Assembly: GCA_902565895.1 (NCBI GenBank)
Contig: CACFGV010000012.1
Span: forward strand, 1 to 52,825
DNA: 52,825 nt
Origin: K189A clade bacterium
Lineage (GTDB): Bacteria; Pseudomonadota; Gammaproteobacteria; Pseudomonadales; Azotimanducaceae
Direction of reading: 5' to 3'
The notes under the pieces: generated by a model
What the model was told of the DNA's origin: nothing
Databases searched by the model: none
The model's input: only the letters and a program-made list of their open reading frames with translations
Part shown: piece by piece, positions 1 to 52,825 of the stretch
Position numbering within the stretch: the first letter of the stretch is position 1
Layout of the letters: each line of letters opens with the position of its first letter
Program-made: the position numbers and the translations under genes

Positions 1-998
1 GTTCTTCCGGCGGTTCAGCAGCAGCACTAGCCGCAGGACTTACAGGTCTAGAAATTGGCTCTGATATTGGCGGGTCAATTCGCAACCCAGCGCACTTTTG
101 CGGCGTATTTGGCCATAAGCCCACCCACGACCTACTGTGGATGCGCGGACATTCAGCACCAGGCGATCTGCGCTCCACACCCGACATATCGGTCATTGGC
201 CCCCTAGCCCGCTCTGCGAATGATCTGTATTCCGCCATCAAGGTTATGGCCGGGCCAGACGAAATTATGTCCAGAGGTTATCAACTAAATTTGCCAGAAT
301 TGGGTGAACGCAGTCTCGCCGAGCTTAAAGTTGGGGTTTGGAAAAACGATGAGGCCGCACCCGTTGCCCAAGAGGTCGAGGCGCGGGTCGATCTCGTTGT
401 CGCCGCGTTGCGAGACGCTGGTGCGTACATCACCGAAGACGCCAAACCAGACTTTAATGCCGACCACAGCAACGAGGTTTATCAGCGCCTATTGCAGGCC
501 ACCATGGCTTCGAGAATGCCCCCGGAGAACTACGAGAGTCTTAGGGCCTATGTGCAAAATGAACTGGACCCAGAAGACAACAGCACTACCGCCCAAACTT
601 TGCGCGCCCAGGTGTCCAGCTTCAAAGAATGGAGCCAAGCAAACGAAATGCGCCATCAATTGCGTTGGCGCTGGCACGAGTATTTTCAACAGTACGACAT
701 TCTGATTACGCCCATGATGGCAACACCGGCCTTTAAGCATGACCAAAGACCCTTTGCCGAGCGCACATTACAAGTAGACAACCAGGAACGGCCCTACTTT
801 GAACAAGTCTTTTGGGCAGGTCTAACGGGGGTGGCGTACCTACCCTCTACGGTCATACCCACCGGGCTGAATGACTTAGGCTTACCCATTGGCGTGCAAA
901 TTGTTGGGCCGCAATACGGTGATTTAATTACTATTGGTGTTGCGCAAAAACTCGAGAGCATGGGCTTTGCCTTTGAAGCACCAGCAGCTTATCGCTAA
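1..998 (+). CDS. Amidase signature family protein, 3' part
   Basis: The reading frame is already open at base 3 and ends at 998, so the gene begins upstream of the window. The first residues, SSGGS, are the tail of the amidase-signature motif that carries the cis-serine. The motif GSDIGGSIRNPA follows, with the nucleophilic serine encoded at 75-77. The catalytic lysine would lie upstream. Family members hydrolyse amide bonds with a Ser-cisSer-Lys triad in the cytoplasm. The C-terminus (GLPIGVQIVGP near the end) is also typical. The substrate cannot be read from the sequence. It lies 60 bp upstream of the mevalonate genes on the same strand but has no evident functional link to them. Two more amidases occur in this window, at 11873-13270 and 15880-17319. 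An internal ATG at 141 would remove the active site and is not the true start. Confidence 0.9.
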   Translation, partial: SSGGSAAALAAGLTGLEIGSDIGGSIRNPAHFCGVFGHKPTHDLLWMRGHSAPGDLRSTPDISVIGPLARSANDLYSAIKVMAGPDEIMSRGYQLNLPELGERSLAELKVGVWKNDEAAPVAQEVEARVDLVVAALRDAGAYITEDAKPDFNADHSNEVYQRLLQATMASRMPPENYESLRAYVQNELDPEDNSTTAQTLRAQVSSFKEWSQANEMRHQLRWRWHEYFQQYDILITPMMATPAFKHDQRPFAERTLQVDNQERPYFEQVFWAGLTGVAYLPSTVIPTGLNDLGLPIGVQIVGPQYGDLITIGVAQKLESMGFAFEAPAAYR

Positions 999-1058
999 AG
1001 TCGTCTGCACCACTAACAGAGCGTAAGCGCCGCAAATGACATTTGACCAATAGCTGCT

Positions 1059-1997
1059 ATGACTCAAGCGTTAGCGCACCCGAACATTGCTCTTGTTAAG
1101 TATTGGGGTAAACAAGATAGGGCCGGCAATATGCCGGCAACGCCGAACCTATCTATCACCTTGTCAGAGCTATGTGCGAAAACTCGTGTCAGCGACAGCG
1201 ACCAGTTTGAGTTCCAACTAAACGGCCAGGTAGTTGATGACTCAAAAGTCAAAACCTTAGTCGACAGCATGACACAAGAATTTAACCTTCCACCCATGCG
1301 CATCGAAAGCAGTAATAACTTTCCAACCAGCGCGGGCCTTGCCTCCAGTGCAGCAGGTTTTGCCGCCCTCGTGACCGCCATAGACGCCCACTGCCAACTG
1401 GGCATGAACCAGGCTCTTCGCTCGGAATGGGCGCGGCGCGGTTCGGCCAGTGCTGCTCGCTCGGTATGCGGTGGTTTTGTAGCGCTGGTACCACCCGACT
1501 GGCAGGCACAGAGTTTGGCGCCGAGTAAGCATTGGCCCCTTGAAGTGGTCATTGCCATTACCAGCCACGACGCCAAAGGGGTAAGTTCAACCGACGGCAT
1601 GGAGCGCAGCCGTTTGACCTCACCGTTTTATAACCAATGGGTGCGCAGTGCCGGCGACGACTACGCTGAAGCCTCAGTAGCCATTGCCGAGCGGGATTTT
1701 GCACAACTGGCCAGCGTTGCTGAGTTAAGCTGTTTAAAAATGCACAGCCTCATGCTTACCAGCCGCCCAGCTTTAAGCTATTGGACGCCGGCAAGTCTGG
1801 CTTGTATGGATCGCGTACGAGAACTCAGAAACAGTGGTGAGGCAGTGTTTTTTACTATTGACGCTGGACCCCAAATCAAAGCGGTCTGTCTACCAGAGAG
1901 CGCAGACCAGGTCGCTAAAGCCCTGGCTGATGTTCCAGGTGTACGCGAAATTTTGCGCTGCCCACTAGGAGAGGGCGCCCGCGTGATTGACGACTAA
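1059..1997 (+). CDS. mvaD: Diphosphomevalonate decarboxylase
   Basis: It converts mevalonate diphosphate plus ATP to isopentenyl diphosphate, the last step of the mevalonate pathway. The 312-residue protein is a GHMP-superfamily member. Visible family marks are NIALVKYWGK at residues 9-18, the NFPTSAGLASSAAGF stretch in the first third, the phosphate-binding loop GSASAARS near residues 128-135, and the catalytic aspartate in DAGPQ (D268). The usual residue after DAGP is Asn, so Gln is a mild deviation, and the loop usually reads GSGSAxRS. Length is a little short of the usual 320-330. The ATG at 1059 has only a weak ribosome site. The next gene begins 32 bp after the stop, and gene order suggests one operon with phosphomevalonate kinase and the reductase-kinase fusion. 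Confidence 0.95.
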   Translation: MTQALAHPNIALVKYWGKQDRAGNMPATPNLSITLSELCAKTRVSDSDQFEFQLNGQVVDDSKVKTLVDSMTQEFNLPPMRIESSNNFPTSAGLASSAAGFAALVTAIDAHCQLGMNQALRSEWARRGSASAARSVCGGFVALVPPDWQAQSLAPSKHWPLEVVIAITSHDAKGVSSTDGMERSRLTSPFYNQWVRSAGDDYAEASVAIAERDFAQLASVAELSCLKMHSLMLTSRPALSYWTPASLACMDRVRELRNSGEAVFFTIDAGPQIKAVCLPESADQVAKALADVPGVREILRCPLGEGARVIDD

Positions 1998-2029
1998 ACA
2001 AACAAAGACCAGGAACCAACTCAATCGCG

Positions 2030-2989
2030 ATGCAAGTAAGCGCACCAGGTAAAGTCGTTCTTTTTGGCGAATATGCGGTACTAGACGGCGCCCCGGCCAC
2101 TGTGATGGCGGTAAATGCCCACGCAACGTGTGATCTGGTCCCAAGTAACGACCACCATTGGCACTTCAGCAGCAGCGGCTTCGTGAGCGAGCCTATCCAT
2201 TGCATTGACTCAATCCTTCCGGACCACGCCAGTGCTGGCTTTGTTGCGGCCATTCTCAAGCATTGGGGCTTCGAATCACTGCGAGACCTAAGCGCACAGC
2301 CTTTGACGATTCACACTGACACCACACCGTTTTTTTACGCAAACAAAAAACTCGGTCTGGGCTCTTCTGCCGCAGCCTGTACCGCCACCTATCTTGCCTT
2401 AGCTGAAAAACTTCAACGCCAGCCCTCCATGCACGAAGCCCTGCACCTTCACCGTACCTGGCAAGGCGGCAAAGGCAGTGGCCTGGACGTTGCCAGTTGT
2501 TGGCATGGCAGCGTTATTCGCTTTCAAAATGCCCAAGTCGAGAGCCTGAGTTGGCCCCACAATTTGGGCTGGCAGATCGTCTGGAGTGGCATCAGCGCAG
2601 CCACCACCGACCATATCGGGCACTTCGATGGATGGCGTAAGCATGCAGACCTCAGCCCTCTCAATCGGTTGAGCGAGCTAAGCAAAACGCTCTGCAATGA
2701 CCCTTCTTTAGAGCTGATTAAGGCCTACCAAGGCGCCCTCATGGATTTGGATAATGCTGCGAAACTGAAAATATTTTCCGCAGAACACCGCGAGTTGGTT
2801 AAAATCGCCGCCGACTTCGGGCTTGTGTACAAGCCCTGTGGCGCAGGTGGTGGCGATATCGGTATTGCCTTTGCGGACACAGAACAACAACCCATGGTTC
2901 TCGATAATTTTCGCAACGCAGCAACCGCTGCCGGATTTTATTGCCCCACATTGGAGATGGCTCAACATGGCGTCAGACTCGCCCAATAA
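2030..2989 (+). CDS. mvaK2: Phosphomevalonate kinase
   Basis: A GHMP kinase of 319 residues that phosphorylates mevalonate 5-phosphate to the diphosphate, feeding the decarboxylase encoded just upstream. Motif 1 is at the N-terminus (SAPGKVVLFGEYAVLDG, residues 4-20), the ATP-binding motif 2 reads LGLGSSAAA from residue 108, a KGSGLDVA motif follows, and the C-terminal glycine motif GAGGGDIG begins at 271. The N-terminal GEYAVLDG wording and the KGSGLDVA segment favour phosphomevalonate kinase over mevalonate kinase, and mevalonate kinase is present elsewhere in the operon. The 3' end overlaps the start of the next gene by 23 bases, which suggests translational coupling. Confidence 0.92.
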   Translation: MQVSAPGKVVLFGEYAVLDGAPATVMAVNAHATCDLVPSNDHHWHFSSSGFVSEPIHCIDSILPDHASAGFVAAILKHWGFESLRDLSAQPLTIHTDTTPFFYANKKLGLGSSAAACTATYLALAEKLQRQPSMHEALHLHRTWQGGKGSGLDVASCWHGSVIRFQNAQVESLSWPHNLGWQIVWSGISAATTDHIGHFDGWRKHADLSPLNRLSELSKTLCNDPSLELIKAYQGALMDLDNAAKLKIFSAEHRELVKIAADFGLVYKPCGAGGGDIGIAFADTEQQPMVLDNFRNAATAAGFYCPTLEMAQHGVRLAQ

Positions 2990-5249
2990 CCCTGGTGCTA
3001 AAACCACTGATCTAAACACGGGTTCCTCGCGTATTGCCAATTTCTTTCGTATGCCTGTGGGCGAGCGCATTGCCGCGCTGCACGAACGTGGCCTATTGAA
3101 TAGCGACGATGTTCACCAACTGGTTTCTGCTAACCATCAGCTACAGGTCAATGTGGCCGACAAAATGATCGAAAACGTAGTGGGCGTTTTTGGCCTGCCC
3201 ATGGGTGTGGCGCTGAATTTTCTGATCAACAACCGCGACTACGTGATCCCCCTTGTTGTAGAGGAACCGTCTATCGTCGCCGGTCTTTCTGGCGCTGCAC
3301 GCTTGGCACGACTCGGCGGTGGATACGAAAGCGCACCAGTCACACCTATATTGATTGGTCAGGTGCAGTCGGTTATCGAAGGCGATCCCGAGGCGGCGAT
3401 GCAGGCACTGTTAGACCACAAAGAAGACATCTTGTCGTTAGCGAACAGCCTGCACCCAAAAATGGTGGCCCGGGGCGGTGGCGCGGTAGATATAGAAGTC
3501 TTTCATCACCAAGCCGAGCACGACGGCAGACAGATGGTCGTCATGCACCTATTGGTGGATACTCGCGATGCAATGGGTGCCAACCTCGTTAACACCATGT
3601 GCGAGGGAGTGGCTTCGCTGGTCGAAACGCTGACCCACGGCAAAGTGTTTCTGCGCATTCTTTCCAACCTTACCGATCGCGCCATCGCTCGCGCCCGTGT
3701 GCGTATTCCGATCAAGAACCTCGAAGGTAAAGGCTACAACGGCGAGCAAGTTCGCGACGGTATCGTGCTGGCTAACGACCTGGCTCTTGCGGACCCCTAC
3801 CGCGCAGCAACCCACAACAAGGGCATTATGAATGGTGTCGATGCGGTGGCCCTGGCGACGGGTAACGACTGGCGCGCCATCGAAGCTGCGGCCCACGCCT
3901 ATGCTGCACGAGACGGACAATACAAAGCCCTAACCGTATGGCGTAAAGACCAAGACGGTTCACTGCTCGGCGAAATCGAAATTCCGCTGAAAGTCGGCAC
4001 CGTGGGTGGTTCGTTAGAGACCAACCCCAGCGTACGCATTAACCATCGCTTACTCGGTTCTCCCAACGCCTCAGAGTTGGCTGGCATCATGGCCGTTGTT
4101 GGTTTGGCGCAAAACTTTGCCGCCCTGCGCTCGCTGGCGACTAATGGCATCACGCAGAACCACATGAACCTGCATGCGCGCAGCGTTGCAAGCACCGCAG
4201 GCGTCACCGAGGATCATTTCGAAGCTGTGGTTGAGGGCTTAATTGAATCCGGCGAAATCAAAGTTTGGAAAGCTCAAGAAATAGCTAAAAATCTCGCGCG
4301 TCAGGTCGTTCGGCCCGAGACTTCAGAGCGCGAATCCGCCTGCGGCAAGATCATTTTGCTGGGCGAACATGCGGTCGTATATGGTCGACCAGCCATTGCC
4401 TTACCCATTCCTTTGGCGGTCGAAGCCACCGTACGTAAAGAACCTAAGAGCAGTGGCGACGGCATTAACGTTGTCATTCCGCGCTGGGGACTGGAACAAA
4501 AAGTAACCGCAACAACACCTGGGGTTGCCGGTATCATGGCCAACCTGATCGAGAAGATGGGTCTTGAGCAGGAACATATGACCATTGAGGTCTTCCCCCA
4601 CGTGCCTCGAGCCATGGGCTTGGGTGGCTCATCAGCGTTGGCTGTTGCCATCGTGCGAGCGCTGAGCAGAACCTACCAGCTGGCGCTACCAGAAACCCAA
4701 ATCAATGCCTTGGCCTTTGAATGTGAACAGGCGGCCCATGGGCAAGCATCAGGGGTCGACAATACGGTCGCAACCTACGGCACACCGTTGTACTACCAGC
4801 GTCAGAACGACCAACCAAGATTTGAAACCGTTAATCTCGGCCAGCCACTGGAACTTGTCATTGGCATGACCGGCAAAGAAAGTCTGACCGCTGAAACCGT
4901 CGCCCGAGTGCGTCAGTCCTGGGAGCAGTACCTAGACCGTTACGAGACACTTTTCGACCAGATCGGTGCCCTTACCTTGTCCGCTCGCACGGCCCTACAA
5001 ACCGGCAGTCTGCAAGAATTAGGCGAACTGATGAACTTGTGTCACGGGTATTTGAACGCGCTCCAGTTATCGACGCCGAAACTCGAAGACTTGATTCATA
5101 TCGCCCGCAGCAATGGTGCAATAGGCGCAAAACTTACTGGCGGTGGTGGCGGCGGCTCCATGGTGGCCTTGTGCCCAGACAGCAGTGAGCGCGTTCGCAA
5201 CGCGATGCAAGCCGCGGGCTACAAAACCTTAAGTGTGACCTTGGACTAG
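2967..5249 (+). CDS. mvaA-mvaK1: HMG-CoA reductase (class II) fused to mevalonate kinase
   Basis: One 760-residue chain carries two consecutive mevalonate-pathway enzymes. Residues about 20-430 are a class II (bacterial) HMG-CoA reductase: ENVVGVFGLPMG, EEPS (E99/E100), the NADH-side motif DTRDAMGANLVNT, catalytic Lys in NKGIMNG (K285), Asp in TGNDW (D301) and the late His in NLHAR (H403). Residues about 455-760 are a mevalonate kinase: CGKIILLGEHAVVYG from 459, GLGGSSALA around 551-559, HGQASGVDN at 591-599 and the GGGGGG loop at 725-730. The open frame extends upstream to 2823 inside the previous gene, but ATG at 2967 is preceded by GGAGATGG and gives a normal N-terminus. No stop or frame change separates the two domains. 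All catalytic residues I can place are present, so both halves should be active and could pass mevalonate directly. The stop codon forms one arm of a palindrome with the stop of the convergent neighbour. Confidence 0.93.
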   Translation: MASDSPNNPGAKTTDLNTGSSRIANFFRMPVGERIAALHERGLLNSDDVHQLVSANHQLQVNVADKMIENVVGVFGLPMGVALNFLINNRDYVIPLVVEEPSIVAGLSGAARLARLGGGYESAPVTPILIGQVQSVIEGDPEAAMQALLDHKEDILSLANSLHPKMVARGGGAVDIEVFHHQAEHDGRQMVVMHLLVDTRDAMGANLVNTMCEGVASLVETLTHGKVFLRILSNLTDRAIARARVRIPIKNLEGKGYNGEQVRDGIVLANDLALADPYRAATHNKGIMNGVDAVALATGNDWRAIEAAAHAYAARDGQYKALTVWRKDQDGSLLGEIEIPLKVGTVGGSLETNPSVRINHRLLGSPNASELAGIMAVVGLAQNFAALRSLATNGITQNHMNLHARSVASTAGVTEDHFEAVVEGLIESGEIKVWKAQEIAKNLARQVVRPETSERESACGKIILLGEHAVVYGRPAIALPIPLAVEATVRKEPKSSGDGINVVIPRWGLEQKVTATTPGVAGIMANLIEKMGLEQEHMTIEVFPHVPRAMGLGGSSALAVAIVRALSRTYQLALPETQINALAFECEQAAHGQASGVDNTVATYGTPLYYQRQNDQPRFETVNLGQPLELVIGMTGKESLTAETVARVRQSWEQYLDRYETLFDQIGALTLSARTALQTGSLQELGELMNLCHGYLNALQLSTPKLEDLIHIARSNGAIGAKLTGGGGGGSMVALCPDSSERVRNAMQAAGYKTLSVTLD

Positions 5250-5266
5250 TGCTCAGCTGAGCACTA
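5247..5266. repeat. Perfect 20-base palindrome spanning two convergent stop codons
   Basis: The sequence reads identically on both strands, centred between 5256 and 5257. Its left end is the TAG stop of the reductase-kinase fusion and its right end is the TAG stop of the opposing glutathione S-transferase. As RNA it could fold into an eight-base-pair stem with a four-base loop in either transcript. No T-run follows on either side, so it is at best a weak or Rho-assisted bidirectional terminator; a protein-binding palindrome is an alternative. Confidence 0.5.
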
Positions 5267-5872
5267 AGTGGCAGAGAAACTGCTGCGCGTGCTGACCTCG
5301 CCATACCAGCGTTGGATGTTGGGCAGCTCTGGAATTTCCACTACTTTAACCATGCGCGCAAAATCCAATGCGACCGCAAGGGTAATATCGGCAATGGAGA
5401 AATTGTCGCCTGCTAAATACGACGTTTGCGCCAATTGCTCATCAAACATCGTAAGCATTTTAGGTGCTCGCTCGGCACAAACCTGACCCCATTCGGCAAC
5501 ACAGGTCTCACGATCCTTAAAAAAACCGGTGATGTTGCGAAACGCCCCGGCAACTTCGAGCAAAAAACCCAACTCGGCCCGGCGTTGCCACATCTCGACC
5601 TTAGCTGCCTCAACACCCGTCGCCCCAAACAACACAGGCTCCGATTGAATGGACTCCATATATCGGCAAATCGCGACGGACTCGCCAATACACGTGCCGT
5701 CATCCAACTCCAGCATGGGCACCCGACCGCCGGGGTTTTTTGCCAAATAATCTGCTGAAAGATTTTCAGCAGCACGGATGTCCACCGCGACACGATCACA
5801 CTCAAGACCTTTTTCGGCCATAAAAATGTGCACACGCCGGGCGTTAGGTGAGGGGGCTTCGTACAGTTTCAT
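5264..5872 (-). CDS. Glutathione S-transferase family protein
   Basis: The 202-residue protein has the two-domain cytosolic GST layout. The N-terminal thioredoxin-like domain (about 1-76) begins MKLYEAPSPNARRVHIF, contains the cis-proline motif GRVPMLEL near residues 49-56 and the glutathione gamma-glutamyl-binding ESVAICRY near 64-71. The rest is the all-helical C-terminal domain with the usual DNFSIADITLAVAL segment. It probably conjugates or reduces electrophiles with glutathione; the substrate is unknown. The start is well supported by GGGAGGAACA directly before the ATG. It is convergent with the mevalonate operon and divergent from the alcohol dehydrogenase, with about 100 bp between the two divergent starts, enough for a promoter on each strand. 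Confidence 0.92.
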   Translation of the reverse strand: MKLYEAPSPNARRVHIFMAEKGLECDRVAVDIRAAENLSADYLAKNPGGRVPMLELDDGTCIGESVAICRYMESIQSEPVLFGATGVEAAKVEMWQRRAELGFLLEVAGAFRNITGFFKDRETCVAEWGQVCAERAPKMLTMFDEQLAQTSYLAGDNFSIADITLAVALDFARMVKVVEIPELPNIQRWYGEVSTRSSFSAT

Positions 5873-5974
5873 TGTTCCTCCCGGTAGCTATTGAATTGCG
5901 GTTCTTACCCTGCACCATTGATCTTAACCCCAACCGCTAGGATGATGTTCGATGAATAAATTGGGAGGGTTGGT

Positions 5975-7072
5975 ATGACTACGACAGCGCGAGTGGTGGT
6001 ATTGCCACAGACCGGCACAGAACTTCGGGTAGAAACCGTGGAACTGCCGAATCCAGAGCCACAACAAGTCGTGGTCAAGCAATTTGCCTCAGGCGTTTGT
6101 CACTCGCAGTTGCATCAAATCCACCGGCCTCGTAAAAACCCAGTGGTGCTGGGTCATGAATCTACCGGAGTGGTTACTGAGGTGGGCAGTGCCGTGACCC
6201 ACGTTGCGCCTGGTGACATGGTTATGGTCACTTGGGTGCCGCGCAACATAGAAAGCGAGACACAACCACCGGCGGCTGCGCAACTGCAGGTCAGAGACGG
6301 CATAGCGGTATCACAAAATGTCTTTACTTGGGCTGATCACACCATCGCTGACCAGCAATACGTTGTTAAGGTGGATCCGAACATCGATACCGACGTCACC
6401 GCAATCATCGGGTGCGCTGTGATGACGGGTGCTGGAGCCGTCATAAATACCGCGAAAGTCCAAAAAGGCGAGAGCGTCGCGATTTTTGGCGTCGGCGGGG
6501 TTGGGTTGTCTGCTGTGGTGGGGGCCAAAATGGTCGGCGCTCATCCAATCATTGCTGTAGATCTAGATGACGAGAAACTGGCTTTTGCCAAGCAATTCGG
6601 CGCAACTCATGGTGTTAATGCCGCCAACGAAGACCCCGTTGCGGCCATTCATGCTTTAACGGTGCGCGAGGGCGAATTCAATTTTAGTCAGCAACCGGTT
6701 TCTGGCGCCGATTACACCTTCGACTGTATTGGCATCCGCCAAACCATGGAACAAATCGTGCCAGCCTGCCGCAGCGGTTACTTTGGCGCGAAGGAAGGCG
6801 GCACAGCGGTTTTGGTCGGGGTACCAACGACACCCGTGGAGCTGAACCCTGGTGATCTTTTAGTAAACGAAAAGAACTTTGTTGGCAGCATTGGCGGGTC
6901 TTGCGCGCCAGATCATGATTTCCCGAGATTCCTCGATTGGCACAATAGTGGCGACTTAGACCTCCACGCCATGGTCACCGCACGCTACAACATTGATCAA
7001 ATCAATGAGGCTGTTACGGCGCTAGAACAGGGTCAAATAAGTGGCCGCGCCATTCTCGAATTCGATCACTAA
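5975..7072 (+). CDS. Zinc-type alcohol dehydrogenase lacking the structural-zinc lobe
   Basis: A medium-chain dehydrogenase/reductase of 365 residues that probably oxidises an alcohol or thiol adduct with NAD. The catalytic zinc ligands are visible: C42 in GVCHSQ, H61-E62 in LGHES, and C147 in IIGCAVMTG. The Rossmann glycine motif GVGGVG lies near residues 166-171, followed by an Asp (AVDLDD) that favours NAD over NADP. The C-rich lobe that binds structural zinc in class I/III enzymes is absent: after the TWVPRN segment, where four cysteines are expected, there are none. The segment [18 protein letters not shown] resembles class III enzymes, so the lobe was probably lost or replaced. A GGGAGG ribosome site precedes the ATG. 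The gene stands alone between two minus-strand genes. Confidence 0.9.
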   Translation: MTTTARVVVLPQTGTELRVETVELPNPEPQQVVVKQFASGVCHSQLHQIHRPRKNPVVLGHESTGVVTEVGSAVTHVAPGDMVMVTWVPRNIESETQPPAAAQLQVRDGIAVSQNVFTWADHTIADQQYVVKVDPNIDTDVTAIIGCAVMTGAGAVINTAKVQKGESVAIFGVGGVGLSAVVGAKMVGAHPIIAVDLDDEKLAFAKQFGATHGVNAANEDPVAAIHALTVREGEFNFSQQPVSGADYTFDCIGIRQTMEQIVPACRSGYFGAKEGGTAVLVGVPTTPVELNPGDLLVNEKNFVGSIGGSCAPDHDFPRFLDWHNSGDLDLHAMVTARYNIDQINEAVTALEQGQISGRAILEFDH

Positions 7073-7107
7073 AGACGCTCAAACCTATCCTTCGCGCGAT
7101 ACCGGAT

Positions 7108-7596
7108 CTAGCCAAGCTCCAACGCTGTGGCCAACAGAGTAATCGCTGCCTGAGCAAACTGTTGCATGTTGGCCTGTCGATCAGCATGACCGGTGACCAC
7201 GGTGACCGCTTTGGGGTTGGGACCTGCAACGGCAATAACACTGGTACCGACAGCTACCCCATAGGGTGCCCCTGTTGGTCCCGCTATACCCAGTTCAGCG
7301 ATACCCCAAGTACTGTCTAACTGGTCTTTAGCAATCTCCGCAAAGCGCATAGCCATAGCTTCGGACATGGGTTTTAAATCAGCTACCGAATCTTTGTTCA
7401 TAACAAGCCACTGCCTACGGCTGGGCAGCGAATACGGCACCGTGGCGCCCTTAAAGTAAGCAGAAGCACCTGGCACCGCTAACAGTATGGCGGCGATCAG
7501 TCCACCGGTAGAGGTTTCTGTCACGGTGAGGGTATCTCCGCGTTCAATTAACACAGGGCCAACGATCTCCCCTGCTTTCAACAAATCCGCTTGCAT
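7108..7596 (-). CDS. CinA C-terminal-like protein (nicotinamide-nucleotide amidase family)
   Basis: At 162 residues this is a stand-alone CinA C-terminal domain. Characterised relatives (PncC) deamidate nicotinamide mononucleotide in NAD recycling. The active-site motif, usually AESCTGG, here reads TETSTGG (residues 26-32), so the serine nucleophile position is Thr with a Ser one place later. The downstream GIAGPTG motif is present. Activity is therefore plausible but not certain. A strong GAGGAG ribosome site precedes the ATG. The protein is convergent with the alcohol dehydrogenase and lies directly downstream of the membrane hydrolase (14 bp gap). A second, larger CinA-like protein is encoded at 39549-40646. 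Confidence 0.85.
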   Translation of the reverse strand: MQADLLKAGEIVGPVLIERGDTLTVTETSTGGLIAAILLAVPGASAYFKGATVPYSLPSRRQWLVMNKDSVADLKPMSEAMAMRFAEIAKDQLDSTWGIAELGIAGPTGAPYGVAVGTSVIAVAGPNPKAVTVVTGHADRQANMQQFAQAAITLLATALELG

Positions 7597-7609
7597 GACC
7601 GCTCCTCAA

Positions 7610-8629
7610 TTACTCAATCGCCACTACCTGTTCACAGCCACGGCCAAGCAAAAGATCGGTGAATCGATCCAACTCACCAGGCCCCAATTCTCGGGACGCC
7701 CACCAACTGACATGATCATTCGGCCGCTCTGCATCGACAACGATGCCCCACATGGGATCAATAGAATCCGGCAACATGCTGTAGCGCATATCAATCACAC
7801 GGCCAGTAGGATCCTGGGCAAGGTAGTCATGAGAAAACCAGCTAAACCTCGCTATATCTTTTGCTTGCTGACTGTTCGAGGGCAGATCTGGAAAACTGCG
7901 CGCTTGGTCAAACTGCTCGATCCGTGAGCCTTCGCACCAATGCCCATCGACAGCGACTCGAACCGCGTCGACATAATAAAACCCTTGGTCTTGATAGATT
8001 GACTTAAACAAAAAGATGTTGCCAAAACTGGGCTTTACACTTAACCGCTGGGGATCATGTCCCCTGGCTACCGCTTGGGCTTCAGCTACCGCCATTGCCC
8101 GTTCTTGCTGTAACCAACCAAAGCCCAGGTAACCCAACGCCCACACCATCGCTGCGATAGCAAAATGGCGCTTGCTGAAAATCACTGCGGCAGCAACCAA
8201 GCCGACCAGGGGCAGGGTGAACAGAGGGTCGACAATGGATGAATTATTCCATGCCACCCGAACGTTGCTAAAAGGCCAAAACAATTGGGTCCCATAGGAG
8301 GTACAGGCGTCCAATAAACCGTGGGTGGCGTAGCCCGCTAGACACGCCAAGTAGGTTTCACGCCAAGTCAAAACCTTGCGTGCAAAAAATTTGAACAGCG
8401 GCCACGCTACAAGCAGCGCGCCAATGGGAATAAAGACCAAGGCATGGGAAAACTGACGGTGGTACTCGAGAAATAACAACGGATCTGTTGGAGATTGCAT
8501 AAGCACATCTAAATCAGGCGCCATGCCTGCCAACGTGCCAAGCAACGCCACCGTCAACAATTTTTTTCTGCGCGTATGGGTTGCGGTGGCTAGCGCCGCT
8601 CCTATCGCGCCCTGACTGATGGGGTCCAA
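7610..8629 (-). CDS. DUF457 / YdjM-type membrane metal-dependent hydrolase
   Basis: The 339-residue protein opens with DPISQGAIGAALA, then an APDLDVLM motif and HRQFSHALVF, the DUF457 pattern of acidic and histidine residues near the membrane. About four or five hydrophobic segments fill the first half; the second half is a soluble region with WWASRELGPGE near the end. The family is annotated as metal-dependent hydrolase of the inner membrane, with no firm substrate. Translation appears to begin at a TTG (8629-8627), the only start that gives the family's usual DPISQG N-terminus, with GGAG upstream. It shares direction with the YdbT-like gene upstream and the CinA-like gene downstream. Confidence 0.85.
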   Translation of the reverse strand: MDPISQGAIGAALATATHTRRKKLLTVALLGTLAGMAPDLDVLMQSPTDPLLFLEYHRQFSHALVFIPIGALLVAWPLFKFFARKVLTWRETYLACLAGYATHGLLDACTSYGTQLFWPFSNVRVAWNNSSIVDPLFTLPLVGLVAAAVIFSKRHFAIAAMVWALGYLGFGWLQQERAMAVAEAQAVARGHDPQRLSVKPSFGNIFLFKSIYQDQGFYYVDAVRVAVDGHWCEGSRIEQFDQARSFPDLPSNSQQAKDIARFSWFSHDYLAQDPTGRVIDMRYSMLPDSIDPMWGIVVDAERPNDHVSWWASRELGPGELDRFTDLLLGRGCEQVVAIE

Positions 8630-8650
8630 ACGTTAGCGCTCCAAATTAAC

Positions 8651-10147
8651 TTACATCCACGGGCGGGGCCGCGCTTCGATTAAACTCAATACGTAATTGG
8701 CAACTTCGTTAGCTTGAGGCTCGGGCAGACAGGGCAAAACCACTGTTCTGGACGCCAAATATAGGCGCAGGTGGGTAAGACTGCGCCGACGCATGAAGGG
8801 CGTCTGCTCCAACGTGACACGTTGCACTTTATAAAGCGGCGCCACAACGTAGTTATGCCCAATCAAGCCACTGCGCACCGTCAAGTAGTCGCCGTCAATC
8901 GCAAACCCAAGTAGCCGCCATTTGCGGTATTGGGCGACAGCGATCAACACAGTAATGCCCATAAGTGCCGCGGGTGCCCAAGCCGCTAGTTGAGCTAGCG
9001 CCATGACCAATGCCACCCCATACATCAACCCCAACCATAACAACCGTTTGCGCAAATAGTAGGTGCTGACTTTCGTGAATGATTCCGTCTTACGCGTTAT
9101 GGCCGAAGGAGCCAACGGCATAGCGATGCTCGTTAGCTCATTACTCTGACCGATCAACACCGCTGGGATCATCAACCGCCCCGTCGTTTCTCCCCCAGGT
9201 TGGACGTGACTGATCTGCTCGAAGCTAACATTAAATCGCATGAACAGTTTGGCAATCCAATTCTGCCGCACGACGACAGTCTGAATCCGTTGTTGCCGCA
9301 CATTAAGTTGCCTGGAACTGATAGCGCCTTGACGCGCTGCAAAACCGTCGCGCACTCGACGCAACTCAAAGTTGCCGTATATCAACAATGAGGCCAGTAC
9401 TGACAGCGCAAGCATTATTACCAAGCCCAACAACAGCAAAATTCCTGCAATCAGCACCATCTGCACGGCAGAACTGGCTAATACGCCGGGTGGTAATACC
9501 GCCATGAAGGCCTCGCGGTCTAACTGCCAGGCGTCTGGCATTTGGCTGTACACACCCATAAAACCCGCTAATACCAACCACGCTTGATTGCTGCTTAGGC
9601 CATGAATCACTAGGTCACGCGGCTGACGGGTAATGAGCACCTCTGCGTCTTGCTCTTCCGTGTTCGCTGCAGCAGCCGTCCGAGACTGAGCAATGGTCTG
9701 GCGAATATGTTCAGCATGGTCGTCGCGCAATGCCGCCAGCACAACTTCTTCATCACTGGAGCCCGCACTCTCAATCGTTAAGGAAACTAATCCCAGCGGG
9801 CGGAAGTAAAACGGATTAATGATCGAAACATTTTGTACACGGGAAAAATCTAAGTCGATCTGCGCTACTTCAAAAATGCCCTGGCGAACCTTTAAGCGTC
9901 CATCCAAGAGTTGGTATCTGAAACGCCGTACCGACAGGCCCGCATGTAAAACAATCGCGGCAATGCCCACACCAACAGCGATGCTGGGCACCAACCAGCC
10001 ATCAGCCTGGGTAATGCCTATAACGATCGGGGCAAGGGTGACCGCATTGGTCAAAATCTTGCGAATACTGTGAGCAGAGTGGTAAGCCACCGCCCAGGGT
10101 GATAACCGTGACCACTGGGTTGAGTCCTCTATGTGCTCAGTAACCAC
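8651..10147 (-). CDS. ydbT: YdbT-like PH-domain membrane protein
   Basis: A 498-residue protein with repeated bacterial PH (bPH2) domains separated by pairs of membrane helices. Features are a helix pair near residues 35-70, a PH repeat with the FSRVQNVSI motif, a second helix pair (about 190-260), a second PH repeat, a third helix pair near 365-405 and a last repeat with YKVQRVTLEQ. This is the YdbT layout; in Bacillus YdbS/YdbT help resistance to certain antimicrobial peptides, but the role in proteobacteria is not known. It starts with GTG nine bases after the stop of the YdbS-like gene, with AAGG upstream, so the two are probably co-translated and form a membrane complex. Confidence 0.88.
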   Translation of the reverse strand: MVTEHIEDSTQWSRLSPWAVAYHSAHSIRKILTNAVTLAPIVIGITQADGWLVPSIAVGVGIAAIVLHAGLSVRRFRYQLLDGRLKVRQGIFEVAQIDLDFSRVQNVSIINPFYFRPLGLVSLTIESAGSSDEEVVLAALRDDHAEHIRQTIAQSRTAAAANTEEQDAEVLITRQPRDLVIHGLSSNQAWLVLAGFMGVYSQMPDAWQLDREAFMAVLPPGVLASSAVQMVLIAGILLLLGLVIMLALSVLASLLIYGNFELRRVRDGFAARQGAISSRQLNVRQQRIQTVVVRQNWIAKLFMRFNVSFEQISHVQPGGETTGRLMIPAVLIGQSNELTSIAMPLAPSAITRKTESFTKVSTYYLRKRLLWLGLMYGVALVMALAQLAAWAPAALMGITVLIAVAQYRKWRLLGFAIDGDYLTVRSGLIGHNYVVAPLYKVQRVTLEQTPFMRRRSLTHLRLYLASRTVVLPCLPEPQANEVANYVLSLIEARPRPWM

Positions 10148-10156
10148 GGGCTGGCC

Positions 10157-10675
10157 TTAGGTGTTTTGAGCGTCGAGAAGGTGACTGCGAATACGCTGGG
10201 CAGTTGCCAGATTTAACCCAGGGATGGTCATTGTTTCCGCTCCCGTTCCAGCACTGAAAATGCGCAGCCCGGCAAGCTCCAAACGTTTTTCTAGGGGTCC
10301 GCGAGCCAGCTCTATGTGTTGAATACGCACAAAGGGCTGAATCACCTGGCGCTGCCAAAAAACACCTTTGCGCAACGCAATATCGTGCTCTCTGAGTGCA
10401 TAGCCACGACGGTTGCACGAGAGATAGGTCAACAGTGGCATCCCCGGTAACAACACTACGGCAATTAGCCCCTGCCGCCAGGTTTCAGGCGCCACAAAAA
10501 GCACCGTGGCCGTCGCGGCAACAGCCACGACTAACGTAAGCGCTCCCGTTATGGCTGTTCGAGCGATCACGTAACGGCGTTGCAAAGGCTCAAAGACAAT
10601 GGTTTCGGCCATGGGCAGATCCGCAAGATCCACCTGAAGATTGGTAAAGGACAACAGAGTTCCAAAAACTGTCAA
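10157..10675 (-). CDS. ydbS: YdbS-like PH-domain membrane protein
   Basis: The partner of the YdbT-like protein. It has 172 residues if the TTG at 10675 is used, or 151 from the ATG at 10612 (MAETIVFEPLQRRY), which better matches the usual short N-terminus of the family; neither start has a strong ribosome site. Two membrane helices (about residues 40-80 of the long form) precede a single bPH2 domain with the motif RIQHIELARGPLEKRLELAGL, the conserved core of YdbS proteins. No enzymatic residues are expected. It is the first gene of a two-gene unit with ydbT. Confidence 0.85.
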   Translation of the reverse strand: MTVFGTLLSFTNLQVDLADLPMAETIVFEPLQRRYVIARTAITGALTLVVAVAATATVLFVAPETWRQGLIAVVLLPGMPLLTYLSCNRRGYALREHDIALRKGVFWQRQVIQPFVRIQHIELARGPLEKRLELAGLRIFSAGTGAETMTIPGLNLATAQRIRSHLLDAQNT

Positions 10676-10744
10676 AGCGGCAGTTTGCCGGTTAGCGCCC
10701 CTTGAGGCCAGCCTGTTGCAAACCGGATCACCCCAATAGGTGGT

Positions 10745-11758
10745 TTATTCAGCCTTTGGTGTCGCGGCCGAACAGACCGTTGCCGCAACAAATTGTTCGC
10801 CAACCGCCAGTCCGTGTTCTAAGCAAGGGTCGAAGGGTTGGTAGGTAACCGTTCGCCCCAATAATGCAATACCAATGTAACCGCGCATTTGTAGTTCGCC
10901 TTTGCGAGAAATTTTCATAGTTGAGGAATAGGTATTCCCAGACCCAGGGTCGTATATCTCGCCCTGCCAAACGCCTTTTGTGAACTGATAGTCGGACAAC
11001 AATTGCATGCCCATCAGCAATCGGTCTTGCTGATTGGGGTCGGGATTATTGTCATCCCGACGGGGTGAGCCAATTGGCCAAGATGTTTGCTCATCCTCAC
11101 CGTAATGAGTCTCGCCGGGCCGCAATGCAATCAGTTGGGCGTGTAGTGCGTCGTCGACCCGTTGCACCCAAAGAATTGAACCGTCATCGCGCCACAATCC
11201 AGTCACCGCGTCCGCAGACGCTGCAGCTAAAAAAGGCGCGCCCAAGCCTAAAGCCAAGCCCAAGACGATGAACGAAAAATCTCTAAACCGTTGCATAATT
11301 CTTCGACCCCTTGATTGATCTCGCACCTTTGACCACAAGGTCAGCACCACTCCATGCGAGAGTAACTGCAACACATTGTGCTGTAAGTCTGGGGTCGGTC
11401 GACCCTCTGCCACCGCCAGCTCCTTGATCGTTTCGGCGTAGCCGTGCTGAAAATACCATGCGAAATTCTCGTGTAGAAAAGTCGGTCCGAAAAGATAAGG
11501 CAGCCACCACTGACGGATTTGCAGCAACAACCACACCATCGACCAAATCCATCCTGCATAAATCCACCGACCCTTTTCCAGCCGTAAACCAAGCAGAACC
11601 ATACCGAAGGGGATTACCGCCATTAGGGTGCTGGCCAGCTGACTGCCTGCCGCTGCCAAATTATTGAGGGGCGCCAGATCAACATGGTTTGTGATGATGA
11701 AATAAATCAGCAATAGGCCAATCGCAATACTGGCCGCTAGGCTCTGAGTTTGTTGCAT
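10745..11758 (-). CDS. Membrane domain joined to DUF2147 domain
   Basis: The open frame encodes 337 residues in two unlike parts. Residues 1-154 carry three hydrophobic segments (about 9-27, 38-58, 66-84) and a soluble stretch; I do not recognise this part. Residue 155 is a Met followed by what looks like a complete Sec signal peptide (MQRFRDF, a hydrophobic core, then FLAAASADA) and then a DUF2147 domain (GLWRDDGSILWVQ, GEIYDPGSGNTYSS, GRTVTYQPFD). DUF2147 proteins are normally short, secreted and stand-alone. The DNA before codon 155 contains AAGGGG and GAAG, so an internal start at 11296 is possible. It is either a true fusion or two in-frame genes read without a stop. The function of DUF2147 is unknown. 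Confidence 0.75.
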   Translation of the reverse strand: MQQTQSLAASIAIGLLLIYFIITNHVDLAPLNNLAAAGSQLASTLMAVIPFGMVLLGLRLEKGRWIYAGWIWSMVWLLLQIRQWWLPYLFGPTFLHENFAWYFQHGYAETIKELAVAEGRPTPDLQHNVLQLLSHGVVLTLWSKVRDQSRGRRIMQRFRDFSFIVLGLALGLGAPFLAAASADAVTGLWRDDGSILWVQRVDDALHAQLIALRPGETHYGEDEQTSWPIGSPRRDDNNPDPNQQDRLLMGMQLLSDYQFTKGVWQGEIYDPGSGNTYSSTMKISRKGELQMRGYIGIALLGRTVTYQPFDPCLEHGLAVGEQFVAATVCSAATPKAE

Positions 11759-11872
11759 GCCCCATTTCGTTGGCTAGATCCAGGCATTAATGTGCCCGCT
11801 ACCGAAACCCACAAGAACTTAAAGGTGATCAGCGGTAAGGAAAACAAGATGAATGGTATCGCCCTGATTAGG

Positions 11873-13267
11873 CTACAACTGGGGATACTCTAGGGGACCT
11901 AGGACCTTTTCGAACAACACCCCTGCTGCCAACAACTTGATTTCGTCAAAGCGTGCCGCTATTAGCTGCAAGGATCGGGGCATTCCCTCTGGATTTATAC
12001 CTGCGGGCAGGTTCAGAGTCGGATGGCCCGAATAATCAAAAGGTGCGGTAAAAGATAAAAACGGTGCGCTGTCAGCCCGCAAACTGCTGCGCTCCATCTC
12101 GTCTACCGTCGGTGCGGTGATTGGCATCGTTGGCGCAAGTACGACATCAACCTGGGTAAACAGTGCTTCAAGCTGATCTCTAAACAGGTCACGTAGCGCC
12201 TGCAACTCAGCGTACTCTTCAGCGCTGGTCGAGCGACCCAGCTCAAGCAACCAGATTAAACCCGGACCATATTTGCTCGCCTGGGCAGGATAGAAGTCCG
12301 CGTGGGCGCGTAAGCATTCAACAGCACAAGTCTTGCCCCAATCCACAGCCAGTCGGTGATAGCTTGGAGGCATGGCGATTTCTTTAACCTCAACGTGGTC
12401 TCCCACGGCCGCTATGGCATCGTGGATCACTTGGGTCGCCGAGGGTGCCACCCCCTCCGTCACATAAGACCAGTCCACACCCACTGTAAGAGGCTGCTGC
12501 AGGTTTCCCATTGCACTTACGTACCCAGGCACCACGGTATCAACGCTGTTTGGGTCCTTGGAATCAAAGCCCGCGATGACACCCAAGACTCGAGCCGCGT
12601 CCTCAACATTACGGGTCATCGGGCCAATATGATCCAAACTGTTAGCCAGTGGGAAGGCGCCATGCAAACTGACTCTGCCATAGGTTGGTTTCAGCCCCAC
12701 CAAACCGTTACAGGCCGATGGGAAACGTATACTGCCACCGGTATCAGAGCCCAGGGCTGCAAAGGCAAGGCCTGCTGCTACCGCCACTCCCGAACCCGAG
12801 GACGACACACCACTCCAAGCATCTACTGACCAGGGGTTTAACGGCGCTTTAATAGAAGGGTGATGGCTACCGTACGCACCTTCTGTGAGCTGTGTCTTGC
12901 CAATAATCACCGCCCCCGCTTCGCGCAGTCGGGTGACTACGGTAGCGTCAAAATCTGCGCGAAAATCTTTCATGACTTCGGTGCCGCTAGCGGTGACCGC
13001 GTCTTTGGTAAAAAGCAGATCCTTTATAGCAATCGGCACGCCATGCAGTGCTCCAAGTGCATCGCCCTGATGCTGGGCTCGGTCACAGGCCGCAGCTTCA
13101 GCGAGAGCACTGTCGGCCATCAAGCGCGCATAACTGCCTAGGTTCGCATCTACACTCTGACATCTCTCCAGCATATAGCGGGTCAGTTCCACACTGGACA
13201 GAGCACCGCTCTTGAGTTGCCGGCATACGCCGGATAACGATTGAAAATGCAGCGGGTCGTTTTGCAT
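11873..13267 (-). CDS. Amidase signature family enzyme
   Basis: A complete amidase of about 464 residues from the ATG at 13267; a TTG directly before it (13270) could also serve. The catalytic lysine lies in GVPIAIKD (about residue 82), the cis-serine in the GVSSSGSG motif (about 155-160) and the nucleophile in GSDTGGSIR (about 179). The family hydrolyses amides in the cytoplasm. The N-terminal half resembles GatA, but no gatB or gatC is near, so a catabolic amidase is more likely. It starts just downstream of the BCCT transporter stop (about 7 bp), so transporter and enzyme are probably one transcript, which points to an amide or quaternary-amine compound as substrate. That link is inference. 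Confidence 0.9.
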   Translation of the reverse strand: MQNDPLHFQSLSGVCRQLKSGALSSVELTRYMLERCQSVDANLGSYARLMADSALAEAAACDRAQHQGDALGALHGVPIAIKDLLFTKDAVTASGTEVMKDFRADFDATVVTRLREAGAVIIGKTQLTEGAYGSHHPSIKAPLNPWSVDAWSGVSSSGSGVAVAAGLAFAALGSDTGGSIRFPSACNGLVGLKPTYGRVSLHGAFPLANSLDHIGPMTRNVEDAARVLGVIAGFDSKDPNSVDTVVPGYVSAMGNLQQPLTVGVDWSYVTEGVAPSATQVIHDAIAAVGDHVEVKEIAMPPSYHRLAVDWGKTCAVECLRAHADFYPAQASKYGPGLIWLLELGRSTSAEEYAELQALRDLFRDQLEALFTQVDVVLAPTMPITAPTVDEMERSSLRADSAPFLSFTAPFDYSGHPTLNLPAGINPEGMPRSLQLIAARFDEIKLLAAGVLFEKVLGPLEYPQL

Positions 13268-13274
13268 CAACGCA

Positions 13275-14837
13275 TCAACCAGTCTCGGTGGCGGTGCTTT
13301 GCCTGGTCGCCGTATCTTCGCGTAGCGATTTAAATAACGACAGCGTGAGTAATACGATCACCGCAAACAGCGGCACCGAGACCAACGTCACCGCAGACTG
13401 GAGCGGTTTCAACCCACCCAAATAAACCAACGTGATCGGCAATAGCCCCAACAAAAACGCCCAAAATACTCGGTGCCAACGAGCCGGATGCTGAGTGGGT
13501 GGTAGCTCCTCTGTCGCTGACGCCGCCAACGTATAGGACGACGAGTCATAACTGGTGGCCGCAAAGATCACACACACCAGGGTAAAGAGCACCAAAATGA
13601 ACTTAGGCCAAGGTAGGGTGCCAAGCACACCCACGATAGCGCTGGGCGCACCCGCGCTGTTCATGGTTTCAAGCACTGGGTAGGCGCCATTCAATTCCAG
13701 ATAGATAGCGTAGTTACCTAACACCGAAAAAAACACGATGCTGCCCAGGGTGCCATATCCGATACAACCTAGAATCATCTGCCGTAGCGTTCTGCCGCGG
13801 GAAATCTTGCAGATGAAGATACCCATGTATGGCCCTAGAGCCAGCCACCACGCCCAATAGAAAACCGTCCAGGATTCCACGAAATTCGACGTACGGGCCG
13901 CATCTGCCCAAGTACTCATGCGCACCAGGTTCTGCACCATATGCCCGACGCTTTCGAAGCCCAGCTCGACAATAAACAAAGTTGGGCCAACTACCGTGAT
14001 GAAGACCAACAATGCAAAAGCCAACCAGATATTCCAATCGCTTAAACGTTTGATGCCGCGTTCTAGACCCATCCAAACACTGCTGGCAAAAATCACGGTA
14101 ACAACAAAGATAACGATCAGATCCAAGGTAAAGCCCCAGGCTTCTCGATCAAGACCAAACAGTTCGGTCACGCACATCCCGATCAACGGCACCGCAAGCC
14201 CTATACCGGTGCTACAAGCTCCTACTAGACCGATTACGAACAGCAAATCAACCACTCGACCCAGTAGCCCATTGGCTTGCTTGCCAATAATCGGTTGGCA
14301 CGCCTCGCTCAGGCGCAACGATTTTGCCCCGCGCACGTAATAGCTGTAACTCACAGCAACGCCTGGTAAGCAGTACAAAGCCCAGCCAATAAGGCCCCAA
14401 TGGAAGATCGGGTAGCTCACCGCCCAGTTCAGTGCTTCCGGTGAGCCGGGTGTTACGGCATAGGGAGGGCTTTCGTAATAGTGGGCCCACTCCACCGTAC
14501 CCCAGTACAAAATACTGGTGCCTATACCGCCGCAAAAGAGCATTGCTGACCAACTGAAGGTAGAAAAGTCTGGCCTAGAAGTGCCCAACCTGATGTCGCC
14601 ATAACGACTGAACGCCAGATACAGCAGGAACAATAGCGTCGCTACCGAGCCCATAAGGTAAAGAATGCCGAAGTTGTGGGTCAGGTAATCGAAGGCTTGA
14701 CCCAGAATTTGTTGGCCTTGCTGCGGGTACAAAGCCAGGGGCAGGCACAGTGAAACTATGATTATGACGCTGCCGTAGAATATTGGCCGGTCAAGACCGG
14801 TGCCCAGACCCTGCGAGGGATCTTGCGTTTCTTGCAT
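13275..14837 (-). CDS. BCCT family transporter (betaine/choline/carnitine type)
   Basis: A 520-residue inner-membrane protein with about twelve hydrophobic segments. The family signature is clear: FYWAWWLALGPYMG followed by the ISRGRT motif. BCCT carriers import trimethylammonium compounds such as glycine betaine, choline or carnitine, coupled to Na+ or H+, or exchange related substrates. No long C-terminal osmosensory tail is present, so a nutritional role is as likely as osmotic uptake. It is divergently transcribed from the lipase-like hydrolase at 14898 and sits directly upstream of an amidase. The substrate is not determined by the sequence. Confidence 0.93.
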   Translation of the reverse strand: MQETQDPSQGLGTGLDRPIFYGSVIIIVSLCLPLALYPQQGQQILGQAFDYLTHNFGILYLMGSVATLLFLLYLAFSRYGDIRLGTSRPDFSTFSWSAMLFCGGIGTSILYWGTVEWAHYYESPPYAVTPGSPEALNWAVSYPIFHWGLIGWALYCLPGVAVSYSYYVRGAKSLRLSEACQPIIGKQANGLLGRVVDLLFVIGLVGACSTGIGLAVPLIGMCVTELFGLDREAWGFTLDLIVIFVVTVIFASSVWMGLERGIKRLSDWNIWLAFALLVFITVVGPTLFIVELGFESVGHMVQNLVRMSTWADAARTSNFVESWTVFYWAWWLALGPYMGIFICKISRGRTLRQMILGCIGYGTLGSIVFFSVLGNYAIYLELNGAYPVLETMNSAGAPSAIVGVLGTLPWPKFILVLFTLVCVIFAATSYDSSSYTLAASATEELPPTQHPARWHRVFWAFLLGLLPITLVYLGGLKPLQSAVTLVSVPLFAVIVLLTLSLFKSLREDTATRQSTATETG

Positions 14838-14860
14838 AATGGTTTGCTTAGGGTTGTCAG

Positions 14861-14879
14861 CGACCTACACTAAAGGTCG
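14861..14879. repeat. Short inverted repeat between divergent genes
   Basis: A six-base inverted repeat (CGACCT and AGGTCG, separated by seven bases) lies in the 60-bp gap between the divergent BCCT transporter and lipase-like genes. It could be an operator half-site pair. It is short enough to arise by chance. Confidence 0.25.
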
Positions 14880-14897
14880 GCGAAGGTTGAATGCAAG

Positions 14898-15887
14898 TTG
14901 ACACCACTGCTACACCCTCAAGCCGATTACGGGGAGCAAATCATCAGCACTACATCCAAAAACCTTGTTTTTCGTCACTTTGGTCAACCTCTCTTTACAC
15001 GACTCTGGACGGCCACCACTGATTCGGCCAGCGGATGCGTATTGATTGTTCACGGCATGGGTGAGCATGGTGGTCGTTATGAGCCTCTGGCTGCTGAGTT
15101 AAACAGTGCTGGGTTACACGTACTGGCTCCAGATCTTCGCGGCCATGGGCGCAGCTTGTTTGATTTCAGCACGCCAGGCGACATGGGCTACAACGGTTGG
15201 CAACGCAGCCTGCTGGACATCCGTTACCTGAACCGTTGGCTGCGCAGCCGCTACGACCTGCCAGTGGTGCTTCTAGGCCACAGCATGGGGGCGATGTTGT
15301 CCCAGCAATATCTGGGTTTCTTCGGTCATGGCTTAGCCGCCTGTGTTCTCAGCGGATCGACAGGAGCAATGCCGACCTTGCTTACCGTTGTTGCCCAAGG
15401 CTTGGCTACCGTCGATAGCTGGCGCGTTGGCCCCCATGCCCAAAGTCCGCTGCTACACGGTCAGCTGTTTGCGGCTAATAATCGTCCTTTTGAAAAACTG
15501 GCCGACGAAACACCACAACACGGTTTTAACTGGTTAAGCCGGGACCATGAGCAGGTCGCCGCCTACATAGCCGATCCTTTGTGCGGTGCCGTTCTTAGCG
15601 CTGGTGGCCTTGCAGATATGTTTGCTGGTCTGCGTCGTGGCAGCCGCAGCAGCCATATCGCCTGTATTCCAAAGCAGCTACCTATTCGCTTTATCAGCGG
15701 CACCGCAGACCCAGTAAATGCCCAAGGCCGCGGCATTCAACGCTTACTGCGGCGCTACCAAAAAGCACAGCTTATGGTGTCTAGTCAGCTGTATCCTGAT
15801 GGACGCCACGAAATGTTTAACGAGACCAACAGGCAACAAGTTTTTGACGACCTATTAAACTGGCTAAAGGAAATAGATCTTGTCTGA
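14898..15887 (+). CDS. Alpha/beta hydrolase, monoacylglycerol-lipase-like
   Basis: The 329-residue protein has a lysophospholipase/monoacylglycerol-lipase type fold (Hydrolase_4): HGMGEHGGRY near residues 52-61, PDLRGHGRS and the nucleophile elbow GHSMGA with S129. The acid (SGTADPVN) and the late histidine (DGRHEMFNE) complete the triad. It probably cleaves a carboxylic ester. A TTG at 14898 is the only start near the beginning of the conserved region; the ATG at 14891 is in another frame. The last eight bases overlap the start of the following amidase, which indicates co-translation of an esterase and an amidase. Confidence 0.88.
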   Translation: MTPLLHPQADYGEQIISTTSKNLVFRHFGQPLFTRLWTATTDSASGCVLIVHGMGEHGGRYEPLAAELNSAGLHVLAPDLRGHGRSLFDFSTPGDMGYNGWQRSLLDIRYLNRWLRSRYDLPVVLLGHSMGAMLSQQYLGFFGHGLAACVLSGSTGAMPTLLTVVAQGLATVDSWRVGPHAQSPLLHGQLFAANNRPFEKLADETPQHGFNWLSRDHEQVAAYIADPLCGAVLSAGGLADMFAGLRRGSRSSHIACIPKQLPIRFISGTADPVNAQGRGIQRLLRRYQKAQLMVSSQLYPDGRHEMFNETNRQQVFDDLLNWLKEIDLV

Positions 15888-17319
15888 CAACACCCCAGCC
15901 CCGTTATGGGATGACGCGCTCACACTGTGTCGCGACCTACAGCGGGGCACCGTAAGTGCCGTTGAGCTTATGCGTAACGTATACGCAAGAATCAACGCCC
16001 TCAATCCACGGGTAAATGCTTTAGTCAATCTGTTGGACGAAACAGAGGCGTTGGCCCTCGCCGCAACGGCCGACCGAGTGCCTGTTGGCGAACGTGGCCC
16101 ATTGCATGGGCTACCTATGGCGCCCAAAGACGCCGTCGCAGTGCGAGGGTTTCCAACGACTTGGGGCTTCAAGCCATTTGCTGAGCGCATTGAAACTCAA
16201 GACAGCGCTCTGGCCGCGCGCATGCGCAAGGCCGGCGCGATCTTTATCGGCCACAGCAACATGCCTGAGTTTGGTTTGGGTTCAAATACCTTCAATGCAG
16301 TATTTGGCGCTACCTTAAATCCATACGACCCGACCAAAACCGCAGGTGGCAGCAGCGGGGGTGCGGCGGTTGCACTGGCAACCGATATGCTGCCCCTGGC
16401 AGATGGCAGCGATATGGGCGGATCGCTACGTAACCCAGCAAGCTTTTGTAATGTGGTCGGTCTGCGCCCCTCAATTGGTCGTACGCCCTTGAGCCGTAGT
16501 TTTGCCTGGTATGGTCGCCTGGTCACAGCCGGACCGATGGCAAAAACAGTAGCAGATACCAGTTTACTGTTTTCAGTCCTGGCTGGGCCTGATCCGGCGG
16601 ACCCTCTGACGCTACCGGAACCAGGCGAACACTTTCTAGACGCCTTGGTGCCAGCGATCCACGACGCCGATAATCCAGTGAAGGTAGCAGTGAGCGAGGA
16701 TTTAGGGTTATTGCCTATTGATCCAGCGGTGCGCAAAGTCATACAAGACGCCGCTGCGAAGTTTGCTGATCTGGGAGCCACTGTCGACTATGCCCACCCC
16801 AACTTAGAAGGCGCCATGGACGTATTCCAAACTCAACGCGCAGCCGGATTACGGACCTTGGGGCGGAACCTAGACGCAACCGTCGCCAATTGGCGCGATC
16901 ACGCAAAAGACACCGCACTTTGGAATATTGACAAGGGTTTTGCGCTCACAGCCGATGAATTGTTAAGCAGCGAAATCAAGCGCAGTCGGATTTATGCACA
17001 CATCGCAGAATTTTTCGAAAACTACGATGTGCTGGTGCTTCCAGCGGCCCAAGTCCCTCCCTTTGGTATTGAGCAAGAATGGATCGACAACATCGACGGC
17101 CACGGCCTCGAGACCTATATAGACTGGATGGCCGTCTGCTGCATGATCACCGTCACCAGTCTGCCGACATTGTCTGTACCCGGTGGCTTCAGCCCTGACG
17201 GCTTACCCATTGGCGTACAACTGGTTGGAAAACCCAGAGGTGATTTACAGTTGTTGAAAATTGCCCATTGGTTTGAACAATCAACCCAGTTTTATACGCA
17301 GCGTCCTCATATAATCTGA
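15880..17319 (+). CDS. Amidase signature family enzyme
   Basis: A complete 479-residue amidase. Lys83 lies in HGLPMAPKD, the cis-serine in the TAGGSSGGAA motif and the nucleophile in GSDMGGSLRNPA. It closely resembles the truncated amidase at the left edge of the window (both have a GGSxRNPA motif and GLPIGVQLVG ending) and is less like the one at 11873-13267. The start is a TTG at 15880 overlapping the previous stop; AAAGG lies nine bases upstream, which favours this unusual start. The substrate is unknown. Confidence 0.92.
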   Translation: MSDNTPAPLWDDALTLCRDLQRGTVSAVELMRNVYARINALNPRVNALVNLLDETEALALAATADRVPVGERGPLHGLPMAPKDAVAVRGFPTTWGFKPFAERIETQDSALAARMRKAGAIFIGHSNMPEFGLGSNTFNAVFGATLNPYDPTKTAGGSSGGAAVALATDMLPLADGSDMGGSLRNPASFCNVVGLRPSIGRTPLSRSFAWYGRLVTAGPMAKTVADTSLLFSVLAGPDPADPLTLPEPGEHFLDALVPAIHDADNPVKVAVSEDLGLLPIDPAVRKVIQDAAAKFADLGATVDYAHPNLEGAMDVFQTQRAAGLRTLGRNLDATVANWRDHAKDTALWNIDKGFALTADELLSSEIKRSRIYAHIAEFFENYDVLVLPAAQVPPFGIEQEWIDNIDGHGLETYIDWMAVCCMITVTSLPTLSVPGGFSPDGLPIGVQLVGKPRGDLQLLKIAHWFEQSTQFYTQRPHII

Positions 17320-17342
17320 ATTCCCAACCGAGCAATAACCGC

Positions 17343-17795
17343 ATGCCGACCAATACCGACCAGTTGCCCAAGCTTTACTCTATGACCAGCATCGGCATCG
17401 CGACATTCTTCTGCTCACTGCTGGCTGGCGGATATCTGCTATTCGCCAACTACAAAGCTCTGGGAATGCACAAATTGGCGTATTACACCCTAGCCACGGG
17501 CGTTGTCATTTTCGGTCTATTGTTTTGGGTCATGTCTAACTGGATTGACTCTGCTGCCACCGATACAAGCCAGTTGCAGCAAGTACGCATCACCGCAAAT
17601 CTTGTTGGAGCAGTCGCCCAAGCGATCATTGCCGTGGTCGCCACACAGTTTTTGCAGGGCCCAATGTTCACCACCTTTAATGAAATGAAAGGGCAATATC
17701 ACTCTACCTGGCAAGCTTTCTTTATCGGACTTTGTGCGGCCCTCGTGCTGTCTATGCTGTTGGCTCTTCTGGCCAGTTTCTTCAACGTCAAATAG
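17343..17795 (+). CDS. Small membrane protein of unknown function
   Basis: A 150-residue protein with four predicted membrane segments (about 14-34, 45-67, 84-106 and 122-147) and short loops. The central loop after the second segment contains DSAATDTSQLQQ. I do not recognise the family. It follows the amidase on the same strand with a 24-bp gap and may be co-transcribed with it. There is no strong ribosome site before the ATG at 17343, though the frame is clean and the hydrophobic pattern is that of a real protein. Confidence 0.7.
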   Translation: MPTNTDQLPKLYSMTSIGIATFFCSLLAGGYLLFANYKALGMHKLAYYTLATGVVIFGLLFWVMSNWIDSAATDTSQLQQVRITANLVGAVAQAIIAVVATQFLQGPMFTTFNEMKGQYHSTWQAFFIGLCAALVLSMLLALLASFFNVK

Positions 17796-17819
17796 CGCTA
17801 ACCTACCGAATACGCGCTG

Positions 17820-18497
17820 CTAGTGAGATTCGCCACTGGGTGTGGCATTGCTCAAGAAGCGTTTTTGAAAGTCGTCTTTGGAGTTGATCCGAGGGTAGTC
17901 CACATCCGGTATATCTACCTCAAGGAACTCGCACAGCGGTGACCAACCATCGCCGGGCTCGATAACCAACAATTGTTCTTTTGGCACGCTGTTGATTACG
18001 CTTTGGTTATGCCTTTCAAAACAGTGCATAACATGTTTTTTATCTTCCATACGCAAGTTGAAGACGCCTTCCCAGATCACCTCGTAGACCATTTTGATGC
18101 GGTCGTGGCCTTCGCTTTCGACCCGCCCTACGAGCTCGGCATCGGCAAGATCCATCCGCCCCTGTTCTGACGATAGCCAGATAGTATGCATCACACTTGA
18201 GTACCATTGCTCCGGATCCCGCCGCGTCAAAATCACTTTAGCGTCTGGAAACACCTGTAGCTGCTGTCGCCAGAAATTGCACGAGGGCCAATCTACCGCA
18301 GCCTGATAGCCCTTAAACAACGTCTCCCAGTCAACCGTCTGGCCTGCAGCCGCACTGCGCCAGATTGGAATGTGCTCTGGCACCAGGGGCATTTCCATCA
18401 TGTGATAGCACTTATCAAACCCCAGACGCTCCAGCGCGAACTTCAAAGACAAGGTTCCTGTTCGCCCAAATCCAGCACCAATCACTTTAAGCCCCAT
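17820..18497 (-). CDS. Sulfotransferase family protein
   Basis: The 225-residue protein begins with MGLKVIGAGFGRTGTLSLK, the 5'-phosphosulfate-binding loop that recognises PAPS, and has a second typical stretch, KVILTRRDPEQWYSS (near residues 90-104), that includes the 3'-phosphate-binding Arg and Ser. It matches the Sulfotransfer_4 type often seen in marine bacteria and lower eukaryotes. It would transfer sulfate from PAPS to a hydroxyl of an unknown acceptor. AGAGGA lies before the ATG. The SulP transporter nearby could supply sulfate, but the two are on opposite strands, so that link is only suggestive. Confidence 0.88.
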   Translation of the reverse strand: MGLKVIGAGFGRTGTLSLKFALERLGFDKCYHMMEMPLVPEHIPIWRSAAAGQTVDWETLFKGYQAAVDWPSCNFWRQQLQVFPDAKVILTRRDPEQWYSSVMHTIWLSSEQGRMDLADAELVGRVESEGHDRIKMVYEVIWEGVFNLRMEDKKHVMHCFERHNQSVINSVPKEQLLVIEPGDGWSPLCEFLEVDIPDVDYPRINSKDDFQKRFLSNATPSGESH

Positions 18498-18533
18498 ATC
18501 GTCCTCTTTACCGCCACATAGGGCAGTTCAAAT

Positions 18534-19646
<1,113 letters not shown>

Positions 19647-19810
19647 AATCTATTTCTCTTTGCTGGCCGAACGTTGTAGTCCGTTGCACCTCGCCTGTGT
19701 TGTAGCAAGATCTCAAGGCTGCGTTGCCCTTGACTGAATTACAACTGATAGACTGCTCCAATGACAATGGCAGTTCTCTCTTTTTACCGCAGTGTTAGGC
19801 GCAAAGTCCT

Positions 19811-21577
19811 ATGCGTTTAGGCTTACGTATACGCCGCGGTCTGCGGGATTGGCGCAGTTATGTACCCTTAATTGCCACCCTGAACAGCTATCAACGTCAG
19901 GATCTTAGCCACGACATAATGGCCGGGCTTATCGTCGGCATGGTCACTATTCCACAAGCGGTGGCCTATGCGCTTCTTGCTGGCGTGCCACCACAATCCG
20001 GACTTTATGCTTGCCTCCTACCCATGGTGCTGTACGCGGTATTTGGTAGCTCAAAACAATTAGTAGTTGGGCCGGTCGCGGTGGCAGCACTGTTAGTAAC
20101 GGCTACCGTCAGTGAGTTGGCGCCGCGCTACAGCGAGGCCTATTTGGGCATCACGACACTATTGTGTTTACAGGTTGGGTTAATACTTTGCATATTAAGA
20201 CTGACCAAAATGGGCGGCCTAGTAACGCTACTCAGCCATCCGGTTATCAACGGCTTCGTTAACGCTGCGGCAATACTCATCATCATCAGCCAATTACCTG
20301 GTCTAACTGGCATCCAGATTGAAGACCCTACAAATCCCTCAACGGCGCTTTTAGGCGTTGCCGCACAGCTCGACAAAGCAAATGTTACCGCGCTCGCTTT
20401 CGGGCTCGTCGCGCTGGTATTTCTTTCAGTCAGTCGCCCGCTAATAGCTTGGCTTTTGCTCAAGGCTCGGGTGGCCAAAGCAAACACCCACCCACTCACT
20501 CGAATTGGGCCGATGTTGTGTGCGGTCGTTGCTGCGACGCTGGTGGCCACTTTTGGCTTACAAGACAACTTAACCACCGTCGGCATCATTCCAGCTGGAT
20601 TGCCGCAAATGACCCTGCCACCCATGTCACTGACGCTATGGCTGGAATTGCTGCCAGCAGCGCTCATCATTGCCGTTGTTTCTTATATTGAAAGCTATTC
20701 AATAGGCACCACGCTGGCCGCTCGTACAGAGGATCGCATTAACGCCAATCAAGAGTTGATCGCTCTGGGTCTTGCTAACCTCGGTGCCGGCGTGACCGGC
20801 GCCTACCCCGTAGCAGGATCTTTTTCTCGCTCCAGCGTGAACTTTGCAGCTGGCGGTCGCACGCCAGTTAGCTCTCTGGTCTGCGCACTCGTCATCATCA
20901 TGACCCTGCTGTTCTTCGCTAATTTATTTGTCACTCTACCGAATGCCGTATTGGCCGCCATCGTCATGACTTCGGTGCCGGGGCTCATTGACTTAAGCAA
21001 AATCCGCAATAACTGGCGTATCTATCGAGATGACTCATTAACCGAGTTGGCGACCTTACTGCTGGTACTGGTAGTCGGGGTAGAACTTGGTTTGTTGGCT
21101 GGGGTCGCTTTGTCTGTTGCACTGTTTATACGCAATTCCAGTCAGCCGAATATCACCCAGGTAGGGCGCTTGGGCGAAAGCGAACAATTTCGATCTGTGA
21201 AGCGCTACCCGGTAAACCTGCATGGGCAGATTCTGGCGCTACGCATAGATGAAAACATCTTTTTTGCCAACGCCGTGCAGATCGAAGAAAAACTTTTGCG
21301 GCGCGTGCTGGGGCGCCACGGCACCAAACATTTGCTGTTGGTCTGCAATGCCGTGAATCATATCGACGCTACTGGACTATCTATGTTGCTACGGATAAAT
21401 CAGCAACTGCAAAGCAGCGGTGTGCAGTTGCACTTTAGCGACATTAAGGGTCCTTTAATGCAACAGTTGGATCAGACAGAACTTGCCCGCAGGATTAGCG
21501 GCGAAATATTTTTTAACGCCGACCAGGCCTTCAAAAGTTTGACCGGAGACAGTACAGCCGCTCATGCAAATCCTTGA
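19811..21577 (+). CDS. SulP family anion transporter with STAS domain
   Basis: The 588-residue protein has the SulP layout: a conserved N-terminal motif (GLIVGMVTIPQAVAYALLAG, residues about 38-57), ten or more membrane helices through about residue 430, and a C-terminal cytoplasmic STAS domain from about 445 to 570 (ALRIDENIFFANA, then LVCNAVNHIDATGLSMLL). Members import sulfate, bicarbonate or other small anions. No carbonic anhydrase lies next to it, so sulfate is a fair guess. The stop overlaps the following LptG-like start by 14 bases. Confidence 0.92.
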   Translation: MRLGLRIRRGLRDWRSYVPLIATLNSYQRQDLSHDIMAGLIVGMVTIPQAVAYALLAGVPPQSGLYACLLPMVLYAVFGSSKQLVVGPVAVAALLVTATVSELAPRYSEAYLGITTLLCLQVGLILCILRLTKMGGLVTLLSHPVINGFVNAAAILIIISQLPGLTGIQIEDPTNPSTALLGVAAQLDKANVTALAFGLVALVFLSVSRPLIAWLLLKARVAKANTHPLTRIGPMLCAVVAATLVATFGLQDNLTTVGIIPAGLPQMTLPPMSLTLWLELLPAALIIAVVSYIESYSIGTTLAARTEDRINANQELIALGLANLGAGVTGAYPVAGSFSRSSVNFAAGGRTPVSSLVCALVIIMTLLFFANLFVTLPNAVLAAIVMTSVPGLIDLSKIRNNWRIYRDDSLTELATLLLVLVVGVELGLLAGVALSVALFIRNSSQPNITQVGRLGESEQFRSVKRYPVNLHGQILALRIDENIFFANAVQIEEKLLRRVLGRHGTKHLLLVCNAVNHIDATGLSMLLRINQQLQSSGVQLHFSDIKGPLMQQLDQTELARRISGEIFFNADQAFKSLTGDSTAAHANP

Positions 21578-22640
21578 CCGCCACCTGACGGCACATAGCC
21601 TACGAGCCATCGCGCTGGTGGCAGCCAGCCTGACCAGCATGATGTTGTTATTTGCGTTTTTTGACGAATTATCCGAGAGCGCAGATCGCTACGGCTTTGA
21701 CGACGTCCTGAATTATCTGTGGCGCACTCTGCCAAGGCGCCTGGAAGAACTCATGCTGTACAGCGTTTGTATTGGTTACTTGGCCGCATTAGGACAACTG
21801 GCTGAACAAGGTGAACTCACAGCGCTACGTGCAGCGGGCGTATCACCTACGCGGCTGCTCATCGGTTTAGCACCCTCAATGCTGCTGTGTCTGGGCATCA
21901 GCTTTGCACTCAGCGAATACATCGCTCCCAAGGCCGAGCAGGCGGCAGAGGTTGCAAAGCTCAATGCTCAGTATGGGCGCAATGCCATGCGCGAACGTGG
22001 CGGATTTTGGATTCGCGACGACCGCCTGTATATGCACATCCAAGCCTTGAGCGACAAAGACGGTGGGACTCTGTACGGCCTCCGCCAGTACTGGCTAGAT
22101 GAGAATCTAAAGCTACAAAGTAGTCTCGAGGCTGAATACGCCACATACGACGCCGACCAGCAAAACTGGGTACTGCACAATGGACGGCAAACCACGTTGA
22201 CGCCGCAAAACACAGCTGTGGATCAGTTTTCGCAACGGCTGTGGGATAACACCGTCACCCCCAAATTGCTCAGTAACCAGGCTTTTCTTGAGCCGAAAAG
22301 AATGTCGCTGTTAGGCCTGACAGATCAAGTCAATTTTCTGCAACAACAGCGGTTACAAGCCACCCAATACGAGTTGGCTTTGTGGTCCAGGGTACTCAAA
22401 CCATTGAACTACTTCGGAATGATGCTTCTGGCCTTAGCCATCGTTCTTGGACCCCTGCGCGGCACTGGATTAGGCCCGCGTTTGGCGCTCGGCTTACTTG
22501 TGAGCCTGTCTTTTAAATACTTGCAAGACTTGTTCGCACCGATGTCGGTTGTATTTGCATTGCCTCCATCAATCGCCGTGGCATTACCGGTACTGTTGTA
22601 TATCTTCGTCGGCTGGCTACTCATTCGCCGCTACGCATAA
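21564..22640 (+). CDS. lptG: LptF/LptG family lipopolysaccharide export permease
   Basis: A 358-residue protein with the family layout: three N-terminal helices, a large periplasmic beta-jellyroll region (about residues 120-260) and three C-terminal helices. The motif GELTALRAAGVSP in the first cytoplasmic loop is the coupling region that contacts LptB. LptF and LptG form the membrane part of the LptB2FG exporter and move lipopolysaccharide from the inner membrane to the periplasmic bridge. The usual partner is adjacent; here the upstream gene is SulP and no second permease is seen, so this could be a lone LptG, a paralogue, or the product of a split operon. The last 20 bases overlap the 3' end of the opposite-strand enoyl-CoA hydratase gene. 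Confidence 0.88.
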   Translation: MQILDRHLTAHSLRAIALVAASLTSMMLLFAFFDELSESADRYGFDDVLNYLWRTLPRRLEELMLYSVCIGYLAALGQLAEQGELTALRAAGVSPTRLLIGLAPSMLLCLGISFALSEYIAPKAEQAAEVAKLNAQYGRNAMRERGGFWIRDDRLYMHIQALSDKDGGTLYGLRQYWLDENLKLQSSLEAEYATYDADQQNWVLHNGRQTTLTPQNTAVDQFSQRLWDNTVTPKLLSNQAFLEPKRMSLLGLTDQVNFLQQQRLQATQYELALWSRVLKPLNYFGMMLLALAIVLGPLRGTGLGPRLALGLLVSLSFKYLQDLFAPMSVVFALPPSIAVALPVLLYIFVGWLLIRRYA

Positions 22641-23460
22641 CCTCATCGACCAGATCGGCAACGCGCATTTCTCCGTCATGAGTTTGACCACCCATGGCCA
22701 TGAACTTTTGCATAGCGTGCTGAGCCTGTGACGTACGCAATAAGCGCGCAAACAAATACGCTTCTTCCTGCAGACCCTGAGCCAAAGGAAGCTCAGCGGC
22801 ATTCACAGAAGCTTTTGCCAAACGCACGGCGGGCAGCGGGAAACGAGCAATACGCTGGGCTAATTCGGTAACCGCTTGATCAATGTCTCCTGGAGCGTAA
22901 ATTCGGTTTAAGTAACCCCATCGCTCGGCGGTTTCAGCATCCAGGTCTTGCGCACCCAGAATGATCTCCATCGCACGCCCGCGGCCTACCAACCGCGGCA
23001 AACGCTGGGTCCCACCACCGCCGGGCAAGATGCCCAACGGCACCTCCATTTGATTCACGACAGTTTGTCCAATGACCCCAAAGCGCATATCCATGCTTGC
23101 TACCAGTTCGCTGCCGCCACCGCCGACGCGACCTTCTATCTGTGCAATTGTGACTTTGTCCATGGTGCGCAAGCGCTCGCACATAAGATGGAAAGGATTA
23201 AGTTCGGCACTACGTTCGGCATCGCCATCTGTAGGGAACTGCAAAATCGCTTCGACATCAAAATGCGCTAAGAAGAAATCTGGATGCGCGCTCTTAAACA
23301 CCACAACCGACAGCTCCGGCTCTTTTTGCAGCGCCTCAATCAACTGCATAAGTTCAGCGTACAGCGGCAAGGTGACGATATTGATGGGCGGATTGTCGAT
23401 GGTCACTGCGGCCACACGTTGGGCAATCTCTACATTCAAAAACGCAAAGTCGTTTCTCAT
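22621..23460 (-). CDS. Enoyl-CoA hydratase/isomerase family protein
   Basis: A 279-residue crotonase-fold enzyme. Both catalytic glutamates seem to be present: in GGGGSELVAS and in QMEVPLGILPGGGG. The oxyanion-hole backbone is expected around FFLAHFDVE and GRVGGGGSE. The first of these lacks the usual AxGxD motif, reading AHFDVE, so the substrate may differ from standard straight-chain enoyl-CoA. GAGGGGA precedes the ATG. It is divergent from the MFS transporter (57 bp), suggesting shared regulation, and its 3' end overlaps the LptG gene. Confidence 0.88.
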   Translation of the reverse strand: MRNDFAFLNVEIAQRVAAVTIDNPPINIVTLPLYAELMQLIEALQKEPELSVVVFKSAHPDFFLAHFDVEAILQFPTDGDAERSAELNPFHLMCERLRTMDKVTIAQIEGRVGGGGSELVASMDMRFGVIGQTVVNQMEVPLGILPGGGGTQRLPRLVGRGRAMEIILGAQDLDAETAERWGYLNRIYAPGDIDQAVTELAQRIARFPLPAVRLAKASVNAAELPLAQGLQEEAYLFARLLRTSQAQHAMQKFMAMGGQTHDGEMRVADLVDEVMRSGE

Positions 23461-23517
23461 GGGGGTCCCCTCTTAGTTTTGCTTTATTTGCGCTGCTCCC
23501 CTGCGCATACTCCGAGC

Positions 23518-24774
23518 ATGAACGATACTACTATCTCTAAACGGCAACGCAGTTATACGCTATTCTTGTTGGTAATAGTTTTTACCGCGAGCCACGTCGA
23601 TCGGCAGATCGTTGCGATCTTGCAGGAGCCCATAAAGCAGGCCTTCCAGATCAGCGACACACAGCTCGGGTTATTGACTGGCTTTATGTTCGCGTTGTTT
23701 TACGCGACCTTAGGCATGCCCATGGCTATGTGGGCGGATCGCCACAACCGCCGAAATCTGATCGCTTTTTCGATTTCACTCTGGAGTGCTATGACGGTCT
23801 TTTGCGGCATGGCGGTGCAGTTTTGGCAGTTGCTGTTAGCCCGAATTGGCGTCGGCGTCGGCGAAGCCGGTTCCAATCCACCCTCCCATTCGATTATCTC
23901 CGACCTGTATAAACCCGAAGAACGGGCGACAGCCATGGCCATTTTTGGTCTCGGCGTTAATTTCGGCATCATGCTCGGTTACTTGATCGGCGGCTGGGTC
24001 AACGAATGGATCGGCTGGCGTTGGGCTTTTGTTGTCGCAGGTGTGCCCGGACTCATCATCGCGGTCATCGTGCGCTGGACTATGGTAGAGCCACCCAGGG
24101 GCTACTCTGATGGGCTGGTAGAGAAGCCCCAGGCACCCCCGTTTTGGTCCGTTGTGAGGCATATGCTCAACAGCTCAGCAACCAGACAACTCGTCATCGC
24201 CAACAGTTTAATTTCTATGGCGGGCTACGCAGCCATTGCTTGGGCGCCGGTCTATTTCCAACGCGTGCATGGGTTTAGCACGGCAGAATCCGGCACTTTT
24301 CTTGCGTTGGCCATTGGTGTGGGCGGCGGCTTGGGTACCTTTTTTGGCGGCTTCTTTGCTGACCGCTGGGCGAAGATTTCTGAGGGTTGGCGCGCCTGGA
24401 TCGTGTGCGCAGCGACAACTGTTTATTTACCTTCTGCGGTGCTTTGTTACCTTACCGCAGATCCGTTCTGGGCCATCACCTGGTTTATCGGACCAGCAGC
24501 CCTTGGCGGCGTCTACATCGGCACTAACTTTGCGATCTTGCAATCTCTGGCACCGGTAGAAATGCGCGCCGTTATGGCCGCCATCAACTTGTTTATCTTG
24601 AATATCGTTGGACTCGGCTTGGGTCCGGTAGGCGTCGGCTTTATAAGCGATCTTGCAACCCCTGCCTTTGGCATTGAAAGCATTCGCTATGGGCTACTTG
24701 CGACGTTGGTGGTCATGGCCTGGGGCGCTTTACATCAAGCAAGAGTAGGGCTGCTGCTACACAGACAAACATAG
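23518..24774 (+). CDS. MFS transporter, spinster-like
   Basis: A 418-residue major facilitator with about twelve membrane segments. The start at ATG 23518 gives a normal N-terminus; the open frame extends back into the opposite gene but that part is not protein-like. Marks include an N-terminal DRQIVAIL motif in the first helix, ADRHNRRN (the loop 2-3 signature), GEAGSNPPSHSIISDLY, and a second-half loop with GGFFADRW. These are typical of spinster-type carriers found next to catabolic genes. The substrate is unknown. Confidence 0.9.
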   Translation: MNDTTISKRQRSYTLFLLVIVFTASHVDRQIVAILQEPIKQAFQISDTQLGLLTGFMFALFYATLGMPMAMWADRHNRRNLIAFSISLWSAMTVFCGMAVQFWQLLLARIGVGVGEAGSNPPSHSIISDLYKPEERATAMAIFGLGVNFGIMLGYLIGGWVNEWIGWRWAFVVAGVPGLIIAVIVRWTMVEPPRGYSDGLVEKPQAPPFWSVVRHMLNSSATRQLVIANSLISMAGYAAIAWAPVYFQRVHGFSTAESGTFLALAIGVGGGLGTFFGGFFADRWAKISEGWRAWIVCAATTVYLPSAVLCYLTADPFWAITWFIGPAALGGVYIGTNFAILQSLAPVEMRAVMAAINLFILNIVGLGLGPVGVGFISDLATPAFGIESIRYGLLATLVVMAWGALHQARVGLLLHRQT

Positions 24775-24852
24775 CCTTTAGCCCGTTATCCCTCAGCATC
24801 GGCACTTCCGACTACTTTCGGCTAGCCAGTCAATTTACTCGCAATGGCCGCT

Positions 24853-25452
24853 TTAACCGACCTCGCTGATGTCATTAATGATCTTGCCCACGAGACCATA
24901 TTCCACCGACTCCTCGGCACTCATCCAATAATCTCGTTGGGTATCTTCGCCCACACGTTCGACGCTCTGCCCTGTACGCTCAGCGATAATGCCGTTGATA
25001 CGCTCACGCGTTTTAAGTATTTCTCGCGCATGAATCTCAATGTCCGCTGCATCGCCGCCAAATCCACCGCTGGGTTGGTGGATCAAAAATCGAGTATTTG
25101 GCAGCGCAAACCGGTTGTCCTTGTCTGCCGCCAGATAGATGTGTGTAGCGATGCTGCCTACCCAACCGGTGCCGATGATACGGACCTCGGGCTTAATGTA
25201 GCGGATTAGATCGAAAATAGTGTCTCCCGATTCGACATGACCACCCGGCGAACCGATGTACAAGGTAATTGGATCGTCTGACTCAAACGCCAAAGCCAGT
25301 AGCTTCTCGACCATGCGCCGGGCAACGTCTTGGTTGATCTCGCCAAACAGCGTCAGCGTGCGATTTTGCAGCAACACATTCTCTAGCCGATTGTAGTTTT
25401 TTGCTGCGTCTGCGATTGATTGATCGTCTTGTTCTGCGTCTAGCCGCTGCAT
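24853..25452 (-). CDS. clpP: Divergent ClpP protease subunit
   Basis: A 199-residue ClpP-family serine protease. The fold is clear: RTLTLFGEI, YIGSPGGHVESGD, LPNTRFLIHQPSGG. The triad is S100 in WVGSIATH, H125 in LIHQPSGG and D170 in GEDTQRD. The nucleophile motif, normally ASMGA, reads GSIAT, so this is a divergent ClpP rather than the housekeeping copy. No clpX, clpA or tig gene is adjacent, unlike the usual tig-clpP-clpX-lon order. It may form a specialised or mixed-ring protease. GGAG lies before the ATG. It is convergent with the MFS gene and divergent from the esterase. Confidence 0.88.
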   Translation of the reverse strand: MQRLDAEQDDQSIADAAKNYNRLENVLLQNRTLTLFGEINQDVARRMVEKLLALAFESDDPITLYIGSPGGHVESGDTIFDLIRYIKPEVRIIGTGWVGSIATHIYLAADKDNRFALPNTRFLIHQPSGGFGGDAADIEIHAREILKTRERINGIIAERTGQSVERVGEDTQRDYWMSAEESVEYGLVGKIINDISEVG

Positions 25453-25597
25453 AGCCTTTCTCCGTAGTTGCCCCGAACCGCATCGGTGGCAAAGGTTTTA
25501 GAATCTCAGAGCTGAAGGTCCAGCGCCGTCGGTAGAGATTGCCCACTCGATGGTGTAGCGTGAAGTGCATATCCTATGGACGAAAGGGGAAATTTCA

Positions 25598-26527
25598 ATG
25601 CCATTAGCAGCCGAATACCAGGCCATGTTTGATCAACTGGCGGCGGCAGGTCCTACCCCTGGAGTACGCGACCTACCCCTTGCCGGTGCGCGAGAGATGT
25701 ATCGCGCCGCACGTGCACTTAACCCCGATCTTCCTATCCATCAGGTCGAGAACACCTCAATTTCCGGCCCCGCAGGTGACATCGCCTTACGTATTTATCG
25801 CCCGCAGGGGCCTGGCCCTTTCGGCGTTTTAGTGTACTTCCATGGCGGCGGCTGGGTTATTGGCGACCTCGACACCGCCGATTCAGTGTGTCGACAGTTG
25901 GCGACCGAAGCCGACCTGGTGATCGTTTCGGTAGATTATCGATTAGCGCCAGAGCATCTGTATCCAGCAGCCGTTGAGGACAGCTACGCTGCTTTGCAAT
26001 GGGTGCATGAAAACACTAGCCGGCTTAACGGCAGCGGCAAGATTGGCGTTTGTGGGGAAAGTGCTGGCGGCAACTTAGCCGCCGTTGTTGCCCAACAGAG
26101 CCGCGACACCAACGGCCCAGAGATCGCGTTCCAGTGTTTACTCTACCCGGTTACCGATGCTGATATGAGTCGTGACTCCTACACTGAGAATGGCAGCGGC
26201 TACTTACTTGAAACGGCAACCATGGAGTGGTTTTGGGATACCTACTGTCCTGATCCAGAACAGCGCCTAGAAGCCGCCGCCAGTCCATTACGCGCAAGGA
26301 GTTTGAAGAATCTGCCGCCTGCCCTGATCGTCACCGCAGAGTTCGATCCCCTACGAGACGAGGGCAACGCCTACGCTCAGGCCTTAGAGGCTGCAGGAAA
26401 CAGCGCAACGCTGATGTGCTGTGATGGCTTGGTTCACGACTTCTTTAGTACAGCTGCGGTTTTTGGGTGCTCTAAAGAGCCTTTTGATCAAACAGTCGCT
26501 GCATTACGCGCTCACGTGGCTACATGA
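25598..26527 (+). CDS. Alpha/beta hydrolase, HSL family esterase
   Basis: A 309-residue enzyme of the hormone-sensitive-lipase type. The oxyanion motif HGGGWVIGD is near residues 83-91, then DYRLAPEH, the nucleophile elbow GESAGG, the acid in EFDPLRDEG and the catalytic His in LVHDFF. It probably hydrolyses short-chain esters in the cytoplasm. The ATG at 25598 follows AAAGGGGA with a seven-base spacer; the upstream in-frame ATG at 25565 lacks such a site. It is the first gene of a run with the YciI-like and SDR genes. Confidence 0.92.
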   Translation: MPLAAEYQAMFDQLAAAGPTPGVRDLPLAGAREMYRAARALNPDLPIHQVENTSISGPAGDIALRIYRPQGPGPFGVLVYFHGGGWVIGDLDTADSVCRQLATEADLVIVSVDYRLAPEHLYPAAVEDSYAALQWVHENTSRLNGSGKIGVCGESAGGNLAAVVAQQSRDTNGPEIAFQCLLYPVTDADMSRDSYTENGSGYLLETATMEWFWDTYCPDPEQRLEAAASPLRARSLKNLPPALIVTAEFDPLRDEGNAYAQALEAAGNSATLMCCDGLVHDFFSTAAVFGCSKEPFDQTVAALRAHVAT

Positions 26528-26570
26528 ACGCAAAGCCATTCACCCACCTTAGATAAATATCGGAGTTTCT

Positions 26571-26855
26571 ATGCTTTTTATGATTATCAGCAAAGACCAC
26601 CCAGACAGCAAAGAATTGCGCGCCAATACGCGGCCCAAACATTTGCAGTATTTAGCCAGCCATGATGTGCACTACGCAGGTCCAATCCTCAGCGATGACG
26701 AGACAAAACCCATCGGATCCACCATCGTCATCGAGGCGGAAGATCTCGGGGCAGCGCGCGCCTTTGCCGCAAACGACCCGTATACCGTCGCGGGACTATT
26801 TGCCGAGGTCAATGTCCATCCCTTCAAACAAGTAATTCCGGAGAACGGCTCTTGA
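26571..26855 (+). CDS. YciI family protein
   Basis: A 94-residue ferredoxin-like alpha/beta protein. The KHLQYLASH stretch, a gap, and the ARAFAANDPYTVAGLF motif near residues 64-79 (with the conserved Asp-Pro-Tyr) are typical of YciI-like proteins, which are small dimeric proteins of uncertain catalytic role, some of them lactone or dehalogenation enzymes. The stop overlaps the next gene by four bases (TTGA), so it is translated together with the SDR. Confidence 0.88.
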   Translation: MLFMIISKDHPDSKELRANTRPKHLQYLASHDVHYAGPILSDDETKPIGSTIVIEAEDLGAARAFAANDPYTVAGLFAEVNVHPFKQVIPENGS

Positions 26856-27571
26856 AAACAGCAATTGTAAGTGGTGTTGGTCCGATCGACGGATTGGGTG
26901 CGCAATTGTGCGTTCGCATAGCTAAGGAGGGCTTGCACGTCTTAGTTGCTGGTCGCACTCAAAGCAAACTAGATGCAGTAGCGGATTTAATCAAAGACCA
27001 AGTCGGCAGCGCCGAAGCCGTTGTTGCTGACGCGACGGACGAAGTCGCAACCAAAGAACTGTTTGCCCGAGCGGGCGACAACCTGGATTTAGCGATCTAT
27101 AACACCGGTAATAATACGCCCGGACGGATTATCGATATGGACGCCGATTTTTTCGCTAATAGTTGGCGTGTTTGCTGCTTTGGTGGTTTTTTGTTTGGTC
27201 GCGAAGCGGTGCGCCAGTTTATTGCAACCCAGCGCGGCGGCACCTTGTTATTCACCGGCGCCAGCGCCTCTTTGCGCGGGCGCGCTAACTTTGGCGCTTT
27301 CAACTCATCCAAGGGCGCGCTGCGTAATTTGGCTCAAGCCATGGCAAAAGAATACGCACAAGACGGCGTACATGTTGGCCATGTGGTGGTCGACGGCCCA
27401 ATAGCCGGAGAGAAGATTAAGCGCGGGCTGCCTGAGTACGCAGAGCAACTTGGCGAAGATGGCATGATCAGTATCGACGGGATTGTTGACGGTTTTGTCT
27501 ACCTATATCGACAACCGCCCCAGGCTTGGACGTTCGAGTTGGACGTTCGCACGGCCAAAGAAAAGTGGTAG
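26852..27571 (+). CDS. SDR family oxidoreductase, catalytic Tyr replaced by Phe
   Basis: A 239-residue Rossmann-fold short-chain dehydrogenase. The cofactor loop reads GVGPIDGLG (residues 8-16), followed by AGRTQ, suggesting NADP. The expected serine is in TGASASLRG. The YxxxK motif is FNSSK (F150, K154), so the catalytic Tyr is absent; a set of SDR relatives share this Phe. It may bind the cofactor without normal turnover or use another acid. It starts with TTG at 26852, overlapping the YciI stop. It ends at 27571 facing the MaoC genes. Confidence 0.88.
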   Translation: MKTAIVSGVGPIDGLGAQLCVRIAKEGLHVLVAGRTQSKLDAVADLIKDQVGSAEAVVADATDEVATKELFARAGDNLDLAIYNTGNNTPGRIIDMDADFFANSWRVCCFGGFLFGREAVRQFIATQRGGTLLFTGASASLRGRANFGAFNSSKGALRNLAQAMAKEYAQDGVHVGHVVVDGPIAGEKIKRGLPEYAEQLGEDGMISIDGIVDGFVYLYRQPPQAWTFELDVRTAKEKW

Positions 27572-27598
27572 ACCGCCGCTGGCTAGACCAACGGCGGT
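27572..27598. terminator. Hairpin between convergent SDR and MaoC genes
   Basis: A seven-base-pair perfect stem (ACCGCCG and CGGCGGT) with a 13-base loop begins one base after the SDR stop codon. It has no following T-run on either strand. It may act as a weak bidirectional terminator or mRNA end. Confidence 0.35.
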
Positions 27599-27619
27599 TC
27601 CAACCGAGTCGGCAGTCGC

Positions 27620-28027
27620 TCAGTCCACCCGGGCGTTGGCGTAACCCGAGAGCACGACCACACCATCTTGATTAGTGGTTTCTACACTTAGCGTAACAAT
27701 GCCATCGCTGACGTCGTCAACGGTGGCGGTAGCGTTCAGTGTATCGCCTGGCCATACCTGACTCGTAAAGCGCACGCCGTACTTAGTGATGCGGCCATCG
27801 CCGACATAGTTTGTCACCATCCGGCCCGTCATACCCATGGTCAACATGCCGTGGGCGAACACTGATGGGTAACCTGCGATTTCCTTAGTGAATTTCTCGT
27901 CGGTGTGTACCGGGTTGTAATCACCTGAAGAGCCTGCGTACATAACAATTTGCGTACGCTTAAGGTCTTCCACCAAACACTCGGTATAGGTATCCCCTAC
28001 GTTCAGATCTTTTGCTGCTAAAGCCAT
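27620..28027 (-). CDS. MaoC-type hot-dog dehydratase
   Basis: A 135-residue hot-dog protein. The hydratase-2 motif is clear: YAGSSGDYNPVHTDEKF, which carries the catalytic Asp and His. Such proteins hydrate or dehydrate (3R)-hydroxyacyl thioesters. It pairs with the neighbouring FAS1-like protein: in mycobacterial HadAB and similar systems one hot-dog subunit carries the catalytic residues and the other binds the acyl chain. The gap is 10 bases and both genes have strong ribosome sites (GGGGGGAC here). Confidence 0.92.
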   Translation of the reverse strand: MALAAKDLNVGDTYTECLVEDLKRTQIVMYAGSSGDYNPVHTDEKFTKEIAGYPSVFAHGMLTMGMTGRMVTNYVGDGRITKYGVRFTSQVWPGDTLNATATVDDVSDGIVTLSVETTNQDGVVVLSGYANARVD

Positions 28028-28037
28028 GATGTCCCCC

Positions 28038-28529
28038 CTATTGATCTACTGGGCGTTCGGTTCGAACACCAACGCCACGCGCCGTGATAACCAACTCACC
28101 ATTTTGGTCACGGTATTCAGTAATGGTTTCTGAAAAAACCAACTTGCCAGAGCGCTTACCTTCTTTTTCCCACGTCTTACCGGGTTTTACTTCTGCGGTA
28201 AGCACATCGCCTGGCCCAATATGACGGTGATACTCAAAGTGCTGCTCGGCATGCAATCCGCCGCCGCCACCGCCGCCGCTTCCAGACTCACGTTTAATTC
28301 CTGTGGCCTCTTTGCCGGAACCAAACCAGTCCTCGTCTAATTTCGGCCGCAAAAAGTAGTCCGGGTCAAACTGTGCACTGGACTGGGCGAACGTTGGCGG
28401 TGCAATGACCTTACCCGGTTCAGTTGTTGCCGCGTAATCGGCGTCGTAGTAAATCTGGTTATCATCAGCGATGGAGCGGGCAAACATCATGATATGACTG
28501 CCTTCCACCGGAAACTTGTTCACTGCCAT
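28038..28529 (-). CDS. FAS1-like / MaoC N-terminal dehydratase domain protein
   Basis: The 163-residue hot-dog partner of the MaoC gene downstream. The early part with PGKVIAPPTFAQ and the segment LHAEQHFEYHRHIGPGDVLTAE are characteristic of the MaoC N-terminal (FAS1-like dehydratase) family. It has no full hydratase motif, as expected for the structural subunit. Residues 85-91 are seven consecutive glycines (with Ser-Gly before), a flexible loop encoded by GGC/GGT codons just before the conserved LHAEQ. GGAAGGGG lies before the ATG. Confidence 0.88.
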   Translation of the reverse strand: MAVNKFPVEGSHIMMFARSIADDNQIYYDADYAATTEPGKVIAPPTFAQSSAQFDPDYFLRPKLDEDWFGSGKEATGIKRESGSGGGGGGGLHAEQHFEYHRHIGPGDVLTAEVKPGKTWEKEGKRSGKLVFSETITEYRDQNGELVITARGVGVRTERPVDQ

Positions 28530-28599
28530 CAGTGTCCCCTTCCTAGTAAATGAAAAACGAGTATTAACGCGAGTCGTTCGTTAAATCAATACACAAGCC

Positions 28600-29388
28600 T
28601 TACTTGCCTTTGAATTCAGGCGTGCGTTTCTCCAGGAAAGCACTGATGCCCTCTTGCTTATCTTGAGTTTGCACCAGCGCTCCTTGAGCGTATTTCTCGA
28701 ACATTAGCGCTCCAGCCAAACTTGCTTCCATACCAAAATGCACCATCGCCTTCATGGTCCGAGGCACAAAGGGTGCGAAAGAGGCTAAGTGCTCTGCCAT
28801 ACGACGGGCCTCGTCAAGTAGTTCAGAGGACTCGACCAATCGAGTAACTAAGCCTATTTGTAATGCTAGATCCGCCTCTATGGGCTCGCCCATCAGCATC
28901 ATTTCCATACCCCAACCGCGTCCGACAATGCGCGGCAAACGAGCGGTGGCACCACCTCCTGGGATAATGCCGAGCTTGCCTTCTGGGGTAGCGAAGCGCG
29001 AGCCAGGCGTGGCTATGCGCAGATCGCAACCTAAAGCGACTTCCAGCCCACCACCCATGCAGATCCCGTCGATGGCCGCAATAATAGGCTTTGGCGTGCG
29101 TTCTAATTTGTCTGCCAGGCCTTGCACGATAGGCTCAAGTGCTTTGCGAAAGTCCCGGTCAATGACCTCGCTTAGGTCTGAACCCGCAGCAAACGCCCTG
29201 CCCCCAGCGCCGGTTATGGTAATCACACGCACTTCGTCATCCGAAGCCGCTGCATCCACAGCTGTATGCAGATCGTCTAACGTCGCAAGGGAAATGGCAT
29301 TGTGCTTTTCCGGTCGATTTATGGTTATGAGCGCCATCGGCCCAGCAACGGAATAAAGGACATTCTCTAAGTCCAGCGCATTGTGCAT
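28600..29388 (-). CDS. Enoyl-CoA hydratase/isomerase
   Basis: A 262-residue crotonase-fold enzyme from the ATG at 29388, which has GAAGG upstream; the frame runs back to 29544 but the additional residues look unlike protein. Motifs are NRPEKHNAIS, the oxyanion segment AFAAGSDLSE and MGGGLEVALGCDL, which carries the first catalytic Glu. The second position sits in TPEGKLGIIPGGGA, where the usual Glu precedes Gly-Lys-Leu-Gly. It probably acts on enoyl-CoA in fatty-acid or amino-acid breakdown. It lies downstream of the dehydratase genes in map order but is transcribed ahead of them in the same direction and may share their transcript. Confidence 0.9.
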   Translation of the reverse strand: MHNALDLENVLYSVAGPMALITINRPEKHNAISLATLDDLHTAVDAAASDDEVRVITITGAGGRAFAAGSDLSEVIDRDFRKALEPIVQGLADKLERTPKPIIAAIDGICMGGGLEVALGCDLRIATPGSRFATPEGKLGIIPGGGATARLPRIVGRGWGMEMMLMGEPIEADLALQIGLVTRLVESSELLDEARRMAEHLASFAPFVPRTMKAMVHFGMEASLAGALMFEKYAQGALVQTQDKQEGISAFLEKRTPEFKGK

Positions 29389-29488
29389 CTTCAAACCTTC
29401 TGTTGTAGCAGTCGATATCGTTGATGAAACCGCGCAGCGGTGCAAGAGGGGTCGGTTGTTGAGGTCGAGCAAATGGACAATAGAGAAC

Positions 29489-29526
29489 AAAAAAAACCGC
29501 CGGCCTGGAGAGGAAACCGGCGGTTT
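29489..29526 (-). terminator. Rho-independent terminator after envZ
   Basis: Read on the minus strand, a perfect ten-base-pair stem (AAACCGCCGG with CCGGCGGTTT) and a 13-base loop are followed by a run of T residues (five beyond the stem, eight in total). It lies about 155 bases beyond the EnvZ-like stop and 100 bases before the enoyl-CoA hydratase start, so it ends the OmpR-EnvZ transcript and isolates the next gene. Confidence 0.85.
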
Positions 29527-29681
29527 AAGGGGGCTTTGCTGCATAAAGCCCTAGGAGAAAATCGGTGAGCAGTACAGGTTGCTCTTTGCCAATGCCTCCT
29601 ACTGTGCCCTGCCGAGGTTTCGAAAGAATTACTTCAATAGCCATTTTTTGTGACAATTTGTATCAACTACACCAACAGTCT

Positions 29682-30983
29682 TCAGTCTGAGCGCTCTTTT
29701 GAATCAAAAACGAGAGTGAATTTGGCTCCACCCAGTGGCGACTCTCCTACGGTGATCGTCCAACCATGGGTCTGACACAACTGATCAACAATGGCTAAAC
29801 CGAGGCCGCTACCACCGGTTGTTGCGTTGCGAGATCGGTCTAAGCGGAAAAACGGTTGAAAGATTTGATTGCGGTGCTCAGCGGGGATGCCGGGGCCGTC
29901 GTCCATTACCACCAGCTCCATGGCTGTCACGGTCACTATGACCTGCCCACCATGCTTGAATCCATTAGCGACTAAGTTGGTCAGAACTCGGCTGAATGCG
30001 TTAGGCGCTAAGATGACGCGGTGGCTGCGGGTTACGTTTACTCGCAGTTCAACGTCTTGCTCAAAAATCCCCAGAGTGTCTTCAACAATCGTTACAAGCT
30101 CAAATTCCTGGCTTTTTTCGCCAGCACCTTTCGCAAACCGCAAGGCATCTCGAATGAGTTCATCCATCGACTCAAGATTGTTTTCAAACCTTCGAACCAA
30201 TTGCTTATCAATGTCATCAGGCAACAGCGCCAACGCCAAGCGCATACGGGTGAGCGGCGTACGCAAGTCATGGGAAATACCCGCCATAAGTGTGGTGCGA
30301 TTCGCCAACAGCATAGATATCTCTGAAGCCATCGTATTGAAATTGCGCGCCAGCGATACCAGTTCTCTTGGACCTGTCTCCGCAAGGGGCTCTATATTTT
30401 CTAAACCGCGAAACCGCTCTGCTTGCTTGGCCACTTTAACCAGTGGCCGGGTCACCCGCTGTACTACGAATAGCGAGGTAAAAAATACGATAGCCGCACC
30501 AAGACTGACGATAATGATGGCGACATAGAGCGGCTGAGTATCCCGCCGATCCGGCGCCACACCAATTTGCAGGGAATATCCAGCCATCGGTACCTCGGCC
30601 CAGACCAACTCATCTCCGTCCAGCAGCACCACTTCAGTAGCTAGGCGTTGCTGCAACTTTTGCTGCAACAACAACATGGCATCGAGTGAGCCCTCATAAA
30701 CCGGCAATTCTTGCCGAGCAGCGCTGATGATCAAGTCATGGTTCTGAGCCAATTCAAGCTCAAAGTAGGGTCGTGCGGCGGGCGGTAGCTCAACCCAGGT
30801 TTGCGCCGACAATACAAGCAAAGCCGCCTCATCATCAGCAGATCGCTCCGCTATCGGGTCGATCACAAAGACATACAGCGCAATGGTAGAAATAACGGCA
30901 ATCAACATGCCGCTGACACCGAGGGTTAAGTTGGTGCGTCCCAGCAACGAAGCTGGCGCACGCAGCCTTAAACCTTTAGACAT
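29682..30983 (-). CDS. envZ: EnvZ-like sensor histidine kinase
   Basis: A 433-residue inner-membrane kinase. The first helix is at about 15-38, a periplasmic sensor region of about 110 residues follows, and the second helix is at about 153-173. A HAMP linker (VTRPLVKVAKQAERF), a histidine box SHDLRTPLTRMRLA with the phosphorylated His, then the N, G1 (DDGPGIP) and G2 (GSGLGLAI) boxes follow. The histidine-box wording closely matches EnvZ. It autophosphorylates and passes the phosphate to the OmpR-like protein encoded just upstream (its ATG lies inside the OmpR stop region; 8-base overlap). The stimulus is not known here. A clear terminator follows. Confidence 0.93.
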   Translation of the reverse strand: MSKGLRLRAPASLLGRTNLTLGVSGMLIAVISTIALYVFVIDPIAERSADDEAALLVLSAQTWVELPPAARPYFELELAQNHDLIISAARQELPVYEGSLDAMLLLQQKLQQRLATEVVLLDGDELVWAEVPMAGYSLQIGVAPDRRDTQPLYVAIIIVSLGAAIVFFTSLFVVQRVTRPLVKVAKQAERFRGLENIEPLAETGPRELVSLARNFNTMASEISMLLANRTTLMAGISHDLRTPLTRMRLALALLPDDIDKQLVRRFENNLESMDELIRDALRFAKGAGEKSQEFELVTIVEDTLGIFEQDVELRVNVTRSHRVILAPNAFSRVLTNLVANGFKHGGQVIVTVTAMELVVMDDGPGIPAEHRNQIFQPFFRLDRSRNATTGGSGLGLAIVDQLCQTHGWTITVGESPLGGAKFTLVFDSKERSD

Positions 30984-31689
30984 CTGGGTTCGGGCAGAAC
31001 ATGTAGCCTTTACCCCAAATGGTCTTTATGAACAGCGGATTCGCCGGATCAACTTCCAACTTCGACCGCAAGCGCGTAACCCGAACATCGATAGATCGAT
31101 CAAAGGGCGAGCGTTCTGCCCCAGTGAGCAAGTCCAAAATACGGTCGCGGTGTAACACCTTGTTTGGATGCGAAACAAGAATCGCCAACAGATCAAACTC
31201 GCCAGAAGTCAGAGGTACCGCGACACCATTTTGTGCCAGTCGATGAGAGGCTAAATCCAGTGCAAAATCGCCAAATTGTACCTTTGATGGCGTAGCTTCC
31301 GATGCCGACTCAGAGCGGCTGCTACGTCGCAGCACTGCGCGTACTCGCGCCAGCAGCTCGCGGGGATTGAACGGCTTTGGCAGGTAATCATCCGCCCCTA
31401 CTTCGAGGCCCACGATTCGGTCCACGTCATCACCCTGAGCGGAGACGATTATGATCGGTAAATCGGCACGTTTTTTTAGGCGCTGGGCAATAGACAGCCC
31501 ATGCTCGCCTGGCAACATTAGATCAAGTATCAAAAGATCAACGTCGTTGGCGCTTAAGTAAGCGTCCATGCTCTCGCCAGAATCTACCGTAGCGACATTG
31601 AATCCTTGCTGCCGCAGATATTCCTGGGTCAGCTCCCTAAGTTCTGCGTCGTCATCAACAACGAGCAGGTGTGCACTTTCAATATCCAT
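30976..31689 (-). CDS. ompR: OmpR-like response regulator
   Basis: A 237-residue regulator with a receiver domain (about 6-120; acidic pocket D12-D14, phosphoacceptor D56 in LLILDLMLPG, conserved K in YLPKPFNP) and a winged-helix DNA-binding domain (about 135-235) with VPLTSGEFDLLAIL and RSIDVRVTRLRSKLE. These match OmpR, which controls porin and envelope genes. The ATG at 31689 lies two bases beyond the stop of the upstream exported-protein gene. The frame extends further upstream into that gene, but the extra residues are not part of the receiver fold. It overlaps EnvZ by eight bases. Confidence 0.93.
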   Translation of the reverse strand: MDIESAHLLVVDDDAELRELTQEYLRQQGFNVATVDSGESMDAYLSANDVDLLILDLMLPGEHGLSIAQRLKKRADLPIIIVSAQGDDVDRIVGLEVGADDYLPKPFNPRELLARVRAVLRRSSRSESASEATPSKVQFGDFALDLASHRLAQNGVAVPLTSGEFDLLAILVSHPNKVLHRDRILDLLTGAERSPFDRSIDVRVTRLRSKLEVDPANPLFIKTIWGKGYMFCPNPDV

Positions 31690-31690
31690 A

Positions 31691-32506
31691 CTAACGGGGG
31701 GTGCTATCAGGCTTAGCTTTCGGCTTTGCAGCGTCCGCCTGGGACGGTGACTTAACGGCTGCACGCTCTGGCAGGTACTGCTGGGTCTGCGACTCGGCTG
31801 CGGCGCCCTGTCGACGTTCAAAGCCTGCGCCAAAACTAATTTTCGTGCGCATTACGCGACGAGGTGGATTAGCGGAATTGGGCTCAGCAACCACCTTGCC
31901 AGTCGCAGCTTGATTAAGCGTGCTCTTTGCCGGTGGGCTTATCGTCGTATGTCGAGTGACCTGGCGACCCTGGGTGGTTATCTTAATGGTCTCAGTTTCG
32001 GTAACGATGCTGCCATCTGGCCTTTGCGTGGTGCGGCCGTAGGTTCTTTGCGCCAGCACTCTATTGAGGTTGGCCTGGGGTTGGCTCGCGTTTGCCTTAC
32101 CGTCTGTTTCACCTTGTGCATCTGCTTGTTTCATTCGAGAGCGTATCTCAGACAACAACAATCGGCGCTCGGTGGGAGATAACTGACCCCAATTTCTAAC
32201 TAGTTGAGTAAGCTGTGCATCACTGCTGTTACGATAATCCGATCGCTCGGTCATTTGGGTCGGAGGGGTCGCTAAACTTTTGTTAGCCAGTGGTGTGGGG
32301 GATGCGGCAAAGACATTGCCGCTAAGGGCCAAAAGACACACCCCAATCCAGCCGCGCCAGTTGGCAATCGGCGCTGCTGAAGTAGTACTGAATGCGTAAA
32401 ATCGTTCTGACAACTGCCCTTTACCCGTGTAGAAAATCGGACGCGGCCCTGGTGCCTGAGCATTTTCTAAGGGCGGTGTTTCGCATGAATTTCTTGCGAG
32501 TTTCAT
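31691..32506 (-). CDS. Exported protein of unknown function, upstream of ompR
   Basis: I do not recognise this 271-residue protein. A hydrophobic stretch (WIGVCLLALSGNVFAA, around residues 53-68) ends in an apparent signal-peptidase site, but it lies far from the ATG at 32506, so the true start may be a later TTG (QLSERF) with part of the long N-terminus untranslated. The mature part has the motif LSPTERRLLLSEIRSRMKQ, followed by a low-complexity, Gln/Ala/Ser/Thr/Pro-rich tail. It reads directly into ompR (two bases between stop and start), so the protein may be co-expressed with the regulator. The composition suggests a periplasmic protein without enzyme motifs. Confidence 0.6.
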   Translation of the reverse strand: MKLARNSCETPPLENAQAPGPRPIFYTGKGQLSERFYAFSTTSAAPIANWRGWIGVCLLALSGNVFAASPTPLANKSLATPPTQMTERSDYRNSSDAQLTQLVRNWGQLSPTERRLLLSEIRSRMKQADAQGETDGKANASQPQANLNRVLAQRTYGRTTQRPDGSIVTETETIKITTQGRQVTRHTTISPPAKSTLNQAATGKVVAEPNSANPPRRVMRTKISFGAGFERRQGAAAESQTQQYLPERAAVKSPSQADAAKPKAKPDSTPR

Positions 32507-32544
32507 TTTGTATCAGTGGCAAGCACGCTTGCAAGGGAGGGAAA

Positions 32545-32576
32545 GCCGGATCCCCTGAACTGTTCAGGGGATCGGC
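32545..32576 (-). terminator. Inverted repeat after the thiolase
   Basis: A near-perfect stem of about eleven base pairs (GATCCCCTGAAC with GTTCAGGGGATC) with further GCC/GGC pairs outside lies about 19 bases beyond the thiolase stop codon. The minus-strand sequence after it is pyrimidine-rich but has no clean T-run. It is a probable thiolase terminator and might also act on the upstream exported-protein mRNA 5' region. Confidence 0.55.
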
Positions 32577-32591
32577 AGTCTTCGATCAACG

Positions 32592-33776
32592 TTAGGCGAC
32601 TTCGAACAGGCCAGCAGCACCTTGTCCGCCACCAATGCACATGGTGACCACACCGTATTTTTGATTACGGCGCTTAAGTTCGCGCAAAATCAGACCTGTC
32701 TGACGAGAGCCAGTCATACCAAAGGGATGACCAATGGCAATGCTACCGCCAAGAACATTGTACTTTTCGTTATCAATGTTCAGTGCATCACGACAGTACA
32801 AACACTGAGAAGCAAATGCTTCGTTAAGTTCCCAAAGGTCGATGTCATCAATGCTCAGACCAGCGTTCTGCAGCAACCGTGGAATAGCAAATACAGGACC
32901 AATTCCCATCTCATCTGGCTCACAACCGGCAATGGTGAAACCACGGTAAACACCCAGTGGCGTCAGGCCCAGTGCAGCTGCGCGGTCAGCGCTCATCATC
33001 AAGGTCATTGATGCGCCATCTGACAATTGCGATGCGTTACCTGCTGTTACGGAACCGTCGTCCTCAAAGGCTGGTGGCAGAGAAGCCAAGCCTTCCAGCG
33101 TTGTGTTAGCGCGGTTACATTCGTCCTTGTCGACCCAAACTTCTTCGTGGCTTTCTTCGCCGGTTTCTTTGTCGACTTTAAGCATGGTCGCATTCATGCC
33201 CACGATTTCTTCGGCGATCTTGCCTGCTTCAACCGCAGCTGCGTATCGCTGCTGGCTTTGCAATGCATACTCGTCTTGCATTTCACGGGTGACTTGGTAA
33301 CGACGCGCCACAACTTCGGCGGTATTGCCCATGGCCATAAAGATGTCAGGCTTCTCATCCAACAAACGCTGGTTTTGTTTCGCTTTACCTGGCTCTTGGC
33401 GAGTACGCATTGAGATGGAATCTACGCCACCTGCAATCGCTACCTCAGTCTGCCCAGAGGCAATTTGATTCGCAGCAATGGCAATTGCTTGCAATCCGGA
33501 TGAGCAAAAACGGTTGATACTCACACCCGCAGCAGTGACGGGCAGTTTAGATAGGATAACCGCAAGCCGAGCGATGTTGCCGTCTTGTTCGCCGGCGTGA
33601 GTGGCCGCACCAACAACAACGTCTTCGACTTCGTCCGCACCTACGTTTGGGTTACGGTCAAGTAGTGAATCAATACAGTGCGCTAACATGTCGTCAGAGC
33701 GCGTTAAGTTAAAACTACCGCGGAAGGCTTTGGTCAAACCGGTTCGAACACTATCGACGATTACAACGTCTCGCAT
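32592..33776 (-). CDS. Acetyl-CoA acyltransferase (thiolase)
   Basis: A 394-residue thiolase. Active-site Cys is in [10 protein letters not shown], the His in [13 protein letters not shown] and the second Cys in [14 protein letters not shown] is also present. It catalyses thiolytic cleavage of 3-ketoacyl-CoA or the reverse condensation. It could supply acetoacetyl-CoA to the mevalonate pathway, but it is 27 kb away and likewise fits beta-oxidation; no fadB is adjacent. The ATG at 33776 has AGAGGA seven bases upstream, so it is preferred over the GTG at 33782. Confidence 0.92.
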
Positions 33777-34096
33777 AGTCACATCCTCTTTCTATAAGTC
33801 TTTCAATTTACCAATTGACGCTCGGCTGTCTGCGTAGCTTCCGCCGAAACAGACGAGGAGCGTGTTTGGAAGAGATGGCAACTATTTTGGAGCTAAGCAA
33901 AACTCGACGCTATCTCATCCCCCAAGACGACCAATAGTAACCACAAGCTAGAGCCTCCGCCAGTCTGGGTTAGCCCTACGGGCGCGGCGTCAACCTTAGC
34001 TTTTTGGGGGTTTCAACTTCATGCTTGGTAGCGTTAGCATCCATCGCGGATGACATTGCTTTGTTAACACTCAATGCACATTTGAAAGGAGTTTCT
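33777..34096. other. Divergent intergenic region, thiolase and selenoprotein peroxidase
   Basis: About 320 bases without a gene lie between the two divergent starts. It should hold promoters for both. I see a small inverted repeat near 34038-34052 (CATCC and GGATG), but no convincing -10/-35 pair, tRNA or riboswitch. A frame from 34004 runs through here into the peroxidase, but the AAAGGAG site at 34085-34091 fixes the true start at 34097. Confidence 0.5.
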
Positions 34097-34576
34097 ATGA
34101 GTGAGTTCTACGATATGACCATGGACGACATCCATGGCAACCCAACGCCCATGAGTAAGTTCGCCGACACCGCCTGCTTGGTCGTAAACGTCGCGAGCCG
34201 CTGAGGCCTTACCCCACAGTACGCCGGGTTGCGTACTCTGCAAGACAAATACGCCGATCAAGGGTTCAGTGTTTTGGCCTTTCCGTGCAATCAATTTGGC
34301 GCTCAAGAGCCTGGCAGCAACGAGGAAGTCTTCGCTTTTGCGGTGGACAAATATCAAGCCAACTTCCCAATGTTCAGCAAGATTGACGTCAATGGATCAG
34401 ATGCTTGTGAGCTGTATCAGTGGCTGAAAGCCGCCAAAGCCGACGAGGAAGGTGGAAGCGATATTCCCTGGAATTTCGCCAAATTCCTTATCGATAAATC
34501 TGGCCAGGTGGTTGCGCGGTTTAGCCCGCAAACCTCGCCTGAAGAACTTGACGACGCTATCGAGGTTCTACTCTAA
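34097..34576 (+). CDS. Glutathione peroxidase, selenocysteine-containing (TGA = Sec36)
   Basis: Reading through one TGA at 34202-34204 gives a single 159-residue glutathione peroxidase of normal length. Before it the sequence is CLVVNVASR and after it GLTPQYAGLRTLQ, which is the family's LVVNVASxC/U-GLTPQY motif with the catalytic Cys/Sec exactly at the TGA. The other catalytic residues are present: Q70 in FGAQEPG, and W125-N126 in PWNFAKFL. AAAGGAG stands five bases before the ATG. Without Sec decoding, a 35-residue stub and a 115-residue fragment lacking the active site would be made. The enzyme reduces peroxides using thiols. This implies that SelA, SelB, SelC and SelD exist elsewhere in the genome. 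A SECIS-like hairpin follows the TGA. Confidence 0.9.
34202..34240 (+). promoter_or_regulatory. Bacterial SECIS-like element
   Basis: Immediately after the TGA there is a seven-base-pair perfect stem (AGTACGC at 34218-34224, GCGTACT at 34231-34237) with a six-base loop CGGGTT. The loop begins about 20 bases after the TGA and contains GGGT, as expected for the apical loop of bacterial SECIS elements that recruit SelB. The stem codes protein at the same time, as in other bacterial selenoprotein genes. Confidence 0.75.
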
Positions 34577-34607
34577 CGGCATCACAGGCCTTACGAGCAT
34601 TGTTGTT

Positions 34608-35441
34608 ATGAGCAAGGTAATAGTGGACGGCTTGTGTTTTGGCGAAGGCCCACGATGGCGTGACGGCCATCTGTGGCTTTCTGACATGCACGACCAAAAG
34701 GTGCTGAAGGTCAGCCCCGATGGCCACAGCGAATTCGTCGTAGCGCTGGCGGATGACCAGCCGTCAGGCTTAGGTTGGATGCCCAACGGCGATTTACTAA
34801 TCGTTGCAATGCGCAGTAAACGATTACTGCGTTTTGACTCCAATGAAATCAGCGTACACGCTGATTTAAGCGAACTGGCCAGCGGTTTCTGCAACGACAT
34901 GGTCGTGGACAAAATCGGGCGAGCCTATGTGGGAAACTTTGGCTTTGACATTCACAACAATGCACCGCGAAAAAACGCCGAAATTATTCTGGTCGAACCT
35001 GACGGTTCATCTCGCTGTGTCAACGACGAAGTGTTATTCCCCAACGGTACAGTGATCACCCCAGACGGCCGTACATTGATCGTGGCAGAAACCATTGCAG
35101 GCCAGTTGAGCGCCTTCGATATTGAGGCAAATGGTGATCTGACTAACCGGCGACTGTGGGCTCGACTGCCAGAGGGCGCGGTACCTGATGGTATTTGCTT
35201 GGATGCTCAAGGTGGTATTTGGAGCGCGTCTCCAAGCACTAATAACTGCATTCGTCAGGTTGAAGGCGGTGAAGTTACCCACGAAATCGCCTTAGAGCGC
35301 GGCGCATTTGCCTGCATGATCGGCGACGATCAACTGTATGTGTTGACCTCTACGACCTCGCACCCAGAAAAGTGTAAAACCAGACGCGATGCCCGAGTCG
35401 AAGTCTACCCAGCACCCCACCCGGCCGCTGGGCTTCCTTAA
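34608..35441 (+). CDS. SMP-30/gluconolactonase family protein
   Basis: A 277-residue six-bladed beta-propeller protein. It has GLCFGEGPRWRDGHLWLSD with the metal-binding Glu, PSGLGWMPNGDLLIV, FCNDMVVDKIGRAYVGN with the metal-ligand Asn, and PNGTVITPDGRTLIVAET, followed by DGICLDAQGGIW with the likely catalytic Asp. Family members hydrolyse lactones with a divalent metal. The ATG at 34608 is chosen because the conserved domain begins there; its ribosome site is weak, and the gap to the peroxidase stop is only 31 bases, so translation may be coupled. Confidence 0.9.
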   Translation: MSKVIVDGLCFGEGPRWRDGHLWLSDMHDQKVLKVSPDGHSEFVVALADDQPSGLGWMPNGDLLIVAMRSKRLLRFDSNEISVHADLSELASGFCNDMVVDKIGRAYVGNFGFDIHNNAPRKNAEIILVEPDGSSRCVNDEVLFPNGTVITPDGRTLIVAETIAGQLSAFDIEANGDLTNRRLWARLPEGAVPDGICLDAQGGIWSASPSTNNCIRQVEGGEVTHEIALERGAFACMIGDDQLYVLTSTTSHPEKCKTRRDARVEVYPAPHPAAGLP

Positions 35442-35458
35442 CAATTGATGACGAGACC

Positions 35459-36616
35459 ATGACTGATCTATTCGAAAACTACACTTCGCCCTGGCTCACT
35501 GACGAACTGGTTCTGTTGCGCGACGCTGCGGCCAAGTTCTTTTCTACTGAGCTGGCGCCCCAAAACGAACGCTGGGTCGAACAGGGCCAAGCTGACCGAG
35601 AGGCGTGGACCAAGACTGGCGCGGCGGGATTTTTGTGCGCAGAAATGCCACTGCAATACGGTGGTGGCGGCGGCGACTATCGGCATGAAACCGTCATCAT
35701 GGAGGAGCAATTGCGCTGTGGCGTCAATGGCCTCGGCAGCCAGGTCCATAGTCAAATCGTTGCGCCTTACTTTACCCACTACGGCACCGAAGCACAAAAA
35801 CAACGCTGGCTACCCAAAATGGCAAGCGGCGAAATGGTCGGCGCTATAGCAATGACCGAACCAAATACTGGTTCAGATCTACAAAGCATTCGCACCACCG
35901 CACTTCGCGACGGTGATGAGTATGTGATCAATGGCGCTAAGACTTACATTAGTAACGGTCAATTATGTGACCTGGTGATCGTAGTGGCTAAAACTGATCC
36001 AGAAAAAGGTGCCAAAGGCATTTCTTTGATCGTTGTAGAGACCGATACGCCTGGATTCCAGCGCGGCCGCAATCTGAAGAAACTTGGCCAGCAAGCAGCA
36101 GACACCTCCGAAATGTTTTTCGCTGATTGTCGCGTGCCAGTCGACAATCGGCTGGGTGGCAACGAAGGTGAGGGATTTATTCAACTGATGAACCAACTGC
36201 CCCAAGAACGCTTGAATATCGCTCAAGCCGCTGTCGTGGACATGGAACGCGCACTGGCACTGACCATAGATTTCGTCAAGGAACGCAAAGCCTTTGGGCA
36301 GCGCGTATTGGATTTTCAGAACACCAAATTCAAATTGGCCGAGTGTAAGACAGAGGCGCTGATCGCTCGAACTTTCGTTGATCAGTGCGTGGTTAAACAT
36401 CTCGCGGGTGAGTTGGATGCCGCTACCGCGTCAATGGCGAAGTATTGGACGACGGAAAAACAGAACCAAATCATCGACACTTGCCTACAGTTGCACGGCG
36501 GCGCCGGTTACATGGATGAATACCCTATTTCACGCATGTATCGTGATGCCCGAGTGCAGCAGATCTACGGCGGCACTAACGAGATCATGAAAGAGTTGAT
36601 CAGCCGCACGCTATAG
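35459..36616 (+). CDS. Acyl-CoA dehydrogenase
   Basis: A complete 385-residue FAD-dependent acyl-CoA dehydrogenase. Typical stretches are AMTEPNTGSDLQSIRTTA (FAD and substrate contacts), YVINGAKTYISNG, ERKAFGQRVLDFQ and the C-terminal YGGTNEIMKELISR, which carries the catalytic Glu position of long- and medium-chain enzymes. It oxidises an acyl-CoA to a 2-enoyl-CoA and passes electrons to ETF. It follows the lactonase by 17 bases and may be co-transcribed. A second, shorter paralogue lies at 49443. Confidence 0.94.
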   Translation: MTDLFENYTSPWLTDELVLLRDAAAKFFSTELAPQNERWVEQGQADREAWTKTGAAGFLCAEMPLQYGGGGGDYRHETVIMEEQLRCGVNGLGSQVHSQIVAPYFTHYGTEAQKQRWLPKMASGEMVGAIAMTEPNTGSDLQSIRTTALRDGDEYVINGAKTYISNGQLCDLVIVVAKTDPEKGAKGISLIVVETDTPGFQRGRNLKKLGQQAADTSEMFFADCRVPVDNRLGGNEGEGFIQLMNQLPQERLNIAQAAVVDMERALALTIDFVKERKAFGQRVLDFQNTKFKLAECKTEALIARTFVDQCVVKHLAGELDAATASMAKYWTTEKQNQIIDTCLQLHGGAGYMDEYPISRMYRDARVQQIYGGTNEIMKELISRTL

Positions 36617-36656
36617 TCCCGACAACCTGATAGAACCATAATAAGAGGCGCTTGCT

Positions 36657-37292
36657 ATGTCTTTTCAAACGATTCCAACCGCCGCGAAACGTGCCAGCCT
36701 ACGGCAGTTAGCGAAAACGCGGTTGCTCGGCTTAGCCTTCTGTAGCCTGTTAACCATGCCAGTTCATGCAGACTGGCAACTTATTGGCGAGGCCTCAGAA
36801 CTGAGCTTTGTTTCAGTGAAGGCCGCTCATTTAGCCGAGCAACACCACTTTAAAACCGTCACGGGTACGGTAAGCGACGACGGTGAGGCGCATTTGATTG
36901 TCGATCTTGCCAGTGTTCACACTGGTATCGATATTCGTGATCAACGTATGCGTGACATGTTTTTCAAAGTCGCCGAATTCCCCACCGCCGACTTCTATTC
37001 ATCGGTTGACGTTGCCACCGCAGCCGACTTGGCGGTTGGAGAGAGTGTCGACATCCCGCTCGTCGGCAAAGTTCGTGTGCACCGAGTATTCGCCGACGTT
37101 AAAGCTGTTGTTACCGCCGTTAAGCTGACCGAAGATCGGATTATGCTCACAAGCAAGGAACCCATATTGCTCAACGCATCGTCCTTGGGTTTGTCCGACG
37201 GTGTCGAGATGTTGCGATCCGTCGCAAACCTTCCGGTAATCAGCTTGGCCGTGCCCATAACCTTTCAGTTACAGTTTCAAAAAACCATCTAG
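36657..37292 (+). CDS. YceI family periplasmic lipid-binding protein
   Basis: A 211-residue protein with an N-terminal signal region (LLGLAFCSLLTMPVHA, ending before D39) and a YceI beta-barrel domain: residues 40-80 with the start ADWQLIGEASELSFVS, then GIDIRDQRMRDMFFKVAEFPTA and PLVGKVRVHRV. YceI-type proteins bind isoprenoid chains in the periplasm. AAGAGG precedes the ATG. It has no cytochrome b561 partner, with which many relatives are paired, and is followed by a MOP-type membrane protein. Confidence 0.92.
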   Translation: MSFQTIPTAAKRASLRQLAKTRLLGLAFCSLLTMPVHADWQLIGEASELSFVSVKAAHLAEQHHFKTVTGTVSDDGEAHLIVDLASVHTGIDIRDQRMRDMFFKVAEFPTADFYSSVDVATAADLAVGESVDIPLVGKVRVHRVFADVKAVVTAVKLTEDRIMLTSKEPILLNASSLGLSDGVEMLRSVANLPVISLAVPITFQLQFQKTI

Positions 37293-37316
37293 GGCGACTT
37301 CCCAGGCACCTTATTC

Positions 37317-38579
37317 GTGCGCACCTATTGGGCCTTTTATTGGCCGTTAGCACTGACTGCGGTCGGCATGGTGCTGTCCGTTCAGTTTCAGAACGCCACC
37401 CTCGCTCGCTATCCAGAAGCCGTCACTGAGTTAGCTATTCTTGCCCTGTCACTCGGTGTGTTCAGTTTCTTCAACGCAAGCCAGCAATTCATTGCGCAAT
37501 TGTCCAACGTCTATGCCCGCAGTGCCCAGGGCAGTCGCCGCTCATGGCGTTTTGTGGTGGTTGCGAGCTTGGTGATCACCGCCCCACTGCTGCTATTGGC
37601 AACTCTGCCCCAGGGCGCCGACCTGATTTCGCTGATTTTTAGCATCAACCCTGATGTGGTCGACCGAGTCCGAGAATACCTCTTGCTGTTGTGCCCGTTG
37701 ATTCTCCTAAATGGTCAACGCCATTACTTTACAGGCCTGTTAGCCCAGGCGCGTCTCACCGGCTGGATTACCATCTTCAACTTTATTTACCTTGGTACGG
37801 TAATCGCCGCGCTTATCACCGGTTTTGCTTTAGGTGGCCCAGCTGTATGGGTCGTTGTTGGCGCCGAAATCTTCGCCGTATGTTTGCTGCTTACCTTGTT
37901 GCTAATTGCCTATCGTCGCTTTTATCAACTGCCAGAGATCGCCGAGCACAGTGACGTCAGCTACCGAGAACTGGTGCACTTTTTTATTCCAATCTCTACA
38001 ACGGGGGTTATGTTTGCCCTGTCTCGTCCGATTCTCTTCGCTTTCGTGGCAAGGGCGCCCGACGGCCTGCTGACTATTGCGGCCCTTCGCGTGGCGTTCG
38101 ATTTCAGCATGATCTTTCAGCAGGCGGCGAATCAGTTCCGGCACTTTTTTATCACATTCGGTTTTACCGACATGCACACCAAAGTGCGCTTTATGATCGC
38201 GGTCTGCGCTGGCCTAACCGGCGCTATGCTGCTGTTCAGCCTCACCGACCTTGCTGATCTGATTTGGAATACATCAATGGGGCTGTCTAGCCAGCTCACT
38301 GATCTTGCGATAGAGGTCACTCTGATCATGTGCCTGATGCCGGCAATTATTATCTATCGCAATTACTATCATGGTCGGCTTATGACCGAGCGACGCACAG
38401 GCGGTATGGCCTGGGCCGCGATCATTCGCGTTATTGGCATCTACGCCACAGCGCAACTGCTCTATTCCTTAGGATGGCTCAACCATATCAGCGCCACCTG
38501 CGTGCTGATTTTGGGCTTTGTGATAGAAGCCTACTTTGCTCGACGCTCAGTTAAACAAGTTCTGCGACTCGGTGATTAG
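37317..38579 (+). CDS. MOP-superfamily multi-pass membrane protein
   Basis: A 420-residue protein with about twelve hydrophobic segments in two similar halves, each opening with a conserved-looking motif (YWAFYWPLALTAVG; FFIPISTTGVMFALSRPILF). This is the MOP (MATE/flippase) plan. The first-helix wording and AQLSNVYARS loop remind me of ANKH-like proteins, a remote branch; that is only a guess. It begins with GTG, 25 bases after the YceI stop, and has no good ribosome site. It could transport a lipid-linked or small organic substrate. It is distinct from the MATE gene at 40643. Confidence 0.72.
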   Translation: MRTYWAFYWPLALTAVGMVLSVQFQNATLARYPEAVTELAILALSLGVFSFFNASQQFIAQLSNVYARSAQGSRRSWRFVVVASLVITAPLLLLATLPQGADLISLIFSINPDVVDRVREYLLLLCPLILLNGQRHYFTGLLAQARLTGWITIFNFIYLGTVIAALITGFALGGPAVWVVVGAEIFAVCLLLTLLLIAYRRFYQLPEIAEHSDVSYRELVHFFIPISTTGVMFALSRPILFAFVARAPDGLLTIAALRVAFDFSMIFQQAANQFRHFFITFGFTDMHTKVRFMIAVCAGLTGAMLLFSLTDLADLIWNTSMGLSSQLTDLAIEVTLIMCLMPAIIIYRNYYHGRLMTERRTGGMAWAAIIRVIGIYATAQLLYSLGWLNHISATCVLILGFVIEAYFARRSVKQVLRLGD

Positions 38580-38663
38580 CCGTTGACTTTTTTGTGAACA
38601 ACCCACAGCGCCGGTGCCGTATACTGTGTCGCCCAGCACACCAGTCCATGGAATGTTTAATTT

Positions 38664-39539
38664 ATGCACGGCCCGACTTCCCACAGCTATTTCTCACAAC
38701 GATTAAGACTGCACTATGTAGATTGGGGAAATCCTGATGCACCGCCGATGATCCTGATTCACGGCGGCCGTGATCACTGCCGCAACTGGGACTGGGTAGC
38801 TGAACAATTTCGCGACGACTACCACATCATTGCACCTGATCTGCGCGGCCACGGCGACAGTCAATGGATGGTGGGCGGCGCGTATAGCCAAATCGACTAT
38901 GTCTACGATATTGCGCAGCTGCTGCGGCAAAAAAATATGGCACCAGTCACCGTGGTTGGACACTCCCTGGGGGGCTCCATTTCGCTGTTGTATACCGCGC
39001 TGCACCCTAAAAATGTAAATAAACTTATAGCCATTGAGGGCATGGGACCGCCGCCATCAATGATCGCCGAGCGCGTCAATCAACCGGCAGAAACCAGACT
39101 GCACAACTGGTTTTCCGATCTACGCAAGTCTTCTGGTCGTATTGTTAAGCGTTACCCCACGCTTGAGGACGCATTCCAGCGTATGCAAACCGAAAACCCA
39201 CATTTATCCGAAGCACAGGCACGACACCTGACCATTCATGGCAGCAACCAGAATGAAGACGGCACCTTCAGCTGGAAGTTCGACAATTACGTACGTAATT
39301 TTTCGCCCATCGGCATCCCCCATGACGACATCACCAAACTCTACGGCAACATCACCTGCCCAACTCTATTGGTACGTGGTTTAGAGTCTTGGGCGTCAGA
39401 CCCAGTAGCCGACGGACGCACCAAGGCGTTCAATTGTGCTGTTGAAGTGGTCGCCTTTGCTAACGCTGGCCATTGGGTGCACCACGATCAACTGGACGGC
39501 TTCGTGGAGCGGATACGAGACTTTTTAAAGGATGGTTAA
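38664..39539 (+). CDS. Alpha/beta hydrolase
   Basis: A 291-residue hydrolase with the motifs ILIHGGRDHCRNWD (oxyanion), PDLRGHGDS and the nucleophile elbow VVGHSLGGS. The His of the triad is near the end (AGHWVHHDQ). It is like the epoxide-hydrolase/haloalkane-dehalogenase/esterase branch, and the substrate cannot be read. An ATG at 38664 follows an AT-rich stretch with a TATACT sequence at 38620 that may be a -10 element. It ends nine bases before the next gene. Confidence 0.88.
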   Translation: MHGPTSHSYFSQRLRLHYVDWGNPDAPPMILIHGGRDHCRNWDWVAEQFRDDYHIIAPDLRGHGDSQWMVGGAYSQIDYVYDIAQLLRQKNMAPVTVVGHSLGGSISLLYTALHPKNVNKLIAIEGMGPPPSMIAERVNQPAETRLHNWFSDLRKSSGRIVKRYPTLEDAFQRMQTENPHLSEAQARHLTIHGSNQNEDGTFSWKFDNYVRNFSPIGIPHDDITKLYGNITCPTLLVRGLESWASDPVADGRTKAFNCAVEVVAFANAGHWVHHDQLDGFVERIRDFLKDG

Positions 39540-39548
39540 AAGCGCGAT

Positions 39549-40646
39549 ATGACTGCGCAAGCCCAACAGCTACACGAGTCTGTCTGGCAGGGTGTCGTCT
39601 ACCTAACCGGTGGCGGTAGCCCGCTACTGGCTGACCTACTGACAGTGCCGGGGGCGTCTAATACCGTCTTGGAAGTGTCCGTCCCTTACGCCGAACAAGC
39701 TCTGCACGAGCTACTGGGCAGCCCGCCGGAGCAAGCTGCATCAGAACAAACTGGTCGCGCCTTGGCTATGGGCGCCTATCAACGCGCCATGGGACTGGGT
39801 GCAGAGATTGGGTTTGGCCTTGGTGTAACAGCGAGCTTATCCAGCAATAGCGCAAAACGTGGGCAAACTCGCGCCTATTGGGCCATCCAAACCGCCACTA
39901 AGAGCGCAAGCTACCACCTCATACTCGATAACGCCGACTCTCGCACCGAGCAAGAACAGCAACTCAACAAGGCGTTGTGGCAAAGCATTGAGTACTGTCT
40001 ATTGGACTCCCAACAGCAGCCAAACCAGGCCCGACTACGCGAGCTCACGGCACCAGAGTCCTGGCAGCCGCTTCTGCATCAAGCGCCCTATGCAACATGC
40101 ACAAAACACCACGATGGCAAACTGATCCTACCGGGCTCTTTCAATCCTTTGCACGAAGGTCACCAACAAATGTTAAACGTTGCAGAGTCCGTGACAGGAT
40201 TAACCGGCGCCTATGAACTGACTTTGCGTAACGCCGACAAGCCGGACCTGGACTACTTGACCCTGCAAGAACGATTGGACGGCCTGACAAGTTATCCGGT
40301 TTGGTTAACCAACTTGACCAACTTCGAACAAAAGGCCGAGCAATTTAGCGGTGCTATTTTTGCCCTGGGCACCGACACTTTGGCGCGCATCGCGCAGCCA
40401 CGATTCTACGCCAACGACAAAAACCGCATGCTGCAAGCCATCGACAACATCATTCAACACAACATTACGTTTTTAGTATTTGGTCGCCTAAGCGACGCAA
40501 ACTTCCTTGAGTTAGCAGACCTTGCGCTGCCTGCGAGCCTAAAGTCTATTTGCCAAGCAGTACCGTCGGAGGATTATCGTAACGACATCTCCTCCAGTGC
40601 GATCCGCGCCAGCCAACGACAAAACACGTCGCCATCTGAGTCCTAG
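39549..40646 (+). CDS. CinA-like domain fused to nucleotidyltransferase (NMN adenylyltransferase-like)
   Basis: The 365-residue protein has two domains. Residues about 1-160 look like a CinA-C/PncC-like domain: VVYLTGGGSPLLADLLTVPGASNTVLEVSVPYAEQALHE, split here into the GGGSPL and PGASNTVLE parts, then AMGAYQRA and GLGVTASL. Residues about 195-365 are a cytidylyltransferase-fold domain with ILPGSFNPLHEGHQQM (HxGH-type nucleotide motif) and ISSSAIRAS (ISSTxIR-like). A similar pairing occurs in eukaryotic proteins. The two activities would fit NMN deamidation and mononucleotide adenylylation in NAD recycling. The function is inferred, and the expected ESCTGG active-site motif is not clear here. 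Its last bases overlap the convergent MATE gene. Confidence 0.8.
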   Translation: MTAQAQQLHESVWQGVVYLTGGGSPLLADLLTVPGASNTVLEVSVPYAEQALHELLGSPPEQAASEQTGRALAMGAYQRAMGLGAEIGFGLGVTASLSSNSAKRGQTRAYWAIQTATKSASYHLILDNADSRTEQEQQLNKALWQSIEYCLLDSQQQPNQARLRELTAPESWQPLLHQAPYATCTKHHDGKLILPGSFNPLHEGHQQMLNVAESVTGLTGAYELTLRNADKPDLDYLTLQERLDGLTSYPVWLTNLTNFEQKAEQFSGAIFALGTDTLARIAQPRFYANDKNRMLQAIDNIIQHNITFLVFGRLSDANFLELADLALPASLKSICQAVPSEDYRNDISSSAIRASQRQNTSPSES

Positions 40647-42067
40647 CCATAATTTTGGTTGGGAACAATTTTCTTCCACTTACCTTTGCGAAAGCGCCAA
40701 ATCAACAGTGCGCCTTTAAGCACGTAGTCTCCAACCAGAGCCGCGTAGACCCAGAAAACCGCGAGCTCTAAATACACAGCTATGGCCGCCAACCCGCACC
40801 GCATGACCAACAGGCCAAGCACTGTGGCGATCAGTGGAAATCGAGTGTCACCTGCACCGCGTAGCGAACCGCCAATGGCGAACTCCACAGCCAACAGCGG
40901 CATCATGGCGCCTAACAGGTAAATAAACTGCACCGTATAGGCAATTGTGGTGGCATCGTCACCGATGAAGTAACGAGACAACTGCTGAGCAAAAATGACG
41001 ATCAACAAACCCAACGAGCCCATTGAGACCACCGCAAGCCACAGCGAACGCCAGCCGCTGCGACTGGCGGCCTCAGGATCTCTGGCGCCTAAATGTTGGC
41101 CGACCAGCGTGGATCCAGCAATCGAAAAGCCGAAGCCCACAGTCATGCAAACAGCTAGAATATTGACCCCTATGTTGTAGGCCGCGAATGCTTCTGTGCC
41201 GTAGGCGTTGCCAATCAACATTAGGAAGATAAAAAAGCCCAGCTGAAAAACGCCTTGTTCCAAGGCCGCTGGATAGCCGATATCTAACAGTGCGCGCAAG
41301 CGCGCGCGTCGCCACCAGCCTCCTGACACATGCCGCACCCGAAACTTCTGCCGTACCCAAAGTATTAACAACACGGCGGATCCGACACTGAAAGAAATAC
41401 CTGCTGCGATGGCAGCCCCCGCAACACCCATAGCAGGAACGCCCCAGAAGCCGAAAATGAAAACGAACAACAAAGGGAGATTTAGCAGATTTACACCACC
41501 GCTGATCCATAACGGCGACCAGGCATCTCCGGAGGCACGCAGCGCGGCACTCAAAACAAACATGGCGGCAAAGGCCAAATTAAAAACCGACAGCCAGCGA
41601 ATATTTTCAGCCGCAAGCGCTAAAGTCTGTGGATCCAGTCCAAATACCGAGGCCACAGGCCTGGCTAAAAAGAAACCAAAGAATGCAATGGCAAAAGAAA
41701 ACGCGGCGGCCAATACCAAAGATGCCATGGTCACGCGGCTGGCTTCGTCGTAGTCACCAGCGCCCCAAGCACGCGCAACCAGCGCAGTCGTACCCGCACT
41801 AATCGCCATTAATATGGCCTGCATCGCAAAGAAAATACGCTGTCCTGCGCCAAGGGCTGCGAGCGACTGCGCGCCAAGCTCACCAACGAATTTTGTCTGC
41901 ACCATACCGACAACGGTATAACTTAAGTTGCCCAAAATAGACGGCAGGGCGAGCTGCCAAATGGAGGGTCGTACAGGAGGATCCGATTCAGCAGCATGAG
42001 AGTCAGAAGCATACGCCAGGCTTTTAGCCTGCTCGGTCTCGTCGAGTTGTTGTTGCTTTGCGTCCAC
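40643..42067 (-). CDS. MATE family efflux transporter
   Basis: A 474-residue protein with about twelve membrane segments in two repeats. The N-terminal stretch LALPSILGNLSYTVVGMVQTKFVG and the second-half segment SLRGAGDTRFPLIATVL are the typical MATE signatures. It exports cationic drugs or organic compounds using Na+ or H+. The start is GTG at 42067 (GTG GAC GCA), and there is no strong ribosome site. The first 35 residues are hydrophilic. It converges with the CinA-like gene, four bases overlapping. Confidence 0.92.
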   Translation of the reverse strand: MDAKQQQLDETEQAKSLAYASDSHAAESDPPVRPSIWQLALPSILGNLSYTVVGMVQTKFVGELGAQSLAALGAGQRIFFAMQAILMAISAGTTALVARAWGAGDYDEASRVTMASLVLAAAFSFAIAFFGFFLARPVASVFGLDPQTLALAAENIRWLSVFNLAFAAMFVLSAALRASGDAWSPLWISGGVNLLNLPLLFVFIFGFWGVPAMGVAGAAIAAGISFSVGSAVLLILWVRQKFRVRHVSGGWWRRARLRALLDIGYPAALEQGVFQLGFFIFLMLIGNAYGTEAFAAYNIGVNILAVCMTVGFGFSIAGSTLVGQHLGARDPEAASRSGWRSLWLAVVSMGSLGLLIVIFAQQLSRYFIGDDATTIAYTVQFIYLLGAMMPLLAVEFAIGGSLRGAGDTRFPLIATVLGLLVMRCGLAAIAVYLELAVFWVYAALVGDYVLKGALLIWRFRKGKWKKIVPNQNYG

Positions 42068-42203
42068 AGCGTAGCCAAACCAGTTGGGCGCTTAGTCTAC
42101 TACTTGCACCGAGGGTTGTCGGCCAGAACATGAGCGGCAGCGCAAAAGTTGCTTCAAAGCTACAGAGTCCGGACAATAGCCCGCTTGAGGAAAGGAGAAG
42201 GTT

Positions 42204-43073
42204 ATGGATCTAGGAAAGCTGGGCGTTTGGTATTTCTTTGACGGCGTCACTACGGACGTGGCGACTGAGGCGGCACAACGCATTGAGGCGCTAGGCTATG
42301 GCACTCTTTGGTTACCCGAGACAGTGGGTAAGGATCCCCTGACCACCGCCAGTTGGTTTCTTGCCAACACCAAGCGTCTGAATATGGCTACCGGGATCGT
42401 CAACATCTACAACCGCGAACCAGGGGTCATGTTGGCGGCACAGCGCACCCTTGCAGAGCAGTCTGGTGGCCGCTTCGCGTTGGCCATGGGCGTTTCCCAT
42501 AAGCCGCTGGTGGAGGGCGTGCGCGGCTTGGAATACGGACCACCCGTGGCGACGATGCGTAACTATTTAGAAAAAATGAGCGCTTCTATTTACAACGGAC
42601 CAGCACCGGCGGAAACCCCACCAACCCTGATCGCGGCCTTGGGCCCTAAAATGTTGGAGTTGGCCAAAGAACAAACCGACGGCGCTCACCCCTACTTCAC
42701 TTCACCGGACCATACAGCCATGGCGAGGGAGATTCTTGGCGACGGACCAACCCTGGCCGTGGAGCAAAAAATCATTTTAGAAACAGATGCGGCAAAGGCC
42801 CGGGAACTGGCCAGACCAGTGGCCAAAATTTATCAGCGATTACCGAACTACCGGAACAATTGGTTGCGCATGGGATTGACCGAACAGGACATCGACGACC
42901 TCAGCGATCGCTTTATAGATGCAACCTTTGCGTGGGGCAATGCAGACGCCATCAAAGCGCGGATACAAGAGCATATCGACGCGGGCGCAGATCACGTCTG
43001 CGTACAACCAGTAAATCCAAACGGCCAGTTCGGCGATTTACACTGGGAATGTTTAGAGACAGTGGCTAATTGA
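42204..43073 (+). CDS. LLM-class flavin-dependent oxidoreductase, F420-type family
   Basis: A 289-residue luciferase-like enzyme. It opens LGKLGVWYFFDGV, then TLWLPETVGKDPLTTASW and EQSGGRFALAMGVSHKPLVEG, which are the marks of the TIGR03620 type generally annotated as F420-dependent. Whether the organism makes F420 cannot be judged from this window; FMN use is possible, and a flavin reductase gene lies 1.1 kb away on the other strand. AAAGGAGAAGG before the ATG is a strong ribosome site. The stop overlaps the convergent nitronate monooxygenase-like gene by eight bases. Confidence 0.88.
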   Translation: MDLGKLGVWYFFDGVTTDVATEAAQRIEALGYGTLWLPETVGKDPLTTASWFLANTKRLNMATGIVNIYNREPGVMLAAQRTLAEQSGGRFALAMGVSHKPLVEGVRGLEYGPPVATMRNYLEKMSASIYNGPAPAETPPTLIAALGPKMLELAKEQTDGAHPYFTSPDHTAMAREILGDGPTLAVEQKIILETDAAKARELARPVAKIYQRLPNYRNNWLRMGLTEQDIDDLSDRFIDATFAWGNADAIKARIQEHIDAGADHVCVQPVNPNGQFGDLHWECLETVAN

Positions 43074-44184
43074 GCAGATTGGTGGTTCTAGACAACGCTT
43101 GCTCTGCCCCGTAGACCAGCTCATCGAAAATTTCTTTTGCTGGCCTTACCGCTTTGATCATGCCGATACCTTGGCCGGCAAATCCCGGGTTAATGTCGCC
43201 TCGGCCATCACGGTTTGCTGCTGCCATAACTGGCCCAGACACCATCCCCTGATATGGCATTGGTAGCGGTTCTACGTCCTCACGCACCCAATGCTCGGTC
43301 CATTTTGAACGGATTATGCGGGCGGGCTTACCAGTAACCGTTCGCGATACCGACGTCCCCTCTTCGGTTGAATCAACGATGGCTTGCTTTTGAAAATCGA
43401 AAATGTTGGCTTCTTCTGAGGCCAAAAATGCGGACCCCACCCAAACACCTTCTGCTCCAAGCATCAGCGCAGCCGCCACACCACGGCCGTCGGTAATGCC
43501 ACCAGCGCCGAGCACAGGAGTGTCGCCTACAGCGTCTACAACTTGGGGGATCAGCGCCATGGTGCCCACCGGTGAGTTGTGTCCACCACCGTCGTGACCC
43601 TGGGCGACGATTATGTCCAAACCCGAAGACTTCACTTGAATGGCATGGCGCACCGCTCCTACCACTGCCATCACCTTGGTACCGTTCGCGCGCAGTTCAC
43701 TCATCCATGGACCTGGGTTGCCTAATCCTGAGGCGTAAACCGGCACTCGTTCCTGGATTATGACCTCCATCTGCGCCTCGAAAAATTCCGCAGTAAAGAG
43801 CGGCGGACCATCTTGTTGTGGTTTTTCAGCTGACCCAGCTGCCATCGGCTCAAGCCCTTCTTTGGCCATAAACTCGGCAGCAAAATCCTTGCGCTCGGGC
43901 AGTAAATCAGCAGGTGTAGGCCCTTCCATATCTTCATAATTGGCACGTCTTACCGATGCAGGCAACAAAGTATCAACGCCAAAAGGTCGGTCCGTCAGTT
44001 CCCGGGTCTCGCGAATCCACTGGCGTAATTGATTTGGGCCACAAGCTGCCGCACCAAGAACGCCCAAACCTCCAGCGTTGGATACCGCAGCAGCTAAGGC
44101 GGGACAACTGGCCCCGCCCATCCCTGCTAAAACTATGGGCTTTTCAATTTCTAAGATTTCGCATACGCGACTGTTTAAGTTCAT
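43066..44184 (-). CDS. Nitronate monooxygenase-like flavin oxidoreductase
   Basis: A 372-residue TIM-barrel FMN enzyme of the 2-nitropropane dioxygenase/nitronate monooxygenase family. Typical stretches are VLAGMGGASCPALAAAVSNAGGLG at the N-terminus (split in parts GMGGAS and NAGGLG), then AQGHDGGGHN and VLGAGGITDGRGVAAALMLGAEGVWVGSAFL. It oxidises alkyl nitronates or acts as an enoyl reductase-like enzyme with FMN. It shares a TAATG junction with the flavin reductase gene upstream in transcription (one base shared), so the two are co-translated. Confidence 0.9.
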   Translation of the reverse strand: MNLNSRVCEILEIEKPIVLAGMGGASCPALAAAVSNAGGLGVLGAAACGPNQLRQWIRETRELTDRPFGVDTLLPASVRRANYEDMEGPTPADLLPERKDFAAEFMAKEGLEPMAAGSAEKPQQDGPPLFTAEFFEAQMEVIIQERVPVYASGLGNPGPWMSELRANGTKVMAVVGAVRHAIQVKSSGLDIIVAQGHDGGGHNSPVGTMALIPQVVDAVGDTPVLGAGGITDGRGVAAALMLGAEGVWVGSAFLASEEANIFDFQKQAIVDSTEEGTSVSRTVTGKPARIIRSKWTEHWVREDVEPLPMPYQGMVSGPVMAAANRDGRGDINPGFAGQGIGMIKAVRPAKEIFDELVYGAEQALSRTTNLLN

Positions 44185-44687
44185 TACATTTCTCCGAATA
44201 CGCCATAACCACTGCGCATAAATAGAAGTGGTTGTGCCTCGCTGTCGAGCAACTTGAAATCTTCAACCTGCCCGATAGCTATTGTGTGATCGCCTGCCTC
44301 GTGTTCGTCGGCCAAACTGCAGTCCACGTACGCAAGCCCCCCTCGAATGATCGGCGCTCCAGTAATGCCAGAATGCCAATCAATATCTGCAAATTTGTCG
44401 GCGCCAGACTGCGCCATGGTTTGGCAAATCGCCATCTGATCTGCTGCCAAAATATTGATGCAAAAATTCCTCGCTGCACGAATGCGCGGCCAGCTCGACG
44501 ATTTTTTTGCTGGGCATACAGCAACCAACGGCGGCTCTAACGATAACGAAACAAAGGATTGAGCTGCAAAACCTACTGGCTCACCGTTGTCGATACCGGT
44601 TACGACAGTTACGCCGGTGCAAAAATTCCCCATGGCCTGGCGAAAATCAACTTTACTGAATTCCGCGACGGCTGCCTCTGTCATCAT
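44184..44687 (-). CDS. Flavin reductase family protein (HpaC-like)
   Basis: A 167-residue split-barrel flavoprotein that supplies reduced FMN. The motif FRQAMGNFCTGVTVVTG, then GFAAQSFVSLSLEPPLVAVC and the NFCINILAADQ stretch are characteristic. Such proteins often pass reduced flavin to a monooxygenase; the nitronate monooxygenase-like gene immediately downstream is a natural partner, though that enzyme type often holds its own FMN. AAGGACAG precedes the double ATG. It is divergent from lemA. Confidence 0.92.
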   Translation of the reverse strand: MMTEAAVAEFSKVDFRQAMGNFCTGVTVVTGIDNGEPVGFAAQSFVSLSLEPPLVAVCPAKKSSSWPRIRAARNFCINILAADQMAICQTMAQSGADKFADIDWHSGITGAPIIRGGLAYVDCSLADEHEAGDHTIAIGQVEDFKLLDSEAQPLLFMRSGYGVFGEM

Positions 44688-44825
44688 CTGTCCTTACTTT
44701 TGCGCTCTGGCACTATACCTCAGACTTTGGAGCGCTTGTCGAGCGCGCGAATTCATCTACTGGCCTTGCAATTTCGCATCACAGTCGCAGTATTCACACT
44801 CAAAGAGCTCATTAGCGTGGTCCCC

Positions 44826-45416
44826 ATGGAACTGATTATCTTACTCATCATTGTCGCAGTACTGGCTTTTTGGGTGGCATCTATTTACAACCGTCTAGTG
44901 GCGTTACAGAACCGCCACGAAAACGGTTTCTCGCAGATCGAAGTGCAATTGAAGCGCCGATACGATTTGATCCCAAATTTGGTTGAAACCGCTAAAGCCT
45001 ATATGGCTCACGAACGTGAAACCCTCGAGGCCGTTATCGCAGCGCGCAATCAAGCTATTGCAGGACTAGAGGCCGCAGCAGGCAACCCTGGCGATGCCAA
45101 CGCCATGAAGGAACTGGCCGGCGCCGAAGGCGTATTGGCAAATGCGATGGGGCGTTTGAATGTTGTCATGGAGGCTTACCCTGACCTGAAAGCCAATACC
45201 AATATGATGCAACTCACCGAAGAACTGACCACCACCGAAAACAAAGTAGCGTTCTCGCGGCAAGCTTTTAACGATCAGGTCACCGAGTACAACACCTACC
45301 GCGCATCCTTTCCGCCGATTCTGTTCGCTAGCCTATTCGGTCATCCAACTGATGCCGAACTGTTGGAATTTGAAGATTCAGCAGAGATTCAAGCGGCGCC
45401 AAAGATGTCGTTTTAA
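44826..45416 (+). CDS. lemA: LemA family protein
   Basis: A 196-residue membrane-anchored protein. A single hydrophobic helix (ELIILLIIVAVLAFWVASIYN) starts the chain and is followed by a long coiled helical region with the LemA motifs NRHENGFSQIEVQLKRRYDLIPNLVETAKAYM (in parts QLKRRYDLIPNLV and ETAKAY) and the SRQAFNDQVTEYN segment. The frame runs back to 44559, but the ATG at 44826 gives the usual membrane start. Its role is poorly known; it often accompanies an M48 protease gene, as here (six-base gap). Confidence 0.93.
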   Translation: MELIILLIIVAVLAFWVASIYNRLVALQNRHENGFSQIEVQLKRRYDLIPNLVETAKAYMAHERETLEAVIAARNQAIAGLEAAAGNPGDANAMKELAGAEGVLANAMGRLNVVMEAYPDLKANTNMMQLTEELTTTENKVAFSRQAFNDQVTEYNTYRASFPPILFASLFGHPTDAELLEFEDSAEIQAAPKMSF

Positions 45417-45422
45417 TCCTGC

Positions 45423-47255
45423 ATGAACTTTTTCCAGGCCCAAGATCAGGCGCGGGGTAAAACTCGTCTACTGACCCTACTGTTCATCGCAGCCGTAGTT
45501 TCACTGGTGGTTTTAACCAACGTCTTGGTCGCTGTAGCGATCGGTGTCGGCATCGGACCAGAGGCCCTGGCAGCCCAACCACCTCAAACCTGGTTATTAA
45601 TCAGTGGCGCTGTGATCGGTGTCATAGCCGTTGCGAGCTTGTTCAAATTCTTGGCCTTGCGCGGCGGTGGCCGAGTAGTCGCAGAGTCCTTGGGTGGACA
45701 GCCCATTCACCAAAACACACAAAATCCTCAGCAACGGCAACTGCTCAACGTGGTCGAAGAAATGGCGATAGCCGCGGGGCTTCCCGTGCCGCCGGTGTAT
45801 CTGATCCCTGAAAACAGCATCAACGCGTTTGCCGCAGGCTATGGCCAAGATGACGCGGTAATCGGCATCAACCAAGGCACTCTGGATCTGCTCAATCGCG
45901 AAGAACTACAGGGTGTGGTCGCTCACGAGTTCAGCCATATTCTTAATGGCGATATGCGCATCAACATCCGTTTGATGGCGCTGCTCAGCGGCATTCTGTT
46001 TATCGGCATAATCGGCTATGGCATGTTGCGCGGATCAATGTTTAGCCGCAGCAAAGACCGCGGCCAAGCGGTCGCCCTTGCATTTGGTCTAATCGTAGTC
46101 GGTTACGGCGGCACTTTTTTTGGCAACCTAATCAAAGCCGCCGTCAGCCGCCAACGGGAATTTTTAGCAGATGCATCTGCCGTACAATTCACGCGCTCCA
46201 GCAGCGGCATTGCCAATGCGTTGAAGAAAATAGGCGGTCACGCCAGCGGCTCACAAATACAAGCCAAAGCCGCTGACGAATCCAGTCACATGTTTTTTGG
46301 CGCGATCAAATCCTTCAGCCGAATGATGGCAACTCACCCGCCACTGGAACAGCGCATCAAGGCGCTGCAGCCACAATGGCAGGGGTCTTTTGCAGAGTTA
46401 GATACGAGCTCAACGCCCGTGGGAGCAATGGGTTTTGCAGGCGCCAGCGGCGCAGCACCGAGCAGCCCTGAAGACATCGTGAGCCAAGTTGGTCAGGGAA
46501 ATATCGAGGCCGCCCACGAGTTGTTGCAAACCTGTGACACCACCCTGGCTAAAGCCGCCCATGACCCCTACGAAGCACGTGGCCTGATTTACGCCATGCT
46601 GATCGATACCGATCCAAAAATTGCAGCCCCCCAACTGCAAAAGATCCATGCTCACGCAGAAGACGGCGTACCCGAACACACCGAGAATTTGTTGCCGTTA
46701 ATAAGAGGCAGTTCACAAAACCAGCTGTTATTGCTGTTAGAGATGGCCATGCCAACCCTGAAAGAGCTGTCTTATGCCCAATACAAGCGGTTCAGCGCCA
46801 ATACCGCCGAGTTGATTGTATTTGACCAGCGCGTGGACATTTTCGAGTGGGTTTTACACCGAGTTATGACCAAAGACCTATACGCGCACTTTGAACGACC
46901 TCATCGTTCCCAAGGACGTATCGGGTCACTGCGCCGCTTGCAGCCAGAGCTGCAACATTTACTGTCGGTGCTTGCGCACCCCAGCGGCGCAGCGGCAACC
47001 TGCTATAAAGCTGGGGCTGAGCACTTGCACCTGGCACAGCCTATGTCGGCATTAGAATACTTTGACTACGAGCAGCTGAATTCTGCATTGGCTCAGTTGC
47101 GCGAGTTGAAACCACACCTGAAACAGCAGTTGCTTGAGGCCTGCGCCGCAGTGGCTTTAGCTGACGGCCAAATGCACCCGGATCAACACGCCCTCTTACA
47201 TGGCATAGCTGCAACCCTAGACTGTCCGCTACCGCTGATTGCTCAATCGGAGTGA
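45423..47255 (+). CDS. M48 family metalloprotease, HtpX-like, with long C-terminal region
   Basis: A 610-residue membrane protease. Two hydrophobic segments (about 18-44 and 55-78) come first, followed by the zinc site H168-E169-F-S-H172 (HEFSH) and the third ligand in RQREFLADASAV, with a further hydrophobic pair around 178-235 as in HtpX. The protease ends around residue 320. The remaining 290 residues are a tail with helical repeats ending in an ADGQMHPDQHALL stretch that resembles TerB-like domains. It probably removes damaged membrane proteins. It is paired with LemA and followed by cmoA with an overlapping stop. Confidence 0.9.
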   Translation: MNFFQAQDQARGKTRLLTLLFIAAVVSLVVLTNVLVAVAIGVGIGPEALAAQPPQTWLLISGAVIGVIAVASLFKFLALRGGGRVVAESLGGQPIHQNTQNPQQRQLLNVVEEMAIAAGLPVPPVYLIPENSINAFAAGYGQDDAVIGINQGTLDLLNREELQGVVAHEFSHILNGDMRINIRLMALLSGILFIGIIGYGMLRGSMFSRSKDRGQAVALAFGLIVVGYGGTFFGNLIKAAVSRQREFLADASAVQFTRSSSGIANALKKIGGHASGSQIQAKAADESSHMFFGAIKSFSRMMATHPPLEQRIKALQPQWQGSFAELDTSSTPVGAMGFAGASGAAPSSPEDIVSQVGQGNIEAAHELLQTCDTTLAKAAHDPYEARGLIYAMLIDTDPKIAAPQLQKIHAHAEDGVPEHTENLLPLIRGSSQNQLLLLLEMAMPTLKELSYAQYKRFSANTAELIVFDQRVDIFEWVLHRVMTKDLYAHFERPHRSQGRIGSLRRLQPELQHLLSVLAHPSGAAATCYKAGAEHLHLAQPMSALEYFDYEQLNSALAQLRELKPHLKQQLLEACAAVALADGQMHPDQHALLHGIAATLDCPLPLIAQSE

Positions 47256-47260
47256 ATGCA

Positions 47261-47983
47261 GTGAGTGAGGATCGAATTTTTAATACCAAGCGCGCCCACA
47301 TTGTCGATTTCGCTTTCGACGAAAACGTCGTGGCGGTTTTTCCCGACATGATTAGACGCTCAGTGCCCGGCTACGAGACCGTGGTCCCGCTTACTGGCTT
47401 AATGGCCGCCCGACATCTTCAGCACGGTGATACAGCCTACGATTTAGGTTGTTCTTTAGGCGCCACCACCTTGGCCATTCTGCAACAAGTACACCACGAC
47501 GATGTCCGGGTCATAGGTGTCGACAACGCACCGGCCATGATCGAACAGGCACAAGCCCAGATCACTGACCCCCGGGCACAGTTTATTTGCGCCGATCTCA
47601 ACGAAGTCGCAGTAAGCAACGCCAAAGTCATTGTTCTGAATTTCGTTTTGCAATTTCTCGAACCCGCGGCTCGTTTACCATTGCTTAAGCGACTACGCTC
47701 ACAAATGCGCCCAGACGGTCTGCTTATTGTCTCGGAGAAAATCCGACAAGATGACCCACAGCGCCATGAGTTTTTTGACGCTACCCACCTAGCCTGGAAG
47801 CGCGCCAATGGTTACAGCGAGTTGGAAGTTAGCCAGAAACACCAATCTTTAGAGAACGTCATGCGCGTGGACAGCGAAGACATCCACCAACAGCGCTTTG
47901 CAGACGCAGGCTTTGCGGGCGTTGACCAATGGTTCCGCTGCATGAATTGGGCGTCCTTTGTTGCCAGCCCAGAAAAACAATAA
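47261..47983 (+). CDS. cmoA: Carboxy-S-adenosyl-L-methionine synthase
   Basis: CmoA converts SAM and prephenate to carboxy-SAM for wobble uridine modification. The 240-residue protein shows FDENVVAVFPDMIRRSVPGY and DLGCSLGATTLAI, the SAM-binding loop that CmoA proteins share. A GTG at 47252 is also in frame, but GGAG at 47248-47251 sits nine bases before the GTG at 47261, so I prefer that start; it yields MSEDRIF, like known CmoA N-termini. It ends 49 bases before cmoB. Confidence 0.94.
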   Translation: MSEDRIFNTKRAHIVDFAFDENVVAVFPDMIRRSVPGYETVVPLTGLMAARHLQHGDTAYDLGCSLGATTLAILQQVHHDDVRVIGVDNAPAMIEQAQAQITDPRAQFICADLNEVAVSNAKVIVLNFVLQFLEPAARLPLLKRLRSQMRPDGLLIVSEKIRQDDPQRHEFFDATHLAWKRANGYSELEVSQKHQSLENVMRVDSEDIHQQRFADAGFAGVDQWFRCMNWASFVASPEKQ

Positions 47984-48032
47984 GGGATCATGTGATTAGT
48001 TTCTCGGATGCGATGTTGTTTACTGGTTCCCT

Positions 48033-48968
48033 ATGATCGGCCCTTACGATCTGCCCAGTCACTTGCCCGACTGGCCATTGCACCTTGTTGAACAAAGACT
48101 AAGCGCTGCACACCACGGTAATTTTGAACGATGGATGAGCGCTGTTGCGGCTCTTCCCACTGACCTGACCCAATCCTGTACCTTCTCCGACACCGTCAGT
48201 GTTGAGTTAAGCAGCGACGAGGCCACCGAGACTGCAATCAAGGAAAACTTGCAGCAACTGTTGCCCTGGCGCAAAGGCCCATTTCGGATAGGTCAGACCT
48301 TCATCGACACCGAATGGCGCTCGGATTGGAAGTGGCAACGATTACGTGACGCCTTGGGCAACTTAGAAAACCAGCGGGTACTGGATATTGGTTGTGGCAA
48401 TGGCTACTTCGGTTGGCGCGCACTAGAGGCGGGCGCACAAGAAGTTATTGGTGTAGATCCAAGCATACTTTTCTGTCTACAGCATCGTGCTGTGCAACAG
48501 TTTGTACAGGATCCACGCAACTGGGTACTGCCATTAAAGGGCGAAGAACTGCCAGCTACGACCCAGTTCGATCTGTGCCTGAGCATGGGCGTGCTCTACC
48601 ACCGCCGGGACCCCTTGCAGCACGTACACCAGCTGTACGATCTGACCCGTTCTGGTGGGCGTGGGGTACTGGAAACACTGATCATGCGCGACACCGAGTC
48701 CCTGTACCCCGAACAGCGATACGCACGGATGGGCAATGTCTGGTGTGTGCCTAGTACCGAACAGGTCGTGACGTGGATGCAGCAAGCGGGCTTCAATGAC
48801 GTTACTGTGGTCGACATCAGCACCACCACCGTCGCCGAACAACGCAGCACCGAGTGGATGCGATTTGAATCACTGCGCGAGTGTCTAAATCCAGATGACC
48901 CCAGCCTAACCGTCGAAGGCTACCCCGCACCCGTGCGTATCATCTGTCTGGGCCATCGCCCCTCCTAG
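48033..48968 (+). CDS. cmoB: tRNA U34 carboxymethyltransferase
   Basis: CmoB transfers the carboxymethyl group of carboxy-SAM to 5-hydroxyuridine at tRNA position 34 to give 5-oxyacetyluridine. The 311-residue protein has RKGPF-type region WRKGPFRIG, EWRSDWKWQRL, the SAM loop VLDIGCGNGYFGWRAL and SMGVLYHRRDP. It is a little shorter than the E. coli enzyme (323). It sits directly downstream of cmoA, as in many gammaproteobacteria; together they are a clear pair. The ribosome site before the ATG is weak. Confidence 0.94.
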   Translation: MIGPYDLPSHLPDWPLHLVEQRLSAAHHGNFERWMSAVAALPTDLTQSCTFSDTVSVELSSDEATETAIKENLQQLLPWRKGPFRIGQTFIDTEWRSDWKWQRLRDALGNLENQRVLDIGCGNGYFGWRALEAGAQEVIGVDPSILFCLQHRAVQQFVQDPRNWVLPLKGEELPATTQFDLCLSMGVLYHRRDPLQHVHQLYDLTRSGGRGVLETLIMRDTESLYPEQRYARMGNVWCVPSTEQVVTWMQQAGFNDVTVVDISTTTVAEQRSTEWMRFESLRECLNPDDPSLTVEGYPAPVRIICLGHRPS

Positions 48969-49046
48969 GTAGACCCAATAACAGGCACTTTTGCTTATCC
49001 CTTGCCCAAAGGTTATTTTGCTACCTCGTTAATCCATAGCAGTCCC

Positions 49047-49433
49047 ATGTTCGGTATTCTGCCTTTTCAGTTTCGATTCCGCGGCAAGGTACGTCTGATT
49101 CTGGATATTTATTATTGCTTCATAGAGGCAACGCCAGACCATATCGGCGGTGCAGCGTTGCACCCGACCCAGATCGCACGACTAACCGGCATCAGTTTCA
49201 CCGAGGTCGCCAGACGTCTGGACGCCACTCCGGAGCTGTTTGTACGCCTACCCAAACGCGACGGCTTAACCCGTTATCGCATTACTTCCAGCGCGATTGC
49301 GCGCAGCCATGACGAAGTAGAGGCGCTGTTGCGCAAAGCAGAACGTAACGAGTCAATGTTATTTTATGCCATTGCCTTTATGGTGCTGGCCATGCTCGCC
49401 ATTGTTGTATTGACCATCGCACCCAACCTGTAG
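49047..49433 (+). CDS. Small protein with winged-helix-like region and C-terminal anchor
   Basis: A 128-residue protein from the ATG at 49047 (MFGILPFQF); a longer form from 49002 is less likely. A basic N-terminal stretch (FRFRGKVRLILDIYYCF), then ALHPTQIARLTGISFTEVARRLDATPELFVRLP, which looks like a winged-helix module, and RYRITSSAIAR follow. It ends with a hydrophobic segment (about 103-126) suggesting a tail anchor. I do not recognise a family. It follows cmoB by 78 bases and precedes an acyl-CoA dehydrogenase by nine, so it may be co-transcribed with them. Confidence 0.65.
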   Translation: MFGILPFQFRFRGKVRLILDIYYCFIEATPDHIGGAALHPTQIARLTGISFTEVARRLDATPELFVRLPKRDGLTRYRITSSAIARSHDEVEALLRKAERNESMLFYAIAFMVLAMLAIVVLTIAPNL

Positions 49434-49442
49434 GAGCCATTC

Positions 49443-50540
49443 ATGCCAGAGTCTTTATCACCAGAATTGATCGCCTTGCGCGACACCTGCGCAGACTTTG
49501 CAGCGACACACTTGGCCACGACAGACAGCAGCGCCGAGACTCGCGCGGGTATCCGCGCAGCAGCTAAAGCAGCGGGCTTGTTCACCCTTACTCAACCGGG
49601 TGAAGGCGCAGGGACCACATCCCAATTGGGGCTGTGCGTAGCCAGAGAAACACTGGCGGCGGCCAACCCAAGTAATATGGACAGCGTTTTCAGCCCCAGT
49701 GCCGGCGTGCTGGGTGGTGTCACCGGAACGCTGGCCGAAACCCACTTACAGCCTTTGCTGGCGGGCGAAAAACGCGCCAGCTTTGGCTTCACCGAACCTG
49801 ACAACGTGACCCCCACTCAAGGCGTGATTAAAGACGACCAACTGATCGTCAACGGGCAAAAATCTTATGTCACCGGCGGCGCCGATGCAGACTTTATTAA
49901 CTGCTTGGTACACGTTGAGGGTCGCGGTCCATCCATGGTGGTCATCGACACCGACCTTGTAGGTGTCGAACTTGAGCGTAAGTTTGTCTCATTAGATGGT
50001 TCTCACCACGCGGCGTTTAAGTTTAATAACGTCACCGTGCCACGCCACCACATCATCGGCGAGCCTGGTCAGGGGTTGCCCAAAGCCATGCGCCAAATAG
50101 GTGACACCCGACTGCTGTTCGCGGCCCAAGCCAGCGGCTACATGATGTGGGTTTTGGAGTTATTGAAGGAGTACTTATCGGCAACCGACAAAAGTGGTGA
50201 ACCCCGTGGTAACAAAGACGTGGTGCGCTGGCATTACGCCGACTTACGCATTAAAGCCTTTGCCGCGCGCAGCATGTTGTATCGAACCGCGAGGCTGGCA
50301 GACCAAGGCGAAAACATAGTCAACGAAGCCATGGCCTGCAAAGTCTTCGCAACCGAAACCGTGGGCGAAATGGTCGATACCGCGATACAACTGGTAGGCG
50401 GCATTGCACTGGTCGAGGATCATCCGTTAGCCATCCTGTATCGTAAAGTGCGCGGTTGGCGGTTGGCCGAAGGCGCAAGCGACGTATTGCGTCTGAACAT
50501 TGGCCGCGGCATTCTGGAGTTGGACAAGGGGCGTATCTGA
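49443..50540 (+). CDS. Acyl-CoA dehydrogenase family protein
   Basis: A 365-residue flavoprotein of the acyl-CoA dehydrogenase fold. Conserved parts are FGFTEPDNVTPTQG, KSYVTGGADADFINCLVHV, and the ending ATETVGEMVDTAIQLVGGIAL with a late EGASDVLRLNIGR. The last segment is where the catalytic Glu of long- and medium-chain enzymes sits (YGGTNE-like); here it reads EGASDVLR, so the catalytic base may differ and the substrate specificity with it. GGAG lies before the ATG. It is only distantly similar to the dehydrogenase at 35459. Confidence 0.88.
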   Translation: MPESLSPELIALRDTCADFAATHLATTDSSAETRAGIRAAAKAAGLFTLTQPGEGAGTTSQLGLCVARETLAAANPSNMDSVFSPSAGVLGGVTGTLAETHLQPLLAGEKRASFGFTEPDNVTPTQGVIKDDQLIVNGQKSYVTGGADADFINCLVHVEGRGPSMVVIDTDLVGVELERKFVSLDGSHHAAFKFNNVTVPRHHIIGEPGQGLPKAMRQIGDTRLLFAAQASGYMMWVLELLKEYLSATDKSGEPRGNKDVVRWHYADLRIKAFAARSMLYRTARLADQGENIVNEAMACKVFATETVGEMVDTAIQLVGGIALVEDHPLAILYRKVRGWRLAEGASDVLRLNIGRGILELDKGRI

Positions 50541-50601
50541 GGCCCAGCAAGTGCATTTCTAACTAACGGCCTAGCGCCGCAGTAAACCCGAGAGGTTCGA
50601 T

Positions 50602-50928
50602 ATGAAAATACGCCCCCAACAAATCACCAAAGCCGTTGCTGTACTGCTCAGCCTTTCTCTTAGCGGCTGCGCATTTGTCACCCTGACCGATGCCGGCGCG
50701 CAAGTTCGCCAAAGTTCGGCAGACGACGTGGCCGACTGCAAGCTGGTGGCCACCATCGCCAGCCAAACCAAGAGCAAGGTGATGGTCGAGCGCAACCTAA
50801 GCAAAGTGAAAGAAGAACTGATTGTGTTAGCAAGGAATCGCGCCGCAGACATGGGGGCAAACGCCATCGTGCCGGTCGCCGATCAGAGTAACGGCGCCCA
50901 GGAATTCAGCGCTTATCAATGTCCTTAA
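50602..50928 (+). CDS. DUF4156 lipoprotein
   Basis: A 108-residue lipoprotein. The N-terminus carries a signal peptide with lipobox LSGC (Cys near residue 23), so it is lipidated and placed in the envelope. The mature part has ADDVADCKLVA and ARNRAADMGANAIVPVA, the DUF4156 pattern. No function is known. AGAGG precedes the ATG. It is convergent with the Smr gene by 19 bases. Confidence 0.9.
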   Translation: MKIRPQQITKAVAVLLSLSLSGCAFVTLTDAGAQVRQSSADDVADCKLVATIASQTKSKVMVERNLSKVKEELIVLARNRAADMGANAIVPVADQSNGAQEFSAYQCP

Positions 50929-50946
50929 GCGGCGTTAGGCCGAATT

Positions 50947-51543
50947 CTAAAGCTCACCCTTCTGACCAAACCTTTCGCGGTTAGCGGCTTTACCCGCCGC
51001 AGACTTTTTGACCAGCACATAGACCGAGCCTACTCCCCCGTGCATACGCTGGGCCGAGCAGTATGCGATTACGTCCGGGTGATCAATCAACCACTGAGCC
51101 ACATAGCTTTTTAGTCGACCTGGGGTGGCGCTACGCTCGCCCTTGCCATGACTGATCAGCACACAGCGCCACTGTTGGGCGCGCACCCGTTGCAATAGCG
51201 TAAACACTTCCTGCTGCGCTTCTTTGACGGTCTTTTGGTGCAGGTCCAGTTCGTATTCCAAGGCGTAGCCACCACGTCGAAGCTTGCTAAACACCGCATG
51301 TTGAACGCCATCTTGTTTCCACTCGAGGACCTCCATTGGCTGACGCAGTGGTACTTCTGCCAGAGTTAGAAAATTCTCGCGCTGAGGATCTTCGGCAAAT
51401 TGTTCAGCTGCGCGACGCCTCTGTAATTGGCTTTCGCTGGCGCCTTGCCAACTCGGGCGCGCACTGGTGCGAGGCGATACCAAAGGTGTCACATCCTGCA
51501 TCTGCTCCGCAAATAAGTCGGCATCTTCGTTATCGGTTTCCAC
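50947..51543 (-). CDS. Smr-domain protein (SmrA/MutS2-like)
   Basis: A 198-residue protein. An N-terminal region of about 95 residues with a polar, low-conservation head is followed by a Smr domain: LDLHQKTVKEAQQEVF, VLISHGKGERS, and SAQRMHGGVGSVYVLVKK at the C-terminus. Stand-alone SmrA-type proteins have been linked to nicking of DNA or RNA; the catalytic residue set includes the His in LDLH and the GxGK/R-like loop. It starts with GTG at 51543. Confidence 0.9.
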   Translation of the reverse strand: METDNEDADLFAEQMQDVTPLVSPRTSARPSWQGASESQLQRRRAAEQFAEDPQRENFLTLAEVPLRQPMEVLEWKQDGVQHAVFSKLRRGGYALEYELDLHQKTVKEAQQEVFTLLQRVRAQQWRCVLISHGKGERSATPGRLKSYVAQWLIDHPDVIAYCSAQRMHGGVGSVYVLVKKSAAGKAANRERFGQKGEL

Positions 51544-51554
51544 TTGAGTGACCC

Positions 51555-52340
51555 CTACTCTGGTCCAACCAATGGGATGCTTGGCAAACGCTCAGAACGA
51601 GTACCGGGAATCGGCTGGTTGTCTGCTGCGTGATAGGTGAACACCGGCGACAATTTAACCTGTTCGCTCTGATTTTGACCTGCCGCATGAAACAACCGAC
51701 AGTGAAAAAGCAGTAAGTCCCCAGGCTTTAGGTTTACCGCTTCCGCTCGCTCAATCATAGGCTGGTTCTCTGCCAGTTCTGGGCGCAAAAATAATGCGCT
51801 GTCCAACCGGCCACGATCGATTTCTTGAACATGGCTTTCCGGTATCACCTGCAATGCACCGTTAACTGCCGCTTCTTGACCCAAAGCAAACCAAGCTGAG
51901 ATAAGTTCCGGGCGATCAAATGACCAGTAGCGAATGTCCTGATGCCACAGGGTAGCGCTGCTGTAGCCAGGATGCTTAGTCATCACGCAGTTGTGGTGAC
52001 ATTGGGAAAGCATGGGAGAAGGACTCGCCAACAAAGCGCTCAGCCAGGGCCCAAGCACAGGGTGCAACGCTAAAGCACGAAGATCGTCGTTACGCGCGTA
52101 GGCATGCAACAACCGTCGGGGTGTCGTGCCCCCTTCCGCTTGCCGGTCCGATGGCGATCCAGGATAGCCAACGTCGGCCTCATATTCCGCAGGCCCTACT
52201 AAGGGGTCAAGATCTGCCTGCACTGTGCGCTTCAAATGCTCACACTCATCAGCGCTTAATACCCCGGGCAATACTAGAAATCCCGTTTGCTGAAACTGTG
52301 CAACGTGATCTGCCGTTACCGCCGGTATTGGTTGGTCCAC
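51555..52340 (-). CDS. Phytanoyl-CoA dioxygenase (PhyH) family protein
   Basis: A 261-residue iron/2-oxoglutarate oxygenase. The HxD metal motif is in LWHQDIRYW and the distal His is in RLFHAAGQNQS. The 2-oxoglutarate-binding Arg normally found a few residues beyond the last His is not obvious here (the run reads EQVKLS, with Lys), so oxoglutarate binding may differ. The substrate is unknown; many relatives hydroxylate small secondary metabolites rather than phytanoyl-CoA. It begins with GTG at 52340 and is followed by smr after 11 bases. Confidence 0.88.
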   Translation of the reverse strand: MDQPIPAVTADHVAQFQQTGFLVLPGVLSADECEHLKRTVQADLDPLVGPAEYEADVGYPGSPSDRQAEGGTTPRRLLHAYARNDDLRALALHPVLGPWLSALLASPSPMLSQCHHNCVMTKHPGYSSATLWHQDIRYWSFDRPELISAWFALGQEAAVNGALQVIPESHVQEIDRGRLDSALFLRPELAENQPMIERAEAVNLKPGDLLLFHCRLFHAAGQNQSEQVKLSPVFTYHAADNQPIPGTRSERLPSIPLVGPE

Positions 52341-52345
52341 GGTGT

Positions 52346-52645
52346 TTACCCAGCCAATCGCATTTCAGTATCTACTAACGGATCACCATTGACGGTGACC
52401 TTGAGCTGACCCGTAGACGCCCAATACCGCGCTTCAATGTAGTGGTGCTCTTCCCACTCCAATTCCACATTGGTCCAAACGTACTGAGGTTCTCGTTCTG
52501 AAGCGTCGCGCCGTTTGCGCAGGCAGTTGTCCAGATACAACTCGATCGCCCCGTCATCCGTGAGCTTGAGTTCAAAGGTTTTGTGGCGATGCTGAAACTG
52601 CAATGACTGGGACAAGGAGAACGCCTCTTGGGTGGATTCGAGCAT
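52346..52645 (-). CDS. Small hypothetical protein
   Basis: A 99-residue protein of unknown function. It is acidic and beta-strand rich, with FELKLTDDGAIELYLDNCLRKRR and WTNVELEWEEHHYIEARYW (split parts shown as landmarks). The alternating hydrophobic pattern suggests a beta-sandwich, perhaps a carbohydrate-binding-like fold; I do not recognise a family. It runs directly into the PhyH gene (five bases between stop and start), and may be its partner. Confidence 0.65.
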   Translation of the reverse strand: MLESTQEAFSLSQSLQFQHRHKTFELKLTDDGAIELYLDNCLRKRRDASEREPQYVWTNVELEWEEHHYIEARYWASTGQLKVTVNGDPLVDTEMRLAG

Positions 52646-52757
52646 TGTAGGGACACAGCCGTTATGACGGCAATAACAATGACTGCCCTTCCTTGGTTTA
52701 GGATAACCGCAGTTCCCTCTATGATGGTGACCACGAGGGTTACAGGGACTCTAGAGC

Positions 52758-52825
52758 ATGTTAGACGAAGATTTGACCGCAACGGCGCAATCACCACGCT
52801 TTGCCAAGGTGCTTAAGCGTCGCGA
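52758..52825 (+). CDS. Start of a gene cut by the window end
   Basis: An ATG at 52758, with AGGGA about ten bases upstream, opens a frame that continues to the last base (MLDEDLTATAQSPRFAKVLK). Too little is present to identify it. Confidence 0.5.
   Translation, partial: MLDEDLTATAQSPRFAKVLKRR

Follow-up and report, generated by a model that had tools for sequence, protein, structure and literature searches.

The window analysed here, a stretch of 52,825 nucleotides from a K189A clade bacterium, carries a gene that we read, with a probability of about 96%, as a glutathione peroxidase (GPx) whose reactive centre is a selenocysteine (Sec) inserted by recoding of an in-frame UGA. Recoding and peroxidase activity are predicted from the observed UGA, the hairpin that follows it, the catalytic residues, the missing cysteine at position 82 and the Sec machinery present in the genus. 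The gene is a further example of the bacterial Sec-GPx, a kind known for about twenty years since such proteins with a bacterial SECIS element were reported in 2005 and 2008, and it is here placed firmly in one genus.

Reading frame, active site and distribution of the TGA

With TGA read as Sec, the gene is a 159-codon frame running from an ATG to a TAA stop (bases 34574-34576, checked) with a single TGA inside (Table 1). This corrects the annotation, as the standard-code list of open reading frames of at least 100 amino acids yields in this frame a mere fragment (34229-34576, TTG start, 115 aa). Codon 36, the TGA, lies in the motif NVASR-U-GLTPQY at the peroxidatic position, and Gln70, Trp125 and Asn126, which are invariant across the 50 Sec and 54 Cys forms compared, are intact; the protein has the full set of GPx catalytic residues (Sec or Cys, Gln, Trp and Asn at 36, 70, 125 and 126). 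The sequence-only reading had placed the TGA at the catalytic Cys/Sec position with its partners preserved and a ribosome site ahead of the ATG, and the checked bases, the Pfam match and the alignment agree, an AGGAG standing 5 nt before the start codon. Residues 4-111 match Pfam GSHPx (PF00255) with an E-value of 3.1e-41 and 139.8 bits (cut-off 27); the NCBIfam GPx equivalog models PRK10606.1 and TIGR02540 were also matched, both below their cut-offs. The AlphaFold model (pLDDT 90.8) shows a GPx fold, with TM scores of 0.89 to poplar GPx5, 0.94 to Staphylococcus aureus GPx and 0.90-0.94 to human GPX4, and the closest sequences of solved structure are poplar GPx5 (2p5q) and yeast Hyr1 (3cmi).

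Table 1. Features of the Sec-GPx locus (positions in the window).
Feature	Position	Strand	Basis
Thiolase, divergent neighbour	32592..33782	-	context
Ribosome binding site AGGAG, 5 nt ahead of the ATG	34087..34091	+	sequence, by eye
Putative Sec-glutathione peroxidase gene, Sec-TGA as codon 36	34097..34576	+	frame, Pfam, relatives, bases checked
TGA codon, predicted to be read as Sec, catalytic residue 36	34202..34204	+	bases checked, alignment
Predicted bacterial SECIS hairpin: AGUACGC (34218-34224), loop CGGGUU (34225-34230), GCGUACU (34231-34237)	34218..34237	+	SECIS rules, alignment, covariation; folding energy of the region unremarkable
SMP-30/gluconolactonase-like protein, downstream neighbour (ATG by eye; longer listed ORF from 34452)	34608..35441	+	context

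The conservation of the TGA was scrutinized in 58 genomes: the window's own, 36 of the same genus and 21 from other families of the order. GPx relatives were found in 52 of these. Besides the own genome, 29 of the 36 same-genus genomes and one genome of another family (G039) have the full-length gene with one TGA and otherwise no internal stop. In a further same-genus genome (G021) the gene is split over two contig ends with the TGA in one piece, which brings the count to 30 of 36; five others (G007, G009, G020, G030 and G032) gave no GPx match, and G034 only a distant GPx paralogue. All 30 loci kept from this search (L001-L030, made up of the window's copy as L001, 28 further loci of the genus and a single locus of a different family in the order) have the TGA at the same codon, where it aligns with the Cys of homologues. 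Among 80 loci from named genomes, which were the best of 580 confirmed and hence selected for their similarity to the protein encoded in the window, 25 have the TGA, some of them in genomes already present in the relatives search; among the labels of the TGA-bearing metagenome-assembled genomes (MAGs) are Pseudomonadales, OM182, Acidimicrobiales, Myxococcales and Alphaproteobacteria. When 293 genomes were drawn evenly from the order, the rows listed gave at least eight with the TGA form, of which six belong to the family of the window; among the same rows this family also includes three genomes with a GPx gene free of stops (G141, G169 and G193) and two with no GPx match (G112 and G294). A comparison with six of the seven nearest relatives, L005 being omitted, shows 32, 16 and 99 differences at first, second and third positions in codons 1-35, and 49, 39 and 376 in codons 37-159; this third-position excess on both sides of the TGA indicates that both halves evolve as coding sequence. 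The occurrence of the TGA at one codon across relatives is not due to chance.

Sec and Cys forms and the reduction of oxidised selenium

A tree built from 50 Sec and 54 Cys forms of GPx (104 proteins; bootstrap not settled) groups all 50 Sec forms with one Cys form in a single clade (support 100/95). The clade is set apart by position 82, which we take to be the equivalent of the yeast resolving Cys82: this residue is Cys in 53 of the 54 Cys forms and in none of the Sec forms. The window protein has Ala82, and thus lacks the resolving cysteine of a two-cysteine GPx. The one exception among the Cys forms, L119 (L119:2262-2729, Cys codon TGT), likewise has Ala82; it shares a fork of four rows with L116 (OM182 MED-G24), L153 and L161 (support 85/85), and forms at most four of the six core pairs of the hairpin described below. 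L119 is likely a reversion from Sec to Cys with a decaying SECIS element. In the sample compared, the Sec form accompanies the missing resolving cysteine, which offers a natural contrast of Sec and Cys chemistry within one fold. In the same tree, two Sec-GPx from MAGs labelled Myxococcales (L111) and Alphaproteobacteria (L127) branch together with gammaproteobacterial sequences (fork support 92/45 for L110/L111 and 98/90 for L120/L127), a placement that may reflect gene transfer or a binning error.

The enzyme would be a small GPx of monomeric length with a GPX4/Hyr1-like fold and selenocysteine as its peroxidatic residue. SelB bound to the hairpin would bring Sec-tRNA(Sec) with its UCA anticodon to the UGA, and the selenol at residue 36, together with Gln70, Trp125 and Asn126, would reduce the peroxide and become a selenenic acid. 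As the resolving Cys82 is absent, the oxidised selenium would most likely be reduced directly by a low-molecular thiol; that this thiol is glutathione we consider probable. Animal GPX enzymes without a resolving cysteine use glutathione directly, and the own genome contains a glutathione synthetase fragment (204.6 bits, positions 175-307 of 312, below the cut-off of 299) that fits such a reduction.

Alternatively, the Sec-GPx could be regenerated through a selenenylsulfide with Cys104 or Cys27, which thioredoxin or glutaredoxin would then open. Both cysteines mark the Sec clade, Cys27 being present in 42 of the 50 Sec forms and none of the 54 Cys forms, and Cys104 in 41 Sec forms and a single Cys form, L119, which itself lies inside the clade. 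Neither is universal in the clade, however, and the animal enzymes lacking a resolving cysteine manage with glutathione, so that we regard this route as doubtful. Quite improbable, in our estimate, is the broader proposal that the bacterial Sec-GPx clade embodies a distinct redox design, in which the resolving Cys was lost upon the adoption of selenium, while Cys27 and Cys104 were gained and one of the two resolves the selenenic acid. Direct reduction by glutathione is the simplest reading and the one we prefer.

Sec-GPx of this kind have been described before. Available excerpts of a 2005 study of Sargasso Sea data (PMC1088965) report five bacterial Sec-GPx sequences with a UxxT motif and a bacterial SECIS element, as in the window's gene, and suggest that bacteria and eukaryotes evolved at least some of their GPx and SelW selenoproteins independently; those of a 2008 study of GOS data (PMC2398784) count 40 Sec and 3,287 Cys GPx. 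These marine-metagenome sequences likewise have an in-frame TGA at the Cys position. The window's gene, set beside them by description, is not known to differ in kind; it comes with a genome, a conserved position within the genus and the machinery in relatives. A GPx of Treponema denticola is listed as a bacterial selenoprotein in the portion available of a further report (PMC1794560), and likened by description it too is a bacterial GPx selenoprotein, but one of a spirochaete; bacterial Sec-GPx also appear in the accessible parts of two reviews. The rarity that the sequence-only reading attached to a bacterial case was therefore somewhat overdone, given the Sargasso and GOS sequences in these excerpts and a gene present in 30 of the 36 same-genus genomes (G021 counted). 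A 2021 history of the GPx family, in the sections available, attributes the uptake of Sec to the animal lineage and describes bacterial GPx as having both cysteines, a claim with which the Sec clade found here does not fit. Plant and fungal GPx, according to source excerpts, have two cysteines and mostly use thioredoxin. Poplar GPx5, yeast Hyr1 and S. aureus GPx (9kzm) share the fold of the window protein but have a peroxidatic Cys in place of Sec. Mammalian GPX4 (6elw, 6hn3) shares the fold, the short length and the active-site Sec. In mammalian GPX4 the SECIS element is of the eukaryotic type and located in the 3' UTR.

The hairpin behind the UGA

Published rules for bacterial SECIS elements specify a loop of 3-9 nt, a stem of 4-16 bp, a G among the first two nucleotides of the loop, a distance of 16-37 nt from the UGA and a minimum free energy of at most -7.5 kcal/mol. 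The window's hairpin agrees with all of them, having a 6-nt loop (CGGGUU) that starts after 20 nt from the UGA, a stem of 7 bp and a folding energy of -9.2 kcal/mol with flanking pairs; the stem-loop alone, identical in its letters in L023, gives -8.5 kcal/mol. For L027 and L030 even the best hairpins, at -6.9 kcal/mol, fall short of the energy rule. Folding energy was dropped as evidence for the hairpin, the UGA region being unremarkable in this respect (z 0.32, with 126 of 200 shuffles folding at least as well), and as it was uninformative, conservation and covariation were used instead. Rfam gave no match above its gathering score within the window.

The core of the hairpin consists of the six inner pairs (34219-34224 with 34231-34236), which are kept in all TGA forms compared: all six form in each of the 50 protein-distinct TGA sequences, versus at most four in every one of the 54 Cys sequences. 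For covariation, 55 TGA loci were reduced to 47 distinct stretches of 51 bases, on which RNAalifold predicts the six pairs with none broken. Compensated double changes occur at two of the six core pairs, in four cells (one change from C-G to U-A and three from G-C to A-U). When the seventh, outer pair is included, 93.6% of cells pair, versus at most 62% in slid controls, this outermost pair (columns 17-36) being unpaired in 21 of the 47 sequences. The covariation score of 0.070 compares with 0.068 for the control slid by +2, and the count of pair types is not above that of shuffles, so that covariation gives the hairpin modest support. Two hairpin types are seen among the aligned TGA loci, one with a CGGGUU loop in the same-genus loci and in L128, and one with a GGUC tetraloop on a 7-bp stem in others (e.g. 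L029 and L110).

The constraint is also visible in codon choice. The share of sequence pairs with the same residue that also use the same codon is, over codons 41-47, 0.97 in the genus (29 sequences) and 0.85 in the other Sec forms (21), versus 0.48 in the Cys forms (54); outside codons 37-48 the three values are 0.46, 0.46 and 0.53, with top seven-codon runs of 0.73, 0.61 and 0.74, respectively. To judge by the alignment, these frozen synonymous sites bear the mark of an RNA element, one confined to the forms with TGA as codon 36, and it would be the hairpin that freezes codons 41-47 in the genus's Sec-GPx.

Selenocysteine machinery and genomic context

The sequence-only reading had forecast that the organism should carry selA, selB, selC and selD. 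In the own genome, which is 68.8% complete, SelD was found (274.6 bits, cut-off 125), while searches with the selA profile, the selB family, a same-genus SelB protein and a tRNA-Sec model found no selA, selB or selC; these three are found in same-genus genomes. The same-genus SelB protein gave weak matches only, up to 57.9 bits, which were attributed to other GTPases; the best tRNA-Sec candidate scored 40.7 bits versus a gathering score of 47, with 60 of 174 first-look candidates scored. A 12-kb region of G004 containing selA, selB, selC and, by eye, a citrate synthase gene had no match in the own genome, and neither had this citrate synthase as a protein (both searches lacking a positive control). 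The missing selA, selB and selC likely reflect a gap in the assembly, in view of its completeness and of the fact that even the selA-flanking gene of G004 went unmatched (no positive control). SelD alone is weak evidence because many relatives in the order without selA also have selD. The own SelD (L092:340-2508; C9) lies in an ORF of 722 codons whose N-terminal part looks, by eye, like an oxidoreductase, and open frames of 672-840 codons were observed in 27 of the 28 same-genus SelD rows above the cut-off (own included).

Across the 58 genomes, selB was above its curated cut-off in 30, tRNA-Sec in 28, selD in 40 and selA in 30. Where the genus has the TGA gene (30 genomes, including G021), the numbers are 26 for selA, 25 for selB and 21 for tRNA-Sec, and for the 21 of these that are at least 90% complete 20, 20 and 17. 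Outside the family, selA occurs in four of 21 genomes (G039, G047, G056 and G057), among them the only one there with a TGA GPx (G039). ARAGORN identified a tRNA-Sec with anticodon TCA in four of five fetched selAB regions, the tRNA of G002 being on another contig. One genome (G010, L190), 96% complete, has the TGA GPx and SelD with selA, selB and tRNA-Sec not found above cut-off, which may reflect an assembly gap or a recent loss. The selC gene adjoins selB in G008 and G031, but not in G004, where genes resembling, by eye, a sulfatase and a transporter lie between them (L185:376-3383).

That TGA is a sense codon throughout the genome, or is decoded through near-cognate suppression with no selenium involved, would agree with the failure to find selA, selB and selC in the own genome, but eight of nine neighbouring genes match Pfam families under the standard code, homologues have Cys at position 36 and the genus has tRNA-Sec; moreover, TGA-read frames in the parts of the window outside ORFs of at least 150 aa revealed, by eye, no other convincing TGA-interrupted gene and so no second selenoprotein. 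We give this explanation almost no weight. That an ordinary Cys GPx was altered by an error of sequencing or assembly, or by a recent nonsense mutation, is a similarly negligible prospect: the own assembly is incomplete and TGA is one base away from the Cys codons, but the same TGA recurs in assemblies of many species, coding constraint persists on either side of it, and the TGA forms differ from the Cys forms also in the hairpin and at position 82. The selenoprotein reading is thus upheld by the conserved TGA, the SECIS-like hairpin confined to TGA forms, the Sec machinery of the genus and the supported Sec clade. Counting against it are the failure to find selA, selB and selC in the own genome, the case of G010, the unremarkable folding energy of the UGA region, the modest covariation and the hairpins of L027 and L030 that miss the energy rule.

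The divergently oriented thiolase gene adjoins that of the GPx at the own locus and at each of the 28 same-genus loci among L001-L030, but was not found in L029, from another family, or in L110. GPx relatives with less than 60% identity were also observed in 14 phage records, several of the ten listed being short unannotated records.
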